DNA of 64,000 nt from Caulifigura coniformis (GTDB lineage: Bacteria; Planctomycetota; Planctomycetia; Planctomycetales; Planctomycetaceae), in contig NZ_CP036271.1 in NCBI RefSeq assembly GCF_007745175.1, forward strand, positions 434,001 through 498,000, given 5' to 3'. How positions within the stretch are numbered: position 1 is the first letter of the stretch; each line of letters opens with the position of its first letter. This document shows, one piece after another, positions 1 to 64,000 of this stretch. The notes below the pieces were generated by a model. It made no database searches, was not told where the DNA came from, and worked only from the letters and a program-made list of their open reading frames with translations. A program made the position numbers and the translations under genes.

Positions 1-459
1 GACGAATACAAGATCGTCAACACCGCCTGGGATACCCACTTCGAACACTTCGAGCGACTGGGAGATGAACTGCTCCCCGGATTCGATGCCGCGGTGAGTG
101 CCCTGTTCGGCGACCTCATCGAACGCGGGCTCCTCGACGAGACCCTCGTCATGTGCCTGACGGAACACGGCCGAACGCCCAAGATCAACAACCTCGATCG
201 CGGCGGCGGCCGCGACCACTATTCGAAGTCCTACAGCGTGATGCTCGCCGGAGGCGGAATCCGCCCGGGGATGGTGCTCGGGGCGTCTGATTCGATCGGG
301 GCGTTTGTCAAAGAGCGTCCCGTCAGCCCGGAGGACATCCTGGCGACGATGTATTACCTGAAAGGCATCGATCCACAGTCGGCATCCGTCCCCAACCAGC
401 TGGGCCGGCCGATGCGGCTCACCGAGCGAGGAGAGATCATTCACGAAATACTTGCGTAA
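1..459 (+). CDS. DUF1501 family protein, C-terminal fragment
   Basis: The gene enters from the left edge of the window, in frame from base 1, and ends at TAA. The last 152 residues are visible. They align with the C-terminal third of the complete DUF1501 protein at 9303-10730: both contain an (E/Q)RGLL..TLV segment, an (H/F)GRTP motif, a GRDH motif and an AGGG(I/V) stretch. DUF1501 proteins are sulfatase-like-fold secreted proteins, common in planctomycetes and usually paired with a PSCyt1/DUF1553 gene; their substrate is unknown. The partner gene probably lies upstream of the window. Family is clear, function is not. Confidence 0.85.
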   Translation, partial: DEYKIVNTAWDTHFEHFERLGDELLPGFDAAVSALFGDLIERGLLDETLVMCLTEHGRTPKINNLDRGGGRDHYSKSYSVMLAGGGIRPGMVLGASDSIGAFVKERPVSPEDILATMYYLKGIDPQSASVPNQLGRPMRLTERGEIIHEILA

Positions 460-695
460 CAGTTTTGTAACGGCCGATTCCGCCCGGGGTTGAAGTTTCA
501 GGTGATTGCGGTCGGGGCGGAAACTTACAGGCAGGACACAAACAACTGGCGATCGGAGTACTTCGATGGACCCTGTCGCCTGACCTTGCCGGACATTTTT
601 GACTGACGGGGATTGCTTACTGCTGAAGACACTGATTTCCCGCCGCGTCCGCGGTGGAGCGTTCATACTGCCAGATTCGACTCGGGGGAGTTGTC
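460..695. other. Intergenic region with competing inverted repeats
   Basis: There is no convincing gene between the DUF1501 fragment and the DUF1559 gene. An 8-bp inverted repeat, TTCCGCCC (478-485) with GGGCGGAA (515-522), overlaps a second one, AAGTTTC (493-499) with GAAACTT (520-526). The two stems share bases, so they could be alternative structures in a leader or termination region. No T-tract follows. Regulatory function is speculative. Confidence 0.2.
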
Positions 696-1727
696 ATGCG
701 TGCAGGAAGACGACGCTATGGATTTACGCTGATCGAGCTACTCGTTGTGATCGCGATCATCGCGATCCTCATTGCCCTGCTGCTGCCCGCTGTGCAGCAG
801 GCGCGGGAAGCCGCCCGAAGGACGCAGTGCAAGAACAACCTGAAGCAGATCGGGTTGGCGCTGCATAACTATGAGTCGACGTTCAGCCTTCTTCCTCCTC
901 TGGCGTTCGGGAATGGCGGCGATGTCGGCCATCCACTCGACCCGCCGGCGTCAGGCTCCTGGGCCTGGTCGATGGCGATTCTGCCGATGATCGAGCAGGC
1001 GCCTTTGGCCAACCAGCTCAACTACGGCCCGATCACTCCGAAGCAGGCGGCCACGAATACAGCCACCCGTCCGCTGTTGTTGGGTTCGCTGGCCGCGTTT
1101 GTCTGCCCTTCCGATCCGGGAAGTCAGCTGAATCAGAATCGTCCTTTCAAGACGTTGGTCGCGGGGGTGAATCCGTTGGTGATCGCGAAGTCGAATTACC
1201 CGGCCAACAGTGGCAGCGAGAGTGGGAACTGCAGCGATAACGCCACAACCGGCAGGCCGAATCCCTGCGGCGTGTTTGTCGAAGCGAAGTCGGGGGTCTA
1301 CCCCCCATCGGTGGCGTTTCGCGAAATTGTCGACGGAATGAGCAATACGATCTTCGTCGGTGAACGTGGAAGCGGCCGGCTGCCTTCAGCGGGGCCGAAC
1401 GACAACGGTGGCTGGGCGGCTGTCTGGGCGTTCATGTTCAAAGAGTCGCAGAACGACGCTGTGGCGATGCGCGCCATCCGCGGGCTTGGGTTTTACCGCC
1501 TGTCTGATGGTGAATCGACCACCGGCGCAAAGGTGCCTGAGGAAGCTTTCAGCAGCGCGCATGCAGGAGGCATGCACTTCCTGCTGGGCGATGGAACAGT
1601 GCGATTCATCAGCCTCAACATCGACTGGCAGCCGATCGGTGGAGCCACTGCAACTCCCGTCCGGCTTCCGGGCACGTTCAATCGTCTTTGCGACAGGAAT
1701 GACGGCAATCCCGTCGGAGAGTTCTAA
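696..1727 (+). CDS. DUF1559 protein with prepilin-type N-terminus
   Basis: Protein of 343 aa. The N-terminus has a short basic leader, then [20 protein letters not shown], the type IV prepilin processing site (cleavage after G, with E at +5) followed by a hydrophobic helix. The rest is the DUF1559 (SBP_bac_10) domain and ends with the H-x-DG signature ([16 protein letters not shown]). The family is greatly expanded in planctomycetes and presumed to give surface- or envelope-located pseudopilins; the individual role is unknown. The ATG at 696 is chosen because a GGGGAG Shine-Dalgarno lies at 685-690 and the leader is of normal length; an upstream in-frame start at 654 would give an unusual leader. 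Paralogues lie at 22176-23237 (minus) and 36770-37900. Confidence 0.9.
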
Positions 1728-1833
1728 GGCGGACTCCACGCTCCCACGGCTTTGAGGCTCGTGGGAGCCAGTTCGTGGATACCGGGATTCTCGAAACAGT
1801 CGGATTGTCGCGCGTTCTTTGTGGAGAACGGAG

Positions 1834-2379
1834 ATGGTTTGCAAAGTGAGCAAGCGGGCTGCGATCACGCTCTCGATATCGCTTGGCTGCATTGGCATGG
1901 CAGGTTGTGGCGCCGATGTCGATGGCGGCCCCGGGAGCTACGCCGCCGCGGAAAAGATGTCCCAGTCCGCACAGGAGTTCCTGAAGTCGAAGGGGGCGAC
2001 GATGACTCGCAAGCGATATCCCCCTGGCGAGGCCTGGGTCATCGACCTGAGCGGAAAAGAAGTGACCGACGAAACCTTCGATCGGCTGCAGGAGCTCGAT
2101 CATGTCGCGGAGTTGAATCTCAGCAAAACCTCGCTCACAGATGCTCATATGAAGTTGATCAACAATCCGGAGGTCGGCGGAGTTCTGGTCAGCCTTGATG
2201 TCAGCAACACAGCCGTGACCGATGCGGGCCTCAAGGAACTCACCACGCCCCGGTTCCTGATGAAGATTGCGGTGGCCGGTTCGAAGGTGTCCGAGCAGGG
2301 GCTCAAACAGTGGCAGGCTGACCGAAATGCGAATTCCAACGTGCCCAAAGGCTTCAAGGTCGTCAAAGTGATGAAGTGA
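1834..2379 (+). CDS. LRR-like lipoprotein
   Basis: Protein of 181 aa with a lipoprotein signal peptide: basic start, hydrophobic core and lipobox MAGC near residue 25. The mature part has leucine-rich-repeat-like units typical of planctomycete secreted proteins (VAELNLSKTSLTDAHMKL, LVSLDVSNTAVTDAGLKEL). It is probably a lipid-anchored protein with a protein-interaction surface; the partner is unknown. The ATG at 1834 follows GGAG at 1823-1826, which suits it better than the TTG at 1819. It lies about 106 bp downstream of the DUF1559 gene on the same strand and may be co-transcribed. Confidence 0.7.
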   Translation: MVCKVSKRAAITLSISLGCIGMAGCGADVDGGPGSYAAAEKMSQSAQEFLKSKGATMTRKRYPPGEAWVIDLSGKEVTDETFDRLQELDHVAELNLSKTSLTDAHMKLINNPEVGGVLVSLDVSNTAVTDAGLKELTTPRFLMKIAVAGSKVSEQGLKQWQADRNANSNVPKGFKVVKVMK

Positions 2380-2391
2380 AGCGCGGGGCCG

Positions 2392-5100
2392 TCATGGCCG
2401 ATCCGGTTCGAGATTCGTCGCCGCTCCGCGGCGCGGCTTCAACCGGCTGAGGAAGCTGCGGCGTTCCGCGAACAGTCGTTCGGCCACGAGTTGATGGCCG
2501 AGCGGCGTCGGGTGGTGGTCCTTCGGTCCCAGGACGATCTCTGCCGATTTTCGATCTCCCCACCAGTTTGAGAGATCGATCACCGGGAAATTTTCCTTTC
2601 CGGCAAACTGGAGCGCGATCCGCGGGTCGAACGGCAGCCCCTGCGAACTCGGCACTGGCATATATACATAGACGAGGGGAACTCCCGCCGCGTCAACGCT
2701 CTTCCGGATCCGGCGGTAGGTTAGCTCCAGGATTTCCGCGTGATGCCCGGCGATCTCGATCTGATAGATCGCCTCAGACGCATCAGGCGCAATCTTCAGC
2801 GAATCGACGAACGCCTGAAGGTCGTCATCCTCGAGCGCGACGTGATGGTTCGCCAGTTCGGAGATCCGCCCTGCCGACGTGTAAACCTCATCCTCATGGG
2901 CAAAGTAAAGGATGAGGTCCGGGCGGAATGCCAGGACTTTATGCTCGATCTGGGCGCGACGATGAACCGGTGAGTAATGTCCGACGCCGAAGTTGAGGAC
3001 TTCAATCCGTCGGTCTGAGGGGGATAGATCGGCATTCAACCTGGCCTCGAGAATCCGGGTGAACGTTTCATCATCCCCCACACCGAAACCCATCAGCAGG
3101 CTCGATCCTACGGTCGCGATCCTGATGGTGGCAGGATCCGCAGCCAGACTTCGTTCGCGGTCCCGCATGCCCCAGCGATTGATGGTGATCGGTTTATTGT
3201 TCCACGAGCCTCGCCAGCCGGGGATCAACTCGAGTTCCAGCACGTCATTTCTGCGGCGGATCATGTCGCCGAAATCGATCGCAAGCTGATAGGGGGCCAG
3301 ATCTCCCGCCTGGTGGTAGGGCCGCGACTGCGGGTTCGAGGCGTTGAGCTGCTCGTAGTACCCATCGACCACTGCCATCGCCTCTCCAGGGGCCAGCCGT
3401 TCGCTCTGCAGCCGACGGATCCATTCGCCATTCTTTCCGAGCAGATCGACTGGTCCTGCTGGAACCGAGAACAGAACGATGGGGACGAGCGCCGCGATGT
3501 GAAGACCAGCCTGCCGTTCGAAGCTCGGGGAGACCGGCCGGACTGCTGCGGCCCGCGCACGAACCCGCAGAAAAACCCTGGCTGCAGTGAGAACGACAAA
3601 CACCAGCAAGGTGGCTCCGACGATCCTGACAGCCTCGCCCGTTTCGATCGGATGCGTCTTGACCACATAGAGCAGGTAGCGAAACGTCTCCCGGTTCGTC
3701 CAACTGGCCCAGAACAGGCTCACCAGCAGGAAGGTCGACATGATCTGGAGCGACCGCACGGCTGCCGTCCCCCACGTGGCCGGATCCACCTGCTTCCGAG
3801 GCAAACATGCCCGGCGGTAATCCAGGACCGCGTTCCCCGCGACGAGCACTCCCACTGCCAGCCACATCACGCCATCGGCTGCATGGAACGGGAAAAGTCC
3901 GATCAGCCAGAACGTCTGCCAGGAATGAGCGATCCACGTCCACGCAAACACCCACACCACCGCCACCGCGATCGCAATTTCATCGCGACGCTGGCCCTCG
4001 ATCGAGAGGTGAGACCGGATTCGGAAGTATGCCGGATAGAAGAAGATCTTCGTCAGAAAATCCTTCCAGTAAATGTTGATCCGTCGCCAGATTTCGCTGA
4101 AGCTCGCCGCCAGAAAGTAATGGTCGTGCGTCCGGGGCAGGTTCCACCCGAACAGGTGCAGCATCCCGCAGATGATGTGGAAGTGCCCCGACACCCGCAG
4201 ATAGAGCGCGTAGTTCGCCGCCAGGTACAACAGCACTTCGCCCGGCGTCCGCACGGCCAGCGGCGACGGCAGCACCTCGTATTTGATCACCCGGTACAGG
4301 AACAGGTGCAACAGGCCCGCCGTGATCCAGTGCACGCCGGTCTGGTAGATCGCCCGCGGCTCATCGTTGTACCACGTCTCCCGGAACACCTTCGCATCGA
4401 CCACCGGAAACAGTGGAAAAAACACGTTGGGCAGCATCAGGAAATAGCCCGCGGTCTCGGCCCACGTCCGGCTCGAACGCTCCTTCCGCTCCACGTGCAG
4501 CCATGAAATCATGCGGAACATGAACATCGAACCGACCACCGGCCAGTACGCCGCCGTCGAGTTCGATCGCAGCCACGTGAACAGCGCCGCCAGCGCCAGG
4601 ATCAGCACGACCCGCGGCCCGAATCCAATCGGCAGGAGGGCTGCGGCAATCAGCGAACCGGCCACGGACAGGGCAAGTCCGACATCGGACCACCCTTCGA
4701 GCGAGGCCAGCGCCGGAACGCCCGCTGGCTGCATGACGCCAAGGACGGCCACGAGGCCCATGAGCGACACCGCGAGAAACCAGGCGTGCCGGAATCGCGG
4801 TGGAAGCTGCACGTTCACGACGAACCCGCCCAGCACGACGAGCATGGCGAACAGCAGGTGACGCTGCTCCTCCAGTTCGAACTGCCACACGAGGATCGTC
4901 GCGAGCGCCAGTTGCAGGAGGATCAGCGCCAGGTCGCGGCCGGCGATGGGCGCGGCGGAGAAATCGGGGCGCCGTCGGGGCGGCCTCCGGGCGGCTCCGG
5001 GGGGGGATGCCGGGGGCGCGGTCGACAGGGCATGCCCGTCGATCTCGGCCGGAACGGCGGGAATCGCAGCCGCGGGAATATCCGGCGAGGCGTCCGGCAT
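2392..5100 (-). CDS. MBOAT-family O-acyltransferase fused to SGNH hydrolase domain
   Basis: Protein of 902 aa. After a Pro/Ala-rich cytosolic N-terminus come about ten hydrophobic segments. The central part resembles the AlgI-type MBOAT core: SFSEIWRRINIYWKDFL matches the FREFWRRWHISL-type signature, and IAHSWQTFWLIG sits where MBOATs carry their conserved His. From about residue 645 a soluble SGNH-like domain begins: block I is IRIATVGSSLLMGFGV, and the C-terminal block is GPKDHHPTPLGHQL, containing the D-x-x-H-P catalytic arrangement. MBOAT plus SGNH normally means O-acetylation of an exported polysaccharide, usually as two proteins; here both are in one chain. The glycan is unknown. The GDS of block I is GSS here. 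The gene diverges from the sigma factor at 5245. Confidence 0.75.
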   Translation of the reverse strand: MPDASPDIPAAAIPAVPAEIDGHALSTAPPASPPGAARRPPRRRPDFSAAPIAGRDLALILLQLALATILVWQFELEEQRHLLFAMLVVLGGFVVNVQLPPRFRHAWFLAVSLMGLVAVLGVMQPAGVPALASLEGWSDVGLALSVAGSLIAAALLPIGFGPRVVLILALAALFTWLRSNSTAAYWPVVGSMFMFRMISWLHVERKERSSRTWAETAGYFLMLPNVFFPLFPVVDAKVFRETWYNDEPRAIYQTGVHWITAGLLHLFLYRVIKYEVLPSPLAVRTPGEVLLYLAANYALYLRVSGHFHIICGMLHLFGWNLPRTHDHYFLAASFSEIWRRINIYWKDFLTKIFFYPAYFRIRSHLSIEGQRRDEIAIAVAVVWVFAWTWIAHSWQTFWLIGLFPFHAADGVMWLAVGVLVAGNAVLDYRRACLPRKQVDPATWGTAAVRSLQIMSTFLLVSLFWASWTNRETFRYLLYVVKTHPIETGEAVRIVGATLLVFVVLTAARVFLRVRARAAAVRPVSPSFERQAGLHIAALVPIVLFSVPAGPVDLLGKNGEWIRRLQSERLAPGEAMAVVDGYYEQLNASNPQSRPYHQAGDLAPYQLAIDFGDMIRRRNDVLELELIPGWRGSWNNKPITINRWGMRDRERSLAADPATIRIATVGSSLLMGFGVGDDETFTRILEARLNADLSPSDRRIEVLNFGVGHYSPVHRRAQIEHKVLAFRPDLILYFAHEDEVYTSAGRISELANHHVALEDDDLQAFVDSLKIAPDASEAIYQIEIAGHHAEILELTYRRIRKSVDAAGVPLVYVYMPVPSSQGLPFDPRIALQFAGKENFPVIDLSNWWGDRKSAEIVLGPKDHHPTPLGHQLVAERLFAERRSFLSRLKPRRGAATNLEPDRP

Positions 5101-5244
5101 CGAGGGGGCTCGGATTGAGCGCGGCGGCGCCGCAGGGGAGACTGAAACGACTCTACAGTCGTCGTCGAGGGATGTTGAGTGCAGCCGTGGCGCTGCCGGC
5201 GGATTTCTCGTGTAACACAGTCCCGGCGGGCGTGTTCATGTTTG

Positions 5245-5802
5245 ATGAAGGAGTCGCCACTGCCTGCCGATGAACGGCCACGCCAGGAAGACGAGCAGGG
5301 CCAGTGGATCGCCCGGACGGTTCAGCCTGCGCTGGCATTTGCCATCACGCTGGTCCGGAACAGGCATGATGCGGAAGACATCGTCCAGGAGTGTTATCGG
5401 AAGCTGCTGGCGCGGTCAGGCCACTACAACCTCCCGCGCGACGGCGTGAAGCTGCTCTACAAGTCGATCACGAACGCCGCCATCAATCATGTTCAGCGCC
5501 GTCCTGCAACGAGGACCAGCGACGACCTCGGCGATGTCGCCTTTCCACCACATGCCCAGGATGGACAACCACCGGAAGCCCGGCTGCTCGAGCAGGAACT
5601 CGAAAGCGCGATCGAGCAGGCCCTCGCCCAGCTGCCGGTGAATCAGCGAGCCGTGCTGGAACTCTCCGGCCTGGGGCATTCGCTGCTCGATGTCGCGGAG
5701 ATCCTGAATATCAGTCACGGAAACGCCCGCGTGCTTCTGCATCGGGCCCGGCAGAGCGTCGCGGCGAAATTGAAGGTGTTTCGAGAAGGAGAAGTGAGTT
5801 GA
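5245..5802 (+). CDS. ECF-type RNA polymerase sigma factor
   Basis: Protein of 185 aa with the two-domain ECF layout. Region 2 contains NRHDAEDIVQECYRKLL (core binding and -10 recognition). Region 4 contains LPVNQRAVLELSGLGHSLLDVAEILNIS followed by a helix-turn-helix tail (VLLHRARQSVAAKL). I chose ATG 5245; a GTG at 5179 would add 22 residues of unlikely composition. The stop codon overlaps the TTG start of the next gene (TTGA), so the two are translationally coupled. Such pairs usually control neighbouring envelope or catabolic genes, here plausibly the PSCyt1/DUF1501 cluster downstream. Confidence 0.85.
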   Translation: MKESPLPADERPRQEDEQGQWIARTVQPALAFAITLVRNRHDAEDIVQECYRKLLARSGHYNLPRDGVKLLYKSITNAAINHVQRRPATRTSDDLGDVAFPPHAQDGQPPEARLLEQELESAIEQALAQLPVNQRAVLELSGLGHSLLDVAEILNISHGNARVLLHRARQSVAAKLKVFREGEVS

Positions 5803-6704
5803 CCCCCCCGCCATCGGACACACCTGATCCCATCGACGATCTCGTCGGCGATTACCTCCGTCGCGTCGCCGGGCAGACGGATGCCGGACCGCTGCTCGAG
5901 CGGATCGAAGCCGACCGGCGGCTGACGCTCTCGGCCACCGAGTCGCCCCGCGCCTCGTCGTCCCGTTCCCTGAGCCGCTCCGCGGCCTGGGGGCTGATCG
6001 CCGCCGTCATGCTGGTCGCATTCCTCGGAGGCCGGTACTTCGACACCAGTTCCGTCCAGGCCGCCACTCTGCTGAAGAACGTGCGGACGGTGCACCGGCG
6101 AAGCGTCGATCGCTGTTACCTGGTGCAGCATGCCCCGGAGTCACGGTCCGGCGGACAGCCACCGTCCGAAGGTTCGGAGAGTCTGCTCTGGACGCGCGGG
6201 GATCATTTCTGGTCCGACGCCGTCGTCGGCTCCTCGCGCATCAAGATCGGTCGCGATGCCTCGGGCACGATCTGGCTGTCCTCCTCCCCGCAGAAGGGAA
6301 TCCGGTTCCAGGCGAACAGCAGCGCGATTCCCAGGGAGCTGACAACGCTCTGCCAGATCAGTTCGCTGACGGTTCCTGTCCTCGTCGACGAAGTGCTGAC
6401 CGACTTCGATATCAACACGGATGGCCCGTCCGATCGCCCGGACGGACGCCGCAGCGTCATCTGGGCGCGCCTGAAGAACGGACGCTCACATTCCTTCCTT
6501 TCCGCCGCCATGCTCGAGGTCGACGTCGAACGAAACCTCCTCGTCCGGCTCGTGCTCTGGCTGCATCAGCCCAAAGGCCCCGGCGGAACCGTCACCTACA
6601 CGCTGATCGACCGCCCCGCCCCCGGTCTGCAGAGCTACCGGCTTGAGTCGCACCTCGATGCGGATGCTGTGATCGAAGACAAGTCGTTCAAGTCGTCGAA
6701 GTAG
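5799..6704 (+). CDS. Single-pass membrane protein coupled to ECF sigma factor (anti-sigma-like)
   Basis: Protein of 301 aa. The TTG start at 5799 overlaps the TGA of the sigma gene by three bases, with a purine-rich GAGAAGGAGAAG Shine-Dalgarno at 5782-5793. The first about 65 residues are cytosolic, with an acidic DPIDDLVGDYLRRVAG segment typical of planctomycete anti-sigma-like proteins. One transmembrane helix follows (AAWGLIAAVMLVAFLGG), then about 220 exported residues without a domain I recognise. Position, coupling and topology argue for an anti-sigma factor or sensor; no ZAS motif (H-x3-C-x2-C) is visible, so the mechanism would be different. Function is inferred from context. Confidence 0.6.
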   Translation: MTPPPSDTPDPIDDLVGDYLRRVAGQTDAGPLLERIEADRRLTLSATESPRASSSRSLSRSAAWGLIAAVMLVAFLGGRYFDTSSVQAATLLKNVRTVHRRSVDRCYLVQHAPESRSGGQPPSEGSESLLWTRGDHFWSDAVVGSSRIKIGRDASGTIWLSSSPQKGIRFQANSSAIPRELTTLCQISSLTVPVLVDEVLTDFDINTDGPSDRPDGRRSVIWARLKNGRSHSFLSAAMLEVDVERNLLVRLVLWLHQPKGPGGTVTYTLIDRPAPGLQSYRLESHLDADAVIEDKSFKSSK

Positions 6705-6775
6705 CACGTTGGATGGCGACCGCCAGGAAGGCGGCCGGAGTGACCACGCTCGGTATCGCTGAGGATGCTTTGAAA

Positions 6776-9247
6776 ATGATGCGATCTTCGCTGCTCCTGC
6801 TCACTCTCGGCCTGCTTCTGGCGGCTCCCGCCGCGGCGGAAGACAAGTCGTCTCCGCCCATCGATCCGGCAGGGATCACCTTCTTCGAGACAAAGATTCG
6901 CCCCGTTCTGGTGCAGCATTGCTACAGCTGCCATTCGCAGGAATCAGGAAAAGCGGAAGGAGAGCTTCGCGTCGACTCACGGGACGCCATCCGCAAGGGG
7001 GGCGATCGCGGACCGGCCGTCGTTCCGGGCGACCCGGCCTCGAGCTGGTTGTTGATCGCCGCCGCACATAAAGACGACGATCTGAAGATGCCGCCCAAGG
7101 CCGAGCGTTTGTCCGACGCCGCGCTGGCGGATCTCAGGAAGTGGATTGAGATGGGCGCGCCCGATCCGCGCGACGCCGCGTCCGCGTCGAAGCTCGCGAA
7201 AAAGGAATTCTGGGCCAGCCGGCCCATCGCCGAAGTGTCTCCTCCCGCCGTGAAGGACGGCGATTGGTCGAAAGGACCGATCGATCAGTTCGTGCTGGCG
7301 AAGCTCGAGGCCGAAGGGCTCGCTCCTTCCCCTGACGCGTCCCGCCCGACCCTCCTTCGCCGGCTCTATTTCGATCTCACCGGCCTCCCGCCGGGCCCGG
7401 CCGATCTCGCCCGCTTCCTTCAGCGATGCGACGCCGACGGCGAGGATGCGTCGCTGGCCGCCGAAGTCGATTCCCTGCTGACGACGGCGCAGTTCGGCGA
7501 GCACTGGGGACGGCACTGGCTCGACGTCGCGCGGTTCGCGGAATCGAGCGGCAAGGAAGCCAACATCACGTTCCCCTATGCCTGGCGCTACCGCGACTAT
7601 GTCATCGACAGCGTCACGGCCGATGTCCCTTACGACCGCTTTCTGCAGGAGCAGATTGCCGGTGACCTCCTGCCAGCCGCCAATGACGCCGATCGGGCCC
7701 GGCTGTGGATCGCCACTGCCTTCCTCGCGATCGGTCCCAAGAATCTCGATGAAGGCAACGAGCCGCAGTTTACGGCGGATCTGATCGACGAACAGATCGA
7801 CACCGTCACGCGGGCCGTGCTTTCGAATTCCGTGGCGTGCGCCCGCTGCCACGACCACAAGTTCGATCCCTTCTCCATGGAAGACTACTACGGTCTCGCC
7901 GGAGTGTTCCGCAGCACGAAGACGTATTTCGGCACGGCTGTCTCGCCGTCCAACCGCGTTGGAGGCGATCCGCTGGTCCTTCCGAAGGTCGAAGGACAGA
8001 AGGTTTTGCATGCCTCGATTCCGGCAAAGAAGGTCGAAGACCTGAAGGCGAAGCTGGCGGCCCTCCGGAAAGAAGAAGAGGAAAAGAAGGCCGCGTCGTG
8101 GAAGGCGATCCTGGAGAAGCGCGACGCCAGCGGCATCTACACCCTGCAGGACGCCCTGCGGATCTTCTGGCAGACCGGCGGCATCGAAGGAGAACTCGAA
8201 CGCGTCTCCGACACGGGCGAAGCCCTGCCGCTCACGATGGGGGCGAAGGACGCCACGGAGATCAAGGACTCTCCGCTGTACGAGCGGGGTGACGTCGCGC
8301 GGGCGAAGGGGTCCGTGCCGCGGGCGATTCCCGCTTCCCTCCGTTTTGAAGGCTGCGAACCGATCCCCGCCGATCAGAGCGGCCGCCTGCAGGTCGCCCA
8401 CTGGCTGACCAGTCCACAGAACCCGATCACGCCGCGCGTGTTCGTCAACCGCGTCTGGCATCACCTGATCGGCGCGGGCCTGGTCAAGTCCGTCGACAAC
8501 TTCGGCTCGACCGGCGATCTGCCGAGCCATCCGGAACTGCTTGACCACCTCGCGTCCCGTTTCGTGAATGAAGGCTGGTCGCTGAAGAAACTCGTGCGGC
8601 AGATCGTCCTCTCGAGGACGTATCGGCAGTCATCGCAATTCCGTCGGGATGCGTTCGACAAAGACCCCGACAATCGCCTGGTCTGGCGGGCTGCAAAGCG
8701 CCGGCTGACCGCCGAAGCGATTCGGGATGCCATGCTGGCCACATCGGGTGAGCTCGATCCGGCCCGTCCCGACGGTTCGCTCGTCGGACGCGTGATCGGG
8801 GATCGGCCTGTGTCGCTGGTCGGCCTCGATGCGCGGCTGCCGAAGGATCTCGATGGATCGACCCAGCGCAGCGTTTATCTGCCCGTCATTCGGGATCGGC
8901 TGCCCGACATCCTCGAACTGTTTGACTTCGCAGAACCGAGCCTCGTCACCGGCGAGCGCGAGACCACGAACGTTCCGACCCAGGCGCTCTACCTGATGAA
9001 CAGCCCCTTCGTGATCGCGCGCGCGAAGGCGTTCGCAGGACGACTTCAGGAAGCCACCTCATCGCCCGACGAGCAGGTCACCCAGGCGTTCCAGCTCTGC
9101 TTCGGCCGCGACCCCTTACCCGAAGAGAAGGCACGAGCGTCCGCCTTCCTCAGCCAGCCAGTGCAGGCGAAGGACGAATCGTTCGGAGTTCTGGAGGTCT
9201 TCTGTCAGTCGATGCTGTCGACGGCCGAATTTCGAAACCTCGACTGA
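6776..9247 (+). CDS. PSCyt1 / DUF1549 / DUF1553 domain protein
   Basis: Protein of 823 aa. A signal peptide (LLLLTLGLLLAAPAAA) is followed by a planctomycete cytochrome C domain with one CxxCH heme site (HCYSCHS), then DUF1549 (WGRHWLDVARFAESSG; conserved CARCHDHKFDP) and DUF1553 (NPITPRVFVNRVWHHLIGAGLV; LSRTYRQSS). A charged Lys/Glu-rich helical linker (LKAKLAALRKEEEEKK) separates the last two. These proteins occur with DUF1501 proteins or sulfatases in planctomycetes and are thought to take part in periplasmic polysaccharide breakdown with electron transfer; the reaction is not established. ATG 6776 is preferred over 6713 because it starts a normal signal peptide and has GAGGA at 6761-6765. 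A DUF1501 partner follows after 55 bp. Confidence 0.9.
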   Translation: MMRSSLLLLTLGLLLAAPAAAEDKSSPPIDPAGITFFETKIRPVLVQHCYSCHSQESGKAEGELRVDSRDAIRKGGDRGPAVVPGDPASSWLLIAAAHKDDDLKMPPKAERLSDAALADLRKWIEMGAPDPRDAASASKLAKKEFWASRPIAEVSPPAVKDGDWSKGPIDQFVLAKLEAEGLAPSPDASRPTLLRRLYFDLTGLPPGPADLARFLQRCDADGEDASLAAEVDSLLTTAQFGEHWGRHWLDVARFAESSGKEANITFPYAWRYRDYVIDSVTADVPYDRFLQEQIAGDLLPAANDADRARLWIATAFLAIGPKNLDEGNEPQFTADLIDEQIDTVTRAVLSNSVACARCHDHKFDPFSMEDYYGLAGVFRSTKTYFGTAVSPSNRVGGDPLVLPKVEGQKVLHASIPAKKVEDLKAKLAALRKEEEEKKAASWKAILEKRDASGIYTLQDALRIFWQTGGIEGELERVSDTGEALPLTMGAKDATEIKDSPLYERGDVARAKGSVPRAIPASLRFEGCEPIPADQSGRLQVAHWLTSPQNPITPRVFVNRVWHHLIGAGLVKSVDNFGSTGDLPSHPELLDHLASRFVNEGWSLKKLVRQIVLSRTYRQSSQFRRDAFDKDPDNRLVWRAAKRRLTAEAIRDAMLATSGELDPARPDGSLVGRVIGDRPVSLVGLDARLPKDLDGSTQRSVYLPVIRDRLPDILELFDFAEPSLVTGERETTNVPTQALYLMNSPFVIARAKAFAGRLQEATSSPDEQVTQAFQLCFGRDPLPEEKARASAFLSQPVQAKDESFGVLEVFCQSMLSTAEFRNLD

Positions 9248-9302
9248 TCCCCGCTCGGGCGTCCCCCAGACCGCAATTCACATCCCTATCACGGATCCGA
9301 CC

Positions 9303-10730
9303 ATGGCGTTCATGAATCCGTTCTCGCGACGTGCGGCCCTCAAATCGATGGCCTCCGGTTTCGGCTATCTCGCATTTGCCAGCCTGGCTCAGCAGGCTGC
9401 AGCCCGGGCGAGCAGCGGCGGCTCGGCGCTCGATCCCAAGCCGACCCATTTCCCGGCCCGGGCGAAGCACGTCATCTTCCTCTGTATGAACGGCGGGCCA
9501 TCGCATGTCGACCTGTTCGACTACAAGCCCGAGCTGCAGAGCCGCTCAGGGCAGGGGATGAAAGCCGGCGAGATCAACGCGCCGAAGCTCCTTGGGTCCC
9601 CCTTCAAGTTCTCGCAGCATGGCGAGTCCGGGATGTGGATCTCGGAAGTCCTGCCTGAAATTGCGAAGCATGCCGACGATCTGTGCGTCGTGCGCAGCAT
9701 GCAGACCGATCTGCCGAACCATTCGCAGGCGTTCGTGCAGATGCACACCGGCAGCTTCCAGTTTGTCCGGCCGTCATTCGGCGCGTGGACGCTCTACGGC
9801 TTAGGAACGGAGAACGCGAACCTCCCCGGCTTCGTCACGCTCAATCCTCCCAGCGACAACGGCGGCGCCCGAAACTATGGCAGCGGCTTCCTCCCCTCGA
9901 TCTGCCAGGCGACGAAGATCGGCACGAACCAGATTCCGGGCTTCTACGCCGCGTTCCTCAAGATCGACCAGGAGCCCGGCCCGCCGCTCAAGAACATCGT
10001 CAACGACAAGCTGACGACTGCAGGCCAGCGCTCGCAGCTCGATTTCATCCGCGACCTCAACTCCATGAAGCTCGCCCGCGACGGCTACCACCCCGAGATC
10101 GAAGGAGCCATCGAATCATTTGAACTCGCGTTCCGCATGCAGGGCGAACTGCCGGAACTGCTCGATCTCCGTGGCGAATCGGAAGAAGCTCAGGCAGCCT
10201 ACGGCATCGGCGCCGGCAAGCCCACCGACCGCTTCGGCCGGCAGTGCATGCTCGCGAGGAAGATGGTCGAAGGCGGTGTCCGGTTCGTCGAGATCACCGC
10301 GCCGACCAGCTGGGACCACCACTTCCAGCTCAAGGAGAAACTGGCGGAGAGCGCCGAAATGACCGACAGGCCGGTCGCCGCGCTGCTGGCCGATCTCAAG
10401 CAGCGCGGTCTGCTGAAGGACACCCTTGTCGTCTGGGCCGGCGAGTTCGGACGCACGCCCTACATCCAGGGAGGCGCTGGACGCGATCACAACAACAAGG
10501 GGTACACGCTCTGGATGGCGGGCGGCGGCGTGAAAGGCGGACTGGCCTACGGGGAGACCGACGAAATTGGTCACGAAGCCGTCGACAAGGCGGTCCACAT
10601 CCACGACTGGCACGCGACCATGCTCCATCTGCTCGGACTCGACCACACGAAACTGACATTCAACTACGCCGGCCGCGACTTCCGGCTGACCGATGTGCAC
10701 GGACGCGTGGTGACGGATTTAATGTCGTGA
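9303..10730 (+). CDS. DUF1501 family protein with Tat signal
   Basis: Complete DUF1501 protein of 475 aa. The N-terminus has a twin-arginine motif (FSRRAALKS) and a hydrophobic stretch, implying folded export. The domain begins at FLCMNGGPSHVDLFDYKP, a sulfatase/phosphatase-superfamily-like opening. Near the end are EFGRTP, GRDHNNKGY and HDWHATMLHLLGLD, in which His and Asp residues could bind metal. It pairs with the PSCyt1/DUF1553 gene 55 bp upstream; this tandem is characteristic of planctomycetes. Substrate unknown. Confidence 0.9.
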   Translation: MAFMNPFSRRAALKSMASGFGYLAFASLAQQAAARASSGGSALDPKPTHFPARAKHVIFLCMNGGPSHVDLFDYKPELQSRSGQGMKAGEINAPKLLGSPFKFSQHGESGMWISEVLPEIAKHADDLCVVRSMQTDLPNHSQAFVQMHTGSFQFVRPSFGAWTLYGLGTENANLPGFVTLNPPSDNGGARNYGSGFLPSICQATKIGTNQIPGFYAAFLKIDQEPGPPLKNIVNDKLTTAGQRSQLDFIRDLNSMKLARDGYHPEIEGAIESFELAFRMQGELPELLDLRGESEEAQAAYGIGAGKPTDRFGRQCMLARKMVEGGVRFVEITAPTSWDHHFQLKEKLAESAEMTDRPVAALLADLKQRGLLKDTLVVWAGEFGRTPYIQGGAGRDHNNKGYTLWMAGGGVKGGLAYGETDEIGHEAVDKAVHIHDWHATMLHLLGLDHTKLTFNYAGRDFRLTDVHGRVVTDLMS

Positions 10731-10734
10731 ACCC

Positions 10735-10786
10735 GTTGCAGACGCTGCCAGCGTCTGCCTCCGTCGACGCTGGCAGCGTCGACAAC
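10735..10786. repeat. Paired palindrome in intergenic region
   Basis: GACGCTGCCAGCGTC (10741-10755) and its exact reverse complement GACGCTGGCAGCGTC (10766-10780) are separated by 10 bases and bounded by GTTG (10735) and CAAC (10783). Each arm is itself nearly palindromic, so the RNA can form one long 15-bp stem or two short hairpins. It starts four bases after the DUF1501 stop and may act as a terminator or mRNA-stabilising structure. There is no T-tract. It resembles dispersed intergenic palindromes. Confidence 0.6.
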
Positions 10787-10822
10787 GAACGACGATCTCG
10801 TTCCGCTCACCGAGAGACGCTG

Positions 10823-12088
10823 ATGCGCGCGATCTTCTCCTGTGTGGCCCTGCTCGCAGCTGCGGCAGCGGCCGTCGGTGGTGATGACTTCGCCTTGAAG
10901 GACGGCGACACCGTCGCCTTCTTAGGCGACAGCATCACCGCCGCCCGCGCCTACGGAAAATTCGTCGAGAACTACACCCTCCTCCGTTATCCCGATCGCA
11001 AGGTCCGGTTCTTCAACGTCGGCCGCGGAGGTGACACGGCCGCCGGGGGCCTGGCCCGTCTCAAGGAAGACGTCTTCGACCGCGGCGCGACCGTGCTCAC
11101 GGTCGCTTACGGAATCAACGACATCGGCTGGGGAACGAAGGCCGATGATGAACACCGCAACCTGTACCTCAACTCGCTCCGCGAGATTTGCCGCCAGTGC
11201 AAAGAGAAGAATGTCCGGGTCTTCATCTGCTCCGCCGCGGCTACGGCCTCCGACCCCGACAAGAGCGAGAACGACTATCTGAAAAAGATGTGCGATGAAG
11301 GCATGCAGATCGGCCGCGATCACGGCGCCGGCGCGATCGATGTTCAAGGCGAGATGCGAAAGATTCAACGGCGGATCAAAGAGGCCAACGAACGCGAGAA
11401 GCCGGAGAAGGACAAGGAGCACACGCTGCATGCCAGAGACGGCATCCACCTGAACGACCTCGGCCAGGTGGCCTTCGCCTACGCCCTGCTCAAGGGGTTG
11501 GGCGCCCCCGCCGATGTGTCATCCGCCACCCTCGATGCGACAACGCTGGAGTCGGTCGCCAGCGGCTGCGCGATCACTGAGACCACCAGGGGGGCCGACT
11601 CGATCGAATTCATCCGCCTGGATGAAGGCCTCCCGCTGAACGGCGAAACCTTCTTCAGCCTCCACTTTCGCTTCGTCCCCATCCCCGACAACCTGAACCG
11701 CTATCTGCTGATGGTCACCTCGCTCGAACCGGCCCGATACAGCGTTACGGCCGACGACCGCCTCGTCGGGACGTTCTCGGCCGCAGAACTCGCCGACGGG
11801 GTGAACATCGCGTCCGCCACGGCCGACCCCTGGCAGCCCGGCGGCCCCTGGTCGGCCCAGGCGAACATCCTCCATTCCCTCACCGAGAGTCGCGACAAGC
11901 TCGACATGGCCCGCATGCTGTCCGTCGCGCATCTCAACGGTCGCGATCTCCCCACCGAGCTCGCCGGCGAAGCGATCAAGGCCAACGCCCGGATCGAGGA
12001 GATGCAGCGCCTCGTGGCCAGGCCCCGCTCCTATCGGTTTGTCATCCGCAAATCGCCCGACTCCGGCGCAAAGCCCGCTGGAGGATGA
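10823..12088 (+). CDS. Secreted SGNH/GDSL-type hydrolase
   Basis: Protein of 421 aa with a cleavable signal peptide (FSCVALLAAAAAAVGG). SGNH blocks are complete: block I GDSIT with the nucleophile Ser (FLGDSITAARAYG), block II Gly in GRGGDT, block III G-x-N-D (AYGINDIGWG) and block V D-x-x-H (ARDGIHLNDLGQ). The family hydrolyses esters, often acetyl groups on polysaccharides. The last about 200 residues form a second, probably beta-rich region with no motif I recognise. The ATG at 10823 is chosen for the signal peptide. The location behind PSCyt1/DUF1501 suggests a role in the same extracytoplasmic degradation step. Confidence 0.85.
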   Translation: MRAIFSCVALLAAAAAAVGGDDFALKDGDTVAFLGDSITAARAYGKFVENYTLLRYPDRKVRFFNVGRGGDTAAGGLARLKEDVFDRGATVLTVAYGINDIGWGTKADDEHRNLYLNSLREICRQCKEKNVRVFICSAAATASDPDKSENDYLKKMCDEGMQIGRDHGAGAIDVQGEMRKIQRRIKEANEREKPEKDKEHTLHARDGIHLNDLGQVAFAYALLKGLGAPADVSSATLDATTLESVASGCAITETTRGADSIEFIRLDEGLPLNGETFFSLHFRFVPIPDNLNRYLLMVTSLEPARYSVTADDRLVGTFSAAELADGVNIASATADPWQPGGPWSAQANILHSLTESRDKLDMARMLSVAHLNGRDLPTELAGEAIKANARIEEMQRLVARPRSYRFVIRKSPDSGAKPAGG

Positions 12089-12134
12089 GCAGCCCGGCCT
12101 CTCAACAGAAGTCGGGCTGTTCACGCCATACCGT

Positions 12135-13463
12135 CTATGCCTTCAGCGCATCGCGACAGACCCGCAGCATGTTGCCGCCAAGAATCTTCTGAATCTCCTC
12201 ATCCTTGTAGCCACGCATCGCGAGCCCGACGGTAAACAGCGGCCAGTTCGTCCAGGCAATCGTTTCACGCCCCATCGGCCCGCTGTCCATCGAGCCCGGT
12301 GGCCACAGCGAGGCGAACCGGGGCGCACGCTTCCGGCCCGGCTTGCCGGGCACGGACTTCGAAAACTGCGAAGTATGGGCCACGTCCGTCCCGATCGCGA
12401 CATGGTCCACGCCGAACTTCTTCGCAACGTAGTCGATGTGATCGAGCAGCGCGGCAATGTCGCCGCCACGCCCCAGGAAGTTCGGGATACAGCACACGCC
12501 GACGAGCCCCCCGGTGTCGCAGATCGCCCGGATCACTTCGTCCGTCTTCGCCCGGATGTGTCCGTTGATCGCAGCACACACGGTATGGCTGGCGACCATC
12601 GGCCGGCTTGAGGCCTTCGCCGCCTCGAAGCTTGTCTTCTGCCCGCTGTGGGCCACGTCCACGATCACGCCCACCTTGTTCATCTCGGCCACCGCGGCCC
12701 GGCCCAGGTCGCTCAGGCCGCCGTTGGCCGATTCGGCGCATCCGTCCCCCAGCATGTTCCGCCGGTTGTACGTGACATGCATCATCCGGATTCCCAGCTC
12801 GAAGAAGGTGCGGATGTAGCTGAGTTCTTCGGCCACCGTATTCCATCGCTCCGGAAGCGGAACGCCGTTGCCGGTCAGGTACAGGCAGTGCTTTCCCTCG
12901 GCCCGTGCGCGGACGATGTCGTCCGGCAGCGTCGCCCGGATCAGCGTGTCGCGGAACATGTCCCCGAGATAGGTGAAGTGCGCCAGCCGCCTCATCAACC
13001 GCAGCGGGTCGTGTCCTTCCTCCCCCGCGTTCTGGAAAATACAGGTCACTCCGCTGCAGCGCATCGCTTCGCGAAACTCTTCGCGCTCCTCGTCCACCAG
13101 CGCCGCCCGGGTCATCGTCATCGTTTCGCGAAGCTCATCCAGGACCGCATCCGGCGCCCCGGCCGTCATCGCCGCCTGAATCTGCTCGACATCGACCCCC
13201 GCCCGAGGAGCAAACCCGTACGAATCGAAAACAAGACTGCCGGCGTGCAGCGCCAGGCCATGTTCCAGCTGCGCGGGCGTCGGCTTCAGCACGGCCAACG
13301 CCGCATCGCGCGACTTGATGATCCCGGCGTGCTGCGTTTCGAGCAGCGGGTGGCGAAATGCCTTTGCCGGGAGGGATTGTGCGAACGACATGCGGCCGGC
13401 CGCCAGTCCGGCGATGGTCGCGCCGCCGAGCAGCGCCCTGCGCGAGAAGACGTGACGATTCAT
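12135..13463 (-). CDS. Membrane dipeptidase (peptidase M19)-like protein with Tat signal
   Basis: Protein of 442 aa with a twin-arginine leader (FSRRALLGG). The M19 amidohydrolase fold is recognisable from VDVAHSGQKT and MVASHTVCAAI (the two His metal ligands of the second site), EEGHDPLRL for the bridging Glu region and HVAIGTDVAHTS for the late Asp. The first metal motif, H-x-D in canonical dipeptidases, is not seen where expected: residues 78-84 read VFDSYGF. It may be a divergent subfamily with altered metal binding. It converges with the SGNH gene (47 bp apart) and is followed upstream on the same strand by the propeller gene. Confidence 0.75.
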   Translation of the reverse strand: MNRHVFSRRALLGGATIAGLAAGRMSFAQSLPAKAFRHPLLETQHAGIIKSRDAALAVLKPTPAQLEHGLALHAGSLVFDSYGFAPRAGVDVEQIQAAMTAGAPDAVLDELRETMTMTRAALVDEEREEFREAMRCSGVTCIFQNAGEEGHDPLRLMRRLAHFTYLGDMFRDTLIRATLPDDIVRARAEGKHCLYLTGNGVPLPERWNTVAEELSYIRTFFELGIRMMHVTYNRRNMLGDGCAESANGGLSDLGRAAVAEMNKVGVIVDVAHSGQKTSFEAAKASSRPMVASHTVCAAINGHIRAKTDEVIRAICDTGGLVGVCCIPNFLGRGGDIAALLDHIDYVAKKFGVDHVAIGTDVAHTSQFSKSVPGKPGRKRAPRFASLWPPGSMDSGPMGRETIAWTNWPLFTVGLAMRGYKDEEIQKILGGNMLRVCRDALKA

Positions 13464-13504
13464 GGAGAACTCTCAGGGGCGGTCGGTCGGGGAACAAAGA
13501 GGCG

Positions 13505-14812
13505 TCATCGATCTCGCGGCGCGGGCGATGAGTCCGGGGTGGCCTTCGCTTCAATGCAGATCAGGTTTTCAAATGTCCTGATCACGAGCGCTCCATCGAC
13601 AACCGCCGGCGTGGCGTTCGTATGCTCGCCCAGTTCATTGCGGGCGACTTCGTCGTATTTCTCGGGTGAGGGGCGGAAGACGACGGTCGTCCCGTTCTGA
13701 CTGGTGGCGTATGCCAGTCCACCCGCGAGGACGATCGACGCCCAGTGATTGTCGCCGGCCGCGCGATTCTCCCACACCACCTTTCCATTCTTCGGATCGA
13801 TGCACTGGATCGTTCCAGGCCCCGCGTTGGGCCGATAGACGTAACCCTCCACGAAGATCCCCGTCCCGATGCTCTGCGGATTCTTTTCGGTATGCCACAG
13901 CCGATGGGAACTGGTGACGTCCCCCGTTCCTCCCACCCGGACGGCCATCGCCGGTCCGCCGAATCCCGCCGTGATGAACACCGAGTCCCCCACGACGAGG
14001 GGAGACGAATATGACAGGTCGCCCCCCTTGTGCCGCATGCCTTCGCTGTACCACAACAGCGTTCCGCTCGCCGGGTCATAGGCGTTCAGTCGCGTCGGCA
14101 TCGAGAGCAGGAGTTGCCGCTCCCCGTTCACCGTCGTCATCACCGGCGTCGCCCACGAGCCGAAGTACCGCCTGTCGGTTGTATAGCTGCCGTCCCCGTC
14201 AACCACTTCCTGCTGTTCCCAGAGCGTCTCGCCGGTCAAGGCGTCGAACGCCGTCAGTGACACCCGCTGACCCGGTCCCGAATGCAGGTACACCCGGCCC
14301 GCTTCGATGATGGGCGACGAGCCGTAACCCCAGATGTGCTTGAACTCACCCAGATCGCGCGACCAGAGTGGCTTCCCCTCGAAGTCGTAGCAGTGCAGGC
14401 CCCCTGTCGCATGCCAGACCACGACGACCTTCCCGTTCGTGGCCGGCGTGGTCCCGGCATAGGGGTTCGTCTTGTGCGTCGGCATCACGCGGTCGACAAC
14501 GACCGTCCGCTTCCAGAGTTCCTTCCCCGATGTCAGGTCCCAGGCCGACAGGCTTCGCTTTCGCCCCTCCGGATCTTCGGCACTCGTCGCCAGCACTCGC
14601 TGGCCGTGGATGATGGCGCTGCCGTTGCCCGGTTGCGGCAGGCCCACCTTCCACCGGACGTTGTCTGTCGCCGACCAGCGTGTCGGAACGTTCACAGCGT
14701 CGGTCGTGCCATTTCCGTTCGGTCCCCGAAAGGCGGGCCAGTCGGAGGCAAGGCCCTGGCAGGCCCACGCGGACGCCAACATCCACAGGCACGCTCGCAA
14801 GGAGTGCTTCAT
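13505..14812 (-). CDS. Secreted PQQ-like beta-propeller protein
   Basis: Protein of 435 aa with a signal peptide ending near CQGLASDWPAFRG. The mature protein consists of propeller blades with the PQQ-repeat pattern (LSAWDLTSGKELWKR, CYDFEGKPLWSRDL, TAFDALTGETLWEQ, CIDPKNGKVVWEN). WPAFRGPNGNG at the mature start is a hallmark of planctomycete/verrucomicrobial BamB-like proteins. Quinone binding cannot be inferred, since most such proteins are non-enzymatic or of unknown activity. It is transcribed toward the M19 gene with a 41-bp gap, so the two likely form an operon. Confidence 0.85.
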   Translation of the reverse strand: MKHSLRACLWMLASAWACQGLASDWPAFRGPNGNGTTDAVNVPTRWSATDNVRWKVGLPQPGNGSAIIHGQRVLATSAEDPEGRKRSLSAWDLTSGKELWKRTVVVDRVMPTHKTNPYAGTTPATNGKVVVVWHATGGLHCYDFEGKPLWSRDLGEFKHIWGYGSSPIIEAGRVYLHSGPGQRVSLTAFDALTGETLWEQQEVVDGDGSYTTDRRYFGSWATPVMTTVNGERQLLLSMPTRLNAYDPASGTLLWYSEGMRHKGGDLSYSSPLVVGDSVFITAGFGGPAMAVRVGGTGDVTSSHRLWHTEKNPQSIGTGIFVEGYVYRPNAGPGTIQCIDPKNGKVVWENRAAGDNHWASIVLAGGLAYATSQNGTTVVFRPSPEKYDEVARNELGEHTNATPAVVDGALVIRTFENLICIEAKATPDSSPAPRDR

Positions 14813-15090
14813 CGTCGTCCCTCCCGAATCAAACCCGGGACCCGGCCGGCAGGAGCATCCGGCGCGACACGGTCACAGGGAGACCGTGATTCCCCGAGTA
14901 TCGCTTCGAAGCATCGACAGTGCGACCGTCCTGAACTCTTCGTGCGGCGAACTTTCCAGCCCCTCCCGCAACGCGGTCCAGCATTGATTTCGCCTGCCTG
15001 ATGCGGGATCGTACCGTCAACTTCGGCTGCGTCGCTGGGCATGAGAGACGCGGGTCCAATCCGTCACGTTTGTCCTTATCCAGGCAGATC

Positions 15091-16566
15091 ATGCTCACCT
15101 TGCGACGTCTCGCGCCTGCGGCCGCGCTCTTTGCTGGCTTCACGTCGACCGCATTTGCTCAGACTTCCACGTCGCCCGCGCCCGCTCAGGTGGCCGACGA
15201 AACCGTCGAATCCATCGACCCGATCGAACTGCAGAAGTCGGAAGCGGATGCCGCCTACCGGCAGCAGCAGTACGCCCGGGCCATCGAACTCACGACGGCC
15301 GTCCTCGCGAAAAAGCCGGAAGACCACGTCGCGCTCTACCTGCGGGCCAGTGCGCGGGTCGAGTTCGGTGTGCAGGCCCGCAACGCCCAGCTGATTCGCG
15401 ACGGCATCAAGGACGCCCGCGACGCCATCAGCTTCGAAAAGCAGGGGAAGTCCGACTACTACCTCCCTTATCTCTACGGAATGACCAGCCTCACGATCAC
15501 GGAGGCGATCCCGAAACACGCCGAGATGGCCGTCGGAATTGCCGACCAGCTCCTCGCCGACTCCCGCTACACCACCCAGGAACGGGCGAACCTCTACTAC
15601 CAGCGCGGACTGGCGAACATCCAGGCCCGCAGGCCCGACGACGCGCGGGACGATTTCAAACAGGCAATCAAGCGGAAGTCCGACCACCTCGCCGCCCACG
15701 TCGCCCTTTGTAACCTGGTCAATGAAACGAAAGGACGCGACGAAGCGCTCGTCGCCTACAACCAGGCCGTTGCTTCGGTTCCGAACAGCGCCCTCCTGCT
15801 GAACAACCGTGGAATGCACTTCCATTCCATGGGACGCGAGAAAGAGGCGATCAACGACCTCAACGCCGCTTTGAAGAAGGACCCGCGTTTCATGACCGCC
15901 CTGGTCAACCGCGGGTTCATTCACATGCACGCCGGCCGTGCCGACGAGGCCGAGGCCGATCTCACGGCCGCCATTGAAATGGCCCCGAACTCCCCGCTCC
16001 CCTATACGATGCGTGGAAACGCCCGCGTCAGCCTGGGGCGCGCAGCCGATGCGATCGCCGACTACCGCAAGGTGGCCGAGATGAATCCCGAAAGCGGCAT
16101 CGCCGCCGCCGATGTCGGCTTCGCGCTGTTCTTCACCGGCGACTTCGCCGGAGCCCTGACGCAGTTCGACCAGGCGCTTCAGAAAGATGCCACCATCCCG
16201 TTCCTCTCCCCCTGGCGCGTCGCCGCTGCAAAGCGGATCGGCCGGGACCTGTCCAACGATCCCGCAGTCAGGAAATCGATCGAAGCCGATGAGTCGATGC
16301 GCTCCTGGTTCGACCTCCTCACCCTCCACCAGCTCGGAAAAATCGACGACGTGATGCTGCTGGCCGCGGCCAACCCCGCCGATGCGGCCGCACTCAAGGC
16401 CCAGCAGTGCGAAGCCTACTACTTCATCGGCATCGAAATGCTCCGCCGCAAGCAGATGGATGACGCCAAGGCGTCCTTCGTCCAGGCCGTCGAAACCGAG
16501 GCGGAACGCCTCTCGGCCTATCGCGGGGCGCGGATGGCGCTTCGCGAGATCGACTCGACGAACTGA
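15091..16566 (+). CDS. Secreted tetratricopeptide-repeat protein
   Basis: Protein of 491 aa: signal peptide (LAPAAALFAGFTSTAFAQ) and then TPR units across most of its length, for example AYRQQQYARAIELTTAVLAK, LLLNNRGMHFHSMGREKEAI and ALVNRGFIHMHAGRADEAEA. TPR arrays are protein-interaction scaffolds; it should act outside the cytoplasmic membrane. ATG 15091 is preferred, as it has AGG at 15082-15084 and opens a normal signal peptide. No enzyme domain is seen. It lies 132 bp before the Mrp gene. Confidence 0.8.
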   Translation: MLTLRRLAPAAALFAGFTSTAFAQTSTSPAPAQVADETVESIDPIELQKSEADAAYRQQQYARAIELTTAVLAKKPEDHVALYLRASARVEFGVQARNAQLIRDGIKDARDAISFEKQGKSDYYLPYLYGMTSLTITEAIPKHAEMAVGIADQLLADSRYTTQERANLYYQRGLANIQARRPDDARDDFKQAIKRKSDHLAAHVALCNLVNETKGRDEALVAYNQAVASVPNSALLLNNRGMHFHSMGREKEAINDLNAALKKDPRFMTALVNRGFIHMHAGRADEAEADLTAAIEMAPNSPLPYTMRGNARVSLGRAADAIADYRKVAEMNPESGIAAADVGFALFFTGDFAGALTQFDQALQKDATIPFLSPWRVAAAKRIGRDLSNDPAVRKSIEADESMRSWFDLLTLHQLGKIDDVMLLAAANPADAAALKAQQCEAYYFIGIEMLRRKQMDDAKASFVQAVETEAERLSAYRGARMALREIDSTN

Positions 16567-16698
16567 ACCCTTCAGCCTCGTTCGACTTCCATCCCCGACG
16601 AGCAATCCCGGTCCCGGGCAGGCCGGGATTCACTTTTGATGCAATAATTCGGGCGTTTCACGAACGCCGCCATTTTGAGAAAGACCCTGGTTCCATCG

Positions 16699-17763
16699 AT
16701 GTCTCTGCAGCTCGCCGAAATCCGTTCCGCCGTTGAAGCCCTGCGCGATCCGGAGCTCAATCGCACGTTCGCGGAACTGAAGTACGTGAGGACGACCGAG
16801 GAAACCGCAGGCGGCGTGCGAATCGAGATCGTCCTGCCGACTCCTGCCTACCCGCAGAAAGAGCGGATCTCCACGCTGGTGAAGGAAGCTGCCTCAAGGG
16901 CGGGCGCCGGCAATGTCGAAGTCATCCTCTCGTCGGAAGTCCGCGGGAAGAACACCGGCGCGAGCGTCGGGTTGTCGATCAAGAACATCATCGCGGTCGG
17001 CAGTGGCAAGGGGGGCGTTGGAAAGTCGACCATCGCGACCGCCCTCGCCTACGGGCTCAAGCATTTCGGCGCCTCGGTCGGCCTGATGGACGCCGACGTC
17101 TACGGTCCCAGCGTCCCCCACCTGGTCGGCGCCCAGGGACAGCCAGCCATCCGGCAGATCCCACTCGAAGACGGTCGGGTGATGGAACGGATCATTCCCA
17201 TCGAGGCCGACGGACTGAAGCTGATGTCCATGGGCTTCATGCTGAAGGAAGATCAGGCGGTCATCTGGCGCGGCCCCATGCTGCACAAGGCTCTTACCCA
17301 GTTCCTCCAGCAGACCGACTGGGGCCAGCTTGACTACCTGATCATCGATATGCCGCCCGGAACCGGCGACGTCGCGATCACGCTCTCGCAGATGGTCGGC
17401 CTGGCCGGGGCGATCGTCGTCTGCACGCCGCAGCAGGTCGCCCTGCTCGATGCCATCAAGGCGATCAACATGTACCGCACCGTGAAAATCCCGATCCTGG
17501 GCATGGTGGAAAACATGAGCGGCGAAATCTTCGGCCGCGGCGGCGCGCAGAAGAAGGCCCAGGAACTCGGCATTCCGTTCCTCGGCGAGGTCCCTTCCGA
17601 TGCATCGGTTCGCATCAAGGGAGACGAGGGGCGGATGTCGGCCCTCTTCAGCGAGAACAACCCGGCCCGGCCGGCTCTCGAACATGTCACCAGCCGCGCG
17701 GCGCTCGAACTCGTCAAACAGCTTCTAGCGGCTCCGGCCGCCCCAATGCTCGAAATCATCTGA
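16699..17763 (+). CDS. mrp: Mrp/NBP35-type P-loop ATPase, cysteine-poor
   Basis: Protein of 354 aa with an N-terminal MIP18/DUF59 domain (IRSAVEALRDPELNRTFAEL) followed by the ParA/MinD-like Mrp ATPase: deviant Walker A GSGKGGVGKST, switch DADVYGPSVPH, and Walker B-like YLIIDMPPGTGD. Mrp/ApbC proteins carry Fe-S clusters to apoproteins. Two cysteine features of the family are absent: the DUF59 T-P-x-C-P reads TPAYP, and the CxxC between VENMS and IFG is deleted (VENMSGEIFGRGG). The only cysteine is in VVCTPQQ. Some Mrp proteins of other phyla also lack CxxC, so it may still act in cluster metabolism by another mode. ATG 16699 is preferred over TTG 16675. Confidence 0.9.
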   Translation: MSLQLAEIRSAVEALRDPELNRTFAELKYVRTTEETAGGVRIEIVLPTPAYPQKERISTLVKEAASRAGAGNVEVILSSEVRGKNTGASVGLSIKNIIAVGSGKGGVGKSTIATALAYGLKHFGASVGLMDADVYGPSVPHLVGAQGQPAIRQIPLEDGRVMERIIPIEADGLKLMSMGFMLKEDQAVIWRGPMLHKALTQFLQQTDWGQLDYLIIDMPPGTGDVAITLSQMVGLAGAIVVCTPQQVALLDAIKAINMYRTVKIPILGMVENMSGEIFGRGGAQKKAQELGIPFLGEVPSDASVRIKGDEGRMSALFSENNPARPALEHVTSRAALELVKQLLAAPAAPMLEII

Positions 17764-17963
17764 CCTTCGCGCTCGGGAACGAGCGTCTGCAAATTTGCGA
17801 CGGCGAGCGGGACGACGTGATCCGTCGGCCTGACCTCAACGTTGACATCCCGGGCGGAGAACAACGAAAAAGTCGATTGACCACCTGCACCGGGCGGAGA
17901 GCAGCCGGGCGCCGGGCATTCTCACTGCACATTCCACTTCCAACCTGACCAAGGACGCTTCCT

Positions 17964-19643
17964 ATGCTTCGCTTACGCTTCGCGGCAGCCCTCGTGGCGC
18001 TCGCCGTCGGAGGCCTTGCCTCAGCGGCCGATTCGCCTCTCTCCGCACTGTCCGGTTCGACCGACGTCCTCGTGCGCATCAAGGCCCCGAAGACCACCGT
18101 CGACAAGGCCGCCTCGCTCGTCGAAGCCGTCCAGCCCGGCTTCGGGGCAATGGTCCGTCAGAACGCCGTGGCCCTCGGCGCCCTCATCTCCAATCCGACT
18201 CTCGCCGGCGTCGACCAGTCGAAAGACTGGTACATCGCCGTCTCCACGAAGGGCCAGGAAGAGCCCTCGGTCGTCTTCGGCGTTCCCGTGACGGACGTCG
18301 CCGCCGCTCAGCAGGCTCTCGGCGACGGAATGAAGTCCAAGGCCCACGGAACGTGGCTCTACTATTCGGAAGACGAAGCCGCGCTCCCCGCATCGGCCAC
18401 CGCCTCCACCGCGATCGAAAACGCGATGAAAGGTGAGCCAGCCACCGTTTTTGACAAGGGCGACATCGCCGTCTACGTCAACCTCGCCCACCTCGTCGAA
18501 GCCTACGGCGATCAGATCACCGGCGGTGTCGAGCAGATCAAGCAGGGGCTTTCGCAGATTCCGCCTCAGCCCGGCGTTGATGCGGCGGCCATGCAGAAGA
18601 TGTACGCCGACTTGATCGACTACGCCGTCCAGGGCGTGCGCGACTCCGTCCAGTGCACAATCGCCCTCAATGTCGGAGCCGAAGGCATCACCTTTGAAGA
18701 CTTCGCCTCCTTCAAGGCCGGATCGGAAACCTCGAAGCTCCTCGGCAGCCAGGCCGCCAGCGCCATGGACCTCGCCGGGAAGATGCCGGCCGACGCCGTC
18801 ATGATCTTCGGCGCCAGCGGCGACACCCAGCGGATCATCAACTGGGGAATGGAGATGACGAAGACGGTGTCGGCCCAGACACCCGAAGCGAAAAAGGCGA
18901 TGGAAGACTTCGTCAAGGGCGTGCAGGCGCTCAAGTTTGGTTCGATGGTCGGCGCCATGTCGCTTCAGCAGGGCGACGCAGGCCTCTTCAAGAACGTCGT
19001 CGTGATGGAAGTCAGCGACGCCCAGAAGTACAAGGATCTCGCCCGCTCGATGGCGAAGGCCATGGGAAAGGTCGAGACGCAGGGCCTCAAGCAGGAAACG
19101 ACGATCGAAACCGATGCCGAGTCCTACGGCTCCGCCAAGGCCGACGTCGTCACGGTGAAGCAGGAGTTTGATGAGACCGTCGATCCCACCGGCGCTGCCC
19201 GACAGGCCCAGGCGCTGATGTTCGGACCCGATGGAATCCAGAGCCGCGTCGTCTACCAGAAGGATCGATTCATCACCACGGTCGGCGGCGGCAAGGAATC
19301 GATGACGAACGCCCTCAAGGCGGTCGACAGCTCGACGAAGTCGGAAGCAGTCACGAAGTTCCGCAAGGGACTTATCGATGCCCCGAACGTCCTGTTCCTG
19401 GTCGACGTGCCGGGACTCATCGTCCAGGGAATGCGAGTCGCCTCGGCCATTCCGGCCGTGCCGCTCAATATCAACCCCGCCATGCTCGACAGCCTCAAGT
19501 TCGAGAAGTCGTTCATGGGCTTTGCAGCCGCCGCCGAGAAGGATGCCGTCCGCGCCCGCACGCGGATCCCGGTCGAGCAGCTGCGGTCGCTCTTCAGCCT
19601 CGTGATGACCGCTCAGGCCATGCAGCAGCAGCAGCAGAACTGA
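17964..19643 (+). CDS. Secreted protein of unknown function
   Basis: Protein of 559 aa with a clear signal peptide (FAAALVALAVGGLASAAD) and Shine-Dalgarno AAGGA about 10 bases before the ATG. The mature protein is rich in Ala, Lys and Asp/Glu, lacks further membrane segments and has a Gln-rich tail. Its plan (STDVLVRIKAP, KDWYIAVSTKGQ, GDIAVYVNLAHLVEA) recalls planctomycete secreted proteins that are annotated only as hypothetical. No catalytic motif is seen. A strong terminator follows immediately, so it is likely a monocistronic or last gene. Confidence 0.6.
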   Translation: MLRLRFAAALVALAVGGLASAADSPLSALSGSTDVLVRIKAPKTTVDKAASLVEAVQPGFGAMVRQNAVALGALISNPTLAGVDQSKDWYIAVSTKGQEEPSVVFGVPVTDVAAAQQALGDGMKSKAHGTWLYYSEDEAALPASATASTAIENAMKGEPATVFDKGDIAVYVNLAHLVEAYGDQITGGVEQIKQGLSQIPPQPGVDAAAMQKMYADLIDYAVQGVRDSVQCTIALNVGAEGITFEDFASFKAGSETSKLLGSQAASAMDLAGKMPADAVMIFGASGDTQRIINWGMEMTKTVSAQTPEAKKAMEDFVKGVQALKFGSMVGAMSLQQGDAGLFKNVVVMEVSDAQKYKDLARSMAKAMGKVETQGLKQETTIETDAESYGSAKADVVTVKQEFDETVDPTGAARQAQALMFGPDGIQSRVVYQKDRFITTVGGGKESMTNALKAVDSSTKSEAVTKFRKGLIDAPNVLFLVDVPGLIVQGMRVASAIPAVPLNINPAMLDSLKFEKSFMGFAAAAEKDAVRARTRIPVEQLRSLFSLVMTAQAMQQQQQN

Positions 19644-19671
19644 GTGCTTCGCGAGAGCGTCCCGGAGATCC

Positions 19672-19706
19672 AATCCCGCAGGTCGAACGACCTGCGGGAT
19701 TTTTTT
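19672..19706 (+). terminator. Rho-independent terminator
   Basis: A perfect 14-bp stem, AATCCCGCAGGTCG (19672-19685) with CGACCTGCGGGATT (19688-19701), encloses a 2-base AA loop and runs into a T-tract up to 19706. It lies 28 bp after the secreted-protein gene and ends its transcript. Confidence 0.9.
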
Positions 19707-19721
19707 GCGCCCAGGCCCCGC

Positions 19722-20741
19722 TCACGTGGCGTCCTCGAGTTCGTCGCCCCCCTTCGGCTTGATGCACTCGACGATCACAGTGTCGATCACGAGCTGCGTG
19801 ACGTGGTACATCAGCATCGGAAACACGGCGAAGGGAAGCCCCAGACGCCCCAGCAAAGCCGGATCGCGGGCGATCAAGATGCCGATCGGCAGCGTCTTCT
19901 GGCTGGCGGCAAAGGCGGCCGCGATGCGGTCTCCACGTGCATAGCCAAGCCAGCGTCCCCCCCACGCTCCGAGCACCAGTCCGACGACGTGCAGCCCCGT
20001 GCAACTGGCCCACGCGATGCCCGCCGCGATCCAGCCGTCGCGGTCCCCCTCGGCCACTCCCTGGCTCACCTGCGGGCCCGCCGTAATGCACACCCAGACG
20101 ATCTGCAGAGCAATGCACGCCTGCGCAAGGTTGCTGAACGCCGACTTGTGACGATCAGCCAGGCCCGCGGCCGCAGGGTGAAGTCGCACCAGCTGACCGA
20201 TCACGATCGGAATGAAACTGCCGATGATCAGCGGGACCATCATCTGCCCCGCCGCGAGATTGAGCTGCTCCCCCGAAGCGATCCCCAGCCAGAACGGCGC
20301 GATGACGAAACACAGCCCGTTCGTGATCGTCGTCACCAGGAGCGAGATCGCATCGTTCCCACCCGCACTCCTCGTCCACATCGAGGCCGCCGCCATCGTG
20401 CAGGGAACCGAGGCGGCGATCATCAGCCCGATTCGGAAATCGGCGACCGGCTGGAACGCCATCATCGGCCAGGCCAGCAGCGGAATCACTCCGGCGTTCA
20501 CGATCGACGCCCAGAGCACCGCCCTCGGCGAACGGATTGCCGCCACGATCCGGCTGTTGTCGAGCGTGAACGACATCAGGAACAGGATCAGCGCCGCAAG
20601 CCCGCGGCTCATCCACGATCCGACCGTCGCATTGAATCGCTCGACATCCGCCGGGCTCATGCCGCGGCCGATGCTGAATCCGGCCGGAACGAGGACGCAG
20701 ACGCTGATGACGAACCAGTGATGGCGGAGGAAACGCAACAT
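19722..20741 (-). CDS. Bile acid:sodium symporter (SBF-like) family transporter
   Basis: Protein of 339 aa with about ten hydrophobic segments, the length and layout of the SBF-like (YfeH / SLC10A7-like) family. Characteristic stretches are FLMSFTLDNSRI, ASVPCTMAAASMWTRSAGGN in the fourth or fifth helix region, and AFAASQKTLPIGILIA near the end, the unwound-helix substrate region of SBF transporters. Substrate unknown; members move organic anions with sodium or affect calcium. The 3' end faces the terminator of the preceding gene. Confidence 0.85.
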   Translation of the reverse strand: MLRFLRHHWFVISVCVLVPAGFSIGRGMSPADVERFNATVGSWMSRGLAALILFLMSFTLDNSRIVAAIRSPRAVLWASIVNAGVIPLLAWPMMAFQPVADFRIGLMIAASVPCTMAAASMWTRSAGGNDAISLLVTTITNGLCFVIAPFWLGIASGEQLNLAAGQMMVPLIIGSFIPIVIGQLVRLHPAAAGLADRHKSAFSNLAQACIALQIVWVCITAGPQVSQGVAEGDRDGWIAAGIAWASCTGLHVVGLVLGAWGGRWLGYARGDRIAAAFAASQKTLPIGILIARDPALLGRLGLPFAVFPMLMYHVTQLVIDTVIVECIKPKGGDELEDAT

Positions 20742-20812
20742 CCGCGGAGGCTAGCACGACGCCCGTCTGCGACAAACGCCGACCCGCAGGCCAACCACGC
20801 CGCCGCGAATCC

Positions 20813-22093
20813 CTATTTTTCCGCAGCCCGCTTTTTCAGCGGGCGACTGATCAGCATCTTGAGCTTCGACTTCGGTGAGACCAGCTTCTTCGCGAGGATG
20901 TCGTCTTCCGTGAACTTCGCGAGCAGCACTTCGCCATCCGTCGCCCGGTTCCGGTCGTAGGAGATGAAGATCGTTCCGTCCGGGGCCTGGAATCCATCGG
21001 GATACGAGACGCCTTTCCGCTCATCCAGGATCAGGCCCCCCTCCCACGTTTTTCCCTCGTCGGACGAGAGCCAGGCGCTCAGTTTGACCCGGCCATTGTG
21101 ATCGTCCACCTGGTCGCCGTGCTTCACCAGCAGCAGCCGGCCCGAGGCGAGCCGACGAATATGAAACCGAGCCGCCGGCTGGCGAATGCCCGGAGGCTCG
21201 GTCGGCTCAGCCCAGGTCCGTCCCCCGTCCGTCGACGTCGTCTGCATGAGACCTTTCGCGGTCCGGGCCAGCATCCACAGGCTCCCGTCCTTCCGCTCGA
21301 CGATCATGTGTTCATGCCAGTCGGGATTCGGAAAGGTCGCCGCCCCCCGCCGCTCCCAGGTCGCCCCCTGGTCTTTCGAGACGAAAACATTCGCCCCGCG
21401 GACCGGATCGAGGTCCTTGAACAGCCCCTGGAACTGCCGGAAGCCTTCCCGCTGATCGAGCGAAACCGGAAGCATCCACTCGCCCGTCGAGAGCACGGTC
21501 GGCTTGTTGAGCGTCACGCCATGCCAGATCCGCTTCGGGGACGACCAGGTCGGCTCGTCCGCGTCGGGGTTCTCGCAGATCGCCGCCCACACGCCGGCCC
21601 GACCGTCGAACATGTCCATCGACTGGTCGAAGATCAGCCACAGACGGCCCAGCGGATCCGTCCACAGGTTCCCGACGAGAATGCTGCGATCCATCGGCAG
21701 CGATTTCGAATGGGAATCGACGACCAGTCGCGGCTTCGACCAGGTTTCCCCGTCGTCGTCGCTCGTCGCCAGCACGAAAAACGCCTTGGGGCTGTCGCCT
21801 CCCGCCACCCAGCAGGCCCACAGCCGCCCCTTCGGCGTGCGCTCGATCCCGATCGTCATCCCGTAGTCGAGCTGGTCGTAGTCGTATTTCGGAAGGGGAG
21901 ACGTGTTCAGCGTCGGCGGAATCAGCGCGAAGTCGGCGATCCGCCGCATCACGTCGAGCTCGAACCCTCTCACTTCCGCCGGAGACATCCCTGCGAATCG
22001 CCGGGCGTCCTCATCAGCCGCAAAAACGTGCGGGCAGCAGGCGACGCCGAGACTGGATGTGAGAACGATGAGAGCGCGGGCGAGGTTTGGCAT
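20813..22093 (-). CDS. Secreted sialidase (exo-alpha-sialidase / BNR) family protein
   Basis: Protein of about 426 aa with a signal peptide (ALIVLTSSLGVACCPHVFA). Four Asp-box motifs S-x-D-x-G-x-T-W mark the six-bladed propeller: SDDDGETW, SKDQGATW, STDGGRTW and SSDEGKTW. The family includes sialidases and related planctomycete glycosidases; the exact sugar cannot be read from sequence. ATG 22093 starts the signal peptide; an upstream TTG (22120) is less likely. It lies about 80 bp downstream of the minus-strand DUF1559 gene, so they may share a transcript. Confidence 0.8.
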   Translation of the reverse strand: MPNLARALIVLTSSLGVACCPHVFAADEDARRFAGMSPAEVRGFELDVMRRIADFALIPPTLNTSPLPKYDYDQLDYGMTIGIERTPKGRLWACWVAGGDSPKAFFVLATSDDDGETWSKPRLVVDSHSKSLPMDRSILVGNLWTDPLGRLWLIFDQSMDMFDGRAGVWAAICENPDADEPTWSSPKRIWHGVTLNKPTVLSTGEWMLPVSLDQREGFRQFQGLFKDLDPVRGANVFVSKDQGATWERRGAATFPNPDWHEHMIVERKDGSLWMLARTAKGLMQTTSTDGGRTWAEPTEPPGIRQPAARFHIRRLASGRLLLVKHGDQVDDHNGRVKLSAWLSSDEGKTWEGGLILDERKGVSYPDGFQAPDGTIFISYDRNRATDGEVLLAKFTEDDILAKKLVSPKSKLKMLISRPLKKRAAEK

Positions 22094-22175
22094 GCCCGCC
22101 AGTGTGCCATGAACCGGCAAAACAATCGACCGCCCGGAGGGGGCGGGCGGTCGATCGGGTCAGGTCATCGGCCGT

Positions 22176-23237
22176 TCAGAACTCACCAACCGGCTTCCCG
22201 TCGTCGCGGAGAGCCAGCTTCTGGTACGTCGTGTCCGCGATCTGGAAGTAGTTCGTCACCGAGACCGTCCCCTTCACGTAATCGATGTTCTCGCTGATGA
22301 ACCGCACGGCGCCGTCTCCCATCACGAAGTGCGCCCCGCCGACATGGTTGCTGCTGAAACCGCGAACATCATGCTCGCCGCCGACCAGCGCGTTGATGCC
22401 GTTATACGTCAGCCCGACCGCGGCCATGCTGTTCCCCTTCTGGCCGTAGCTCGTGTCCTGCACGTTGTTCGAGGCCGAGAAACCGATCACGGTCGCCCCG
22501 CCAACCTTGTTCGCGTTCTTGTAGATGAAGGCCCGTTCCCCCACGAGGATCGTATTGCTCGATCCGTCGGTGATGTCCCGGAAGTTGATCTTCGAATTGG
22601 CGAATCCCAGCCCGTGGGCCGGCCCATACTGCACCGGGTAAACGTGAGGCGTCGTGCTGTCCCACGCGTTCGCCATCATCGCGTAGTTCGATTTCGCGAT
22701 CGAATACGGGTTCGTCCCGTCCGTCACCCGGAAGTTGTAACGATTGGATGCGGCCACGAAGTCGTTGAGTGCCGGCCCCGGATCAGAGGCACAGCTGAAA
22801 GCCGGCAGCGCCGTCTGCAACGCCGTCCGCGTCGTGGCATTGGCAAGGTTGGTTTCCAGGTACACGTTCCCGACGTTCAGCAGGTTGAACAGCGGCGCCT
22901 GGTCGACATACGGCAGGATGAACGCCCCCCACGAATACAGACCCAGCTCGCCGATGTTGCAGTTGCCCGTCCAGGCGGCCGTCGTCAGGCACGGCGTTCT
23001 TGAGATATAGGCCGGCGGGAACGCGTTATAGACGTCGTGGTAGTTATGCATCGCCAACCCGATCTGCTTCAGGTTGTTTTTGCACTGGGTCCGACGGGCC
23101 GCCTCGCGGGCCTGCTGAACCGCCGGGAGAAGAAGCGCGATCAGGATCGCAATGATTGCGATGACGACGAGCAATTCGATCAGTGTGAAGCCAGGGGAGC
23201 GGAGAGGCTCGGCCCGGCGGATGTGACGCAGCGACAT
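22176..23237 (-). CDS. DUF1559 protein with prepilin-type N-terminus
   Basis: Protein of 353 aa. The leader ends at [20 protein letters not shown], the prepilin peptidase motif, followed by [18 protein letters not shown] and the DUF1559 domain; the tail carries the H-x-DG signature (HVGGAHFVMGDGAVRF). AGGAG lies about 10 bases before the ATG. It is a paralogue of the genes at 696 and 36770 with the same N-terminal block but a different middle part. A lipoprotein gene lies upstream on the same strand (23400-23792). Confidence 0.9.
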   Translation of the reverse strand: MSLRHIRRAEPLRSPGFTLIELLVVIAIIAILIALLLPAVQQAREAARRTQCKNNLKQIGLAMHNYHDVYNAFPPAYISRTPCLTTAAWTGNCNIGELGLYSWGAFILPYVDQAPLFNLLNVGNVYLETNLANATTRTALQTALPAFSCASDPGPALNDFVAASNRYNFRVTDGTNPYSIAKSNYAMMANAWDSTTPHVYPVQYGPAHGLGFANSKINFRDITDGSSNTILVGERAFIYKNANKVGGATVIGFSASNNVQDTSYGQKGNSMAAVGLTYNGINALVGGEHDVRGFSSNHVGGAHFVMGDGAVRFISENIDYVKGTVSVTNYFQIADTTYQKLALRDDGKPVGEF

Positions 23238-23399
23238 ACCGGAAAACTCCTCGATGAAATGATGAAGAGCGCCAGACGTGCAGGAGTCATGGTCAGGGAT
23301 CGCTTGTCATGAACAGCGAAGAAATCCCCGCAGCGGAGCAGTCAATGAAGCGACGGGTGTCGAACTGTCGTTGCAACAGCCCTGGACCGTCGTTGGCCG

Positions 23400-23792
23400 T
23401 TACTTCTTCGCCGTCGTCGAGACGGCGTCGATGTTGAACTCGTTCTTTCCAGGCTTGACCTCCAGTTTGAGATCGGATTTCGCTCCGAACGCCGCAGGAA
23501 TCTTCGGGCCCGAATCGTCGAGACCCCATTCCAGGTGGACACGGTTCGGACCGACTTTCACTCCTTCCTTGTCGATCCGATACATCGCCTTGTAGTGGCC
23601 CGATTCGTCCGCTTTCCCCAGGGAAGGACGACCAACCTCCGGTTTGAAATAGATCGTGACCCCTTTCAGCGGCTGGGAATCCAGCGTCACCACGCCCTGA
23701 ACGTAACCCAGTTCCGGCATGTCGGCCGCCTCATCGGAACAGCCCGAGAGCAACAGCCCAGCCACTGCAAAGAGACAAACCGCACGTGCCAT
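23400..23792 (-). CDS. Small lipoprotein with carboxypeptidase-regulatory-like fold
   Basis: Protein of 130 aa with signal peptide and lipobox LLSGC. The mature part reads GVVTLDSQPLKGVTIYFKPE, then KADESGHYKAMY, the pattern of the beta-sandwich carboxypeptidase-regulatory-like (transthyretin-like) proteins that often accompany DUF1559 genes in planctomycetes. It is probably lipid-anchored in the envelope. ATG 23792 has AAAGGA upstream. The same pairing of a DUF1559 gene with such a lipoprotein recurs at 36770/38085. Confidence 0.75.
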   Translation of the reverse strand: MARAVCLFAVAGLLLSGCSDEAADMPELGYVQGVVTLDSQPLKGVTIYFKPEVGRPSLGKADESGHYKAMYRIDKEGVKVGPNRVHLEWGLDDSGPKIPAAFGAKSDLKLEVKPGKNEFNIDAVSTTAKK

Positions 23793-24335
23793 GGACCGTC
23801 CTTTGAAAGAGGACTCGGAATTCCACTGCCGACGTTGAAGTGCTCCCTGAATTCTGCCCGTCACAGGAAGAAGCGTCAATGCGGCGAATCACAGGCAGCG
23901 TCACTTCACCAGAGCAAGAAGCCGAAGGAATCCAATCCACCTGCCCATCGCTTCCCGACTCCGAGTACCCGATTCCCCTCCCGGTTGCGCGCAACCCCTC
24001 CCCTTTCCATAGAGGAGGAGATTCATGCGCAATCACCATCGAACCGACCACCCGCACAAATCAACCACCAACTCCACCGTTCCGCTCACGTTGCGCGCCG
24101 GCGCACGCCAACTCCCCACCTCGCACGGCTCGCGGAAAAGAGGGCAAGAAGCATGGACCGCCCCCTGCCACCGTTCTTCTTGGTCTCCATGCTCTCCTTC
24201 CTTCGCTCGGCCATCGTGTCCGCAGCCTCCCTCGGGCACGACCCGGAAGGCACGCCTTGACGCACCGGGCTACACTAATACCCCGGCCTGCGCCGGCGAT
24301 TCGCACTCCCCGTCGGTCTCCTGCTGTTCGCCCCT
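23793..24335. other. Gene-free region holding a dispersed repeat
   Basis: This 540-bp stretch between the divergent lipoprotein and ABC permease genes has no supported gene. From 23979 to about 24180 it carries a copy, in reverse orientation, of the repeat seen at about 32695-32931. The rest shows no recognisable signal. Confidence 0.6.
23979..24180 (-). repeat. Dispersed intergenic repeat, copy 1
   Basis: Read on the minus strand, this segment matches 32695-32931 on the plus strand. Best conserved is the end at 23981-24030: a GCGCAT start, a CTCCCTCTATG-like run, GGGGAGGGGTTGCGCGCAACCG with the palindrome GGTTGCGCGCAACC. Further matches are TTCT(T/C)GCCCTCTTTCC(G/C)CG, GGTGGGGAGT and (G/C)CGGCGCG(G/C)AACGTGAGCG. 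Copies are diverged, suggesting an old repeat family. Confidence 0.65.
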
Positions 24336-27300
24336 GTGACACGTACCCGCCTGCTACTTTCCGGCCTCAAGCACTACTGGAGGTCGCATGTCGCCGTCGC
24401 GCTGGGGACGGCGATCGCGGTGGCCGTCCTCGCCGGCGCCCTGGTCGTCGGCGATTCCGTCCGGGCGAGCCTCAGGGCGATGACGCTCGACCGCCTCGGG
24501 GGCGTCGACTTCGCAATGACGGGACCGCGGTTTGTTCGGGAGCAACTGGCCGATGACGTCGCCCGGGCCGCTCGTGAGGCGGGGCTCCCCTCCCAGACCG
24601 CTCCCGCCTTGATGATGACCGGCGCCCTGGAATCGGGGTCTGACGATTCGCGTCGACGCGCCGCCGGAACGCAGATCATCGGCTGCGATCAGCGGCTGTG
24701 GGACATGTTCGTCCACGGAGGCCTCGCGGCCCCGAAGGAGGATGAAGTCATTCTCAGCCCACGGGCGGCGGAGAACCTGCGGGTCAAGCCCGGCGACAGC
24801 GTTTCACTTTTCATCGAACTCCCCCCGACGATACCCAGGGACTCCCTGCTCGGAGACCGCGAGCAGACGGTCACCGAAGTTCCACTGCGCGTCGCGGCGA
24901 TCGCCGACGTCGCCACGTCGATGGCCCGCTTCGGACTGAATCCTTCCCAGCAGCTCCCACAGAATGCATTCGTCAATCTCGACCACCTGCAGGATCAGCT
25001 CGGCCTCGCCGCCGTGCCCGTGTCGCGGACGAATCCGACCGAAAAGGTCGCGCGGGTGAATGCCATCTTCTTTCACGACGAACACCCCCCCGCGAGATCG
25101 GGAGAGAAGAGCGGGGAAGGAGCGTCGACAGCGGTCCGGCTCACAAAGGCTGTCCATGATTCGACGACGCTCACCGACCTCTCGCTGCGAATCGTTCCGC
25201 ACGAAGACCGGGGCTACGTCTCGCTCGAGAGTGAGCAGATGATGCTCGATAACGGCACGTCGCGCGGGGCGCTGCGGACGGCGGCCGGATTGGGCCGACG
25301 GGCTTTTCCGGTACTCGTCTACCTGTTCAATCGGATCGCGAACCAGTCGAAGCCGGAACGGCACTCCATGTACGGCGTCATCGCCGGCGTTGATCTCAAA
25401 CAGACAGCCCCGCGCGATCCGCAGTGGGACGAGGTGAAGTTCGCCCCCGTCGATCCGCGACGGACCAAAGAGCCGGTCGATGTGGTGCTGAACGAATGGC
25501 TGGCGACCGATCTGGAAGCGAAGGTCGGCGACCTGCTGACGGCCCGGTACCACCAGGTCGGCGACAAGGGGGAACTGCCCGAGCTGCAGCGAACCTTCCG
25601 CGTGGCGGCCGTCGTCCCCATGTCCACCCCGTGGGATGACCGCGGTCTCACTCCGACCGTCCCCGGAATCACCGATGCCGAAACGTTCCGCGACTGGCGA
25701 CAGCCGTTCCCGATGAAAATGGACCAGATCACCGATCGGGACGAGCAGTTCTGGAAAGAGCACCGCGCCACGCCGAAAGTATTCGTGCCGCTGGCGACGG
25801 CCCAGGCACTGTTTCGCAGCCGGTACGGTGACGCGACGTCCGTACACATCATCGCCGGTGAAGGAGAATCAGCCACAGACCTCGCGACGAAGTTCGATCA
25901 ACAGTACCGGGCCGATCTCGAGCAGATGCTGACCGGCATGGCCGTCGCGCCCGTGAAAGAGCAGGGGCTGCTGGCCGCACAGGGGACGACCGACTTCGCC
26001 GGGCTGTTCCTGGGATTCAGCTTCTTTCTCATTGCCGCAGCGGCCATTCTCGTGGCGCTGCTGTTTCGCCTGGGCGTCGAGCGCCGGATCAGGGAGCTTG
26101 GCCTGCTGACGGCCATCGGGTGGACGCCGAAAGCGATCCGCCGACATGCCCTCGGCGAGGCGCTGCTGGTCGTCCATGCCGGGGCGCTCCTCGGTCTCCC
26201 CCTGGCGATCGGCTACGCGGCCCTGATGATCTACGGCCTGAAGACCTGGTGGAATGCTGCGGTCGGAACACAGTTCCTGTTCCTGTCGGTCGATCCTGTA
26301 CGACTCATTGTGGGAGGCGTGGCTGCGATCGTGATTGCCGTGATCTCGGTCCTGCTCGCAATCCGATCGATCCGGAAGATCTCGCCGCGGGCCATGCTGG
26401 GGGGTGTCGTCGAAGCGGAGAAAACGACCTCCTCGCCGGAGCACGTCCGTTGGCGGGGGTGGGAGACGCCGGCCATTTGCGGCCTGCTGTCAGTTGTGCT
26501 GGTCCTCGCCTCGCAATCCGGAATGGTCCCGGCGACGGAAGCCTTCGCCGGCATCTCCTACACGGCGGTGATGTTCTTCCTGAGTGGCGGCCTGGCCCTC
26601 GCGGCGGGCATGACGTTGTTCTCCGCGCTGCTCCGCAAACCGGCCGGAAGCTCTCAAGGCATCTCCATGCTGCGGCTTTGCCTGCGAAACGCGGCACGCA
26701 ACCCGCGGCGCAGCGCGATGACGGCCGGGCTCGTCGCGGCGGCGACGTTCCTCGTGACGGCGGTCGCGTCGGGGCGTCGCAATCCGGCGGTCGAATTGCC
26801 GGACCGCGCATCAGGCAACGGCGGCTTCCTCCTGGTCGCCGAAAGCAGCACGCCGATCCTGTTCGACCTGAACACACCGGCGGGGCGCGCTCAGATCGGC
26901 GTCGACCGCGACCCGGAACGCTGGTCAAAACTGAAGTTCGTGCAGTTCCGCGTGCAGCCGGGGGAGAACGCCAGCTGTCTCAACCTTTATCAGACTTCCC
27001 TGCCGACGATCCTGGCCATCCCGGACGCAGCGATCCGGAAGTTCGCCAACGAGTCGCGGTTCAAGTTCATCGGAATGACTCCGGCGGAAGGCTGGAATCG
27101 CCTGCTGGAGGGAATTCCAGACGGACCCGTCCCCGTCCTGGGAGATGTCAACACCCTGCAGTACAGCCTCCACAAAGGGCCCGGCGACCGCGTGAAGCTG
27201 GACGATGCCCCGACCCGGAAAGGCCGCGAGCTTCATATCTCGGGAATGTTCGATGGCAGCGTGTTTCAGGGAGTGCTGCTGATGGCCGAATCGAAGTTTC

Positions 27301-27869
27301 TGGAACTGTTCCCTGAACGGGCCGGCTTTCAGTATTTCCTGGTCGAGTCCGCCGGCGTTGCGGACAGCGCCGAGGCCAGACAGGAAGCCGCGTCGATCAG
27401 CGACCTCCTGGAATCACAGCTGCGCGACTACGGCCTCGATGCCGAGCCGGTCGCCGATCGGCTTGCCGACTTCCTGGCCGTCCAGAACACCTACCTCTCG
27501 ACGTTCCAGACACTCGGTGGCCTCGGTCTGTTGCTCGGCGTCTTCGGAGTCAGCGCCGTGATGCTCAGAAACATCTTCGAGCGACGCAGCGAGATTGCCC
27601 TCCTGCGGGCCGTCGGCTGGCGGCACGCACGGACCGGATTCACGATCCTGGGCGAGAACCTGCTGCTCGTGGGATGGGGCCTCTTCGTCGGTATCGGTTC
27701 GGCCCTGCTCGCCATGGCGCCCCACCTCGCCAGCACCGGTGCGCAGCCTCCCTGGCGCGGCCTCGGCCTGCTGGCGGTCGCGGTCCTGGCCGCAGGCGGA
27801 CTCACGGCGATCTTTGCGATGCGGGGCGCGCTGGCGACCCCGATTGTCGCCGCGCTGCGGGATGAATAA
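24336..27869 (+). CDS. ABC transporter permease with two FtsX-like domains
   Basis: Protein of 1177 aa starting with GTG. It has an N-terminal transmembrane helix (VAVALGTAIAVAVLAGALVV), a long exported domain, an FtsX core near residues 555-690 (RLGVERRIRELGLLTAIGW), two more membrane segments, a second exported domain and a C-terminal FtsX core (ERRSEIALLRAVGWRHA). This is the layout of type VII (MacB/LolC-like) permeases that work on envelope substrates rather than moving solutes across the inner membrane. The partner ATPase is not adjacent. No good Shine-Dalgarno precedes the GTG. The next gene follows after 20 bp. Confidence 0.85.
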   Translation: MTRTRLLLSGLKHYWRSHVAVALGTAIAVAVLAGALVVGDSVRASLRAMTLDRLGGVDFAMTGPRFVREQLADDVARAAREAGLPSQTAPALMMTGALESGSDDSRRRAAGTQIIGCDQRLWDMFVHGGLAAPKEDEVILSPRAAENLRVKPGDSVSLFIELPPTIPRDSLLGDREQTVTEVPLRVAAIADVATSMARFGLNPSQQLPQNAFVNLDHLQDQLGLAAVPVSRTNPTEKVARVNAIFFHDEHPPARSGEKSGEGASTAVRLTKAVHDSTTLTDLSLRIVPHEDRGYVSLESEQMMLDNGTSRGALRTAAGLGRRAFPVLVYLFNRIANQSKPERHSMYGVIAGVDLKQTAPRDPQWDEVKFAPVDPRRTKEPVDVVLNEWLATDLEAKVGDLLTARYHQVGDKGELPELQRTFRVAAVVPMSTPWDDRGLTPTVPGITDAETFRDWRQPFPMKMDQITDRDEQFWKEHRATPKVFVPLATAQALFRSRYGDATSVHIIAGEGESATDLATKFDQQYRADLEQMLTGMAVAPVKEQGLLAAQGTTDFAGLFLGFSFFLIAAAAILVALLFRLGVERRIRELGLLTAIGWTPKAIRRHALGEALLVVHAGALLGLPLAIGYAALMIYGLKTWWNAAVGTQFLFLSVDPVRLIVGGVAAIVIAVISVLLAIRSIRKISPRAMLGGVVEAEKTTSSPEHVRWRGWETPAICGLLSVVLVLASQSGMVPATEAFAGISYTAVMFFLSGGLALAAGMTLFSALLRKPAGSSQGISMLRLCLRNAARNPRRSAMTAGLVAAATFLVTAVASGRRNPAVELPDRASGNGGFLLVAESSTPILFDLNTPAGRAQIGVDRDPERWSKLKFVQFRVQPGENASCLNLYQTSLPTILAIPDAAIRKFANESRFKFIGMTPAEGWNRLLEGIPDGPVPVLGDVNTLQYSLHKGPGDRVKLDDAPTRKGRELHISGMFDGSVFQGVLLMAESKFLELFPERAGFQYFLVESAGVADSAEARQEAASISDLLESQLRDYGLDAEPVADRLADFLAVQNTYLSTFQTLGGLGLLLGVFGVSAVMLRNIFERRSEIALLRAVGWRHARTGFTILGENLLLVGWGLFVGIGSALLAMAPHLASTGAQPPWRGLGLLAVAVLAAGGLTAIFAMRGALATPIVAALRDE

Positions 27870-27889
27870 CGACCAGGAGACCGAGGTCC

Positions 27890-28933
27890 ATGAAGCGAAG
27901 GATCGCCATGCACGGACGAACAACTGAAACACGACGACCCGTCGCGATGGGACTCGCCGCCGCAGTGTGGATCGGCTCCGCCGCACTTGCGAATGACGTG
28001 ATTCACCTGAAACAGCCCGGTTCGGAGGCCGTCATCCCGGTTCCAGCGACAATCGACGACTTCACCGGGAAGTTCATCCGGTTTCGCGTTGGCACAAATG
28101 TGCGCCAGGAGTTGACCTCCAATGTGGTGCAGACCGACCACGCCTTCTCCGAGGGGTTCAAGCGGGGCCAGAATCTCTTCAGGACGGGTGACTACGCGGC
28201 GGCCGAAGAGGAATGGAAGCAGGATGTCCTCCGCGAACCGAAGGCCTGGGTGCGGAGGGAAATCCGCGCCTGGTTGATCCGGGCCGCCTGGCGGCAGGAC
28301 CACTGGCCCGATGCGGCCAACCAGTTTCTCGAGATCGTGGCCGAGGACCCGGACACCTTCCACTGGCCGATCGCTCCGCTCACGTGGACACCCGCGCTGA
28401 GGGAAGCGGATCGAACCCAGGCGCGTCGCCTGCTGGAGGACAGTCGCCCGGTCGCGCGACTGCTGGGCGCGAGCTTCCTGTTGAAAGATGCGCATTCGAC
28501 CACCTCCGCAGAGCGGGTGCTGAAGGACCTGATGCGCGACGTGTCTCCGCAAGTCGCCGGCCTGGCCAAGGCCCAGCTGTGGAGGACGCAGATCGGCCCG
28601 CCGATCAGCGATCCCGAGCTGGCGCGCTGGCGCAGCCACATCGCGTTTCTCCCGGAGACCCTGCGCGGAGGGCCGCAGTTCGTTCTCGCTGCAGCGACCC
28701 TGCAGCGCAGCGAGTTTGATCGCGCGGCGGCCGAGTTCCTGTGGGTTCCGCTCGTCTATTCGCAAAACGAGCCGACGGCCGCGAGGGCGTCGCTGGAAGC
28801 CGGCGTGTCGTTGCTGCGGGCCGGCCGGCGGGACGATGCCGTGAAGATCCTCAAGGAAACAGTCGACAACTTCACCTGGTCGGACGCGGCGAGAGAGGCG
28901 AAGTCCCGCTTGATGGAAGTTGCGCCGGACTGA
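27890..28933 (+). CDS. Secreted TPR-like protein
   Basis: Protein of 347 aa; the leader contains a hydrophobic stretch after a long basic start (VAMGLAAAVWIGSAALA), and the mature region holds helical repeat pairs resembling TPR/Sel1-like units ([40 protein letters not shown]). It lies 20 bp after the ABC permease and is likely its operon partner, perhaps an envelope scaffold. No enzymatic motif. The long leader might mean that translation starts at a later ATG (27908 or 27947). Confidence 0.6.
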   Translation: MKRRIAMHGRTTETRRPVAMGLAAAVWIGSAALANDVIHLKQPGSEAVIPVPATIDDFTGKFIRFRVGTNVRQELTSNVVQTDHAFSEGFKRGQNLFRTGDYAAAEEEWKQDVLREPKAWVRREIRAWLIRAAWRQDHWPDAANQFLEIVAEDPDTFHWPIAPLTWTPALREADRTQARRLLEDSRPVARLLGASFLLKDAHSTTSAERVLKDLMRDVSPQVAGLAKAQLWRTQIGPPISDPELARWRSHIAFLPETLRGGPQFVLAAATLQRSEFDRAAAEFLWVPLVYSQNEPTAARASLEAGVSLLRAGRRDDAVKILKETVDNFTWSDAAREAKSRLMEVAPD

Positions 28934-28959
28934 AGGACTCTTCCCTCGATCGTGGGAGA

Positions 28960-29925
28960 TCAGACACGCATCGGCGCGGCGACTTTCCGCAGCAGGACGA
29001 TCATCGAGAAGAAGGTCACGACGCTGAGCAGGCAGGCTTCCGCAGCGACGTTCGCGAAATCTTTTTCGATCCCGAACACCCAGGTCTGTACCTCGCCAAG
29101 CGTGTGATAAGGCGACAGCAGCGACCACTTGTTCGAGATCAGGAGCGGATTTCGTCCGCGGAGCATCCGGGTTTCGTTCATGGCCGTCATCGACACGAAC
29201 GCGACAAAGCCCAGCACCCACGGAGCAAACCAGCAGAACGTCGCATAGCGCGATTCACCCAGCAGGGCGGACAGCGCCAGCGCGAACGTCACCGTCGGGA
29301 TGATCACGATGATCGAGGCGGCGGCCACACGCAGCGGTAGATCCCACGTGTCGTAGACGACGGCGAACTCCGGCGAGAGCGCCACTCCCAGAACATAGAG
29401 GGCGATGCCCGGAACGAGGGTGACCATCAGCAGGTAGGCGGCAACGACGGCAATCTTGCCGAAGACATACTCCAGCCTCGTGATCGGTCTCGAGAAGTAG
29501 AGCAGGTAGGCCCGTGATCTCAGGTCGCGTGCAATCAGCGGCGGAGCGATCAGGGCCACCAGCATGACTGTGATGACCCCCTGTGGCAGGCGGAAAAACG
29601 TCAGCAGGACCATCGGCCAGAGGGCGACTCGGGCCTGGGACGGATTCTTCTCCAACTCATCGGCCACCAGGTCGGCCTGCGGATAGTTCCGGCTCATGAT
29701 CCGCAGGACACGGACCATCTGGCTCGGCTCGGTCAGTGATTTCTCCAGCGCGAAGAAGGCGACGCCGCACAACGCCGCCGGCAGCCAGGCCAGGACAAGC
29801 AGCCGCCTCAGCCAGCGGCTTCCCCAGGCAAGTCGGACGCCCGTCTGGGCGATGACCCACCACCGAAAAAACTGCGGATTGCGGGGTCCGGACCAGCGAC
29901 GATAGCCAAGATCATGCAGCGGCAC
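28960..29925 (-). CDS. ABC-2 type transporter permease
   Basis: Protein of 321 aa from a GTG at 29925 (MPLHDLGYRRWSGPR), the usual opening of this planctomycete family; the open frame extends further upstream but only into a region overlapping the icd start. Six hydrophobic segments are visible, including VLAWLPAALCGVAFFAL, VVAAYLLMVTLVPGIALYVL and WFAPWVLGFVAFVSM. The pattern IARDLRSRAYLLYFSRPITR before a helix is typical of ABC-2 exporters. Its ATPase is not next to it. It converges with the TPR-like gene and is divergent from icd. Confidence 0.75.
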   Translation of the reverse strand: MPLHDLGYRRWSGPRNPQFFRWWVIAQTGVRLAWGSRWLRRLLVLAWLPAALCGVAFFALEKSLTEPSQMVRVLRIMSRNYPQADLVADELEKNPSQARVALWPMVLLTFFRLPQGVITVMLVALIAPPLIARDLRSRAYLLYFSRPITRLEYVFGKIAVVAAYLLMVTLVPGIALYVLGVALSPEFAVVYDTWDLPLRVAAASIIVIIPTVTFALALSALLGESRYATFCWFAPWVLGFVAFVSMTAMNETRMLRGRNPLLISNKWSLLSPYHTLGEVQTWVFGIEKDFANVAAEACLLSVVTFFSMIVLLRKVAAPMRV

Positions 29926-30155
29926 GTTTGTTGATTCCCGGAGGACTCCGCAGAAAAACCCGGTGCCTGGGCGGCAGGCGGGGTCTCCCCGCCGGGTCGC
30001 CAGTCGCTCGCTGAAAAGCCGGGCTTTTGAAGCCGTCCCATCATAGACGCCCCCGACAGCCGTGCGAACACTCCGTACTTTGGACCGATGGGCCTTTTTC
30101 TGGTACGGTTCCGGGTCTTCCACCCTTTCCAAAGCGTACTGAGTTTTTGCGAACA

Positions 30156-31340
30156 ATGGCGACACACAGAGTCACGCTGATTCCTGGCGACGGCACCGGG
30201 CCGGAGCTTGCCGAGGCCACCCGGAAGTGCGTTGACGCCACCGGCGTCAAAATCGACTGGGATGTTCAGGAATGCGGTATCGAGGTCATTCAGGCCGTCG
30301 GCAAAGTGCCGGATTCTGTCCTGAAGTCGATCCGCGCCAACGGCGTGGCCCTCAAGTCGCCGATCACCACGCCCATCGGCAAGGGCTTCCGCAGCGTCAA
30401 TGTCTACCTGCGGCAGGAACTCGGCCTGTTCGCCTGCGTCCGCCCCTGCAAGATCTACCCGGGCGTCCGCAGCCACTATGAAAACACGCCCGTCGACCTC
30501 GTCCTCGTGCGCGAGAACACGGAAGACCTGTACGCCGGCGTCGAGTTCCAGGCCGGAGCCGCCGGCACCGCCGACCTGATCGCCAAGATCAACGCGGCCG
30601 CCACGGGCAAGAAGATCAACACCAGCCCGGAGACCACCGGCGTCTCGATCAAGCCGATGTCGGTCGAAGGGACCCGCAAGATCGCGAACTTCGCGATGGA
30701 CTACGCGGTGAAGAACAAGCGGAAGTCGGTGACGTCGGTCTGCAAGGCCAACATCATGAAGTTCACCGACGGCCTCTGGTACGACGTCACCCGCGCCGTC
30801 GCCCTCGCCTATGGCGCCAAATTCGAATGGCCCGAACTGGCTGAAGGCGTGAAGCCCGATTCGACGCTCGTCGGAAAAGTCGCCGATACGCAGGGGAAGA
30901 TCCCCTACATGGAGCGGCTGATCGACAACATGTGCATGCAGCTGGTTCAGAAGCCCGAGTTGTATGACGTGATCGTCACGTCCAACCTCTACGGCGACAT
31001 CCTCAGCGATCTGTGCGCCGGCCTTGTCGGCGGCCTGGGCGTCGCCCCGGGAGCCAACTACGGCGACGACGCGGCCATCTTCGAAGCAACGCACGGCAGC
31101 GCTCCGAAGTACAAGGGTCAGAACAAGGTCAACCCGACCGCGCTGATCCTCTCGGCCAAGCTGATGCTTGAGCACCTGGGCGAAGCGGATGCCGCCCACC
31201 GGCTCGACATGGCGGTGACGGACGTCATCAAGGAAGGGAAGGATGTGACGTACGACATGAAGCCGGATCGCAACGATCCGACGGCCGTCGGCACGCAGCA
31301 GATGGCGGAAGCGATCTGCAAGAAGCTGCGCGGGAAGTAA
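30156..31340 (+). CDS. icd: Isocitrate dehydrogenase, probably NADP-dependent
   Basis: Protein of 394 aa of the isocitrate/isopropylmalate dehydrogenase superfamily. It converts isocitrate to 2-oxoglutarate in the TCA cycle. Seen: [11 protein letters not shown] at the N-terminus, substrate-phosphate region [25 protein letters not shown], metal-binding [12 protein letters not shown], and coenzyme loop [15 protein letters not shown]. The Lys-Tyr in APKY corresponds to the NADP-selecting pair of the E. coli enzyme, whereas NAD enzymes usually have Asp-Ile. ATG 30156 is at the motif-appropriate distance. A bidirectional terminator follows. Confidence 0.9.
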
Positions 31341-31377
31341 GCAGACTGCCCGACGGGGCCCTGCTCACGAAAAAGCC

Positions 31378-31417
31378 AAGGCCCGGCATCGTCTTGAGAC
31401 GATGCCGGGCCTTTTCG
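31378..31417. terminator. Bidirectional terminator between icd and DHS-like gene
   Basis: A perfect 16-bp stem, AAGGCCCGGCATCGTC (31378-31393) with GACGATGCCGGGCCTT (31398-31413), has a TTGA loop. On the plus strand it is followed by TTCGTTT; on the minus strand by a T-run from AAAAAGCC. It should end both converging transcripts. Confidence 0.9.
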
Positions 31418-31446
31418 TTTGAGGCCTTCCCAACGTCCCGGGCCGC

Positions 31447-32448
31447 TTACCAGCCGAGGACGTGGGCGAAGATCAGCGGGGCGACGATCGTGGCGTCGGA
31501 CTCGATGATGTACTTCGGAGTGTCGACGCCGAGCTTACCCCAGGTGATCTTCTCGTTGGGAACGGCGCCCGAGTAGCTGCCGTAGCTCGTGGTCGAATCG
31601 CTGATCTGGCAGAAGTAACCCCAGAGCGGGATCTTCCGCCGGCCGAGGTCCTGGTGGAGCATCGGGACGACGCAGATCGGGAAGTCGCCGGCGATGCCGC
31701 CGCCGATCTGGAACATGCCGAGCGACGCGTCCTTCGTGGTCTCGGTGTAGAAGTTGGCCAGCCAGGTCATGAACTCAATGCCGGTGCGGACCGTGTGGAC
31801 GTTCTTGATGTCGCCGCGGATCACGGCGGCGGCGTACATGTTGCCGAGGGTCGAGTCTTCCCAGCCGGGCGTGATAATGGGCAGGTTCTTTTCCGCGGCC
31901 GCGACCATCCACGAGTCTTTCGGGTCGATCTGGTAGTGCTTCTTGTACTTGCCGCTGAGGATGACCTTGTAGAAGAACTCGTGGGGGAAGAACCGTTCGC
32001 CTTTCCGGTCGGCGTCGGTCCAGACCTCGAGCATCGCGGTTTCCATCCGCCGCATCGCCTCGCCTTCCGGGATGCAGGTGTCGGTCACGCGGTTCATGTG
32101 CCGCTTGAGGAGCTTTTCCTCGTCCCTGGGCGTCAGGTCGCGGTAGTGCGGGACGCGCTCGTAGAAGTCGTGGGCGACGAGGTTGAAGACGTCTTCCTCA
32201 AGGTTGGCCCCCGTGCAGGAGATGAGGTCGACGTACCCTCGCCGGATCATCTCGGCGAGGGAGAGCCCGAGCTCGGCCGTGCTCATGGCGCCGGCGAGGC
32301 AGAGCATCATCTTGCCGCCGGCATCCAGGTGGGTGCGGTATCCCTTCGCGGCGTCGATGAGGGCGGCGGCGTTGAAGTGGCGATAGTGGTGGTTGATGAA
32401 CTGGGTGACGGGGCCGGCCGAGGAGCTGGCAGCGGATTTCTTGGCCAT
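31447..32448 (-). CDS. Deoxyhypusine synthase family protein
   Basis: Protein of 333 aa. The DHS fold is visible: FNAAALIDAAKGYRTHL, MMLCLAGAMSTAELG (NAD-binding region), CTGANLEEDVFNL, IITPGWEDSTLGN, FQIGGGIAGDFPIC, and the C-terminal ITWGKLGVDTPKY...SDATIVAPL, where the Lys of WGK corresponds to the catalytic Lys that forms the imine in eukaryotic DHS. Bacteria lack eIF5A; bacterial homologues act in polyamine metabolism (homospermidine synthase-like) or are uncharacterised. The true substrate here is open. ATG 32448 starts the conserved region; the longer frame upstream lies in a palindrome-rich leader. Confidence 0.85.
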   Translation of the reverse strand: MAKKSAASSSAGPVTQFINHHYRHFNAAALIDAAKGYRTHLDAGGKMMLCLAGAMSTAELGLSLAEMIRRGYVDLISCTGANLEEDVFNLVAHDFYERVPHYRDLTPRDEEKLLKRHMNRVTDTCIPEGEAMRRMETAMLEVWTDADRKGERFFPHEFFYKVILSGKYKKHYQIDPKDSWMVAAAEKNLPIITPGWEDSTLGNMYAAAVIRGDIKNVHTVRTGIEFMTWLANFYTETTKDASLGMFQIGGGIAGDFPICVVPMLHQDLGRRKIPLWGYFCQISDSTTSYGSYSGAVPNEKITWGKLGVDTPKYIIESDATIVAPLIFAHVLGW

Positions 32449-32496
32449 GATGGACGTTGTGGTGGAACGGTGGTGAAACGGGGCTCGGCAACGATT

Positions 32497-32522
32497 GCAC
32501 TGGCTGCAAGCAGGCCAGTGGC
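32497..32522. repeat. Short intergenic palindrome
   Basis: CACTGGCTGC (32498-32507), AA, then GCAGGCCAGTG (32510-32520) forms an almost perfect stem with one bulged C. It lies just upstream of the DHS-like gene. It shares the CACTGGC/GCCAGTG core with the palindrome at 53983-54001. Confidence 0.5.
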
Positions 32523-32694
32523 ACTCCGGCACTGACTGCAGGGAGACCAGTGGGATCGGGCAACGGAGCGTGCCCCGCGGATGACAAGGGGAACTGGCTG
32601 CGTAGCTTCACGATGACAGGCCGATTTGCCAACCGTAGTAGAGGTTCCGGTTCCTTGTCTGGACGCGAGCGAGCGAGGAGGGCGCGTGGATGGG

Positions 32695-32931
32695 TGGTCC
32701 TGTACTTCTCGCCCTCTTTCCCCGCGGGAAACCAGGCCCGGTGCGGGGGTGGGGAGTCAGCGTGCCCCAGAGAGTGAGGTGGTTGCGCGCCGGGGCCGGC
32801 GCGGAACGTGAGCGTCAGGAGCGTTTCGAGAATCGCGACGGCCGGCGTCGGTTCTTGCGGGCGTCGGGTGTGATGAGCTTGGCGCATAAGTCTCTCCCTC
32901 TATGAGAGGGGAGGGGTTGCGCGCAACCGGG
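32695..32931 (+). repeat. Dispersed intergenic repeat, copy 2
   Basis: Plus-strand copy of the repeat found in reverse at 23979-24180. The conserved end is 32882-32930, with CTCCCTCTATGAGAGGGGAG followed by the GGTTGCGCGCAACC palindrome. The CCCTCTATGAGAGGG run itself is palindromic. It borders the heptamer array. Confidence 0.65.
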
Positions 32932-32978
32932 GTGGGTAGTGGGTAGTGGGTAGTGGGTAGTGGGTAGGGGGTAGGGGG
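32932..32978. repeat. Heptanucleotide tandem repeat (GTGGGTA)n
   Basis: Five perfect GTGGGTA units are followed by a GGGGGTA variant and a partial unit, ending two bases before the stop of the sigma/secretin fusion gene. Slippage could change its length. A related degenerate array lies at 40426-40454. Confidence 0.8.
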
Positions 32979-32979
32979 C

Positions 32980-35439
32980 TTACTTTGTTGTTGTGCTGCG
33001 CTGGAGGAGGTCGAGGGTTTCTCCGGCCTTTTCGTGCAGGCGTCTTGAGGTGTTGATGAGGAGCTTGTCGCCGAGGGTGAAGATGGATCCCTGGCCGCCG
33101 GCGGATTCCCAGCTGAGGGGCTCGACGGTCTTTTCGAGGATTGTCGTGATCAGCTCGGGGTCGAGGTGTCCGGCATCGGACTGGAGCTTCGAGAGGTCGT
33201 AGACCACGGTCTGAAGGGTTTCGTCGGCCTTTTCTTTGGTGGTGACCACGATCACTTCGTTCTCGAAGACGTAGTCGAGCGTGGTGCCTCCGACGTCCTT
33301 GAACAAGAGGTTCAGGGCCGATCGCAGGGAGACGTCAGAAACCATCAGGTTGATCTCCGTGTCTTCACTGACTCCCGCTGCCGTCAAGGTCGGTGAGTCG
33401 AGCCGAATGGGCATGGCTCGCTCGCTCGACAGGAAGGCGATGACTTCCTTGAGAGTCTGTCCGTGGAATTCGAGGATGGTGGGTTCGTCGAGCCGCTCGC
33501 GGAACCGGCTCTCACTGGCGCTTTCGGTGCGGAAGTCCCGGATCGGCTGGACGAGCTTCTCGAGGTTCGAGAACGGGTCGCTGGTCTTCGATTCCGGCGG
33601 CCGGGCAGCGGTCTTCCGGGGGAGTTCCACTTCTTCGACGGGAGTGCCTCTCGTTTTCTCGATCAGGGCCTTCTGGGCTTCAACGATCGTCCGCAGCTGG
33701 TCGACCTGTTCCTGCAGCGACTTGAGGGAGGCATCCGTCATGCCCCGCATGGCGAATTCGGGAAAGTTCGGGTTCGTCGATGCGGCGGACGGTTCGCCAG
33801 GGGGGAGGAGACTGGCGTTGAGCGGGGACGCTGCGCCAAGCGAAGTCTGGTCGTTGACGAGTGTCGACAAGCCTTTCTTTTCGCGTCGGGGGCGGATGTG
33901 GAGGCCGTCGTCCTGGACCTCGGCGATGAGTCCTCCGCCTTTGACCGATCCCAGGACGACCTGGAGGGCCTCGGCCAGGGGAATGCCTTTGACTCCCGCG
34001 AAGACTTCCACGTCTTTCGAGGCTCCGGCCTGCTGGATGGCGCCGAATTCCGCGACGATCGGCATCTTGTAGTGAGCGGCGACGTAGTGCAGGGCTTCTT
34101 CGAGAGTCTGGCCGGTGAACTGCAGTTGGGCCGGCTGCTTCAGGGCGTCTTCAATATGAGCGCGGACGGAGGGGGTGGTGACGGCATCGGGAGGGCTGAT
34201 GATCTTGTTCTCTGGCGCGGACGGAGTGGCATTGTTTGCCCCCGCTGTTGAGTCCTCAGGCCGCTTTTGAACCTGGGCCTGCAGTGCCCGGAGTTCGAGC
34301 TGCAGCATTGCCTCGTTCTTCTTCGCGATTTCTTCGCGGAGAGTCTGTTCAGTGAGGGAGAGGGGGCCTTTGTCGGTGGCTCCTTCCTCGCGGGTCGCGA
34401 TCTCGAGGCGATCCGCGGTCAACCGTGTTCCGCCGGACTGGACGAGGATGTTGGGGGTTTCCGAGGCCTGGGCCAGGGCGGTGTGAATGATGGGAGTTGG
34501 GGAGATGGCCGAGACCGGCGACTCGGATCGTGAGTCGCCGGTCCCAGCACTATCCGCCCGCCCGCCCGTATGCACGAGGGCGGTTTCAGGCGTTCCGTCA
34601 GCCCCCGCGCCAGCTCCGGCCCCGATGAGTCCGATGGCTCCGGCGACTCCGCCGCAGACCAGTGCTGTTTTCAGAAGTGCGATGCGTGCCATGGCCGCGG
34701 TCTCCTGCAGTGCAATCTGTTGAATCGTCGATGCCGCGATCGGTGTGAGCGATGTTGCGGCGGTGGTTTTGAGGCAGGCGGCGATGGTCGCCGTGACAAG
34801 TCCGGCTGCCACGCCGGCCTCGACTGGAACGGTCAGTCCTGCGCCGAAAGCCGCGCTCGAAAGCAGCACTCCCCGTTTGAGGAGCCGTTTCCGGAGGGTT
34901 TTCTTTCCGCGTTTGAGCCGGCCTTCGATGGCCGCCTGGGTCATTTTCAGTTCGGTGGCGATCTCGTGGACGGTCCGTCCTTCGAGGTAGTGCAGCACGA
35001 GCGGGGCGCGCAGTCCCTCCGAGAGCCGCGCCAGCTCTTCATCGAGCGCGGCCTGTTCATCGGGTCGGGGGGGCGTGTCCCAGGGGGCTGACAGCTCCAC
35101 GGACGGGAGTTCCTGTTCTTTTCTCCTGAGCCGCGTTCGCAGGAGCCGTTGGGAGACGCGGAAGGTGGTTCCGTGCAGCCAGGACGCCAGAGAATCGCGG
35201 TTTCGAATCCGGCGGGCGGATCGGGCGAGGACCAGAAACGCCGCCTGGAACGCATCCTCCGCAGCATGGGGATCGCGCAGCGTGTGCAACGCGACGGACA
35301 TGACGAGGCGGCTGTGCCGGGTGACGATCTGGGCAAAGGCCGATTCGTCCCGCGTGTCCAGAAACCGGGAGATCAAATCCCGATCGCTGGGCGTGCGGGG
35401 TGGCGTCGCGCCCAAGCCCAAGTCAGCCGACGATTGCAT
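32980..35439 (-). CDS. ECF sigma factor fused to membrane segment and two secretin/TonB short N-terminal-like domains
   Basis: Protein of 819 aa. Residues 20-190 form an ECF sigma factor: region 2 RDPHAAEDAFQAAFLVLAR, region 4 LSEGLRAPLVLHYLEG with a helix-turn-helix VHEIATELKMTQAAIEGRLK. Hydrophobic Ala/Gly-rich segments follow at about 190-225 and 252-282 (IALLKTALVCGGVAGAIGLI). The remainder is a coiled-coil-prone, Pro/Ser-rich region plus two STN-like domains: LQFTGQTLEEALHYVAAHY with IPLAEALQVVLG, and LEFHGQTLKEVIAFLSSE with VSLRSALNLLF. A sigma domain tethered to the membrane and carrying envelope-type domains implies regulated release or a repurposed protein. Planctomycete ECF sigma factors with C-terminal extensions are known; this secretin-like combination deserves attention. 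Confidence 0.8.
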   Translation of the reverse strand: MQSSADLGLGATPPRTPSDRDLISRFLDTRDESAFAQIVTRHSRLVMSVALHTLRDPHAAEDAFQAAFLVLARSARRIRNRDSLASWLHGTTFRVSQRLLRTRLRRKEQELPSVELSAPWDTPPRPDEQAALDEELARLSEGLRAPLVLHYLEGRTVHEIATELKMTQAAIEGRLKRGKKTLRKRLLKRGVLLSSAAFGAGLTVPVEAGVAAGLVTATIAACLKTTAATSLTPIAASTIQQIALQETAAMARIALLKTALVCGGVAGAIGLIGAGAGAGADGTPETALVHTGGRADSAGTGDSRSESPVSAISPTPIIHTALAQASETPNILVQSGGTRLTADRLEIATREEGATDKGPLSLTEQTLREEIAKKNEAMLQLELRALQAQVQKRPEDSTAGANNATPSAPENKIISPPDAVTTPSVRAHIEDALKQPAQLQFTGQTLEEALHYVAAHYKMPIVAEFGAIQQAGASKDVEVFAGVKGIPLAEALQVVLGSVKGGGLIAEVQDDGLHIRPRREKKGLSTLVNDQTSLGAASPLNASLLPPGEPSAASTNPNFPEFAMRGMTDASLKSLQEQVDQLRTIVEAQKALIEKTRGTPVEEVELPRKTAARPPESKTSDPFSNLEKLVQPIRDFRTESASESRFRERLDEPTILEFHGQTLKEVIAFLSSERAMPIRLDSPTLTAAGVSEDTEINLMVSDVSLRSALNLLFKDVGGTTLDYVFENEVIVVTTKEKADETLQTVVYDLSKLQSDAGHLDPELITTILEKTVEPLSWESAGGQGSIFTLGDKLLINTSRRLHEKAGETLDLLQRSTTTK

Positions 35440-35575
35440 TCCGCCATGTTAGTGCCTGGCGGGGTCCGATTCCGGGCGCGCAATTTGGAGAAATTCCTCC
35501 GGAATGCGGATTTGTTCTGGTTGCGCCACGACTTTCCGGCTTCCTTCCCCTCGACGAGCCCCTGTCTCATGAAAC

Positions 35576-36508
35576 TCAGCGGGTTGGGGCCGCGAGCGAC
35601 TGGCGAAGCGTATCCAGGGCGCTGTGCTCGTTCGGGCGATGAAACGTCGTGACGAAATACTCTTCGTACACGTTTCTCAACGAGCCGATCCGCTCCAGGC
35701 GGAACTGTCGCGAGATGTCCGGCGCGGTGATGGTGGCGACGGGCAACAGTCCCAGGCCGGACTCGGCAAAGTGGTGCAGAAGGGCACGGTCATCGGTTTC
35801 CACGGCGATTCTTGGTTCCAGGCGGTGCAGTGCGAACCAGCGGTCGATCGACGTCCGGAGGGATGTCCCCTTGTAGGGGAGGAGCATCGCCGCGGAGTGC
35901 AGGCAGCCGGGAAACCCACGACTGAACTGACGGGCGAGTTGCGGAGCGGCATAGATATCGATGGTGGACGAACCGGCCGCATACGTTTCGAGCGGAGTTC
36001 CTTCCGGGACCGGGAGCGGGACGTCGCTGATGACGGCGTCGAGGCGGTGCAGCGAGAGTTCGGAGAGAAGCCGGTCGATGCGCCACTCGCGGCAGATGAG
36101 CTGTGGGGGCGGGTCTCCCGACAACACGGATTTCAGGATGGATCTGACGACGACTTTCGGCACGGAGTCGACAGTGCCGACGACGAAGGGGCGTTCTTCC
36201 GTGGCGACTTTCAGGGGGAGCGATCGAGCGAGGTCGGAGCAGATGGCGACGACTTCTTCGGCGAATCGCATGACGTTGTGGCCGGCATGAGTCAGCGTCA
36301 CGCCGCGCGATCCGCGCTGAATCAATCGGGCGCCGAGCCGCCGTTCGAGGCTCTGGATCTGATTCGTGACTCCCGGCTGGGCGATGCCGAGTCGGGCAGC
36401 GGCCCTGGTGATGCTTCCCGACTGGCCGACGGCCCAGAAGTAGAAGAGGTGGTTGAGGTTGATCTGGCGGAGGAGCTGGTACGGATCATCAGACGACAGC
36501 CGCTCCAT
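35576..36508 (-). CDS. LysR-type transcriptional regulator, NhaR-like
   Basis: Protein of 310 aa. The N-terminal winged helix-turn-helix is LNHLFYFWAVGQSGSITRAA followed by RLGIAQPGVTNQIQSLERRLG, close to NhaR, which also opens with NYxHLxYFW. The C-terminal LysR substrate-binding domain begins with FVVGTVDSVPKVVV and has ISDVPLPVPEG, as in NhaR relatives. NhaR responds to sodium and controls nhaA; no antiporter gene is adjacent here. It is divergent from the DUF1559 gene at 36770, a possible target, with about 260 bp between. Confidence 0.85.
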   Translation of the reverse strand: MERLSSDDPYQLLRQINLNHLFYFWAVGQSGSITRAAARLGIAQPGVTNQIQSLERRLGARLIQRGSRGVTLTHAGHNVMRFAEEVVAICSDLARSLPLKVATEERPFVVGTVDSVPKVVVRSILKSVLSGDPPPQLICREWRIDRLLSELSLHRLDAVISDVPLPVPEGTPLETYAAGSSTIDIYAAPQLARQFSRGFPGCLHSAAMLLPYKGTSLRTSIDRWFALHRLEPRIAVETDDRALLHHFAESGLGLLPVATITAPDISRQFRLERIGSLRNVYEEYFVTTFHRPNEHSALDTLRQSLAAPTR

Positions 36509-36769
36509 AGGGCACCTCGTTCGGCGTCAGGGTCGATCACGAATTCTTAAAGCGCGAATTGCTCCATAAGGGTTACATATATCTGCCATATGGACAATGT
36601 GTGTGGGCAGTCGGGCAGTCCGGGCTTAGAGTCGCGATCGCCGTTCTGGTTCTCGCTGGTGTTCACTGTTCAGACGGTCGCTTGTCCTGAGCCTCACATC
36701 CTTTCTTCGAGGTCTACGTATCACCGGTCGTCTGGCGGTTTTCTCTCTATTTTCTGCGGAGGACACGTC

Positions 36770-37900
36770 ATGGCAGTTTTGCGACGAGGTCGTTTCGGGT
36801 TCACGTTGATTGAGCTGCTGGTTGTGATCGCGATCATTGCGATCCTGATCGCCCTGCTTCTTCCCGCGGTGCAGCAGGCCCGCGAGGCCGCACGGCGGAC
36901 GCAGTGCAAGAACCATCTCAAACAGCTGGGACTTGCACTTCACAATTACCATGACGTGTTCAAGATGTTCGTCTACCGGCGGGGGGGCTCGGCGGGCGTC
37001 AATCCGGGGAGCGGGTTCTACACCGGAAACTCACAGCGGCGGAGCGGCTTTATTTCGCTGCTTCCCAACCTGGACCAGGCGCCGCTGTATAACCGCATCG
37101 AGGCCGGAGACATCAACAACACCACGGGCCAGGGGGTTGTTCAACCGGGCGGGCCGAATCCGTGGGCGAACTGGATGATCTGGAACGTGTATCTCAGCGT
37201 GCTGAACTGTCCATCCGACATGGACAGCAACGCCAATCAGCGCAAATTGAGCAACTATGTGTTCAGCATGGGGGACGGTCCGACGACGCGGGTGAACACG
37301 ACGACGTCCGGATCGACGCATGGGGCGGATCGTGCACGCGGTCCGTTCGGATTCCGGCGTCAGTACGGCATCCGGGACATCATCGACGGCACGAGCAACA
37401 CCATCGCGTTCAGCGAGCGCGTGAAGGGAAACTGGGCCAGCGGCAATCCGGGAACTGGCTGGATCACCAGCGGTGCGTCCAAAGTGCAGGGCGTCGCCTC
37501 CCAGCAGACGGGTGTGGCGGCGTCGCCGATCCTGTGCATGACGACGGTCAACGGGCCTTTCTACAAGCCCGGAATCAACACCAAGTCGAAGTCCGGGACA
37601 TTGTGGACGGACGGCCAGTTTGGTCGCGTCGGATTCCACACGATCCTGCCGCCGAACGGTCCGGCCTGTACGGAAGACGCGAACGGCAACGCCGATTCGA
37701 CCAACAGCGTCATCCCTCCGACCAGCCGACACACGGGCGGCGTTCATACGCTGATGTGCGACGGCGCGGTGAGGTTCGTGAACGAGAACCTGAATACGGG
37801 TGATCTCAGTTCAGCACCGGCGCAGGCCGGCCCGAGTCCCTATGGCGTCTGGGGGGCTCTGGGATCGATGGCCGGCAGCGAGGCGGTCGGCGCGTTCTGA
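36770..37900 (+). CDS. DUF1559 protein with prepilin-type N-terminus
   Basis: Protein of 376 aa. Leader MAVLRRGR, then [20 protein letters not shown], the prepilin cleavage and membrane-helix motif, then the DUF1559 domain and H-x-DG tail ([16 protein letters not shown]). ATG 36770 follows GGAGG at 36758-36762. The gene is followed by a large hairpin and a lipoprotein gene of the type that accompanies DUF1559 genes. Confidence 0.9.
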
Positions 37901-37946
37901 TCGCAGGTTGCGTTCTGATCCCCAGTTGCCGAGATCGGCAGTCGTC

Positions 37947-37985
37947 GTTCCCCGGCCGGAAAAGCCACCTTTCCGGCCGGGGAAC
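37947..37985. terminator. Strong hairpin after DUF1559 gene, terminator-like
   Basis: GTTCCCCGGCCGGAAA (37947-37962) pairs perfectly with TTTCCGGCCGGGGAAC (37970-37985) around a 7-base loop. There is no T-tract after it on the plus strand, so it could be a partial terminator or an RNA-stability element between the DUF1559 gene and the lipoprotein gene at 38085. Confidence 0.5.
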
Positions 37986-38084
37986 TTCCTGAACCGGCTG
38001 CCTGCATTGCGTCACCAGGCGCGCCCGGGGCGCGTTCTTCCAGGCTGGAATCGTATCCCTCACTTTTGCAGGCGGACTCTTCCC

Positions 38085-38588
38085 ATGGCATGCCTCGATC
38101 GCGCCCGGCGCCTCACCTGTTTCATGATTGTCTCCAGCTGTGCGGTGTTGTCGGCATGCCAATCGACATCCGACGACGCCGCGACGAACCGGGTGGCGGT
38201 GTATCCCGCGCTCGCGAGGGTGACGTTCAAGGGGGAGCCGGTCGAAGGAGCCGTCGTTCGCCTTGTGGCGCCGAATCCGAATCAGCCGGGGGCGGCCGGA
38301 CGTACGGATGACGAAGGCAAGTGCCGGCTGACGACCTACGAGGCGGATGACGGCGCCGCGGCGGGGAACTATATGGTGCTGATCTCCAAGGTGGAGGCGA
38401 TGTCTGAAACGCCGGCCAGCGGCGGAGATGACAGCGACGAGTATGTCCCGCCCTCCGAGACTCCGACCGCTCCGGCGAAACGCGACAACGAACTTCCGCC
38501 GAAGTACAACAATCCCGCGCGCACGCCATTGAATGCCGTCGTCACGTCCGAGGGGCCGAACGAGTACGTCTTTGAGCTCAATAAGTGA
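38085..38588 (+). CDS. Lipoprotein with carboxypeptidase-regulatory-like domain
   Basis: Protein of 167 aa with a signal peptide and lipobox VLSAC. The mature part has ARVTFKGEPVEGAVVRLVAP and GRTDDEGKCRLTTYE, the transthyretin-like pattern also seen in the lipoprotein at 23400, and a Pro/Asp-rich low-complexity stretch. It is likely an envelope lipoprotein that pairs with DUF1559 proteins. ATG 38085 is chosen for the signal peptide. Confidence 0.75.
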   Translation: MACLDRARRLTCFMIVSSCAVLSACQSTSDDAATNRVAVYPALARVTFKGEPVEGAVVRLVAPNPNQPGAAGRTDDEGKCRLTTYEADDGAAAGNYMVLISKVEAMSETPASGGDDSDEYVPPSETPTAPAKRDNELPPKYNNPARTPLNAVVTSEGPNEYVFELNK

Positions 38589-39057
38589 TGACGTGGAGGG
38601 GGTTGAGGGGGCCTCGCGGGAAACGGAAACCGAGGTTTCGACGGCGGTTCGTCAGGCGGGCGGGACTCGCCGCCGTTGGGGGCGGGCCGTCTGACGGGTG
38701 GGGTGACGATGCGGCGGGCGGGGTGACGATGCGGGCTCGTCGCTGAAGTGGACGATCCGGCCTGGGCGGGGGTGGAGGGCTTTGGGCGTGAGAGGGCGGG
38801 TTGCGGGGGCGGTGTCTGGTGCGGGGGGCGGTGTCTGGCCAGCGTGCCCGGGGGCGTCCTCTTTGGAGGAACCGTCATAACCGGATTTGCCGACCGGGCT
38901 TTCCCCGTCGCTTTTCGGCAACACGTGGTCCCAAACGGCATCACGCCAATCATGGCCTAGGTTTTCAGTGACCAGGGTTGCGCCTGTTTGCCGTCTCCCC
39001 CGGCGTGCGCTCCCGGTGCGAACGAATCGCAGCGACTGAACCAAGGAACGAGGACCG
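38589..39057. other. GC-rich gene-free region before the tad module
   Basis: There is no supported gene in 470 bp. G-rich plus-strand composition is marked at 38590-38840. A direct repeat GGGGTGACGATGCGG occurs at 38700-38714 and again at 38720-38734, and the phrase GGGCGGTGTCTGG recurs twice near 38810. Upstream of cpaF AAGGAACGAGGACC gives a good ribosome binding site (39044-39057). Confidence 0.4.
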
Positions 39058-40419
<1,362 letters not shown>

Positions 40420-40425
40420 TTGATC

Positions 40426-40454
40426 GTGGGTTGTGGGTAGTTGGTAGTGGGTAG
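40426..40454. repeat. Degenerate GTGGGTA-like repeat
   Basis: Units GTGGGTT, GTGGGTA, GTTGGTA and GTGGGTA lie side by side just after the cpaF stop. They match the heptamer array at 32932-32978. Confidence 0.55.
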
Positions 40455-40462
40455 GACGAGGT

Positions 40463-40479
40463 GGCAGGCGGTGCCTGCC
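40463..40479. repeat. Short palindrome GGCAGGC-GGT-GCCTGCC
   Basis: A perfect 7-bp stem with a 3-base loop lies between cpaF and tadB, directly upstream of the tadB ribosome binding site. It is of the same style as other short intergenic palindromes in the window and might attenuate tadB translation. Confidence 0.5.
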
Positions 40480-40496
40480 CTACGAGAGAGATTTCA

Positions 40497-41462
40497 ATGG
40501 ATCCGATGATCATTTCGATCGCGGCATTCGTGAGCGTGGCCGGTGTGATCGGCGCGATCGTGATGCTCGTTGGTCAGAAAGATAACGGCAGCGTCGAGAA
40601 CCGCCTGGCGATCCTGGCGGGCAAGAAGGCGCCCGACCAGCAGCTGTCGGTGTCCCGCGAGATGCTCATGCGCGAAGGCATGAGCGGACTGGCGGGATGG
40701 ATGTCGGACCTGATGGAACGTTTCGGCAACATCCGGCTGCTGTTCGTGCAGGCCGACCTGCCGATGAAGCCGGAAACGTTCGCTGCGCTGGTGGCGGGGT
40801 GCACGCTGGCGGGGGCGGCGATCGCGATCGTGACCAACCTTCCGGTCCCGCTGATTCCCGTCGTGGCTCTGGCGGTGGGCATCCTCCCGCTGGCCTGGCT
40901 GATGTGGCGCCGCAAGCGGCGGTTCGCGAAGTTTGCCGCACAGATGCCGGGAGCAATGGAACTGATCGCGCGGGCGCTCCGTTCAGGACACTCGCTGGCC
41001 TCGGGCATGCACGTCGTGTGCACGGAGATGAACGATCCGATCTCGAAAGAATTCAACGTCGCCTACGAAGAACAGAACCTCGGCATCCCGATCGATCAGT
41101 CGCTGAAGAACATGTACAAGCGGATGCCGAACCTCGACTTCAAGTTCTTCGCGACGGCGGTCGTCATCCAGCGGCAGTGCGGCGGCGACCTCGCGGAAAT
41201 CCTGGACAAGATCAGCCATATCATCCGGGAACGGTTCCGGATCCTGGGTCAGGTGCAGGCGCTCACGGGCGAAGGCCGCATCAGCGGCGTCGTGCTGATG
41301 CTGCTGCCGGTCGCGTTGTTCTTTGCGGTGCTGTACCTCAATCCCGAATACGTGATGACGCTGTTCACGGACGAGCTGGGGCGAAAGATGATCGGTGTGG
41401 CGATCTTCCTGCAGGTGCTGGGAGCGATCTGCATCAAGAAGATCATCCAGATCAAGGTGTGA
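40497..41462 (+). CDS. tadB: TadB-type secretion system membrane protein
   Basis: Protein of 321 aa: an N-terminal transmembrane helix, a helix pair (FAALVAGCTLAGAAIAIV and VPLIPVVALAVGILPLAWLM), a cytosolic type II secretion F domain (AMELIARALRSGHSLASGM, GGDLAEILDKISHIIRERF), and C-terminal helices (VVLMLLPVALFFAVLYL). TadB forms the inner-membrane platform with TadC. Start ATG 40497 has GAGAGAG at 40484-40490. Confidence 0.9.
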   Translation: MDPMIISIAAFVSVAGVIGAIVMLVGQKDNGSVENRLAILAGKKAPDQQLSVSREMLMREGMSGLAGWMSDLMERFGNIRLLFVQADLPMKPETFAALVAGCTLAGAAIAIVTNLPVPLIPVVALAVGILPLAWLMWRRKRRFAKFAAQMPGAMELIARALRSGHSLASGMHVVCTEMNDPISKEFNVAYEEQNLGIPIDQSLKNMYKRMPNLDFKFFATAVVIQRQCGGDLAEILDKISHIIRERFRILGQVQALTGEGRISGVVLMLLPVALFFAVLYLNPEYVMTLFTDELGRKMIGVAIFLQVLGAICIKKIIQIKV

Positions 41463-41519
41463 GACGAATTCACGGACCAGTCATTTAGCCGGCCCGCCCG
41501 CGGGTTGCAGGATTGAAGC

Positions 41520-42443
41520 ATGGACTCCACGTATCTGATCTCCGGCGCGATTTTTGTCGGCATCTCGGCGGCCGTATGGGCCGTGTTGTCGATGTTCACG
41601 GAGAAGGACAGCCGTGCGACCGAACGTCTGCAGGAACTGCGCGACGGCGGCCGGAGGCCGGCTTCGGAAAAAGGGGGCATGGGCAACGCCGTGACCGCGG
41701 CGGCGCCGGCCCTGTCGAAGGTGCTGCAGCCGAAGACGGAGCTGGAGCAGAACGAACTGAAAGTGCGGCTGGCGAACGCCGGCTACGGCTCTCCGAACGC
41801 ATCGACGCTGTTCCTGGCGATCAAGACGATCCTGTTGTGCGTCGGCCTGTTCTTCGGCGGAATTGTCGGCGTGTGGCAGAACGGCCTGACGCTGACGGCG
41901 GCCCAGGCGCTGTTTCTCGGAGGGGGACTTGGTTTCTACCTGCCGGAAATCTTCGTGCGGCTGAAGGCTTCGGGCCGCAAGGGAAGGATCTTCCTGTCGA
42001 TGCCGGACGCGCTCGACCTGCTGGTGGTCTGCGTGGAGGCCGGGCTCGGGCTGGATGCGGCGATGCGTCGCGTGGCGGAAGAGCTGAGCGAATCAGCGCC
42101 GGACATCTGCAGCGAGTTTTCGACGGCGAACATGCAGTTGCAGATGGGGCGGCCGAGGCGCGAGGTGCTGCACGAACTGGGAGTGCGGACGGGCGTGGAT
42201 GACGTGAAGGCGCTGGCGACGATCCTGATCCAGGCGGACCGGTTCGGTTCGTCGGTCGCTCAGGCGCTGCGGGTGCAGTCGGAAAGCATGCGGACCAAGC
42301 GGAGCCAGCTGGCGGAAGAACAGGCGGCCAAGACGGCCGTGAAGATGATCTTCCCGCTGGTGCTGTTCATCTTCCCGGGCATCTTCGTGGTGCTGGTGGG
42401 ACCGGCGGCGATCCTGATGATCCGCAACCTGCTGACGACGTAA
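41520..42443 (+). CDS. tadC: TadC-type secretion system membrane protein
   Basis: Protein of 307 aa with an N-terminal helix, two central helices (ILLCVGLFFGGIVGVW, ALFLGGGLGFYLPEIF), a T2SF domain containing LDLLVVCVEAGLGLDAAMRRV, and a C-terminal helix (MIFPLVLFIFPGIFVVLVG), the standard TadC plan. AGGA at 41509-41512 precedes the ATG. It lies 57 bp after tadB in the same operon. Confidence 0.9.
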   Translation: MDSTYLISGAIFVGISAAVWAVLSMFTEKDSRATERLQELRDGGRRPASEKGGMGNAVTAAAPALSKVLQPKTELEQNELKVRLANAGYGSPNASTLFLAIKTILLCVGLFFGGIVGVWQNGLTLTAAQALFLGGGLGFYLPEIFVRLKASGRKGRIFLSMPDALDLLVVCVEAGLGLDAAMRRVAEELSESAPDICSEFSTANMQLQMGRPRREVLHELGVRTGVDDVKALATILIQADRFGSSVAQALRVQSESMRTKRSQLAEEQAAKTAVKMIFPLVLFIFPGIFVVLVGPAAILMIRNLLTT

Positions 42444-42534
42444 ACGGCGGGGTCTGCGTCGAAGCGTCGTTGACGGTGTCCGCGCGGACGCCGAGAATCC
42501 CGGCGACCGAAATGGCGACGCCGGGGCTGCGCTG

Positions 42535-43251
42535 ATGGACGCGTTCGACGCGACATACTGGACGATGCTGGGGCTCCCAGTCGGCGGTCTGGCGGCGGTG
42601 TATGTCTACCGGCAGCTCGGTGACGAGCGCCGCGACGCCATCGCTCGTTCGGACATCGCGAATCGGCCGATCGGGACCATTCTGATTGTGGTCGCCGGAC
42701 TGATTTACTGGGCCCTGGCGTATCTGCCGGTCGTGAAAGCGATTCAGGCGAGGGAAAGGATCGTTGGGAACGTTGGATTCGTGTTCCTGGCGGCGCTGGT
42801 GGCCCAGATTGGCCTGATCATGCTGGCCATGGGACGCGCCAGAACCCGATTCATCGCCCGCCCGCCTGATGGATCGACGCGGGCCCAGGAATGGGCCGCG
42901 GCCGTGATCGTGTTCATTGCCATCACGGCGATGCTCGGTTTCATGAAGTGGTTCGGGCTGCGTCCGTGGCGTCCGTCACGGAATTCCTTTGCCGCAGGGG
43001 TGTTTCCAGCCGCCCGGTCGTTTGAAACCACTTGCGCGCAGGCTCTATCCTGCGGGTTTCACACTCGAGCGTTGCCCCTTGAGCCGTCTTCGATTGAGGA
43101 CCGCTCATCCTTCCCACAGCTGGCGTCATGTCCATTCTCGTCGACAAGAACACACGCATCATCACCCAGGGGATCACCGGCAAGGCCGGGCTGTTTCACA
43201 GCCAGCAGTGCCGGGCCTACGCCCAGGAGCACCGGCCTGGCGAGCAGGTGA
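42535..43251 (+). CDS. Predicted four-helix membrane protein overlapping sucD
   Basis: The first about 150 residues contain four hydrophobic segments ([73 protein letters not shown]), which look like a real small membrane protein. The last about 80 residues do not look like natural protein and overlap the beginning of sucD by 124 bp in another frame. Either the reading frame ends prematurely in truth (frameshift, or a short version) or the gene is spurious. It follows tadC by 91 bp. Confidence 0.35.
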
Positions 43252-44042
43252 TGGTGGGCGGCGTGACGCCGGGGCGCGGCGGCACTGAAGTCGATGGCTT
43301 CGCGGTGTTCGATTCGGTGGCCGAAGCGGTCGCCAAGACCGGCGCCAACTGCTCGCTGATCTTCGTGCCCCCTCCGTTCTGCGGCGACGCGATCATGGAA
43401 GCGGCCGACGCGGGCGTGCCGCTGATCGTGGCGATCACGGAAGGGGTTCCCATCCTCGACATGGTGAAGGTGAAGAAGTTCCTGGCGGGGACGAAGTCGC
43501 GGCTGATCGGGCCGAACTGCCCGGGCATCATCACGCCGGGCGTCGCCAAGATCGGCATCATGCCGGGCTACATCCACAAGCCGGGCACGGTGGGCCTGAT
43601 CAGCAAGAGCGGCACGCTGACGTATGAGGCGGCGTGGCAGCTTGGAAACGTCGGGCTGGGCCAGTCGACGGCCGTCGGCATCGGCGGCGACCCGGTCAAC
43701 GGCACCTCGTTCATCGACCTGCTCGAGATGTTCGAGAAGGACAAGGGCACCGAATCGCTGATGATCATCGGCGAGATCGGCGGCGACGCGGAAATCGAAG
43801 CGGCCGAATACATCGCGAAGCACGTGACGAAGCCGTGCGCCGCGTTCATCGCGGGGCAGACGGCTCCTCCGGGCAAGCGGATGGGGCACGCGGGCGCGAT
43901 CATCTCGGGCTCATCGGGCTCGGCCGAAGAGAAGATGGAAGCGCTTCGCAAGGCGGGCGTGGAAGTCGCGGTCAGCCCGGGCGACATGGGCGTGGCCGTG
44001 CAGCGGGCGATCGCCAACGCCGGCAAGAAAAAGAAGAAGTGA
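43128..44042 (+). CDS. sucD: Succinyl-CoA ligase, alpha subunit
   Basis: Protein of 304 aa. It interconverts succinyl-CoA and succinate with nucleotide triphosphate. Seen: CoA-binding [42 protein letters not shown], and the phosphorylated His at about residue 254 in GHAGAI. The lysine-rich tail is unusual but harmless. sucC is not adjacent in this window, although in many bacteria it directly precedes sucD. A terminator follows. Confidence 0.95.
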
Positions 44043-44066
44043 TTCGGACGGAAGTCCAAACCTGAG

Positions 44067-44097
44067 AGCCCGTCGATTTCCCGGCGGGCTTTTTTTC
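44067..44097 (+). terminator. Terminator after sucD
   Basis: AGCCCGTCG (44067-44075) pairs with CGGCGGGCT (44082-44090) with one G-T pair around ATTTCC, followed by TTTTTTT. It lies 25 bp after sucD and just before the peptidase gene. Confidence 0.85.
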
Positions 44098-44111
44098 CGA
44101 ACGGAGCCTGT

Positions 44112-45302
44112 ATGTTCGACCTGGCCAAGGTTCAATCGGCGCTGCGCGAGTTCGGTTTCGACGGCTGGCTGCTGTACGACTTCCGCGGCAGCAACATCCT
44201 GGCGCGGCGGATCCTGGGGCTGGACGGCAAGCACATCGGCTCGCGGCGGTTTTTCTACTGGATCCCGGCGAGCGGCATGCCGCGCAAGCTCGTGCACCGG
44301 ATCGAAGATTCCGTGCTCGACGCCCTGCCGGGCGACAAGACGATCTTCCTGTCGTGGCAGGAACTCGAAGCGGGCGTGCAGCAGTGCGTCTCAGGCAGCA
44401 AGGTCGTGGCGATGGAATACTCGCCGCGGAACGGCAACCCGTACGTCTCGAAGGTTGATGCGGGCGTCGTGGAACTGGTGCGGTCATTCGGCTGCGACGT
44501 GCAGTCGTCCGGCGACATCGTGCAGCTCTTCGAAGCGACGCTCGATGACGAGCAGATCGCGCTGCACTTCGAGGCGGCGACGCACAACAACTCGGCCTAC
44601 GAAGTGGCGTGGAAGTTCATTGCCGACGGTGTGCGGAAGGACGGGGGCGTTTCCGAAGCGGCCGTGCGGGACCGCATCATGGAACACTACGCCGCGCACT
44701 CGATGACGACGTACAGCCCGCCGATCGTGGGCCGGAACGCTCACAGCGGGCTGCCGCATTACGAGACGGGGAACGGCGAGGACACGACGATCCGCGAGGG
44801 GGACTTCGTGCTGATCGATCAGTGGGCCAAGCTCAAGAAGCCGAACGCGGTGTACAGCGACCTGACGCGGACGGGCTACGTCGGGAAGACGGTTCCCGAG
44901 ACGTACACGAAGATCTTCAACATCGTGGCGGCCGCCCGCGACGCGGGAATCGCGATGGTGCAGGACGCCTTCGCGAAGGGGACGGCGATTCGCGGCTTCG
45001 AAGTCGACAACGCGGTCCGGAAGGTGATCGTGGACGCGGGCTACGGCCAGTTCTTCGTGCATCGCACGGGGCACAACATTGGCCGCGAGACGCATGGGAA
45101 TGGGGCGAACATCGACGGGCTCGAGACACGCGACGACCGGCGGCTGTTGCCGCGGACGTGCTTCTCAATCGAGCCGGGGATCTACCTGTCCGAATTCGGG
45201 GTGCGGAGCGAGACGAACGTGCTGATCGACGAGGCGGGGAAGGTGCACGTCACGGGTGGGGAACTGCAGACGGCGGTTGTTCCGATCCTGGGGAAGTATT
45301 GA
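44112..45302 (+). CDS. M24 family metallopeptidase (Xaa-Pro aminopeptidase-like)
   Basis: Protein of 396 aa. An N-terminal creatinase-like domain (WLLYDFRGSNILARRILG) precedes the pita-bread M24 domain. The five metal ligands are seen: Asp in VLIDQWAK, Asp in YSDLTRTG, His in HRTGHNIG, Glu in SIEPGIY and Glu in SETNVLI. It should be a cytosolic dinuclear-metal aminopeptidase for Xaa-Pro peptides. The ATG follows CGGAGC; the sucD terminator separates the two transcripts. Confidence 0.9.
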   Translation: MFDLAKVQSALREFGFDGWLLYDFRGSNILARRILGLDGKHIGSRRFFYWIPASGMPRKLVHRIEDSVLDALPGDKTIFLSWQELEAGVQQCVSGSKVVAMEYSPRNGNPYVSKVDAGVVELVRSFGCDVQSSGDIVQLFEATLDDEQIALHFEAATHNNSAYEVAWKFIADGVRKDGGVSEAAVRDRIMEHYAAHSMTTYSPPIVGRNAHSGLPHYETGNGEDTTIREGDFVLIDQWAKLKKPNAVYSDLTRTGYVGKTVPETYTKIFNIVAAARDAGIAMVQDAFAKGTAIRGFEVDNAVRKVIVDAGYGQFFVHRTGHNIGRETHGNGANIDGLETRDDRRLLPRTCFSIEPGIYLSEFGVRSETNVLIDEAGKVHVTGGELQTAVVPILGKY

Positions 45303-45410
45303 GCGGTCGCCGACGAGGCCCGCGGGGTGCGGTCGGCATTGCACCAACAACGGGATGAAACTCGCGGCGGCCTCCATCGGCGATGAACTCGGCAGCGCGC
45401 GGGAGGTCAG

Positions 45411-45439
45411 GGAACCACCAAGGCACGAGGGCACCAAGG
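45411..45439 (+). repeat. Dispersed AACCACCAAGGCAC-type element, left copy
   Basis: GGAACCACCAAGGCACGAGG and GCACCAAGG run together here. The reverse-complementary form occurs at 47785-47814. The 'accaccaaggcaccaagg' phrase is a widespread bacterial intergenic repeat word. Confidence 0.55.
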
Positions 45440-45532
45440 GGGCTGTGTCGAAGAGTGGGCTCGGCAACGATTGCCACGCCCTTCCTTCCTGACGTCAGTC
45501 AGGGCGTGCCACCTGTTCGCGGTCGAGCGTGG

Positions 45533-45698
45533 CCGGGGCTGGAGCAGGGGAGCGGAGGAAGCCCCGGGCGAACGTTGCCGATCCTTCGCCCCTGGATCGA
45601 CTCTTCGTCCTGCTATGGACGCCTGTGTCTTCCTCTTTGTTGACGAGGGCTGGCACGCGACCGGGGTTTCGCCGAAAACGGCTCCAACCCCGGCCACC
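45533..45698 (+). repeat. Repeat family R2, copy a
   Basis: About 165 bp. It matches 48583-48748, with long identical blocks such as CGAACGTTGCCGATCCTTCG, GGACGCCTGTGTCTTCCTCT and GAGGGCTGGCACGCGACCGG. A partial third copy is at 47716-47765. The left part can fold as GGGGCTGG...CC-type stems; the right part as CCGGGGTTT...CCCCGG. Confidence 0.75.
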
Positions 45699-45722
45699 GA
45701 GTCGGGCGGCATCGATTGGGTC

Positions 45723-45861
45723 GCCCCGATTGCTCGCAATCGGGGACGCGGAGCGGCAAGAGGCTGCTTCAGACGCGGGCGGAACAAGGAATGGACGGCG
45801 TCTTGGGAGGAGAGCCTCCTGCGGCTTCGCCGCACCGGTTGCACGGCAACCGGTGGTACCC
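45723..45861 (+). repeat. 139-bp direct repeat, copy A
   Basis: First of three 139-bp direct repeats (A, B, C). It holds four consecutive hairpins: CCCCGATTGC/GCAATCGGGG, AGGAG-AGC-CTCCT, GCGGC-TTC-GCCGC, and CCGGTTGC-ACG-GCAACCGG. It lies directly upstream of the small gene at 45925. Confidence 0.85.
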
Positions 45862-45924
45862 GTGGCGGACAGGGGCCTACAACCCGGCTCCAACTAACCG
45901 ACTCCAACTTCCAGGAGACTCATA

Positions 45925-46188
45925 ATGGAAATGGCTACCGATAGAAAGGTGTACTTCATCTTGCATCTCGAAGAGAGAGATCGTTATTCGAGTGGCATGC
46001 GATATGAGATTCAACTGCTAGATACTTACGGCCAGACAATTGCGCGTGGATGTGTAGACGATCAGGCCAATAGCCTGGAACTTCAGGGCTGCTCAATACC
46101 TCAGCCAGTAATTGAAGCGGCAAGGAAGCAGGCAATTGGAAATGGCGACTATGTTGACGAAGCAGGCTATTCTGTGTCGCCATTTTGA
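45925..46188 (+). CDS. Small orphan protein, cassette-like gene 1
   Basis: Protein of 87 aa with AGGAG at 45913-45917 before the ATG. It is soluble and mixed alpha/beta by appearance (KVYFILHLEERDR, YEIQLLDTYGQTIARG, PQPVIEAARKQAIGNG) and matches no family I recognise. The bases are visibly more AT-rich than the neighbours and codons ending in A or T are common, which suggests acquisition from another source. It sits between repeat copies A and B; its stop codon is in the sequence CATTTTGAA that also follows copy B. Confidence 0.6.
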   Translation: MEMATDRKVYFILHLEERDRYSSGMRYEIQLLDTYGQTIARGCVDDQANSLELQGCSIPQPVIEAARKQAIGNGDYVDEAGYSVSPF

Positions 46189-46203
46189 AGAAGAAGCAGG
46201 GGA

Positions 46204-46342
46204 GCCCCGATTGCTCGCAAGCGGGGACGCGGAGCGGCAAGAGGCTGCTTCAGACGCGGGCGAAACAAAGGATGGACGGCGTCTTGGGAGGAGAGCCTCC
46301 TGCGGCTTCGCCGCACCGGTTGCACAGCAACCGGTGGTACCC
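46204..46342 (+). repeat. 139-bp direct repeat, copy B
   Basis: Second copy, starting 481 bp after copy A. It differs from A and C by few substitutions (one breaks the first stem: GCAAGCGGGG). With copy C it shares about 30 additional bases downstream (CATTTTGAATAGTCGTCACG and TCAACCGGGGG). CATTTTGAA flanks this copy on both sides (46181-46189, 46342-46350). Confidence 0.9.
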
Positions 46343-46446
46343 ATTTTGAATAGTCGTCACGTCAACCGGGGGGATCCGGTTTAGCATCGGCATGTCGGTC
46401 CGCTGGCTGAACGGTAGGCCAGTGTTTCAAGTGCAGAGGAGCCGCA

Positions 46447-47001
46447 ATGGCAGTGTACCTATACGTGCCCACGACCACCGAGCACCTTTACACCTCAAAG
46501 GAAGTCGAGGATCGTAAACTGGAGGAACTGCGGGCCCATCTGTTGAAGGTTGGTGCTACTGCAACTGCCGTTTACTTCGACCGTGTCGGATGCGACACCC
46601 CGCCCGAGAGCCGGCCCGGATTTTCCGCGCTGCTGCCATTGCTCCGCCGTGGTGATTTCCTCGTCGTGGTCAGTTGGAGTTGCCTCGGTACTCCAGCCGA
46701 CATCACGCGACTGTCTCGCCTCATGCACCAATGCGGTGTGGCCTTGGCTGTGTGCCGAGAAGGGGGCGATGAGGTTGATAAGCCCGATGTCGCATCGGGG
46801 CCGCAAATGGCCGTAGGTGACTTCGCAACGATCAATGGGCAGCTCGGGATTGTTACACAGCTCGGCCCCTTGGTTCTTGGCGGCGCCCGCGATTCCGCCG
46901 CGATCTGGTTTGGTGATGTGAATGGTGGTGAGCCGATCGTGTTTACCGTGCCGGCCGAATACCTCACGAAGTCCGACCGCCCCATCACCTACCAGCACTG
47001 A
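46447..47001 (+). CDS. Resolvase-like protein without catalytic residues, cassette-like gene 2
   Basis: Protein of 184 aa; AGAGGAG lies just before the ATG. Residues 1-105 follow the serine-recombinase catalytic domain pattern: strand VYLYVPTTTE, helix LEELRAHLLKVGA, then RPGFSALLPLLRRGDFLVVV, WSCLGTPADITRLSRLMHQ and CGVALAVCREGG. In active resolvases the corresponding parts read Y-x-R-V-S and L-D-R-L-G-R; here the nucleophilic Ser region is VPTTTE and D-R-L-G-R is S-C-L-G-T, so the catalytic Ser and Arg residues appear lost. The C-terminal about 65 residues (VGDFATINGQLGIVTQLG) look like a small beta-barrel, not a DNA-binding helix-turn-helix. Alternatives: a convergent fold or a regulatory paralogue. 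Confidence 0.55.
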   Translation: MAVYLYVPTTTEHLYTSKEVEDRKLEELRAHLLKVGATATAVYFDRVGCDTPPESRPGFSALLPLLRRGDFLVVVSWSCLGTPADITRLSRLMHQCGVALAVCREGGDEVDKPDVASGPQMAVGDFATINGQLGIVTQLGPLVLGGARDSAAIWFGDVNGGEPIVFTVPAEYLTKSDRPITYQH

Positions 47002-47112
47002 TCTCCCGGATAGCCTACATCCGAATGCTGGTCCGATCGGAAGATCGCAGAAGTGGCGAAGGTGTCGAACAGGTTCGTGAGTGAGATCCGAAACCAGCAG
47101 GGCAGCAGGGTA

Positions 47113-47251
47113 GCCCCGATTGCTCGCAATCGGGGACGCGGAGCGGCAAGAGGCTGCTTCAGACTCGGGCGAAACAAAGAATGGACGGCGTCGTGGGAGG
47201 AGAGCCTCCTGCGGCTTCACCGCACCGGTTGCACAGCAACCGGTGGTACCC
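47113..47251 (+). repeat. 139-bp direct repeat, copy C
   Basis: Third copy, 909 bp after copy B. It keeps the perfect first stem and the terminal CCGGTTGC/GCAACCGG stem; one change (TTCACC) disturbs the GCGGC-TTC-GCCGC hairpin. It is followed by the same CATTTTGAATAGTCGTCACG extension as copy B, up to about 47281. Confidence 0.9.
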
Positions 47252-47380
47252 ATTTTGAATAGTCGTCACGTCAACCGGGGGTACCGGGTAATCGTCACTG
47301 GGCGAACACAAAGCTAGGATTGCACCGAAGTCTGGACACTCAAGCGACTGCTGGACGACATCGGAGAAAGGTTAGACGCC

Positions 47381-47680
47381 ATGGACACGTTTCTGATGGC
47401 CGTCGCATTTGTCACGCTCGTCGCGATGCTTTGTGGCTTAATGTGGTGCATTCGCGCCTTAGAGAGGATGCAGTTCCGGAGGTATCTGGCCTCCGAAGGA
47501 ATACCCGTAGTGATTCTTCGCCATGTCTGGTACGACCCGCCAAAGTCTGTGCAAAGTCAGACGAGACAGCTCCACTATCGCCAGTGGTACGAAGTTCGTT
47601 TCCCTGATGGGACCGTCAAATGGGCCCAATTTCAGCGTCACTATCCTTCTGAGGCAGCGCTCCAACTGTTCGATCCGTGA
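47381..47680 (+). CDS. Small single-pass membrane protein, cassette-like gene 3
   Basis: Protein of 99 aa. The first about 25 residues form one hydrophobic helix (FLMAVAFVTLVAMLCGLMW); the rest is soluble, with RHVWYDPPKS and WYEVRFPDGTVKWAQF. No family is recognised. GGAGAAAGG lies about 10 bases before the ATG. It follows repeat copy C and precedes a partial R2 copy. Confidence 0.5.
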   Translation: MDTFLMAVAFVTLVAMLCGLMWCIRALERMQFRRYLASEGIPVVILRHVWYDPPKSVQSQTRQLHYRQWYEVRFPDGTVKWAQFQRHYPSEAALQLFDP

Positions 47681-47715
47681 CCTAAGACCCACTGAGATGC
47701 TTCGCCTTTTTCGGG

Positions 47716-47765
47716 TGGAGGGGCTGGGGACGCCGCGAAGCGAAGCCCCCAGCCGAACGTTGCCC
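47716..47765 (+). repeat. Repeat family R2, partial copy b
   Basis: GGTGGAGGGGCTGGGGACGC and GCGAAGCGAAGCCCCCAGCC followed by GAACGTTGCC match the first third of R2 copy c (48583-48748). The rest of the repeat is missing. Confidence 0.6.
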
Positions 47766-47784
47766 AGATGTCGGTTGGGCCAAC

Positions 47785-47814
47785 CTCCTGGTGCCTTGGC
47801 GTCTTGGCGGTTCC
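47785..47814 (-). repeat. Dispersed AACCGCCAAGACGCCAAGG-type element, right copy
   Basis: Reverse-complement counterpart of 45411-45439. Together the two copies bracket about 2.4 kb containing the three cassette-like genes and three 139-bp repeats. Confidence 0.5.
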
Positions 47815-47856
47815 CTCTCTCTTCCCTTCAGCTGCCAGGTGGCTCACCCTGTCCCT

Positions 47857-48462
47857 ATGAACCTGCTCCTCTTCAGCGACCTCCACGCCGACGTCCCCGC
47901 CGCCCGGCGGCTCGCCGCGCTCGCCACCCAGGCCGACCTCCTCATCGGCGCCGGCGACTTTGGGAACTCCCGCCGCCATGTCGCCGACTGCCTCCCAACT
48001 CTCCTCGAAGCTGGCAAGCCCGCGGTCTTCGTCCCCGGCAACAGCGAATCGTTCGAAGAACTCACCGACGCCTGTCGCAACTTCCCCAACGCCCGCGTCC
48101 TCCACGGAACGAACAGCGTCATCGAAGGCCTGACCTTCTTCGGCCTCGGCGGCGGCATCCCCGTCACCCCCTTCGGCTCCTGGAGCTACGACTTCACCGA
48201 AGAACAGGCCGCCGCACTCCTCAAAGACTGCCCGCCCGCTGCCGTCCTCGTCACCCACTCCCCGCCCAAAGGGGCTGTCGACATCGCCACGAGCGGCAAA
48301 AGCCTGGGCAGTACCGCGATCCGGGCCGCGATCGAACGCACCCGCCCCCGCCTCGTCGTCTGTGGCCACATCCACGCCTCGGCCGGACAGCAAGCCCAAA
48401 TCGGCCCCACCCCGATCATTAACCCGGGCCCGCAGGGAGTTCTCCACGAACTGCAGACATAG
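47857..48462 (+). CDS. YfcE-type metallophosphoesterase
   Basis: Protein of 201 aa. Calcineurin-like phosphoesterase motifs: FSDLHAD (D-x-H), GDFGN, PGNSES (the usual GNH-E is GNS-E here), VTHSPPKG and CGHIHASA. These are the metal ligands of small bacterial phosphodiesterases. Such proteins hydrolyse phosphodiesters or phosphomonoesters; the physiological substrate is unknown. GC content is again high, unlike the cassette-like genes before it. The ATG at 47857 starts the MNLLLFSDLH motif. Confidence 0.8.
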   Translation: MNLLLFSDLHADVPAARRLAALATQADLLIGAGDFGNSRRHVADCLPTLLEAGKPAVFVPGNSESFEELTDACRNFPNARVLHGTNSVIEGLTFFGLGGGIPVTPFGSWSYDFTEEQAAALLKDCPPAAVLVTHSPPKGAVDIATSGKSLGSTAIRAAIERTRPRLVVCGHIHASAGQQAQIGPTPIINPGPQGVLHELQT

Positions 48463-48497
48463 TCCGCAGGGTGCGTCGCGGAAGTGTGGCCGCGGAC

Positions 48498-48582
48498 GCC
48501 TGCAAGGAACTTCCTCTGAAGCCGTGGAAAGTCGATGGTTCATCCTACCGGCTGCCTAGCGCCTTGCCGCTCACTCGGGGTG
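48498..48582 (+). repeat. Repeat family R3, copy a
   Basis: Shares GCCTGCAAGGAACT, GTGGAAAGTCGATGGTTCAT and TAGCGCCTTGCCGCTCAC with copy b at 48770-48853. Confidence 0.75.
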
Positions 48583-48748
48583 GGGTGGCTGGGGACGCAG
48601 CGAAGCGAAGCCTCCAGCCGAACGTTGCCGATCCTTCGCGCCTGGACTGGCGCTTCGTCGCGCTCTGGACGCCTGTGTCTTCCTCTTTGTTCACGAGGGC
48701 TGGCACGCGACCGGGGTTTCGCCGAAAGCGGCTCCAACCCCGGCCACC
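48583..48748 (+). repeat. Repeat family R2, copy c
   Basis: The most complete R2 copy. It begins with a GGCTGG...CCAGCC stem and ends with GGGGTTTCGCCGAAAGCGGC and TCCAACCCCGGCCA. Close match to copy a, 3 kb upstream. Confidence 0.75.
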
Positions 48749-48769
48749 CCGTCGCTGGCAACGTTTGCG

Positions 48770-48853
48770 GCCTGCAAGGAACTCCCTCTGGAGTTGTGGA
48801 AAGTCGATGGTTCATCCCACCGGCGGCTAGCGCCTTGCCGCTCACTTGGGGTG
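48770..48853 (+). repeat. Repeat family R3, copy b
   Basis: Second R3 copy, about 85 bp, in direct orientation to copy a at a distance of 272 bp. Confidence 0.75.
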
Positions 48854-48913
48854 CGAGTTCTTCGGCGCCACGGGGCTCGAGTTTCTTAGAAGACCTGGCG
48901 GAAGCCTCAACGA

Positions 48914-48946
48914 AAAAAGCCCACGGGGGTGACCCGTGGGCTTTTT
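48914..48946. terminator. Bidirectional terminator
   Basis: AAAAAGCCCACGGG (48914-48927) pairs with CCCGTGGGCTTTTT (48933-48946) around GGTGA. It lies 15 bp past the stop of the minus-strand Gly/Met-rich gene; the A-run gives a U-tract in that direction. Confidence 0.85.
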
Positions 48947-48960
48947 GATTGTTGATTGCG

Positions 48961-49848
48961 TTACTCGGCCTTCGGCGTGAAGCGGACGTTTTCGGTCTTC
49001 ACTTCCGACGTTTCACCGGCCTTCTCGCGGGCCTTCACCTTCACGTCGCTGACGACGAGGCGGGCGTTCATGAGCTGGTCGGCGGAGAAGTAGGGGGAGT
49101 CGGGCCGGCCGATGTGGTCCCACTTCTCGGCGGCGATCTGTTCCCACGTCATGCCGCTGGCGATGTGCCAGGCAGCGGCCTGGGCCGTGCCGCGGTCAAT
49201 CTTGTTGTTGCCGACGAGCTTGAGCAGTTCGGGGAGCTCGGGGCGATCGGAGACTTCGGAAGGCCGCACGATGCGGTAGGTCATCCGGGAGTTGGGATTG
49301 GCTTTGCCGTGTTCGAGGCAGACGGAGTTGAGGGGGACGCTGACGGTGCGTTCGGCCGGGATCGAGAAGAACCCGCCTCCTCCACCGCCGCCCATGCCAC
49401 CCATGCCGCCGCCCATTCCGCCCATGCCGCCACCCATCCCACCCATGCCGCCGCCCATTCCTCCACCCATCATCTGGCCGCCCATGCCGCCACCCATTCC
49501 GCCCATGCCGCCGCCCATCCCACCCATTCCTCCGCCCATGCCACCCATTCCGCCCATGCCGCCGAGGCCCTGGGGGAAGACCTGGACGCCGACGACGGCG
49601 TCGGGCAGTTTCACGGAGACGGGGGTCTTGGAGGTGTTGGTGATGAGGACTTTTCCGCCGAACTGGCTCTGGGGGATGAGCTTGGCGGTCAGCGTGCCGC
49701 TGTCGAGGCCGTCGAACAGTTCGACCTGCGGGAGCGACGGATCGTAGGAGAGCTTGGTGATCGGACGCTTGGCGTCTGCGGCGAATGCGGAAGCGCACAC
49801 AGCGAGGAGGCCCAGCGACAGGAAGGCGCGGCGGGACGCGAGCAGCAT
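48961..49848 (-). CDS. Secreted protein with Gly/Met-rich low-complexity insert
   Basis: Protein of 295 aa. A signal peptide (LSLGLLAVCASAFAAD) precedes a beta-rich domain (SQFGGKVLITNTSKTPVSVK), then a low-complexity stretch of about 65 residues made of GGM and GGGM units (roughly residues 95-160), then FFSIPAERTVSVPLNSVCLEHG and a helical C-terminal region (GTAQAAAWHIASGMTWEQIA). Flanking parts are of unknown family, likely envelope-located. The methionine-rich array could bind copper or form a flexible linker, which is speculation. GAGGAA lies 9 bases before the ATG. Confidence 0.7.
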   Translation of the reverse strand: MLLASRRAFLSLGLLAVCASAFAADAKRPITKLSYDPSLPQVELFDGLDSGTLTAKLIPQSQFGGKVLITNTSKTPVSVKLPDAVVGVQVFPQGLGGMGGMGGMGGGMGGMGGGMGGMGGGMGGQMMGGGMGGGMGGMGGGMGGMGGGMGGMGGGGGGGFFSIPAERTVSVPLNSVCLEHGKANPNSRMTYRIVRPSEVSDRPELPELLKLVGNNKIDRGTAQAAAWHIASGMTWEQIAAEKWDHIGRPDSPYFSADQLMNARLVVSDVKVKAREKAGETSEVKTENVRFTPKAE

Positions 49849-50162
49849 GGTGGAATTCCTCGCGAAAGGATCAACAGACCCCGAATGTGGACGGCGAAGG
49901 GCCGGCCTGGACTGAGGCCAGGCGCAATGAGCGCACCATTGGCCAATGGAGGTCAGTAACTATGCTATCGAGCCGCGGAAACGCGATTCAACGGGCTGTT
50001 TGACAGAAACCGGCGAATTCGGCGCGAGTCGCGGCCGCATCCCGATTCGACCGCTGAAGGCGTTCCGGACGATACAGCAGGACTGTCCGGCCGTCCGGGT
50101 CGGCATTGTCCGGCGGACGAATGGTTCGATCAGGAGGGGCGTCCGCCGGATGGTTCAGGGGC
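49849..50162. other. Intergenic region without recognised signals
   Basis: 314 bp between the Gly/Met-rich gene and the HEAT-repeat gene, both minus strand. A small hairpin GGCCGGCCTGGACTGAGGCC lies near 49902, and TTGGCCAATGG near 49939. Nothing else stands out. Confidence 0.4.
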
Positions 50163-51212
50163 TCAGGTCCCCCGCTCGGCGGTCGGCGGGGAGGCTTTTT
50201 CCAGGCCGATGCGGACTTCTTTCGCCCGGAGGCGGAGGGCCTGATCGGGGAGCGTCGATTCGAGCTGCGCCAGTTGGGCGGCGAGGTCGGTGCGATCGGC
50301 CGGGGTGAGTTTCGGGCCGATCTGCTCGATCGCCTGCAGGGCATTCCGCAGCATGAGCTGCTTCTCAAAGGCCGCTTCGATCTCCCGGGGGCTGTTCGCC
50401 TGGGCCGGCCAGTCCGCGGACTGCTTCAGGACCAGCTGAAAGACGCCGAGACCCCGGGGGGAGCCTGCACGGGCGAAGCCGATGGCGGCGTTCATGCGGG
50501 TCATTTCATCGGGGTCTTCGAGCAACTCTCCGAGGCGCGACTCGCCGATGGGGCCGCCGATCAGGCCGAGCGCGAAGGCCGCATGCTGACGCAGGACGGG
50601 ATCGGGCGACTGGGAGGCGGCGATCACGGCGTCGACGAGCTCGGGATCGCTCAGGGATTCTCCTTTGGCCTGCCGACGTCCGGCGATCATGGCGATGGCC
50701 TGGAGCGACTGCTTGCGGATCTCTCCTTCCTGGGTTTCGTCGAGCGTGGTCCGCAGCGCGGGACGGATCTGGTCGACGGCATCCATCCGGCCGAGCGCCT
50801 TGAGCAGGAAGGCGAGCTGCTGCTGCTGCTCATCGTTCCGGACGGTCGACTTCAGCTGCTGGAGGGTGAGGTCGTTGAGGGCGGTGGCGATCTCGGGAAT
50901 GGACGCGAGGTGCTGGCCTTCGAGGCCGCGGGCCTCATCGGAATCGAGACCTTCGGCGAGGTTGAGGGCGGCCCGCCAGCGGACGTTGGGGTTGTCGCTC
51001 TTGATGTCGCTGACGAGCTGCCGCCAGTCGGTATCGCCGGCGGCCAGCTTGCCGAAGAGGACATACAGCCCGATGACGACGGCGACGATGATGGCCGGCA
51101 CGAGGAAGAGCTGGACGATGAAGCTGGCGGAGGGGGGCTCGACCGGCGGGAGGTGCTCGGGCAGAGCGGCATCCGCCTGGGAGGGGGTGGAAGGGGAGTC
51201 GGTGCTCGACAT
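50163..51212 (-). CDS. Membrane-anchored HEAT-repeat protein
   Basis: Protein of 349 aa. A Pro/Ser-rich cytosolic N-terminus, one transmembrane helix (FIVQLFLVPAIIVAVVIGLY, about residues 31-51), and then alpha-helical HEAT/PBS-lyase-like repeats (NPNVRWRAALNLAEGLDS, DPVLRQHAAFALGLIGGP, DEMTRMNAAIGFARAG). HEAT repeats are interaction scaffolds. No catalytic motif. It is an isolated minus-strand gene; a microsatellite follows its promoter side at 51272. Confidence 0.7.
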   Translation of the reverse strand: MSSTDSPSTPSQADAALPEHLPPVEPPSASFIVQLFLVPAIIVAVVIGLYVLFGKLAAGDTDWRQLVSDIKSDNPNVRWRAALNLAEGLDSDEARGLEGQHLASIPEIATALNDLTLQQLKSTVRNDEQQQQLAFLLKALGRMDAVDQIRPALRTTLDETQEGEIRKQSLQAIAMIAGRRQAKGESLSDPELVDAVIAASQSPDPVLRQHAAFALGLIGGPIGESRLGELLEDPDEMTRMNAAIGFARAGSPRGLGVFQLVLKQSADWPAQANSPREIEAAFEKQLMLRNALQAIEQIGPKLTPADRTDLAAQLAQLESTLPDQALRLRAKEVRIGLEKASPPTAERGT

Positions 51213-51271
51213 GAGGGGTTCCTTGGGGCGCGCCTCATTGTAGAGCGGGGGGGAGGGGGTCAGTACTGACT

Positions 51272-51302
51272 GAGTACTCGGTACTCGGTACTCGGTACTC
51301 GG
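51272..51302. repeat. Tandem TACTCGG microsatellite
   Basis: Four TACTCGG units follow one another within GAGTACTCGG... just after the SDR gene's stop region and upstream of the HEAT gene. Length may vary between strains. Confidence 0.7.
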
Positions 51303-51338
51303 GGGGCTGGGAGCTGGGACGGCGGGGCGAAGGGGCCT

Positions 51339-52232
51339 TCAGAGCCCGGGCGTTGACGCGATGGCATCCGCCAAGCCTTCGCGGAACGTGGGAAATGACA
51401 GTACCACTTCGAGGGCCTGCCGCGTCTGTGGATTGGCGAGCTGCTTGTTGATGCCCGATTCCGAGCCGCGGCCGCCGGGTTCGACGACCCCTGTGAACGT
51501 GGGGGCCGGTGCTCCGAGAAGGTGCGCCAGATGCCCATAGAAGTCGGCCCGGCGGACGGGTTGCTCATCCACGCCGAGACAGGTGGTCCGGTCGGTTCCG
51601 CGGAAGAGGGCGGCGATGGCGAACGCGGCGGCGTCGTCGCCGTGAATGAGGTTCAGCCAGGCATCGCCCCGGCCAGACATCGGGACGGCGGCCTTGAGCG
51701 ATTCCGCTCGGGCGAGCATGCGGGCCGGTCCGTAAATGCCGGCGAGGCGCAGGACGATCGCCGTGACGCCGTCGGGTTGTGCGTCGCGCCAATCCCAGAA
51801 GGCGTGTTCGGCGTCGAGACAGATCTGGCCGCTTTCGGTGGTTGGTTCCGTCGGCGACCGTTCGTCGACGGTTTCGCCGTTGGATTGTCCGTAGACGCTG
51901 CTGCTGGAGATGGTGACGACGCGCGGGCAGCGCCCGGAGAGTGCGTTCAGCACGTTGGTCAGACCGTCGACGTAGACGTCGCGCTTGGGGACGCCGGCGG
52001 TGCGATCGAAGCCGACGGCATGGAGCATCGCATCCATGGGGGGCGCGGCGGCGATGGCGGCAGGGGACATGACGTCGGCGACGATGGGAGTCCATCCGCG
52101 AGCGGCGAAGTCGTCGGCGCGCTGGGCGGAGCGGGTGACGGCGAAGACGCGATGTCCTTCGGCGGCGAGCTGCGCGGCGACGCGAGCGCCGACATAACCG
52201 CAGCCGACGACCAGCACGTTGAGAGGGTTCAA
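51339..52232 (-). CDS. NAD-dependent epimerase/dehydratase (SDR) family protein
   Basis: Protein of 297 aa starting at a TTG that overlaps the TGA of the ZIP gene (TTGA). The Rossmann motif is VVGCGYVGARVAAQL. The extended-SDR pattern continues with MLHAVGFDRT, ISSSSVYGQSNGETVDE (Ser/Tyr region), LRLAGIYGPARM and LIHGDDAAAFAI. The usual Y-x3-K is not evident after SSVYG. It may act as a nucleotide-sugar or small-molecule reductase/epimerase; the YeeZ-like subfamily is similar. Coupled translation with the metal transporter is notable. Confidence 0.8.
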   Translation of the reverse strand: MNPLNVLVVGCGYVGARVAAQLAAEGHRVFAVTRSAQRADDFAARGWTPIVADVMSPAAIAAAPPMDAMLHAVGFDRTAGVPKRDVYVDGLTNVLNALSGRCPRVVTISSSSVYGQSNGETVDERSPTEPTTESGQICLDAEHAFWDWRDAQPDGVTAIVLRLAGIYGPARMLARAESLKAAVPMSGRGDAWLNLIHGDDAAAFAIAALFRGTDRTTCLGVDEQPVRRADFYGHLAHLLGAPAPTFTGVVEPGGRGSESGINKQLANPQTRQALEVVLSFPTFREGLADAIASTPGL

Positions 52233-53095
52233 TGCAGGTGTCCGGCGTCGAGCAGGCTGATGAGATACGACAGTCCGACGCCGCCGACGAGGGCGAAGGT
52301 GAGCCCGATGCGGTTGTGCGAGTGGAACTCGATTTCGGGGAGGAGATCGCTGAGCGAGATGCAGAGGAACACGCCGGCCGAGAAGGCGAGGGCGGCTCCG
52401 GTCATCAGTCGGTGGTCGAACGGGAGTGAGCTGGCGCCCATGAGATAGATGGCCGCTCCGAGGGGGCACATCATGGAGAAGGCGAGATTGACCATGAGCC
52501 GTCCGCGGGATGACCAGCCTCCGGCACTCATGAGCGAGGTGATGGAGACGGCGTCGAGCGGTTTGTGGAAGAGGATGGCGAGGAAAGTGCCGACAGAGGC
52601 AGCGGCGATGGCGAGGGCGCCGGGGGCGTTGTGTTCGGAGGAGGCGACCTTGAGGGCGGCCGCGAGGGCGACGCCGTCGATCAGGGTATGCAGGGCAAGT
52701 CCGATGAAGACGCCGAGGCCGCTCATCCTGCTGGCGGCGATGGGGGGGCCGTGGCGGTCACAGTCGTGATCGTGGTCGTGGTGATGGACGGGGGTTTTGT
52801 CGTCTTCCGCGCCGGTGGTGTCGTGGTGGTGGAAGTGGAACATGCGCAGGAGCATGAACATCGTCGCGAGTCCTGCGAACACGCTGAGTCCGACTGTGGA
52901 GGCGCGATCGGCGCCGAGTTCCTGGATGGCATGCGGGACCATCTGGAACAGCGAGACGCCGAGCATGAGACCGCCGACGAAGCTGATCATCAGCTGCAGG
53001 CGGAGGTGGGTGAGCCGGACAATGGCCGGCAGGAATCCGCCCGCGAGAGAGGCGACGACGATCAGCAGAGAGAAGACGACGAGAACGGGGATCAT
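52229..53095 (-). CDS. ZIP family divalent metal transporter
   Basis: Protein of 288 aa with about eight hydrophobic segments. The signature helix-IV/V region is HTLIDGVALAAALKVA and VGTFLAILFHKPLDAVSI, with the His/Asp/Glu metal path of ZIP proteins. A His-rich cytosolic loop (HFHHHD and HHHDHDHD) lies between helices III and IV, as usual. Likely substrates are zinc or iron; direction cannot be stated. The stop codon overlaps the SDR start, so both are in one operon. Confidence 0.85.
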   Translation of the reverse strand: MIPVLVVFSLLIVVASLAGGFLPAIVRLTHLRLQLMISFVGGLMLGVSLFQMVPHAIQELGADRASTVGLSVFAGLATMFMLLRMFHFHHHDTTGAEDDKTPVHHHDHDHDCDRHGPPIAASRMSGLGVFIGLALHTLIDGVALAAALKVASSEHNAPGALAIAAASVGTFLAILFHKPLDAVSITSLMSAGGWSSRGRLMVNLAFSMMCPLGAAIYLMGASSLPFDHRLMTGAALAFSAGVFLCISLSDLLPEIEFHSHNRIGLTFALVGGVGLSYLISLLDAGHLH

Positions 53096-53204
53096 TGCTG
53101 CAAGTCAGGTGCAACTGGAAAGTCCCGCAGTATCGCGTGGCGTTCGGGGAAATGACAGCGTTGCGGCGCCGAGACCTCCTGAGGCGACGATTCAAGAAGA
53201 AAAT

Positions 53205-53371
53205 CACCACAGAGACACGGAGTCCGCAGAGAAGAGGGAGGTCCCGGCCTGCGGATCTGGCCGCCGATTCAAAGCCCGACCACGACTCAACAGATTGGGC
53301 GGGCTTTCGCCGGCGCTCCATTCATGGAACCGCGATCTCCCTCTTCTCCCTGACTCTGCGTCTCTGTGGTG
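53205..53371. repeat. MITE-like inverted repeat (CACCACAGAGACAC type)
   Basis: Left arm 53205-53243 begins CACCACAGAGACACGGAG and ends GAGAAGAGGGAGGTC; right arm 53334-53371 is its imperfect inverse. About 38 bases of each arm match at most positions, separated by about 90 bp. The arm word belongs to a widely dispersed intergenic repeat class. It lies between the ZIP and SMR genes in the gene-free stretch 53096-53414, which holds nothing else. Confidence 0.7.
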
Positions 53372-53414
53372 CGAGTTCTTTCGTTGATTTCGAGAAGCGG
53401 GCTATTCCACCGGG

Positions 53415-53765
53415 TCAATCGACCTTGGCCTGGGCCGCGGGGGCGGGGGTGGGCGTCAGTAGCTTGAGCCCGATGATGCCACCGACGATGGCAGCCACGC
53501 AGAGGAGGCGGCCCGCGGTGGCCGGTTCGTGGAACAGAAAGATTCCCAGGATCACGGCGCCGACGGCTCCGATGCCGGTCCAGATGGCGTAGGCTGTGCC
53601 GAGCGGGAGCGTGCGGACCGCGACGCCCAGCAGGACCATGCTGGCGATCATGGCGATGATCGTCAGCATGGCGGGGACGGGCTTCGAAAGACCGTCACTC
53701 AGTTTGAGCCCGACGGCCCAGCCGATTTCGAGAAGGCCGGCAACGACCAGGATGACCCACGCCAT
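53415..53765 (-). CDS. gdx: SMR-family guanidinium exporter (Gdx/SugE)
   Basis: Protein of 116 aa with four transmembrane helices. It is very close in pattern to E. coli Gdx (SugE): AGLLEIGWAVGLKLSDG carries the membrane-embedded Glu used for proton-coupled exchange, TLPLGTAYAIWTGIGAVGAV is the Gdx-specific signature that separates it from EmrE drug exporters, and GIIGLKLL ends the last helix. It should export guanidinium as a dual-topology dimer. A Pro/Ala tail of about 10 residues is added. A likely guanidine riboswitch lies just upstream, and AGGTG at 53770-53774 is the ribosome binding site. Confidence 0.9.
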   Translation of the reverse strand: MAWVILVVAGLLEIGWAVGLKLSDGLSKPVPAMLTIIAMIASMVLLGVAVRTLPLGTAYAIWTGIGAVGAVILGIFLFHEPATAGRLLCVAAIVGGIIGLKLLTPTPAPAAQAKVD

Positions 53766-53791
53766 GATTCACCTCAGACAGGTGGATGAAG

Positions 53792-53834
53792 CGGGGCCGT
53801 CCCCGGATGAGAGAAGCCGCACGGGTCGTCCCGT
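53792..53834 (-). promoter_or_regulatory. Guanidine-II riboswitch (mini-ykkC motif) in the gdx leader
   Basis: In the minus-strand RNA two short hairpins stand in series. P1 is ACGGG-ACGA-CCCGU (53834-53821) and P2 is CGGGG-ACGG-CCCCG (53805-53792), with a 15-base spacer. Both loops fit the ACGR consensus that defines the guanidine-II riboswitch, and P2 ends about 17 bases before the AGGTG ribosome binding site of gdx. Known members use guanidine binding to expose the ribosome binding site of gdx/sugE or related genes. Motif plus target gene make the call strong despite the small size. Confidence 0.85.
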
Positions 53835-53982
53835 ATGGTTGTGATTGAATTCTAGAGTGAGTTCGACTCAAGTGAAGTGATGAGCTGCATCCAATCGCCC
53901 GGACACAGTCCGGGGACTGGCCTGCGAACGCTCCACATGAGTGACATGCGAAATCGCAGCAGTGGGGGCAGTCATCTGGATT

Positions 53983-54001
53983 GCACTGGCGGAGCCAGTG
54001 C
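53983..54001. terminator. Palindrome after sdhA
   Basis: GCACTGGC (53983-53990), loop GGA, GCCAGTGC (53994-54001): a perfect 8-bp stem ten bases past the sdhA stop. Without a U-tract it could be a weak terminator or 3' protection element; it shares the CACTGGC core with 32497-32522. Confidence 0.5.
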
Positions 54002-54010
54002 CACCCAAGT

Positions 54011-55972
<1,962 letters not shown>

Positions 55973-56026
55973 GGAAGAACATCCGACGGAGTCGGAAGCG
56001 CGAAGTGTGAGTGAATGGATCGGCGA

Positions 56027-56737
56027 CTACTCGGCCGGTTTGGCTTCGACAGCGGCCGGGGGCGTTTCCGCGTCCGGAGTCCTGGATGCAGATCCCATCA
56101 GGATCGGGAAGCTGGCAAAGCCGATCGCCACGACGAGGGCGAAGACGATCGAGGTGCGGTCCAGCAGCTTGTTGTATTTGGGGTGGTTCAGGCCGAGCGA
56201 CTGGAAGGCGCTGCGGAAGCCGTGGGAGACGTGGACGCCGGCGAAGATGCTGCCGACGACGTAGATGATCTTGCGGGACATGTCGCCCATGATCATGACG
56301 GCCCACTGGAACGGCTCGAAGACGGCCTTGTCGCGCGACTTGAAGTCGTAGATGTGGATCGCCATGAAGATGAAGACCACCGCGCCGGTGAAGAACATCA
56401 TCGATTCGGGCTGAATGCCGAGGATGCGGTTGTAGATCTTGGTGTGTTTCTGCTGGTATCCGACCGGTCCGCGGGCGTCGATGTTGTTCCGGGCGGTCGC
56501 GAACGCCAGGTAGAGGTGGACGACGATCGCCAGGTAGAGCGGGATTTCGGCGGCCAGGAGGAGGCCGGGGTTGGAATGCAGCTTGTGGGCGTAGTCGTTG
56601 TAGGGCCCGGGGCCGGCGTACAGCAGGAAGTTGCCTGCGAGGTGGATCGCCAGGAAGGAGCAGAGGAACAGGCCGGTCAGCGCCATGACATATTTTTTGC
56701 CAAGGGACGACCGCAACACAGCAAGCAAAGAGGTCAC
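56027..56737 (-). CDS. sdhC: Succinate dehydrogenase cytochrome b subunit
   Basis: Protein of 236 aa from a GTG with GGAG about 10 bases upstream. Five transmembrane helices carry heme-ligand His residues (LAIHLAGNFLLY, VVHLYLAFATA, FMAIHIYDF, AGVHVSHGFRSAF), the b558 di-heme plan of type B SdhC. It anchors SdhAB in the inner membrane and reduces quinone. The Pro/Glu-rich tail is about 20 residues. First gene of the sdhCA pair. Confidence 0.9.
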   Translation of the reverse strand: MTSLLAVLRSSLGKKYVMALTGLFLCSFLAIHLAGNFLLYAGPGPYNDYAHKLHSNPGLLLAAEIPLYLAIVVHLYLAFATARNNIDARGPVGYQQKHTKIYNRILGIQPESMMFFTGAVVFIFMAIHIYDFKSRDKAVFEPFQWAVMIMGDMSRKIIYVVGSIFAGVHVSHGFRSAFQSLGLNHPKYNKLLDRTSIVFALVVAIGFASFPILMGSASRTPDAETPPAAVEAKPAE

Positions 56738-56996
56738 GAGGAAACTCCGGAACGCCGGGAGGTCCGGGCGATGGGATGGCCGCGCGGAAGCGAGTCAGGG
56801 TGGTCGGAACCGCGGCGTGCCCGAAAGTATAGGAGATCGCTAACCCCCTTCAAACGGAGCGTTTGTGGTCAGGGATCGCGTGTCTGAAAAATGGGAAGTG
56901 GGTCTCTCCCGGGGGCGAAACCGCTTGGAACAGGCGGTCGCCGGAGGGGAACAGACCGTGTGGATCGGCCGGGATCAGCCCGCCGCTTCAGCAGGT

Positions 56997-58103
56997 TTAC
57001 GGGGCGGGGGCAGCCGGCTTGAATTTTCCGGCGTCGTAATCCGCCCAGAACTGCTCGGGGGTGCGGGTGGGAACGGTTTCCTCGAATTGGAGGTCGAGCT
57101 GGGTCAGGGTGGACATTCCGCGAATGACGTCGAACCCTTCCTTGATTGTCGAGGGGGTCAGGATGAGGCGGGTGAGCCGCAGGCGGGCGAGGGGCCGGAG
57201 ATCGGTGACGCCGGTTCCCGCGATGTTCAGCCGCTGCAGGCTCGGAAAGTCCGCCAGGGGGCCCAGATCGGTGACGGGGGCTCCCTGCACATCGAGGCTG
57301 GTCAGGCCGGTGGTGAGCAACGGCTTCAGGTCAGTCACTTTCGTGTTCCGGAGCCAGAGGATTCCCAGGTGGGTTCCGGCGAGCGGGCCCAGATCGGAGA
57401 TCGAGGTGTCGCAGAGGTTCAGCTCCGACAACATCTTGCCGGCCAGCGGGCGAAGATCGGTCACCGGCGTCTTGTTGAGGTAGAGCTGGCGGAGCGGAAG
57501 GTCTTTGAGGGGGGCGAGATCGGAGACCAGGGTCGATTCGAGATAGAGCGCTCCCAGCGGCATTCCGGCCAGGGGAGAGAGGTCTTTGATCTTCGTTTCG
57601 GAGGCGTCCAGGGCTGTCAGCTGAAGCCCTTTGAGCGGAGCGAGGTTGTCGACGGGAACGCCCTTCATGCTCAGGGAGGTGAGCGGCAGCTTCGAGAGCG
57701 GGCCGAGATCGGTCACTTTCGTCTCGGAGATGCCGAGGTTCTCGACGGGAAGCGACGCGATCGGGGAGAGGTCGGCGACCGGCGTCCGGGTGAGGTCGAG
57801 GGTCTTGATCGGGTGATCCTTGAGAGGGGTGAGGTCGGTGACCCCCGATTCGGCCAGGTGGGCCTCGACAAACTCGTTGCCCGCTTTCTGGAAACGGGCG
57901 CTGTCACGGGCTTTGAGCCGGCGGCGCAGCTCGCTGGCCGTGAGAGCGGGGGTTTCGGGCTCCTCCGGTTCTTCCTGCACCGCGGCGTCGGGGGTGTTGG
58001 CGGCGGGAGGAGGCGTCTCCCGGCCGCAGCCGGCGAACACGACGCTGACGATTAAAGCTCCCGCAGAAAGGACGGGCAGCGACAGGAAGCGGGAGAGTGC
58101 CAT
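56997..58103 (-). CDS. LRR-repeat lipoprotein
   Basis: Protein of 368 aa with signal peptide and lipobox VFAGC, then a Pro/Glu-rich linker, and about ten short leucine-rich units of the pattern L-x-x-T-x-V-x-D-L-x-P-L (TPVADLSPIASLPVENLGI, TKVTDLGPLSKLPLTSLSM, SDLAPLKDLPLRQLYL). The units are about 22 residues, like internalin-type LRRs. It should face the periplasm or surface as an interaction protein. ATG 58103 starts the signal peptide. Confidence 0.75.
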   Translation of the reverse strand: MALSRFLSLPVLSAGALIVSVVFAGCGRETPPPAANTPDAAVQEEPEEPETPALTASELRRRLKARDSARFQKAGNEFVEAHLAESGVTDLTPLKDHPIKTLDLTRTPVADLSPIASLPVENLGISETKVTDLGPLSKLPLTSLSMKGVPVDNLAPLKGLQLTALDASETKIKDLSPLAGMPLGALYLESTLVSDLAPLKDLPLRQLYLNKTPVTDLRPLAGKMLSELNLCDTSISDLGPLAGTHLGILWLRNTKVTDLKPLLTTGLTSLDVQGAPVTDLGPLADFPSLQRLNIAGTGVTDLRPLARLRLTRLILTPSTIKEGFDVIRGMSTLTQLDLQFEETVPTRTPEQFWADYDAGKFKPAAPAP

Positions 58104-58265
58104 GGGAGCGCCGAAGAGTGAGGTGACACTGCGGTTGTAGTCCGGCCACGGTGTCGGCCGCAATTTGGCAGGGCGGGCGCGTGAGGTTGGACCATGCAGG
58201 GGACAAGTCTATTCCGATCAACATTTGCCGTGCGGAATCACTGACCGGCTGGTAAGTTCAGAGGC

Positions 58266-58487
58266 ATGAAACTCCAGCAGACAGAACAAGGGCCCTCGAA
58301 TCGCGACCTTGCCGTCTCAGCGGCAGCGATGGCGGCGAGTCTGCTCTTCAGCCTGTCCCGGGACGAGCCCAGCGAGATGATCGTCTTCTGGACGACAATT
58401 CTGCTCGCGTCCCTCCTGCTGCGATTGTGGTCTCGAAGGATGCAAAGTCGCCTCCGCGCGGGTCAGTCCGGGCCGAGTTCAAACTGA
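58266..58487 (+). CDS. Small two-helix membrane protein
   Basis: Protein of 73 aa with GAGG just before the ATG and two hydrophobic stretches (LAVSAAAMAASLLFSL and MIVFWTTILLASLLLRLW). No family is recognised. It precedes the phosphatase gene by 160 bp. Its short length leaves doubt. Confidence 0.4.
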   Translation: MKLQQTEQGPSNRDLAVSAAAMAASLLFSLSRDEPSEMIVFWTTILLASLLLRLWSRRMQSRLRAGQSGPSSN

Positions 58488-58647
58488 CCCGCGACCAGCG
58501 GTCTTGCCTACTGCGGTCTGAAGACTGGAAACCACCGACCGGCAGATTCCGCTTGAGGTGATTTCCCGTTCGGGAATAAGGTTGACCGATCAGGGACGTC
58601 ATTGCGGCGACGCGTTCCCGCGTCGCCACCCATGGAAGGAAACTGAG

Positions 58648-59436
58648 ATGTTCGAAACGCGGATCTCCGGTCCGGTGGCCGTCATTGGCGACGTGCACGG
58701 ACAGACCGAGAAGCTGGACGCGATTCTCAGCCAGCTCGATCAGCGTGGAGAACTCGCCCGGCGCTGGATCGTGTTCATCGGCGACCTTGTCGATCGGGGC
58801 CCCGATCCGGCCGGCACGCTCGACCTGGTTGCCGAACTGATCCGCGACGGCGTGCGGACGACGGTGGTCTCAGGGAATCACGAACTGGCGATGTGCGGCG
58901 CGCTCAACATCCTGCCGGCGCCGGACTACTGCGACTGGCGCAAGCGCTGGCTGGGGGGCTACGGCGCGGAAGCGACGTTTGCGTCCTATGGCATTCGCTT
59001 CGGCGACTGCGAGGCCCTGGCCCGGGCGATTCCGGTCGAGCACCGGGAGATCATCGCCGATGCTCCGTGGAGTGTGGAGCACGAACAGTTCTTCTTCGTC
59101 CACGCGGGGCTCGATCCGCACCTTCCGTTTGCAGCCCAGAAGAAAATGCTCGGTGCAAGGGATCTCTCCCTGAACAACCCGGGTTGGCTGTGTTCGAAGC
59201 GCTGGCCGTTTGAATCGCTTCCGGGCGACTGCACCAAGACGGTCGTCTCCGGTCACGTGCCGCTGCCACAGGTGCAGATGGACCGCAACCGGATCCTGCT
59301 CGATACGACAGGCGGAGTGGACGGCGACCTGAGCTGCGTCCTGCTTCCGGAGCGGACGATCGTCACCTCGCGGAAGGCGGCCCCGGTGAAGAAACCGGCG
59401 TTCAGCCTGGCGCGAATGTTTGGCCGGTCGGCCTAG
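58648..59436 (+). CDS. PPP-type serine/threonine or bis-tetraphosphate phosphatase
   Basis: Protein of 262 aa. All PPP motifs are present: AVIGDVHGQ, FIGDLVDRGPDP, VVSGNHELAM, FFFVHAGLDP and VVSGHVPLP. They make a dinuclear metal centre. Bacterial members dephosphorylate proteins or cleave diadenosine tetraphosphate; which one cannot be decided from the sequence. ATG 58648 is 7 bases after AAGGAAACTGAG. Confidence 0.85.
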   Translation: MFETRISGPVAVIGDVHGQTEKLDAILSQLDQRGELARRWIVFIGDLVDRGPDPAGTLDLVAELIRDGVRTTVVSGNHELAMCGALNILPAPDYCDWRKRWLGGYGAEATFASYGIRFGDCEALARAIPVEHREIIADAPWSVEHEQFFFVHAGLDPHLPFAAQKKMLGARDLSLNNPGWLCSKRWPFESLPGDCTKTVVSGHVPLPQVQMDRNRILLDTTGGVDGDLSCVLLPERTIVTSRKAAPVKKPAFSLARMFGRSA

Positions 59437-59468
59437 TTTCGTTGTCGACGCTGCATCTCAAAACACAG

Positions 59469-59504
59469 AAACGCCCGGCGTTCCTGGGAACGCCGGGCGT
59501 TTTG
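59469..59504. terminator. Bidirectional terminator
   Basis: AAACGCCCGGCGTTCC (59469-59484) pairs perfectly with GGAACGCCGGGCGTTT (59487-59502) around a TG loop. It lies between the converging phosphatase and the 59535 gene and serves both, with short A/T runs on either side. Confidence 0.8.
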
Positions 59505-59534
59505 AACTTCGAGGCCATCAGCCCGCCGACGCTG

Positions 59535-60623
59535 TCACGGCAGGGCGATCGTCTTCAGGGCGAGTTCGCCCTGGGTGTCGATCACGACGATGGCGCGGGC
59601 GTCGTCCAGCTTGTCGAGCTGGACGACGCCGGTGAGTTCATCGATCTTTTCGAACGACTGGCCGGCCGTGCCGCCCCCCTTGACCGGTTCGGTCAGGCCG
59701 GGGTTCTTGTCGAGGTCTTTGGTGCTGACCTTCATCACGCCGCGGGCGCTGTTGGCGACGAGCAGGAACATCTCGCCGTCCTTCTCGTAGGCGACCATAT
59801 CGAGCGGCTGGTTGCGGTTGCCGAGTTCGGCGACGGTCGTCCCCTTGATCTTCTGGCCGTCATCGACGGAGCTGAGCGGGAACTTCACCAGCGGCGTGCA
59901 CTGGAAGCCGGCGAGGAGGTGGGGCTGGCCGCCGATGTTGAACGGGATGAAGGCGCGGATGGGAGCGTAGTCTTCGAGCTTGCCGTGGGCGGCGTGGTAA
60001 ATCTCGAGACCCGCGACGTCGGTCTTCTGGCCGAAGGGGAACGGCATGGCCTGCACGGTGGAGGCGTTCTTCGAGTCGGCGGCGACGAGACCCGAGGCAA
60101 TCACCTGTCCGTCGACGAAGGCGAGATCGGTGATGGAGTCGTTGCGGGGATTGCGGGTGCGACCGTTGGTCGTGACGTCCTTATCTTCCGGTGCGTTCGG
60201 AATCTTGGCGCTGGAGTTGGCGACACCTTCGAGAGCGACTTTCACGAGCTTGCCATCCGTCAACTTCGCGATCGTCGGGTGGCTGCCGCTGATCGAAACG
60301 AATACGCTGCCGGAGAGCGGGTTGACGGCGAGGTCGACGACCTTCGCGCCGTCGCCGGCGAGCGCCTGGGCCTGCTTCTCGAGGCCGGTGGCTTTCACTT
60401 CTGCGAAGGGACGTTTGCCAACGCCATCCTGCGTATCGATGGCATAGACGGTGGCCGCCTTGGGATCCGCGATGAGCAGGACGCTGTCCGGGCCGAAGGC
60501 GAGCGGTCCGGCCGACTGCAGTTTGACGTCGCCTTTCTTCAGGCCGAGCTTTTCGGCGGCGTTGAGAGACGAGGCCGCGCCGACGAGGGCGAGGGCGGCG
60601 AGAAGGAGAGAATCGCGTCGCAT
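59535..60623 (-). CDS. Secreted protein of unknown function, beta-propeller-like
   Basis: Protein of 362 aa with a signal peptide (LLLAALALVGAASSLNAAE). The mature sequence has short blade-like repeats (SAGPLAFGPDSVLLIADPK, KVVDLAVNPLSGSVFVSIS, DSITDLAFVDGQVIASGL, PLDMVAYEKDGEMFLLVANS) that suggest a propeller fold. No catalytic residue is identified. ATG 60623 has GGAGG 8 bases upstream. Confidence 0.65.
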   Translation of the reverse strand: MRRDSLLLAALALVGAASSLNAAEKLGLKKGDVKLQSAGPLAFGPDSVLLIADPKAATVYAIDTQDGVGKRPFAEVKATGLEKQAQALAGDGAKVVDLAVNPLSGSVFVSISGSHPTIAKLTDGKLVKVALEGVANSSAKIPNAPEDKDVTTNGRTRNPRNDSITDLAFVDGQVIASGLVAADSKNASTVQAMPFPFGQKTDVAGLEIYHAAHGKLEDYAPIRAFIPFNIGGQPHLLAGFQCTPLVKFPLSSVDDGQKIKGTTVAELGNRNQPLDMVAYEKDGEMFLLVANSARGVMKVSTKDLDKNPGLTEPVKGGGTAGQSFEKIDELTGVVQLDKLDDARAIVVIDTQGELALKTIALP

Positions 60624-60778
60624 GGGAACCTCCGGGCGGGACTGGGAGTCCCGGAACGAGAGTCGGGAATCGGACACCTCCGCAGGGGGCTTAGTTTACG
60701 CGCGGCCCTCGTGATTTGCACGGACGGGCCCGGCGGACATGAGTCGGCTTGCCAAATGGAGTATGGTTCGGGACTCAC

Positions 60779-60864
60779 GACCGAGTGGCGAAACAGGCAG
60801 ACGCACGGGACTTAAAATCCCGGGAGGTTCACCCCTCGTGCGGGTTCGATTCCCGCCTCGGTCA
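60779..60864 (+). tRNA. tRNA-Leu (anticodon UAA)
   Basis: An 86-nt cloverleaf. Acceptor GACCGAG (60779-60785) pairs with CTCGGTC (60857-60863), discriminator A. The D-arm region is TGGCGAAACAGGCAGACGC; the anticodon stem CGGGA/TCCCG encloses CTTAAAA, anticodon TAA, reading UUA leucine. The long variable arm (GGAGGTTCACCCCTCGT) is the class II form of leucine tRNAs. The T-arm is GCGGG-TTCGATT-CCCGC. CCA is not encoded (A followed by TTT). Confidence 0.97.
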
Positions 60865-60914
60865 TTTGGCCTTCTTCTGTGGGCCGTTGCCTCTGACCGC
60901 TCCGCTTTGGCCCT

Positions 60915-63224
<2,310 letters not shown>

Positions 63225-63553
63225 GAACGACCCGGTGGATGGAAATGTGGCCCCGGACGGCCGGACCGCAGTCCCGCCGCACCTTGCCTGAACGGTAGGT
63301 CAAGAAAAGTCGACGTGCCCGGCTCTCATCCACTCAGGCCAGTAATTTGTGGTGTTCGGGAATCGGGGACGGGGATTCCCGCAACCGCCAGGCGGAACAA
63401 GCGTTAAAGTCGGCATTCTCGCCCCCGTCTCGCTCCCCGGTCCGCGGGGGCGTGATTGCGTCGCGGAATCGGGCCTTCTAAACTCCCGTGTTCTGCATTT
63501 TCCCTTGCGGAATCGCATTTCTTTCAGCGTCTGACACGACCGGCCGTCCGCCC
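63225..63553. other. Intergenic region upstream of ffh
   Basis: About 330 bp between the divergent kinase and ffh genes. It must hold both promoters, but no clear boxes are visible. A GC-rich stretch near 63417-63460 can fold (CCCCCG...CGGGGGCG). It does not match the conserved SRP RNA core. Confidence 0.3.
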
Positions 63554-64000
63554 ATGTTCGAAGGCATTACGAACGCCCTGACCGATGTTCTTGGCAGCTT
63601 CCGCGGCCAGCTCACGGAGTCGAACATCCGCGACGGGATGGGGAAGGTCCGGAATGCGCTTCTGGAGGCCGACGTCGCCTACGACGTGGCCAAGGCGTTC
63701 TGCGACCGCGTCGTTGAGGAGGCGGTCGGTGAGAAGGTCCTGAAATCGCTGCGCCCCGAACAGCAGATCGTGGGCATCGTGTTCCAGGAACTCGTCAACC
63801 TGATGGGGCCGGTCGATCACTCGATCGAGGTCCGCCGCGGCGAGACGACGGTCCTGATGATGTGCGGCCTGCAGGGGTCGGGAAAAACGACCACCTGCGG
63901 CAAGCTGGCGAGAATGCTGAAGGAGCAGGGCGCCAAGCCGATGCTGGTCGCGGCGGATCTCCAGCGTCCTGCCGCCATCGAGCAGCTGAAGGTGATCGGC
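63554..64000 (+). CDS. ffh: Signal recognition particle protein Ffh, N-terminal part
   Basis: The gene runs off the right edge; the first 149 residues are visible. The N domain ([35 protein letters not shown]) and the start of the G domain with the P-loop GLQGSGKTT (about 105-113) and [15 protein letters not shown] are characteristic of SRP54/Ffh rather than FtsY. It targets membrane-protein ribosomes to the translocon with 4.5S RNA. Confidence 0.95.

Follow-up and report, generated by a model that had tools for sequence, protein, structure and literature searches.

A predicted guanidine-II riboswitch in the leader of the single-copy gdx gene of the planctomycete Caulifigura coniformis

The best explanation of our observations, taken as a whole, is that the 5' leader of the single-copy gdx gene of Caulifigura coniformis contains a riboswitch of the guanidine-II (mini-ykkC) class, a reading that we consider very probably correct on the strength of sequence comparison. 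The element lies on the minus strand of a 64-kb stretch of the genome, hereafter the window (64,000 nucleotides analysed), where hairpin P1 (ACGGG-ACGA-CCCGU, 53821-53834) is joined by a 15-base linker (53806-53820) to hairpin P2 (CGGGG-ACGG-CCCCG, 53792-53805). Twenty-six bases separate P2 from the gdx start codon, and the Shine-Dalgarno sequence GAGGUGA (53769-53775) stands 3 bases 5' of the ATG at 53765. These features bear out the initial annotation, which had described two tandem 5-bp hairpins with ACGA and ACGG loops, a 15-base spacer and a ribosome binding site soon after P2, and they agree with the published definition of guanidine-II, two hairpins with ACGR tetraloops and a linker mostly of at least 13 nt (PMC5486947). 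The proposal that the host is a planctomycete is likewise upheld by the markers PSCyt1/2, PSD1 and DUF1501 within the window. The leader shares with the class (RF01068) its two G+C-rich ACGA and ACGG hairpins, its 15-base linker and its position just upstream of an exporter's ribosome binding site; its host is a planctomycete, however, whereas the class is described as mostly proteobacterial (PMC12186494). It is thus an ordinary, well-supported representative of an established riboswitch class, found in a phylum where that class is little described; indeed, Planctomycetota are not named with guanidine riboswitches in searchable papers.

Assignment to the mini-ykkC class, also part of the initial annotation, is confirmed by the Rfam covariance model Guanidine-II (RF01068), which matches positions 53837-53792 of the minus strand over its full length with 39.7 bits, above the gathering score of 32. 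This is the single match in the whole 6.76-Mb genome. Both hairpins are evident from the sequence and the Rfam match, and their stems are further supported by covariation. Could such hairpins have arisen by chance in a G+C-rich leader, or represent a plain mRNA-stability or terminator structure? Single ACGR hairpins with stems of 5 bp or longer are indeed common in the window, which contains 17, and the model does produce false matches: those in another planctomycete contig (G052:C10; L004, L009 and L010, two of them over the cut-off) were rejected because they fall in a Pro-Gly-Arg-coding repeat. Tandem pairs are another matter: the window has a single instance of two ACGR hairpins, each of 5 bp or longer, spaced by 7-40 bases, namely that in the gdx leader, against a mean of 0.02 in dinucleotide shuffles. 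The Rfam score exceeds its cut-off, the expected gene lies directly downstream, and no terminator-like site was found. Chance or generic structure is therefore a vanishingly unlikely explanation, and one that is in practice refuted by this gene association together with the covariation described below.

A guanidine-II element stands directly before gdx in ten other planctomycetes (G053, G051, G002, G005, G347, G196, G144, G422, G389 and G278), and the compensatory changes that the initial annotation proposed as a check were found among relatives. In an alignment of ten planctomycete leaders anchored on the ACGR loops, 95% of cells are paired as opposed to 78.4% after shuffling, and 20 cells carry double changes as opposed to 7.0, a value that none of 500 shuffles reaches; slid registers of the same leaders are only 37-62% paired. 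The P1 and P2 stems are maintained by compensatory changes among planctomycete relatives. We also considered whether a relative keeps gdx while losing the ACGR loops, a finding that would count against the annotation. Formally this is so in the only same-genus genome (G001), whose gdx-like gene lacks ACGR loops. That gene, however, is about 60% identical to the window gene, has neither sdhA nor the ZIP transporter as a neighbour and is not clustered with its window counterpart in the tree; it is therefore probably not the same locus, a judgement call in a poorly resolved tree. Three further gdx leaders (L024, L028 and L040, from G025, G008 and G012) have a good ACGG P2 and a P1 with a 6-base loop, of the form GAGG-CCACGA-CCTC or GAGG-CAACGA-CCTC. 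They are unmatched by Rfam even at E 2 and may be a variant of guanidine-II. One match below the cut-off (G042) was not accepted. In one of the ten relatives (G144), a group II intron match with 57.5 bits (L134:1412-1488) lies immediately upstream of the guanidine-II element.

The gene downstream (53415-53765, minus strand) encodes a 116-aa SMR-family protein, a predicted guanidinium exporter; sdhC and sdhA lie on its upstream side, and a gene for a ZIP transporter follows it. It is single-copy, the protein finding only itself in its own genome at E 0.001. The product matches Pfam PF00893 (SMR), and the SugE equivalog model of NCBIfam is by far the best-scoring subtype model, all Qac models being far lower; its 121.7 bits nonetheless fall 4 bits short of the cut-off of 126, so the product is called Gdx-type by its substrate-site residues and not by the model. 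The nearest solved structure is Gdx-Clo (PDB 6wk5, E 3e-31), which aligns without gaps over residues 1-102 and has every substrate-site residue in common with the C. coniformis protein, namely E13, W16, S42, Y59 and W62 (PMC7695847). On these grounds the claim that a gdx/sugE gene lies directly downstream stands. Proteins of the Gdx family export guanidinium in exchange for protons. It is conceivable that the riboswitch acts as proposed and that the main substrate of this Gdx is a different cation, methylguanidine or a small quaternary amine for example, given that methyl- and aminoguanidine are bound by guanidine-II with affinities within fourfold of that for guanidine (PMC5486947) and that substrate promiscuity is possible among SMR transporters (PMC7695847). 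Against this, the protein has W16, a Gdx-typical tryptophan that Qac proteins replace by glycine or alanine (PMC7695847), so we regard a different principal substrate as very unlikely. Guanidinium export is also the likely response to guanidine in this organism, since the genome contains no guanidine-I or guanidine-III element and no full-length match to urea/guanidine carboxylase, only partial matches below the cut-off. The more local statement that no guanidine carboxylase or hydrolase is found among the neighbouring genes holds as well: none of the scanned window genes was recognised as coding for a guanidine enzyme. Elsewhere in the window (31447-32532, minus strand) is a deoxyhypusine synthase-like gene of the homospermidine/bis(guanidino)-azanonane synthase group, all of its matches lying far below the cut-off.

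How might the element control gdx? Guanidinium binding and loop kissing are established for the guanidine-II family. A sigma-70-like promoter, TTCACT-16-TAGAAT (53849-53876, minus strand), ends 14 bases 5' of P1; one such site was found by a consensus scan, which says nothing of function, against 0.1 expected. The position of this promoter and the lack of a terminator make a translational ON switch likely, in keeping with literature proposals that kissing loops free the Shine-Dalgarno sequence (PMC9094411, PMC5486947). In the modelled fold of the free leader, 53762-53754 (codons 2-4) is the pairing partner of the P2 3' strand, and this pairing encloses a possible CACCU-GUCUG-AGGUG hairpin on the Shine-Dalgarno sequence (53770-53784, minus strand; -5.5 kcal/mol, present in the minimum-energy fold). 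Consider, then, a cell low in guanidinium. The mRNA, probably starting just 5' of P1, would have the 3' strand of P2 engaged with the first gdx codons and its Shine-Dalgarno sequence hidden in the small hairpin, as folding of the C. coniformis leader suggests. With guanidinium bound in the ACGA and ACGG loops, these would kiss and hold P1 and P2 in place, as in other members of the family, the ribosome binding site would become easier to open, and the exporter would be made and would expel guanidinium for protons in the manner of other Gdx proteins.

The folding model gives this scheme qualified support. Once P1 and P2 are fixed, the predicted cost of opening the ribosome binding site falls from 17.6 to 11.7 kcal/mol, a gain equalled by 8% of shuffles; across 44 leaders this gain averages 2.36, as opposed to 0.65 for shuffled sequences. 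At the same time, the modelled aptamer state lies 7.6 kcal/mol above the free ensemble, which would be much for two weakly bound ligands to pay unless folding is kinetic. The OFF-state pairing itself is strong in C. coniformis, where it is unmatched by any foreign start region, and appears peculiar to this leader. As a family-wide OFF state, pairing of the P2 3' strand with the start region found no support: across the 44 leaders, own start regions pair no better than foreign ones, and 3002 of 5000 permutations are as good. We therefore propose it for the C. coniformis leader alone. Also set aside was an anti-Shine-Dalgarno role for the linker, whose UCUCA can pair weakly with UGAGG; own Shine-Dalgarno regions again do no better than foreign ones. 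With non-overlapping segments, the P2 3' strand gives a weak signal against the Shine-Dalgarno region (64/5000), and the segment after P2, compared with that same region, gives 0/5000.

Other planctomycete gdx genes are led instead by guanidine-III (ykkC-III, RF01763), which exceeds its cut-off in 8 of 59 relatives and 13 of 392 genomes of the phylum; the corresponding figure for guanidine-II is 21 of 392, matches before non-gdx genes included. The two classes have unrelated folds, and guanidine-III is absent from C. coniformis, but both control gdx in planctomycetes of the same family and class. Guanidine sensing and export are thereby placed firmly in Planctomycetota, where two unrelated RNA classes serve the same gene. 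In the Gdx protein tree, genes led by guanidine-III form one well-supported clade with a single leaderless exception, and one genus (g5) is split, G005 (L018) having class II and G176 (L171) and G234 (L172) class III, each with a different gdx lineage. The gdx lineages are scattered across host families, so transfer is likely, and it is simplest to suppose that a leader stays with its gene, whether by inheritance or by transfer. One might then ask whether the C. coniformis element is a decayed remnant, brought in with a transferred gdx and no longer regulating, an idea to which the high modelled cost of the aptamer state also lends something. However, the loops and stems of the two hairpins are intact, as is the linker length, and compensatory change among relatives keeps the stems, making a non-functional remnant extremely improbable and a working guanidine-II riboswitch the preferred reading.

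The association of guanidine-II with a second type of transporter is, in our view, more worth following than the window element. Among the 37 genomes sampled from the window's family, guanidine-III is absent from those without gdx, and a single guanidine-II element occurs in them, preceding another exporter: in G019, an element with 35.2 bits (L006:1501-1549) lies before a PACE transporter. The protein matches Pfam BTP with 165 bits, and G019 is the only genome of the window's family with PF05232 over the cut-off. Of 11 related PACE loci examined on alphaproteobacterial plasmids, 7 have tandem ACGR hairpins directly upstream (L189, L190, L191, L195, L196, L198 and L199), six of which exceed the Rfam cut-off while the seventh reaches 31.4 bits; no element precedes the remaining four, three of which lie beside a LysR gene. 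In a PACE tree, a branch with support 87/91 separates these four from the eight genes that have the element. We found no report of guanidine-II before PACE genes in the searchable literature, the supplementary gene tables of the original papers lying outside that search. PACE transporters are known mainly for antiseptic efflux. A joint reading, to which we give roughly an even chance, is that of an exchangeable guanidine-export module in which leader and exporter travel together, the riboswitch class follows the gdx lineage and not the host, and guanidine-II also governs PACE genes in a planctomycete and in Alphaproteobacteria. If guanidine-II does govern them, this PACE group would be a second, unrecognised family of guanidinium exporters, and the association gives the PACE family a testable natural substrate.

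Elsewhere in the phylum, one family (f17) has divergent pairs of guanidine-II elements, mostly 200-400 bases apart (L129, L130, L133, L136, L137, L139, L142, L143, L144 and L151-L154). Behind them lie urea-amidolyase-associated (UAAP1-like), type III glutamine synthetase and creatininase-family genes, and parts of an ABC transporter as assigned by reading the sequences. These loci probably constitute a guanidine assimilation module.
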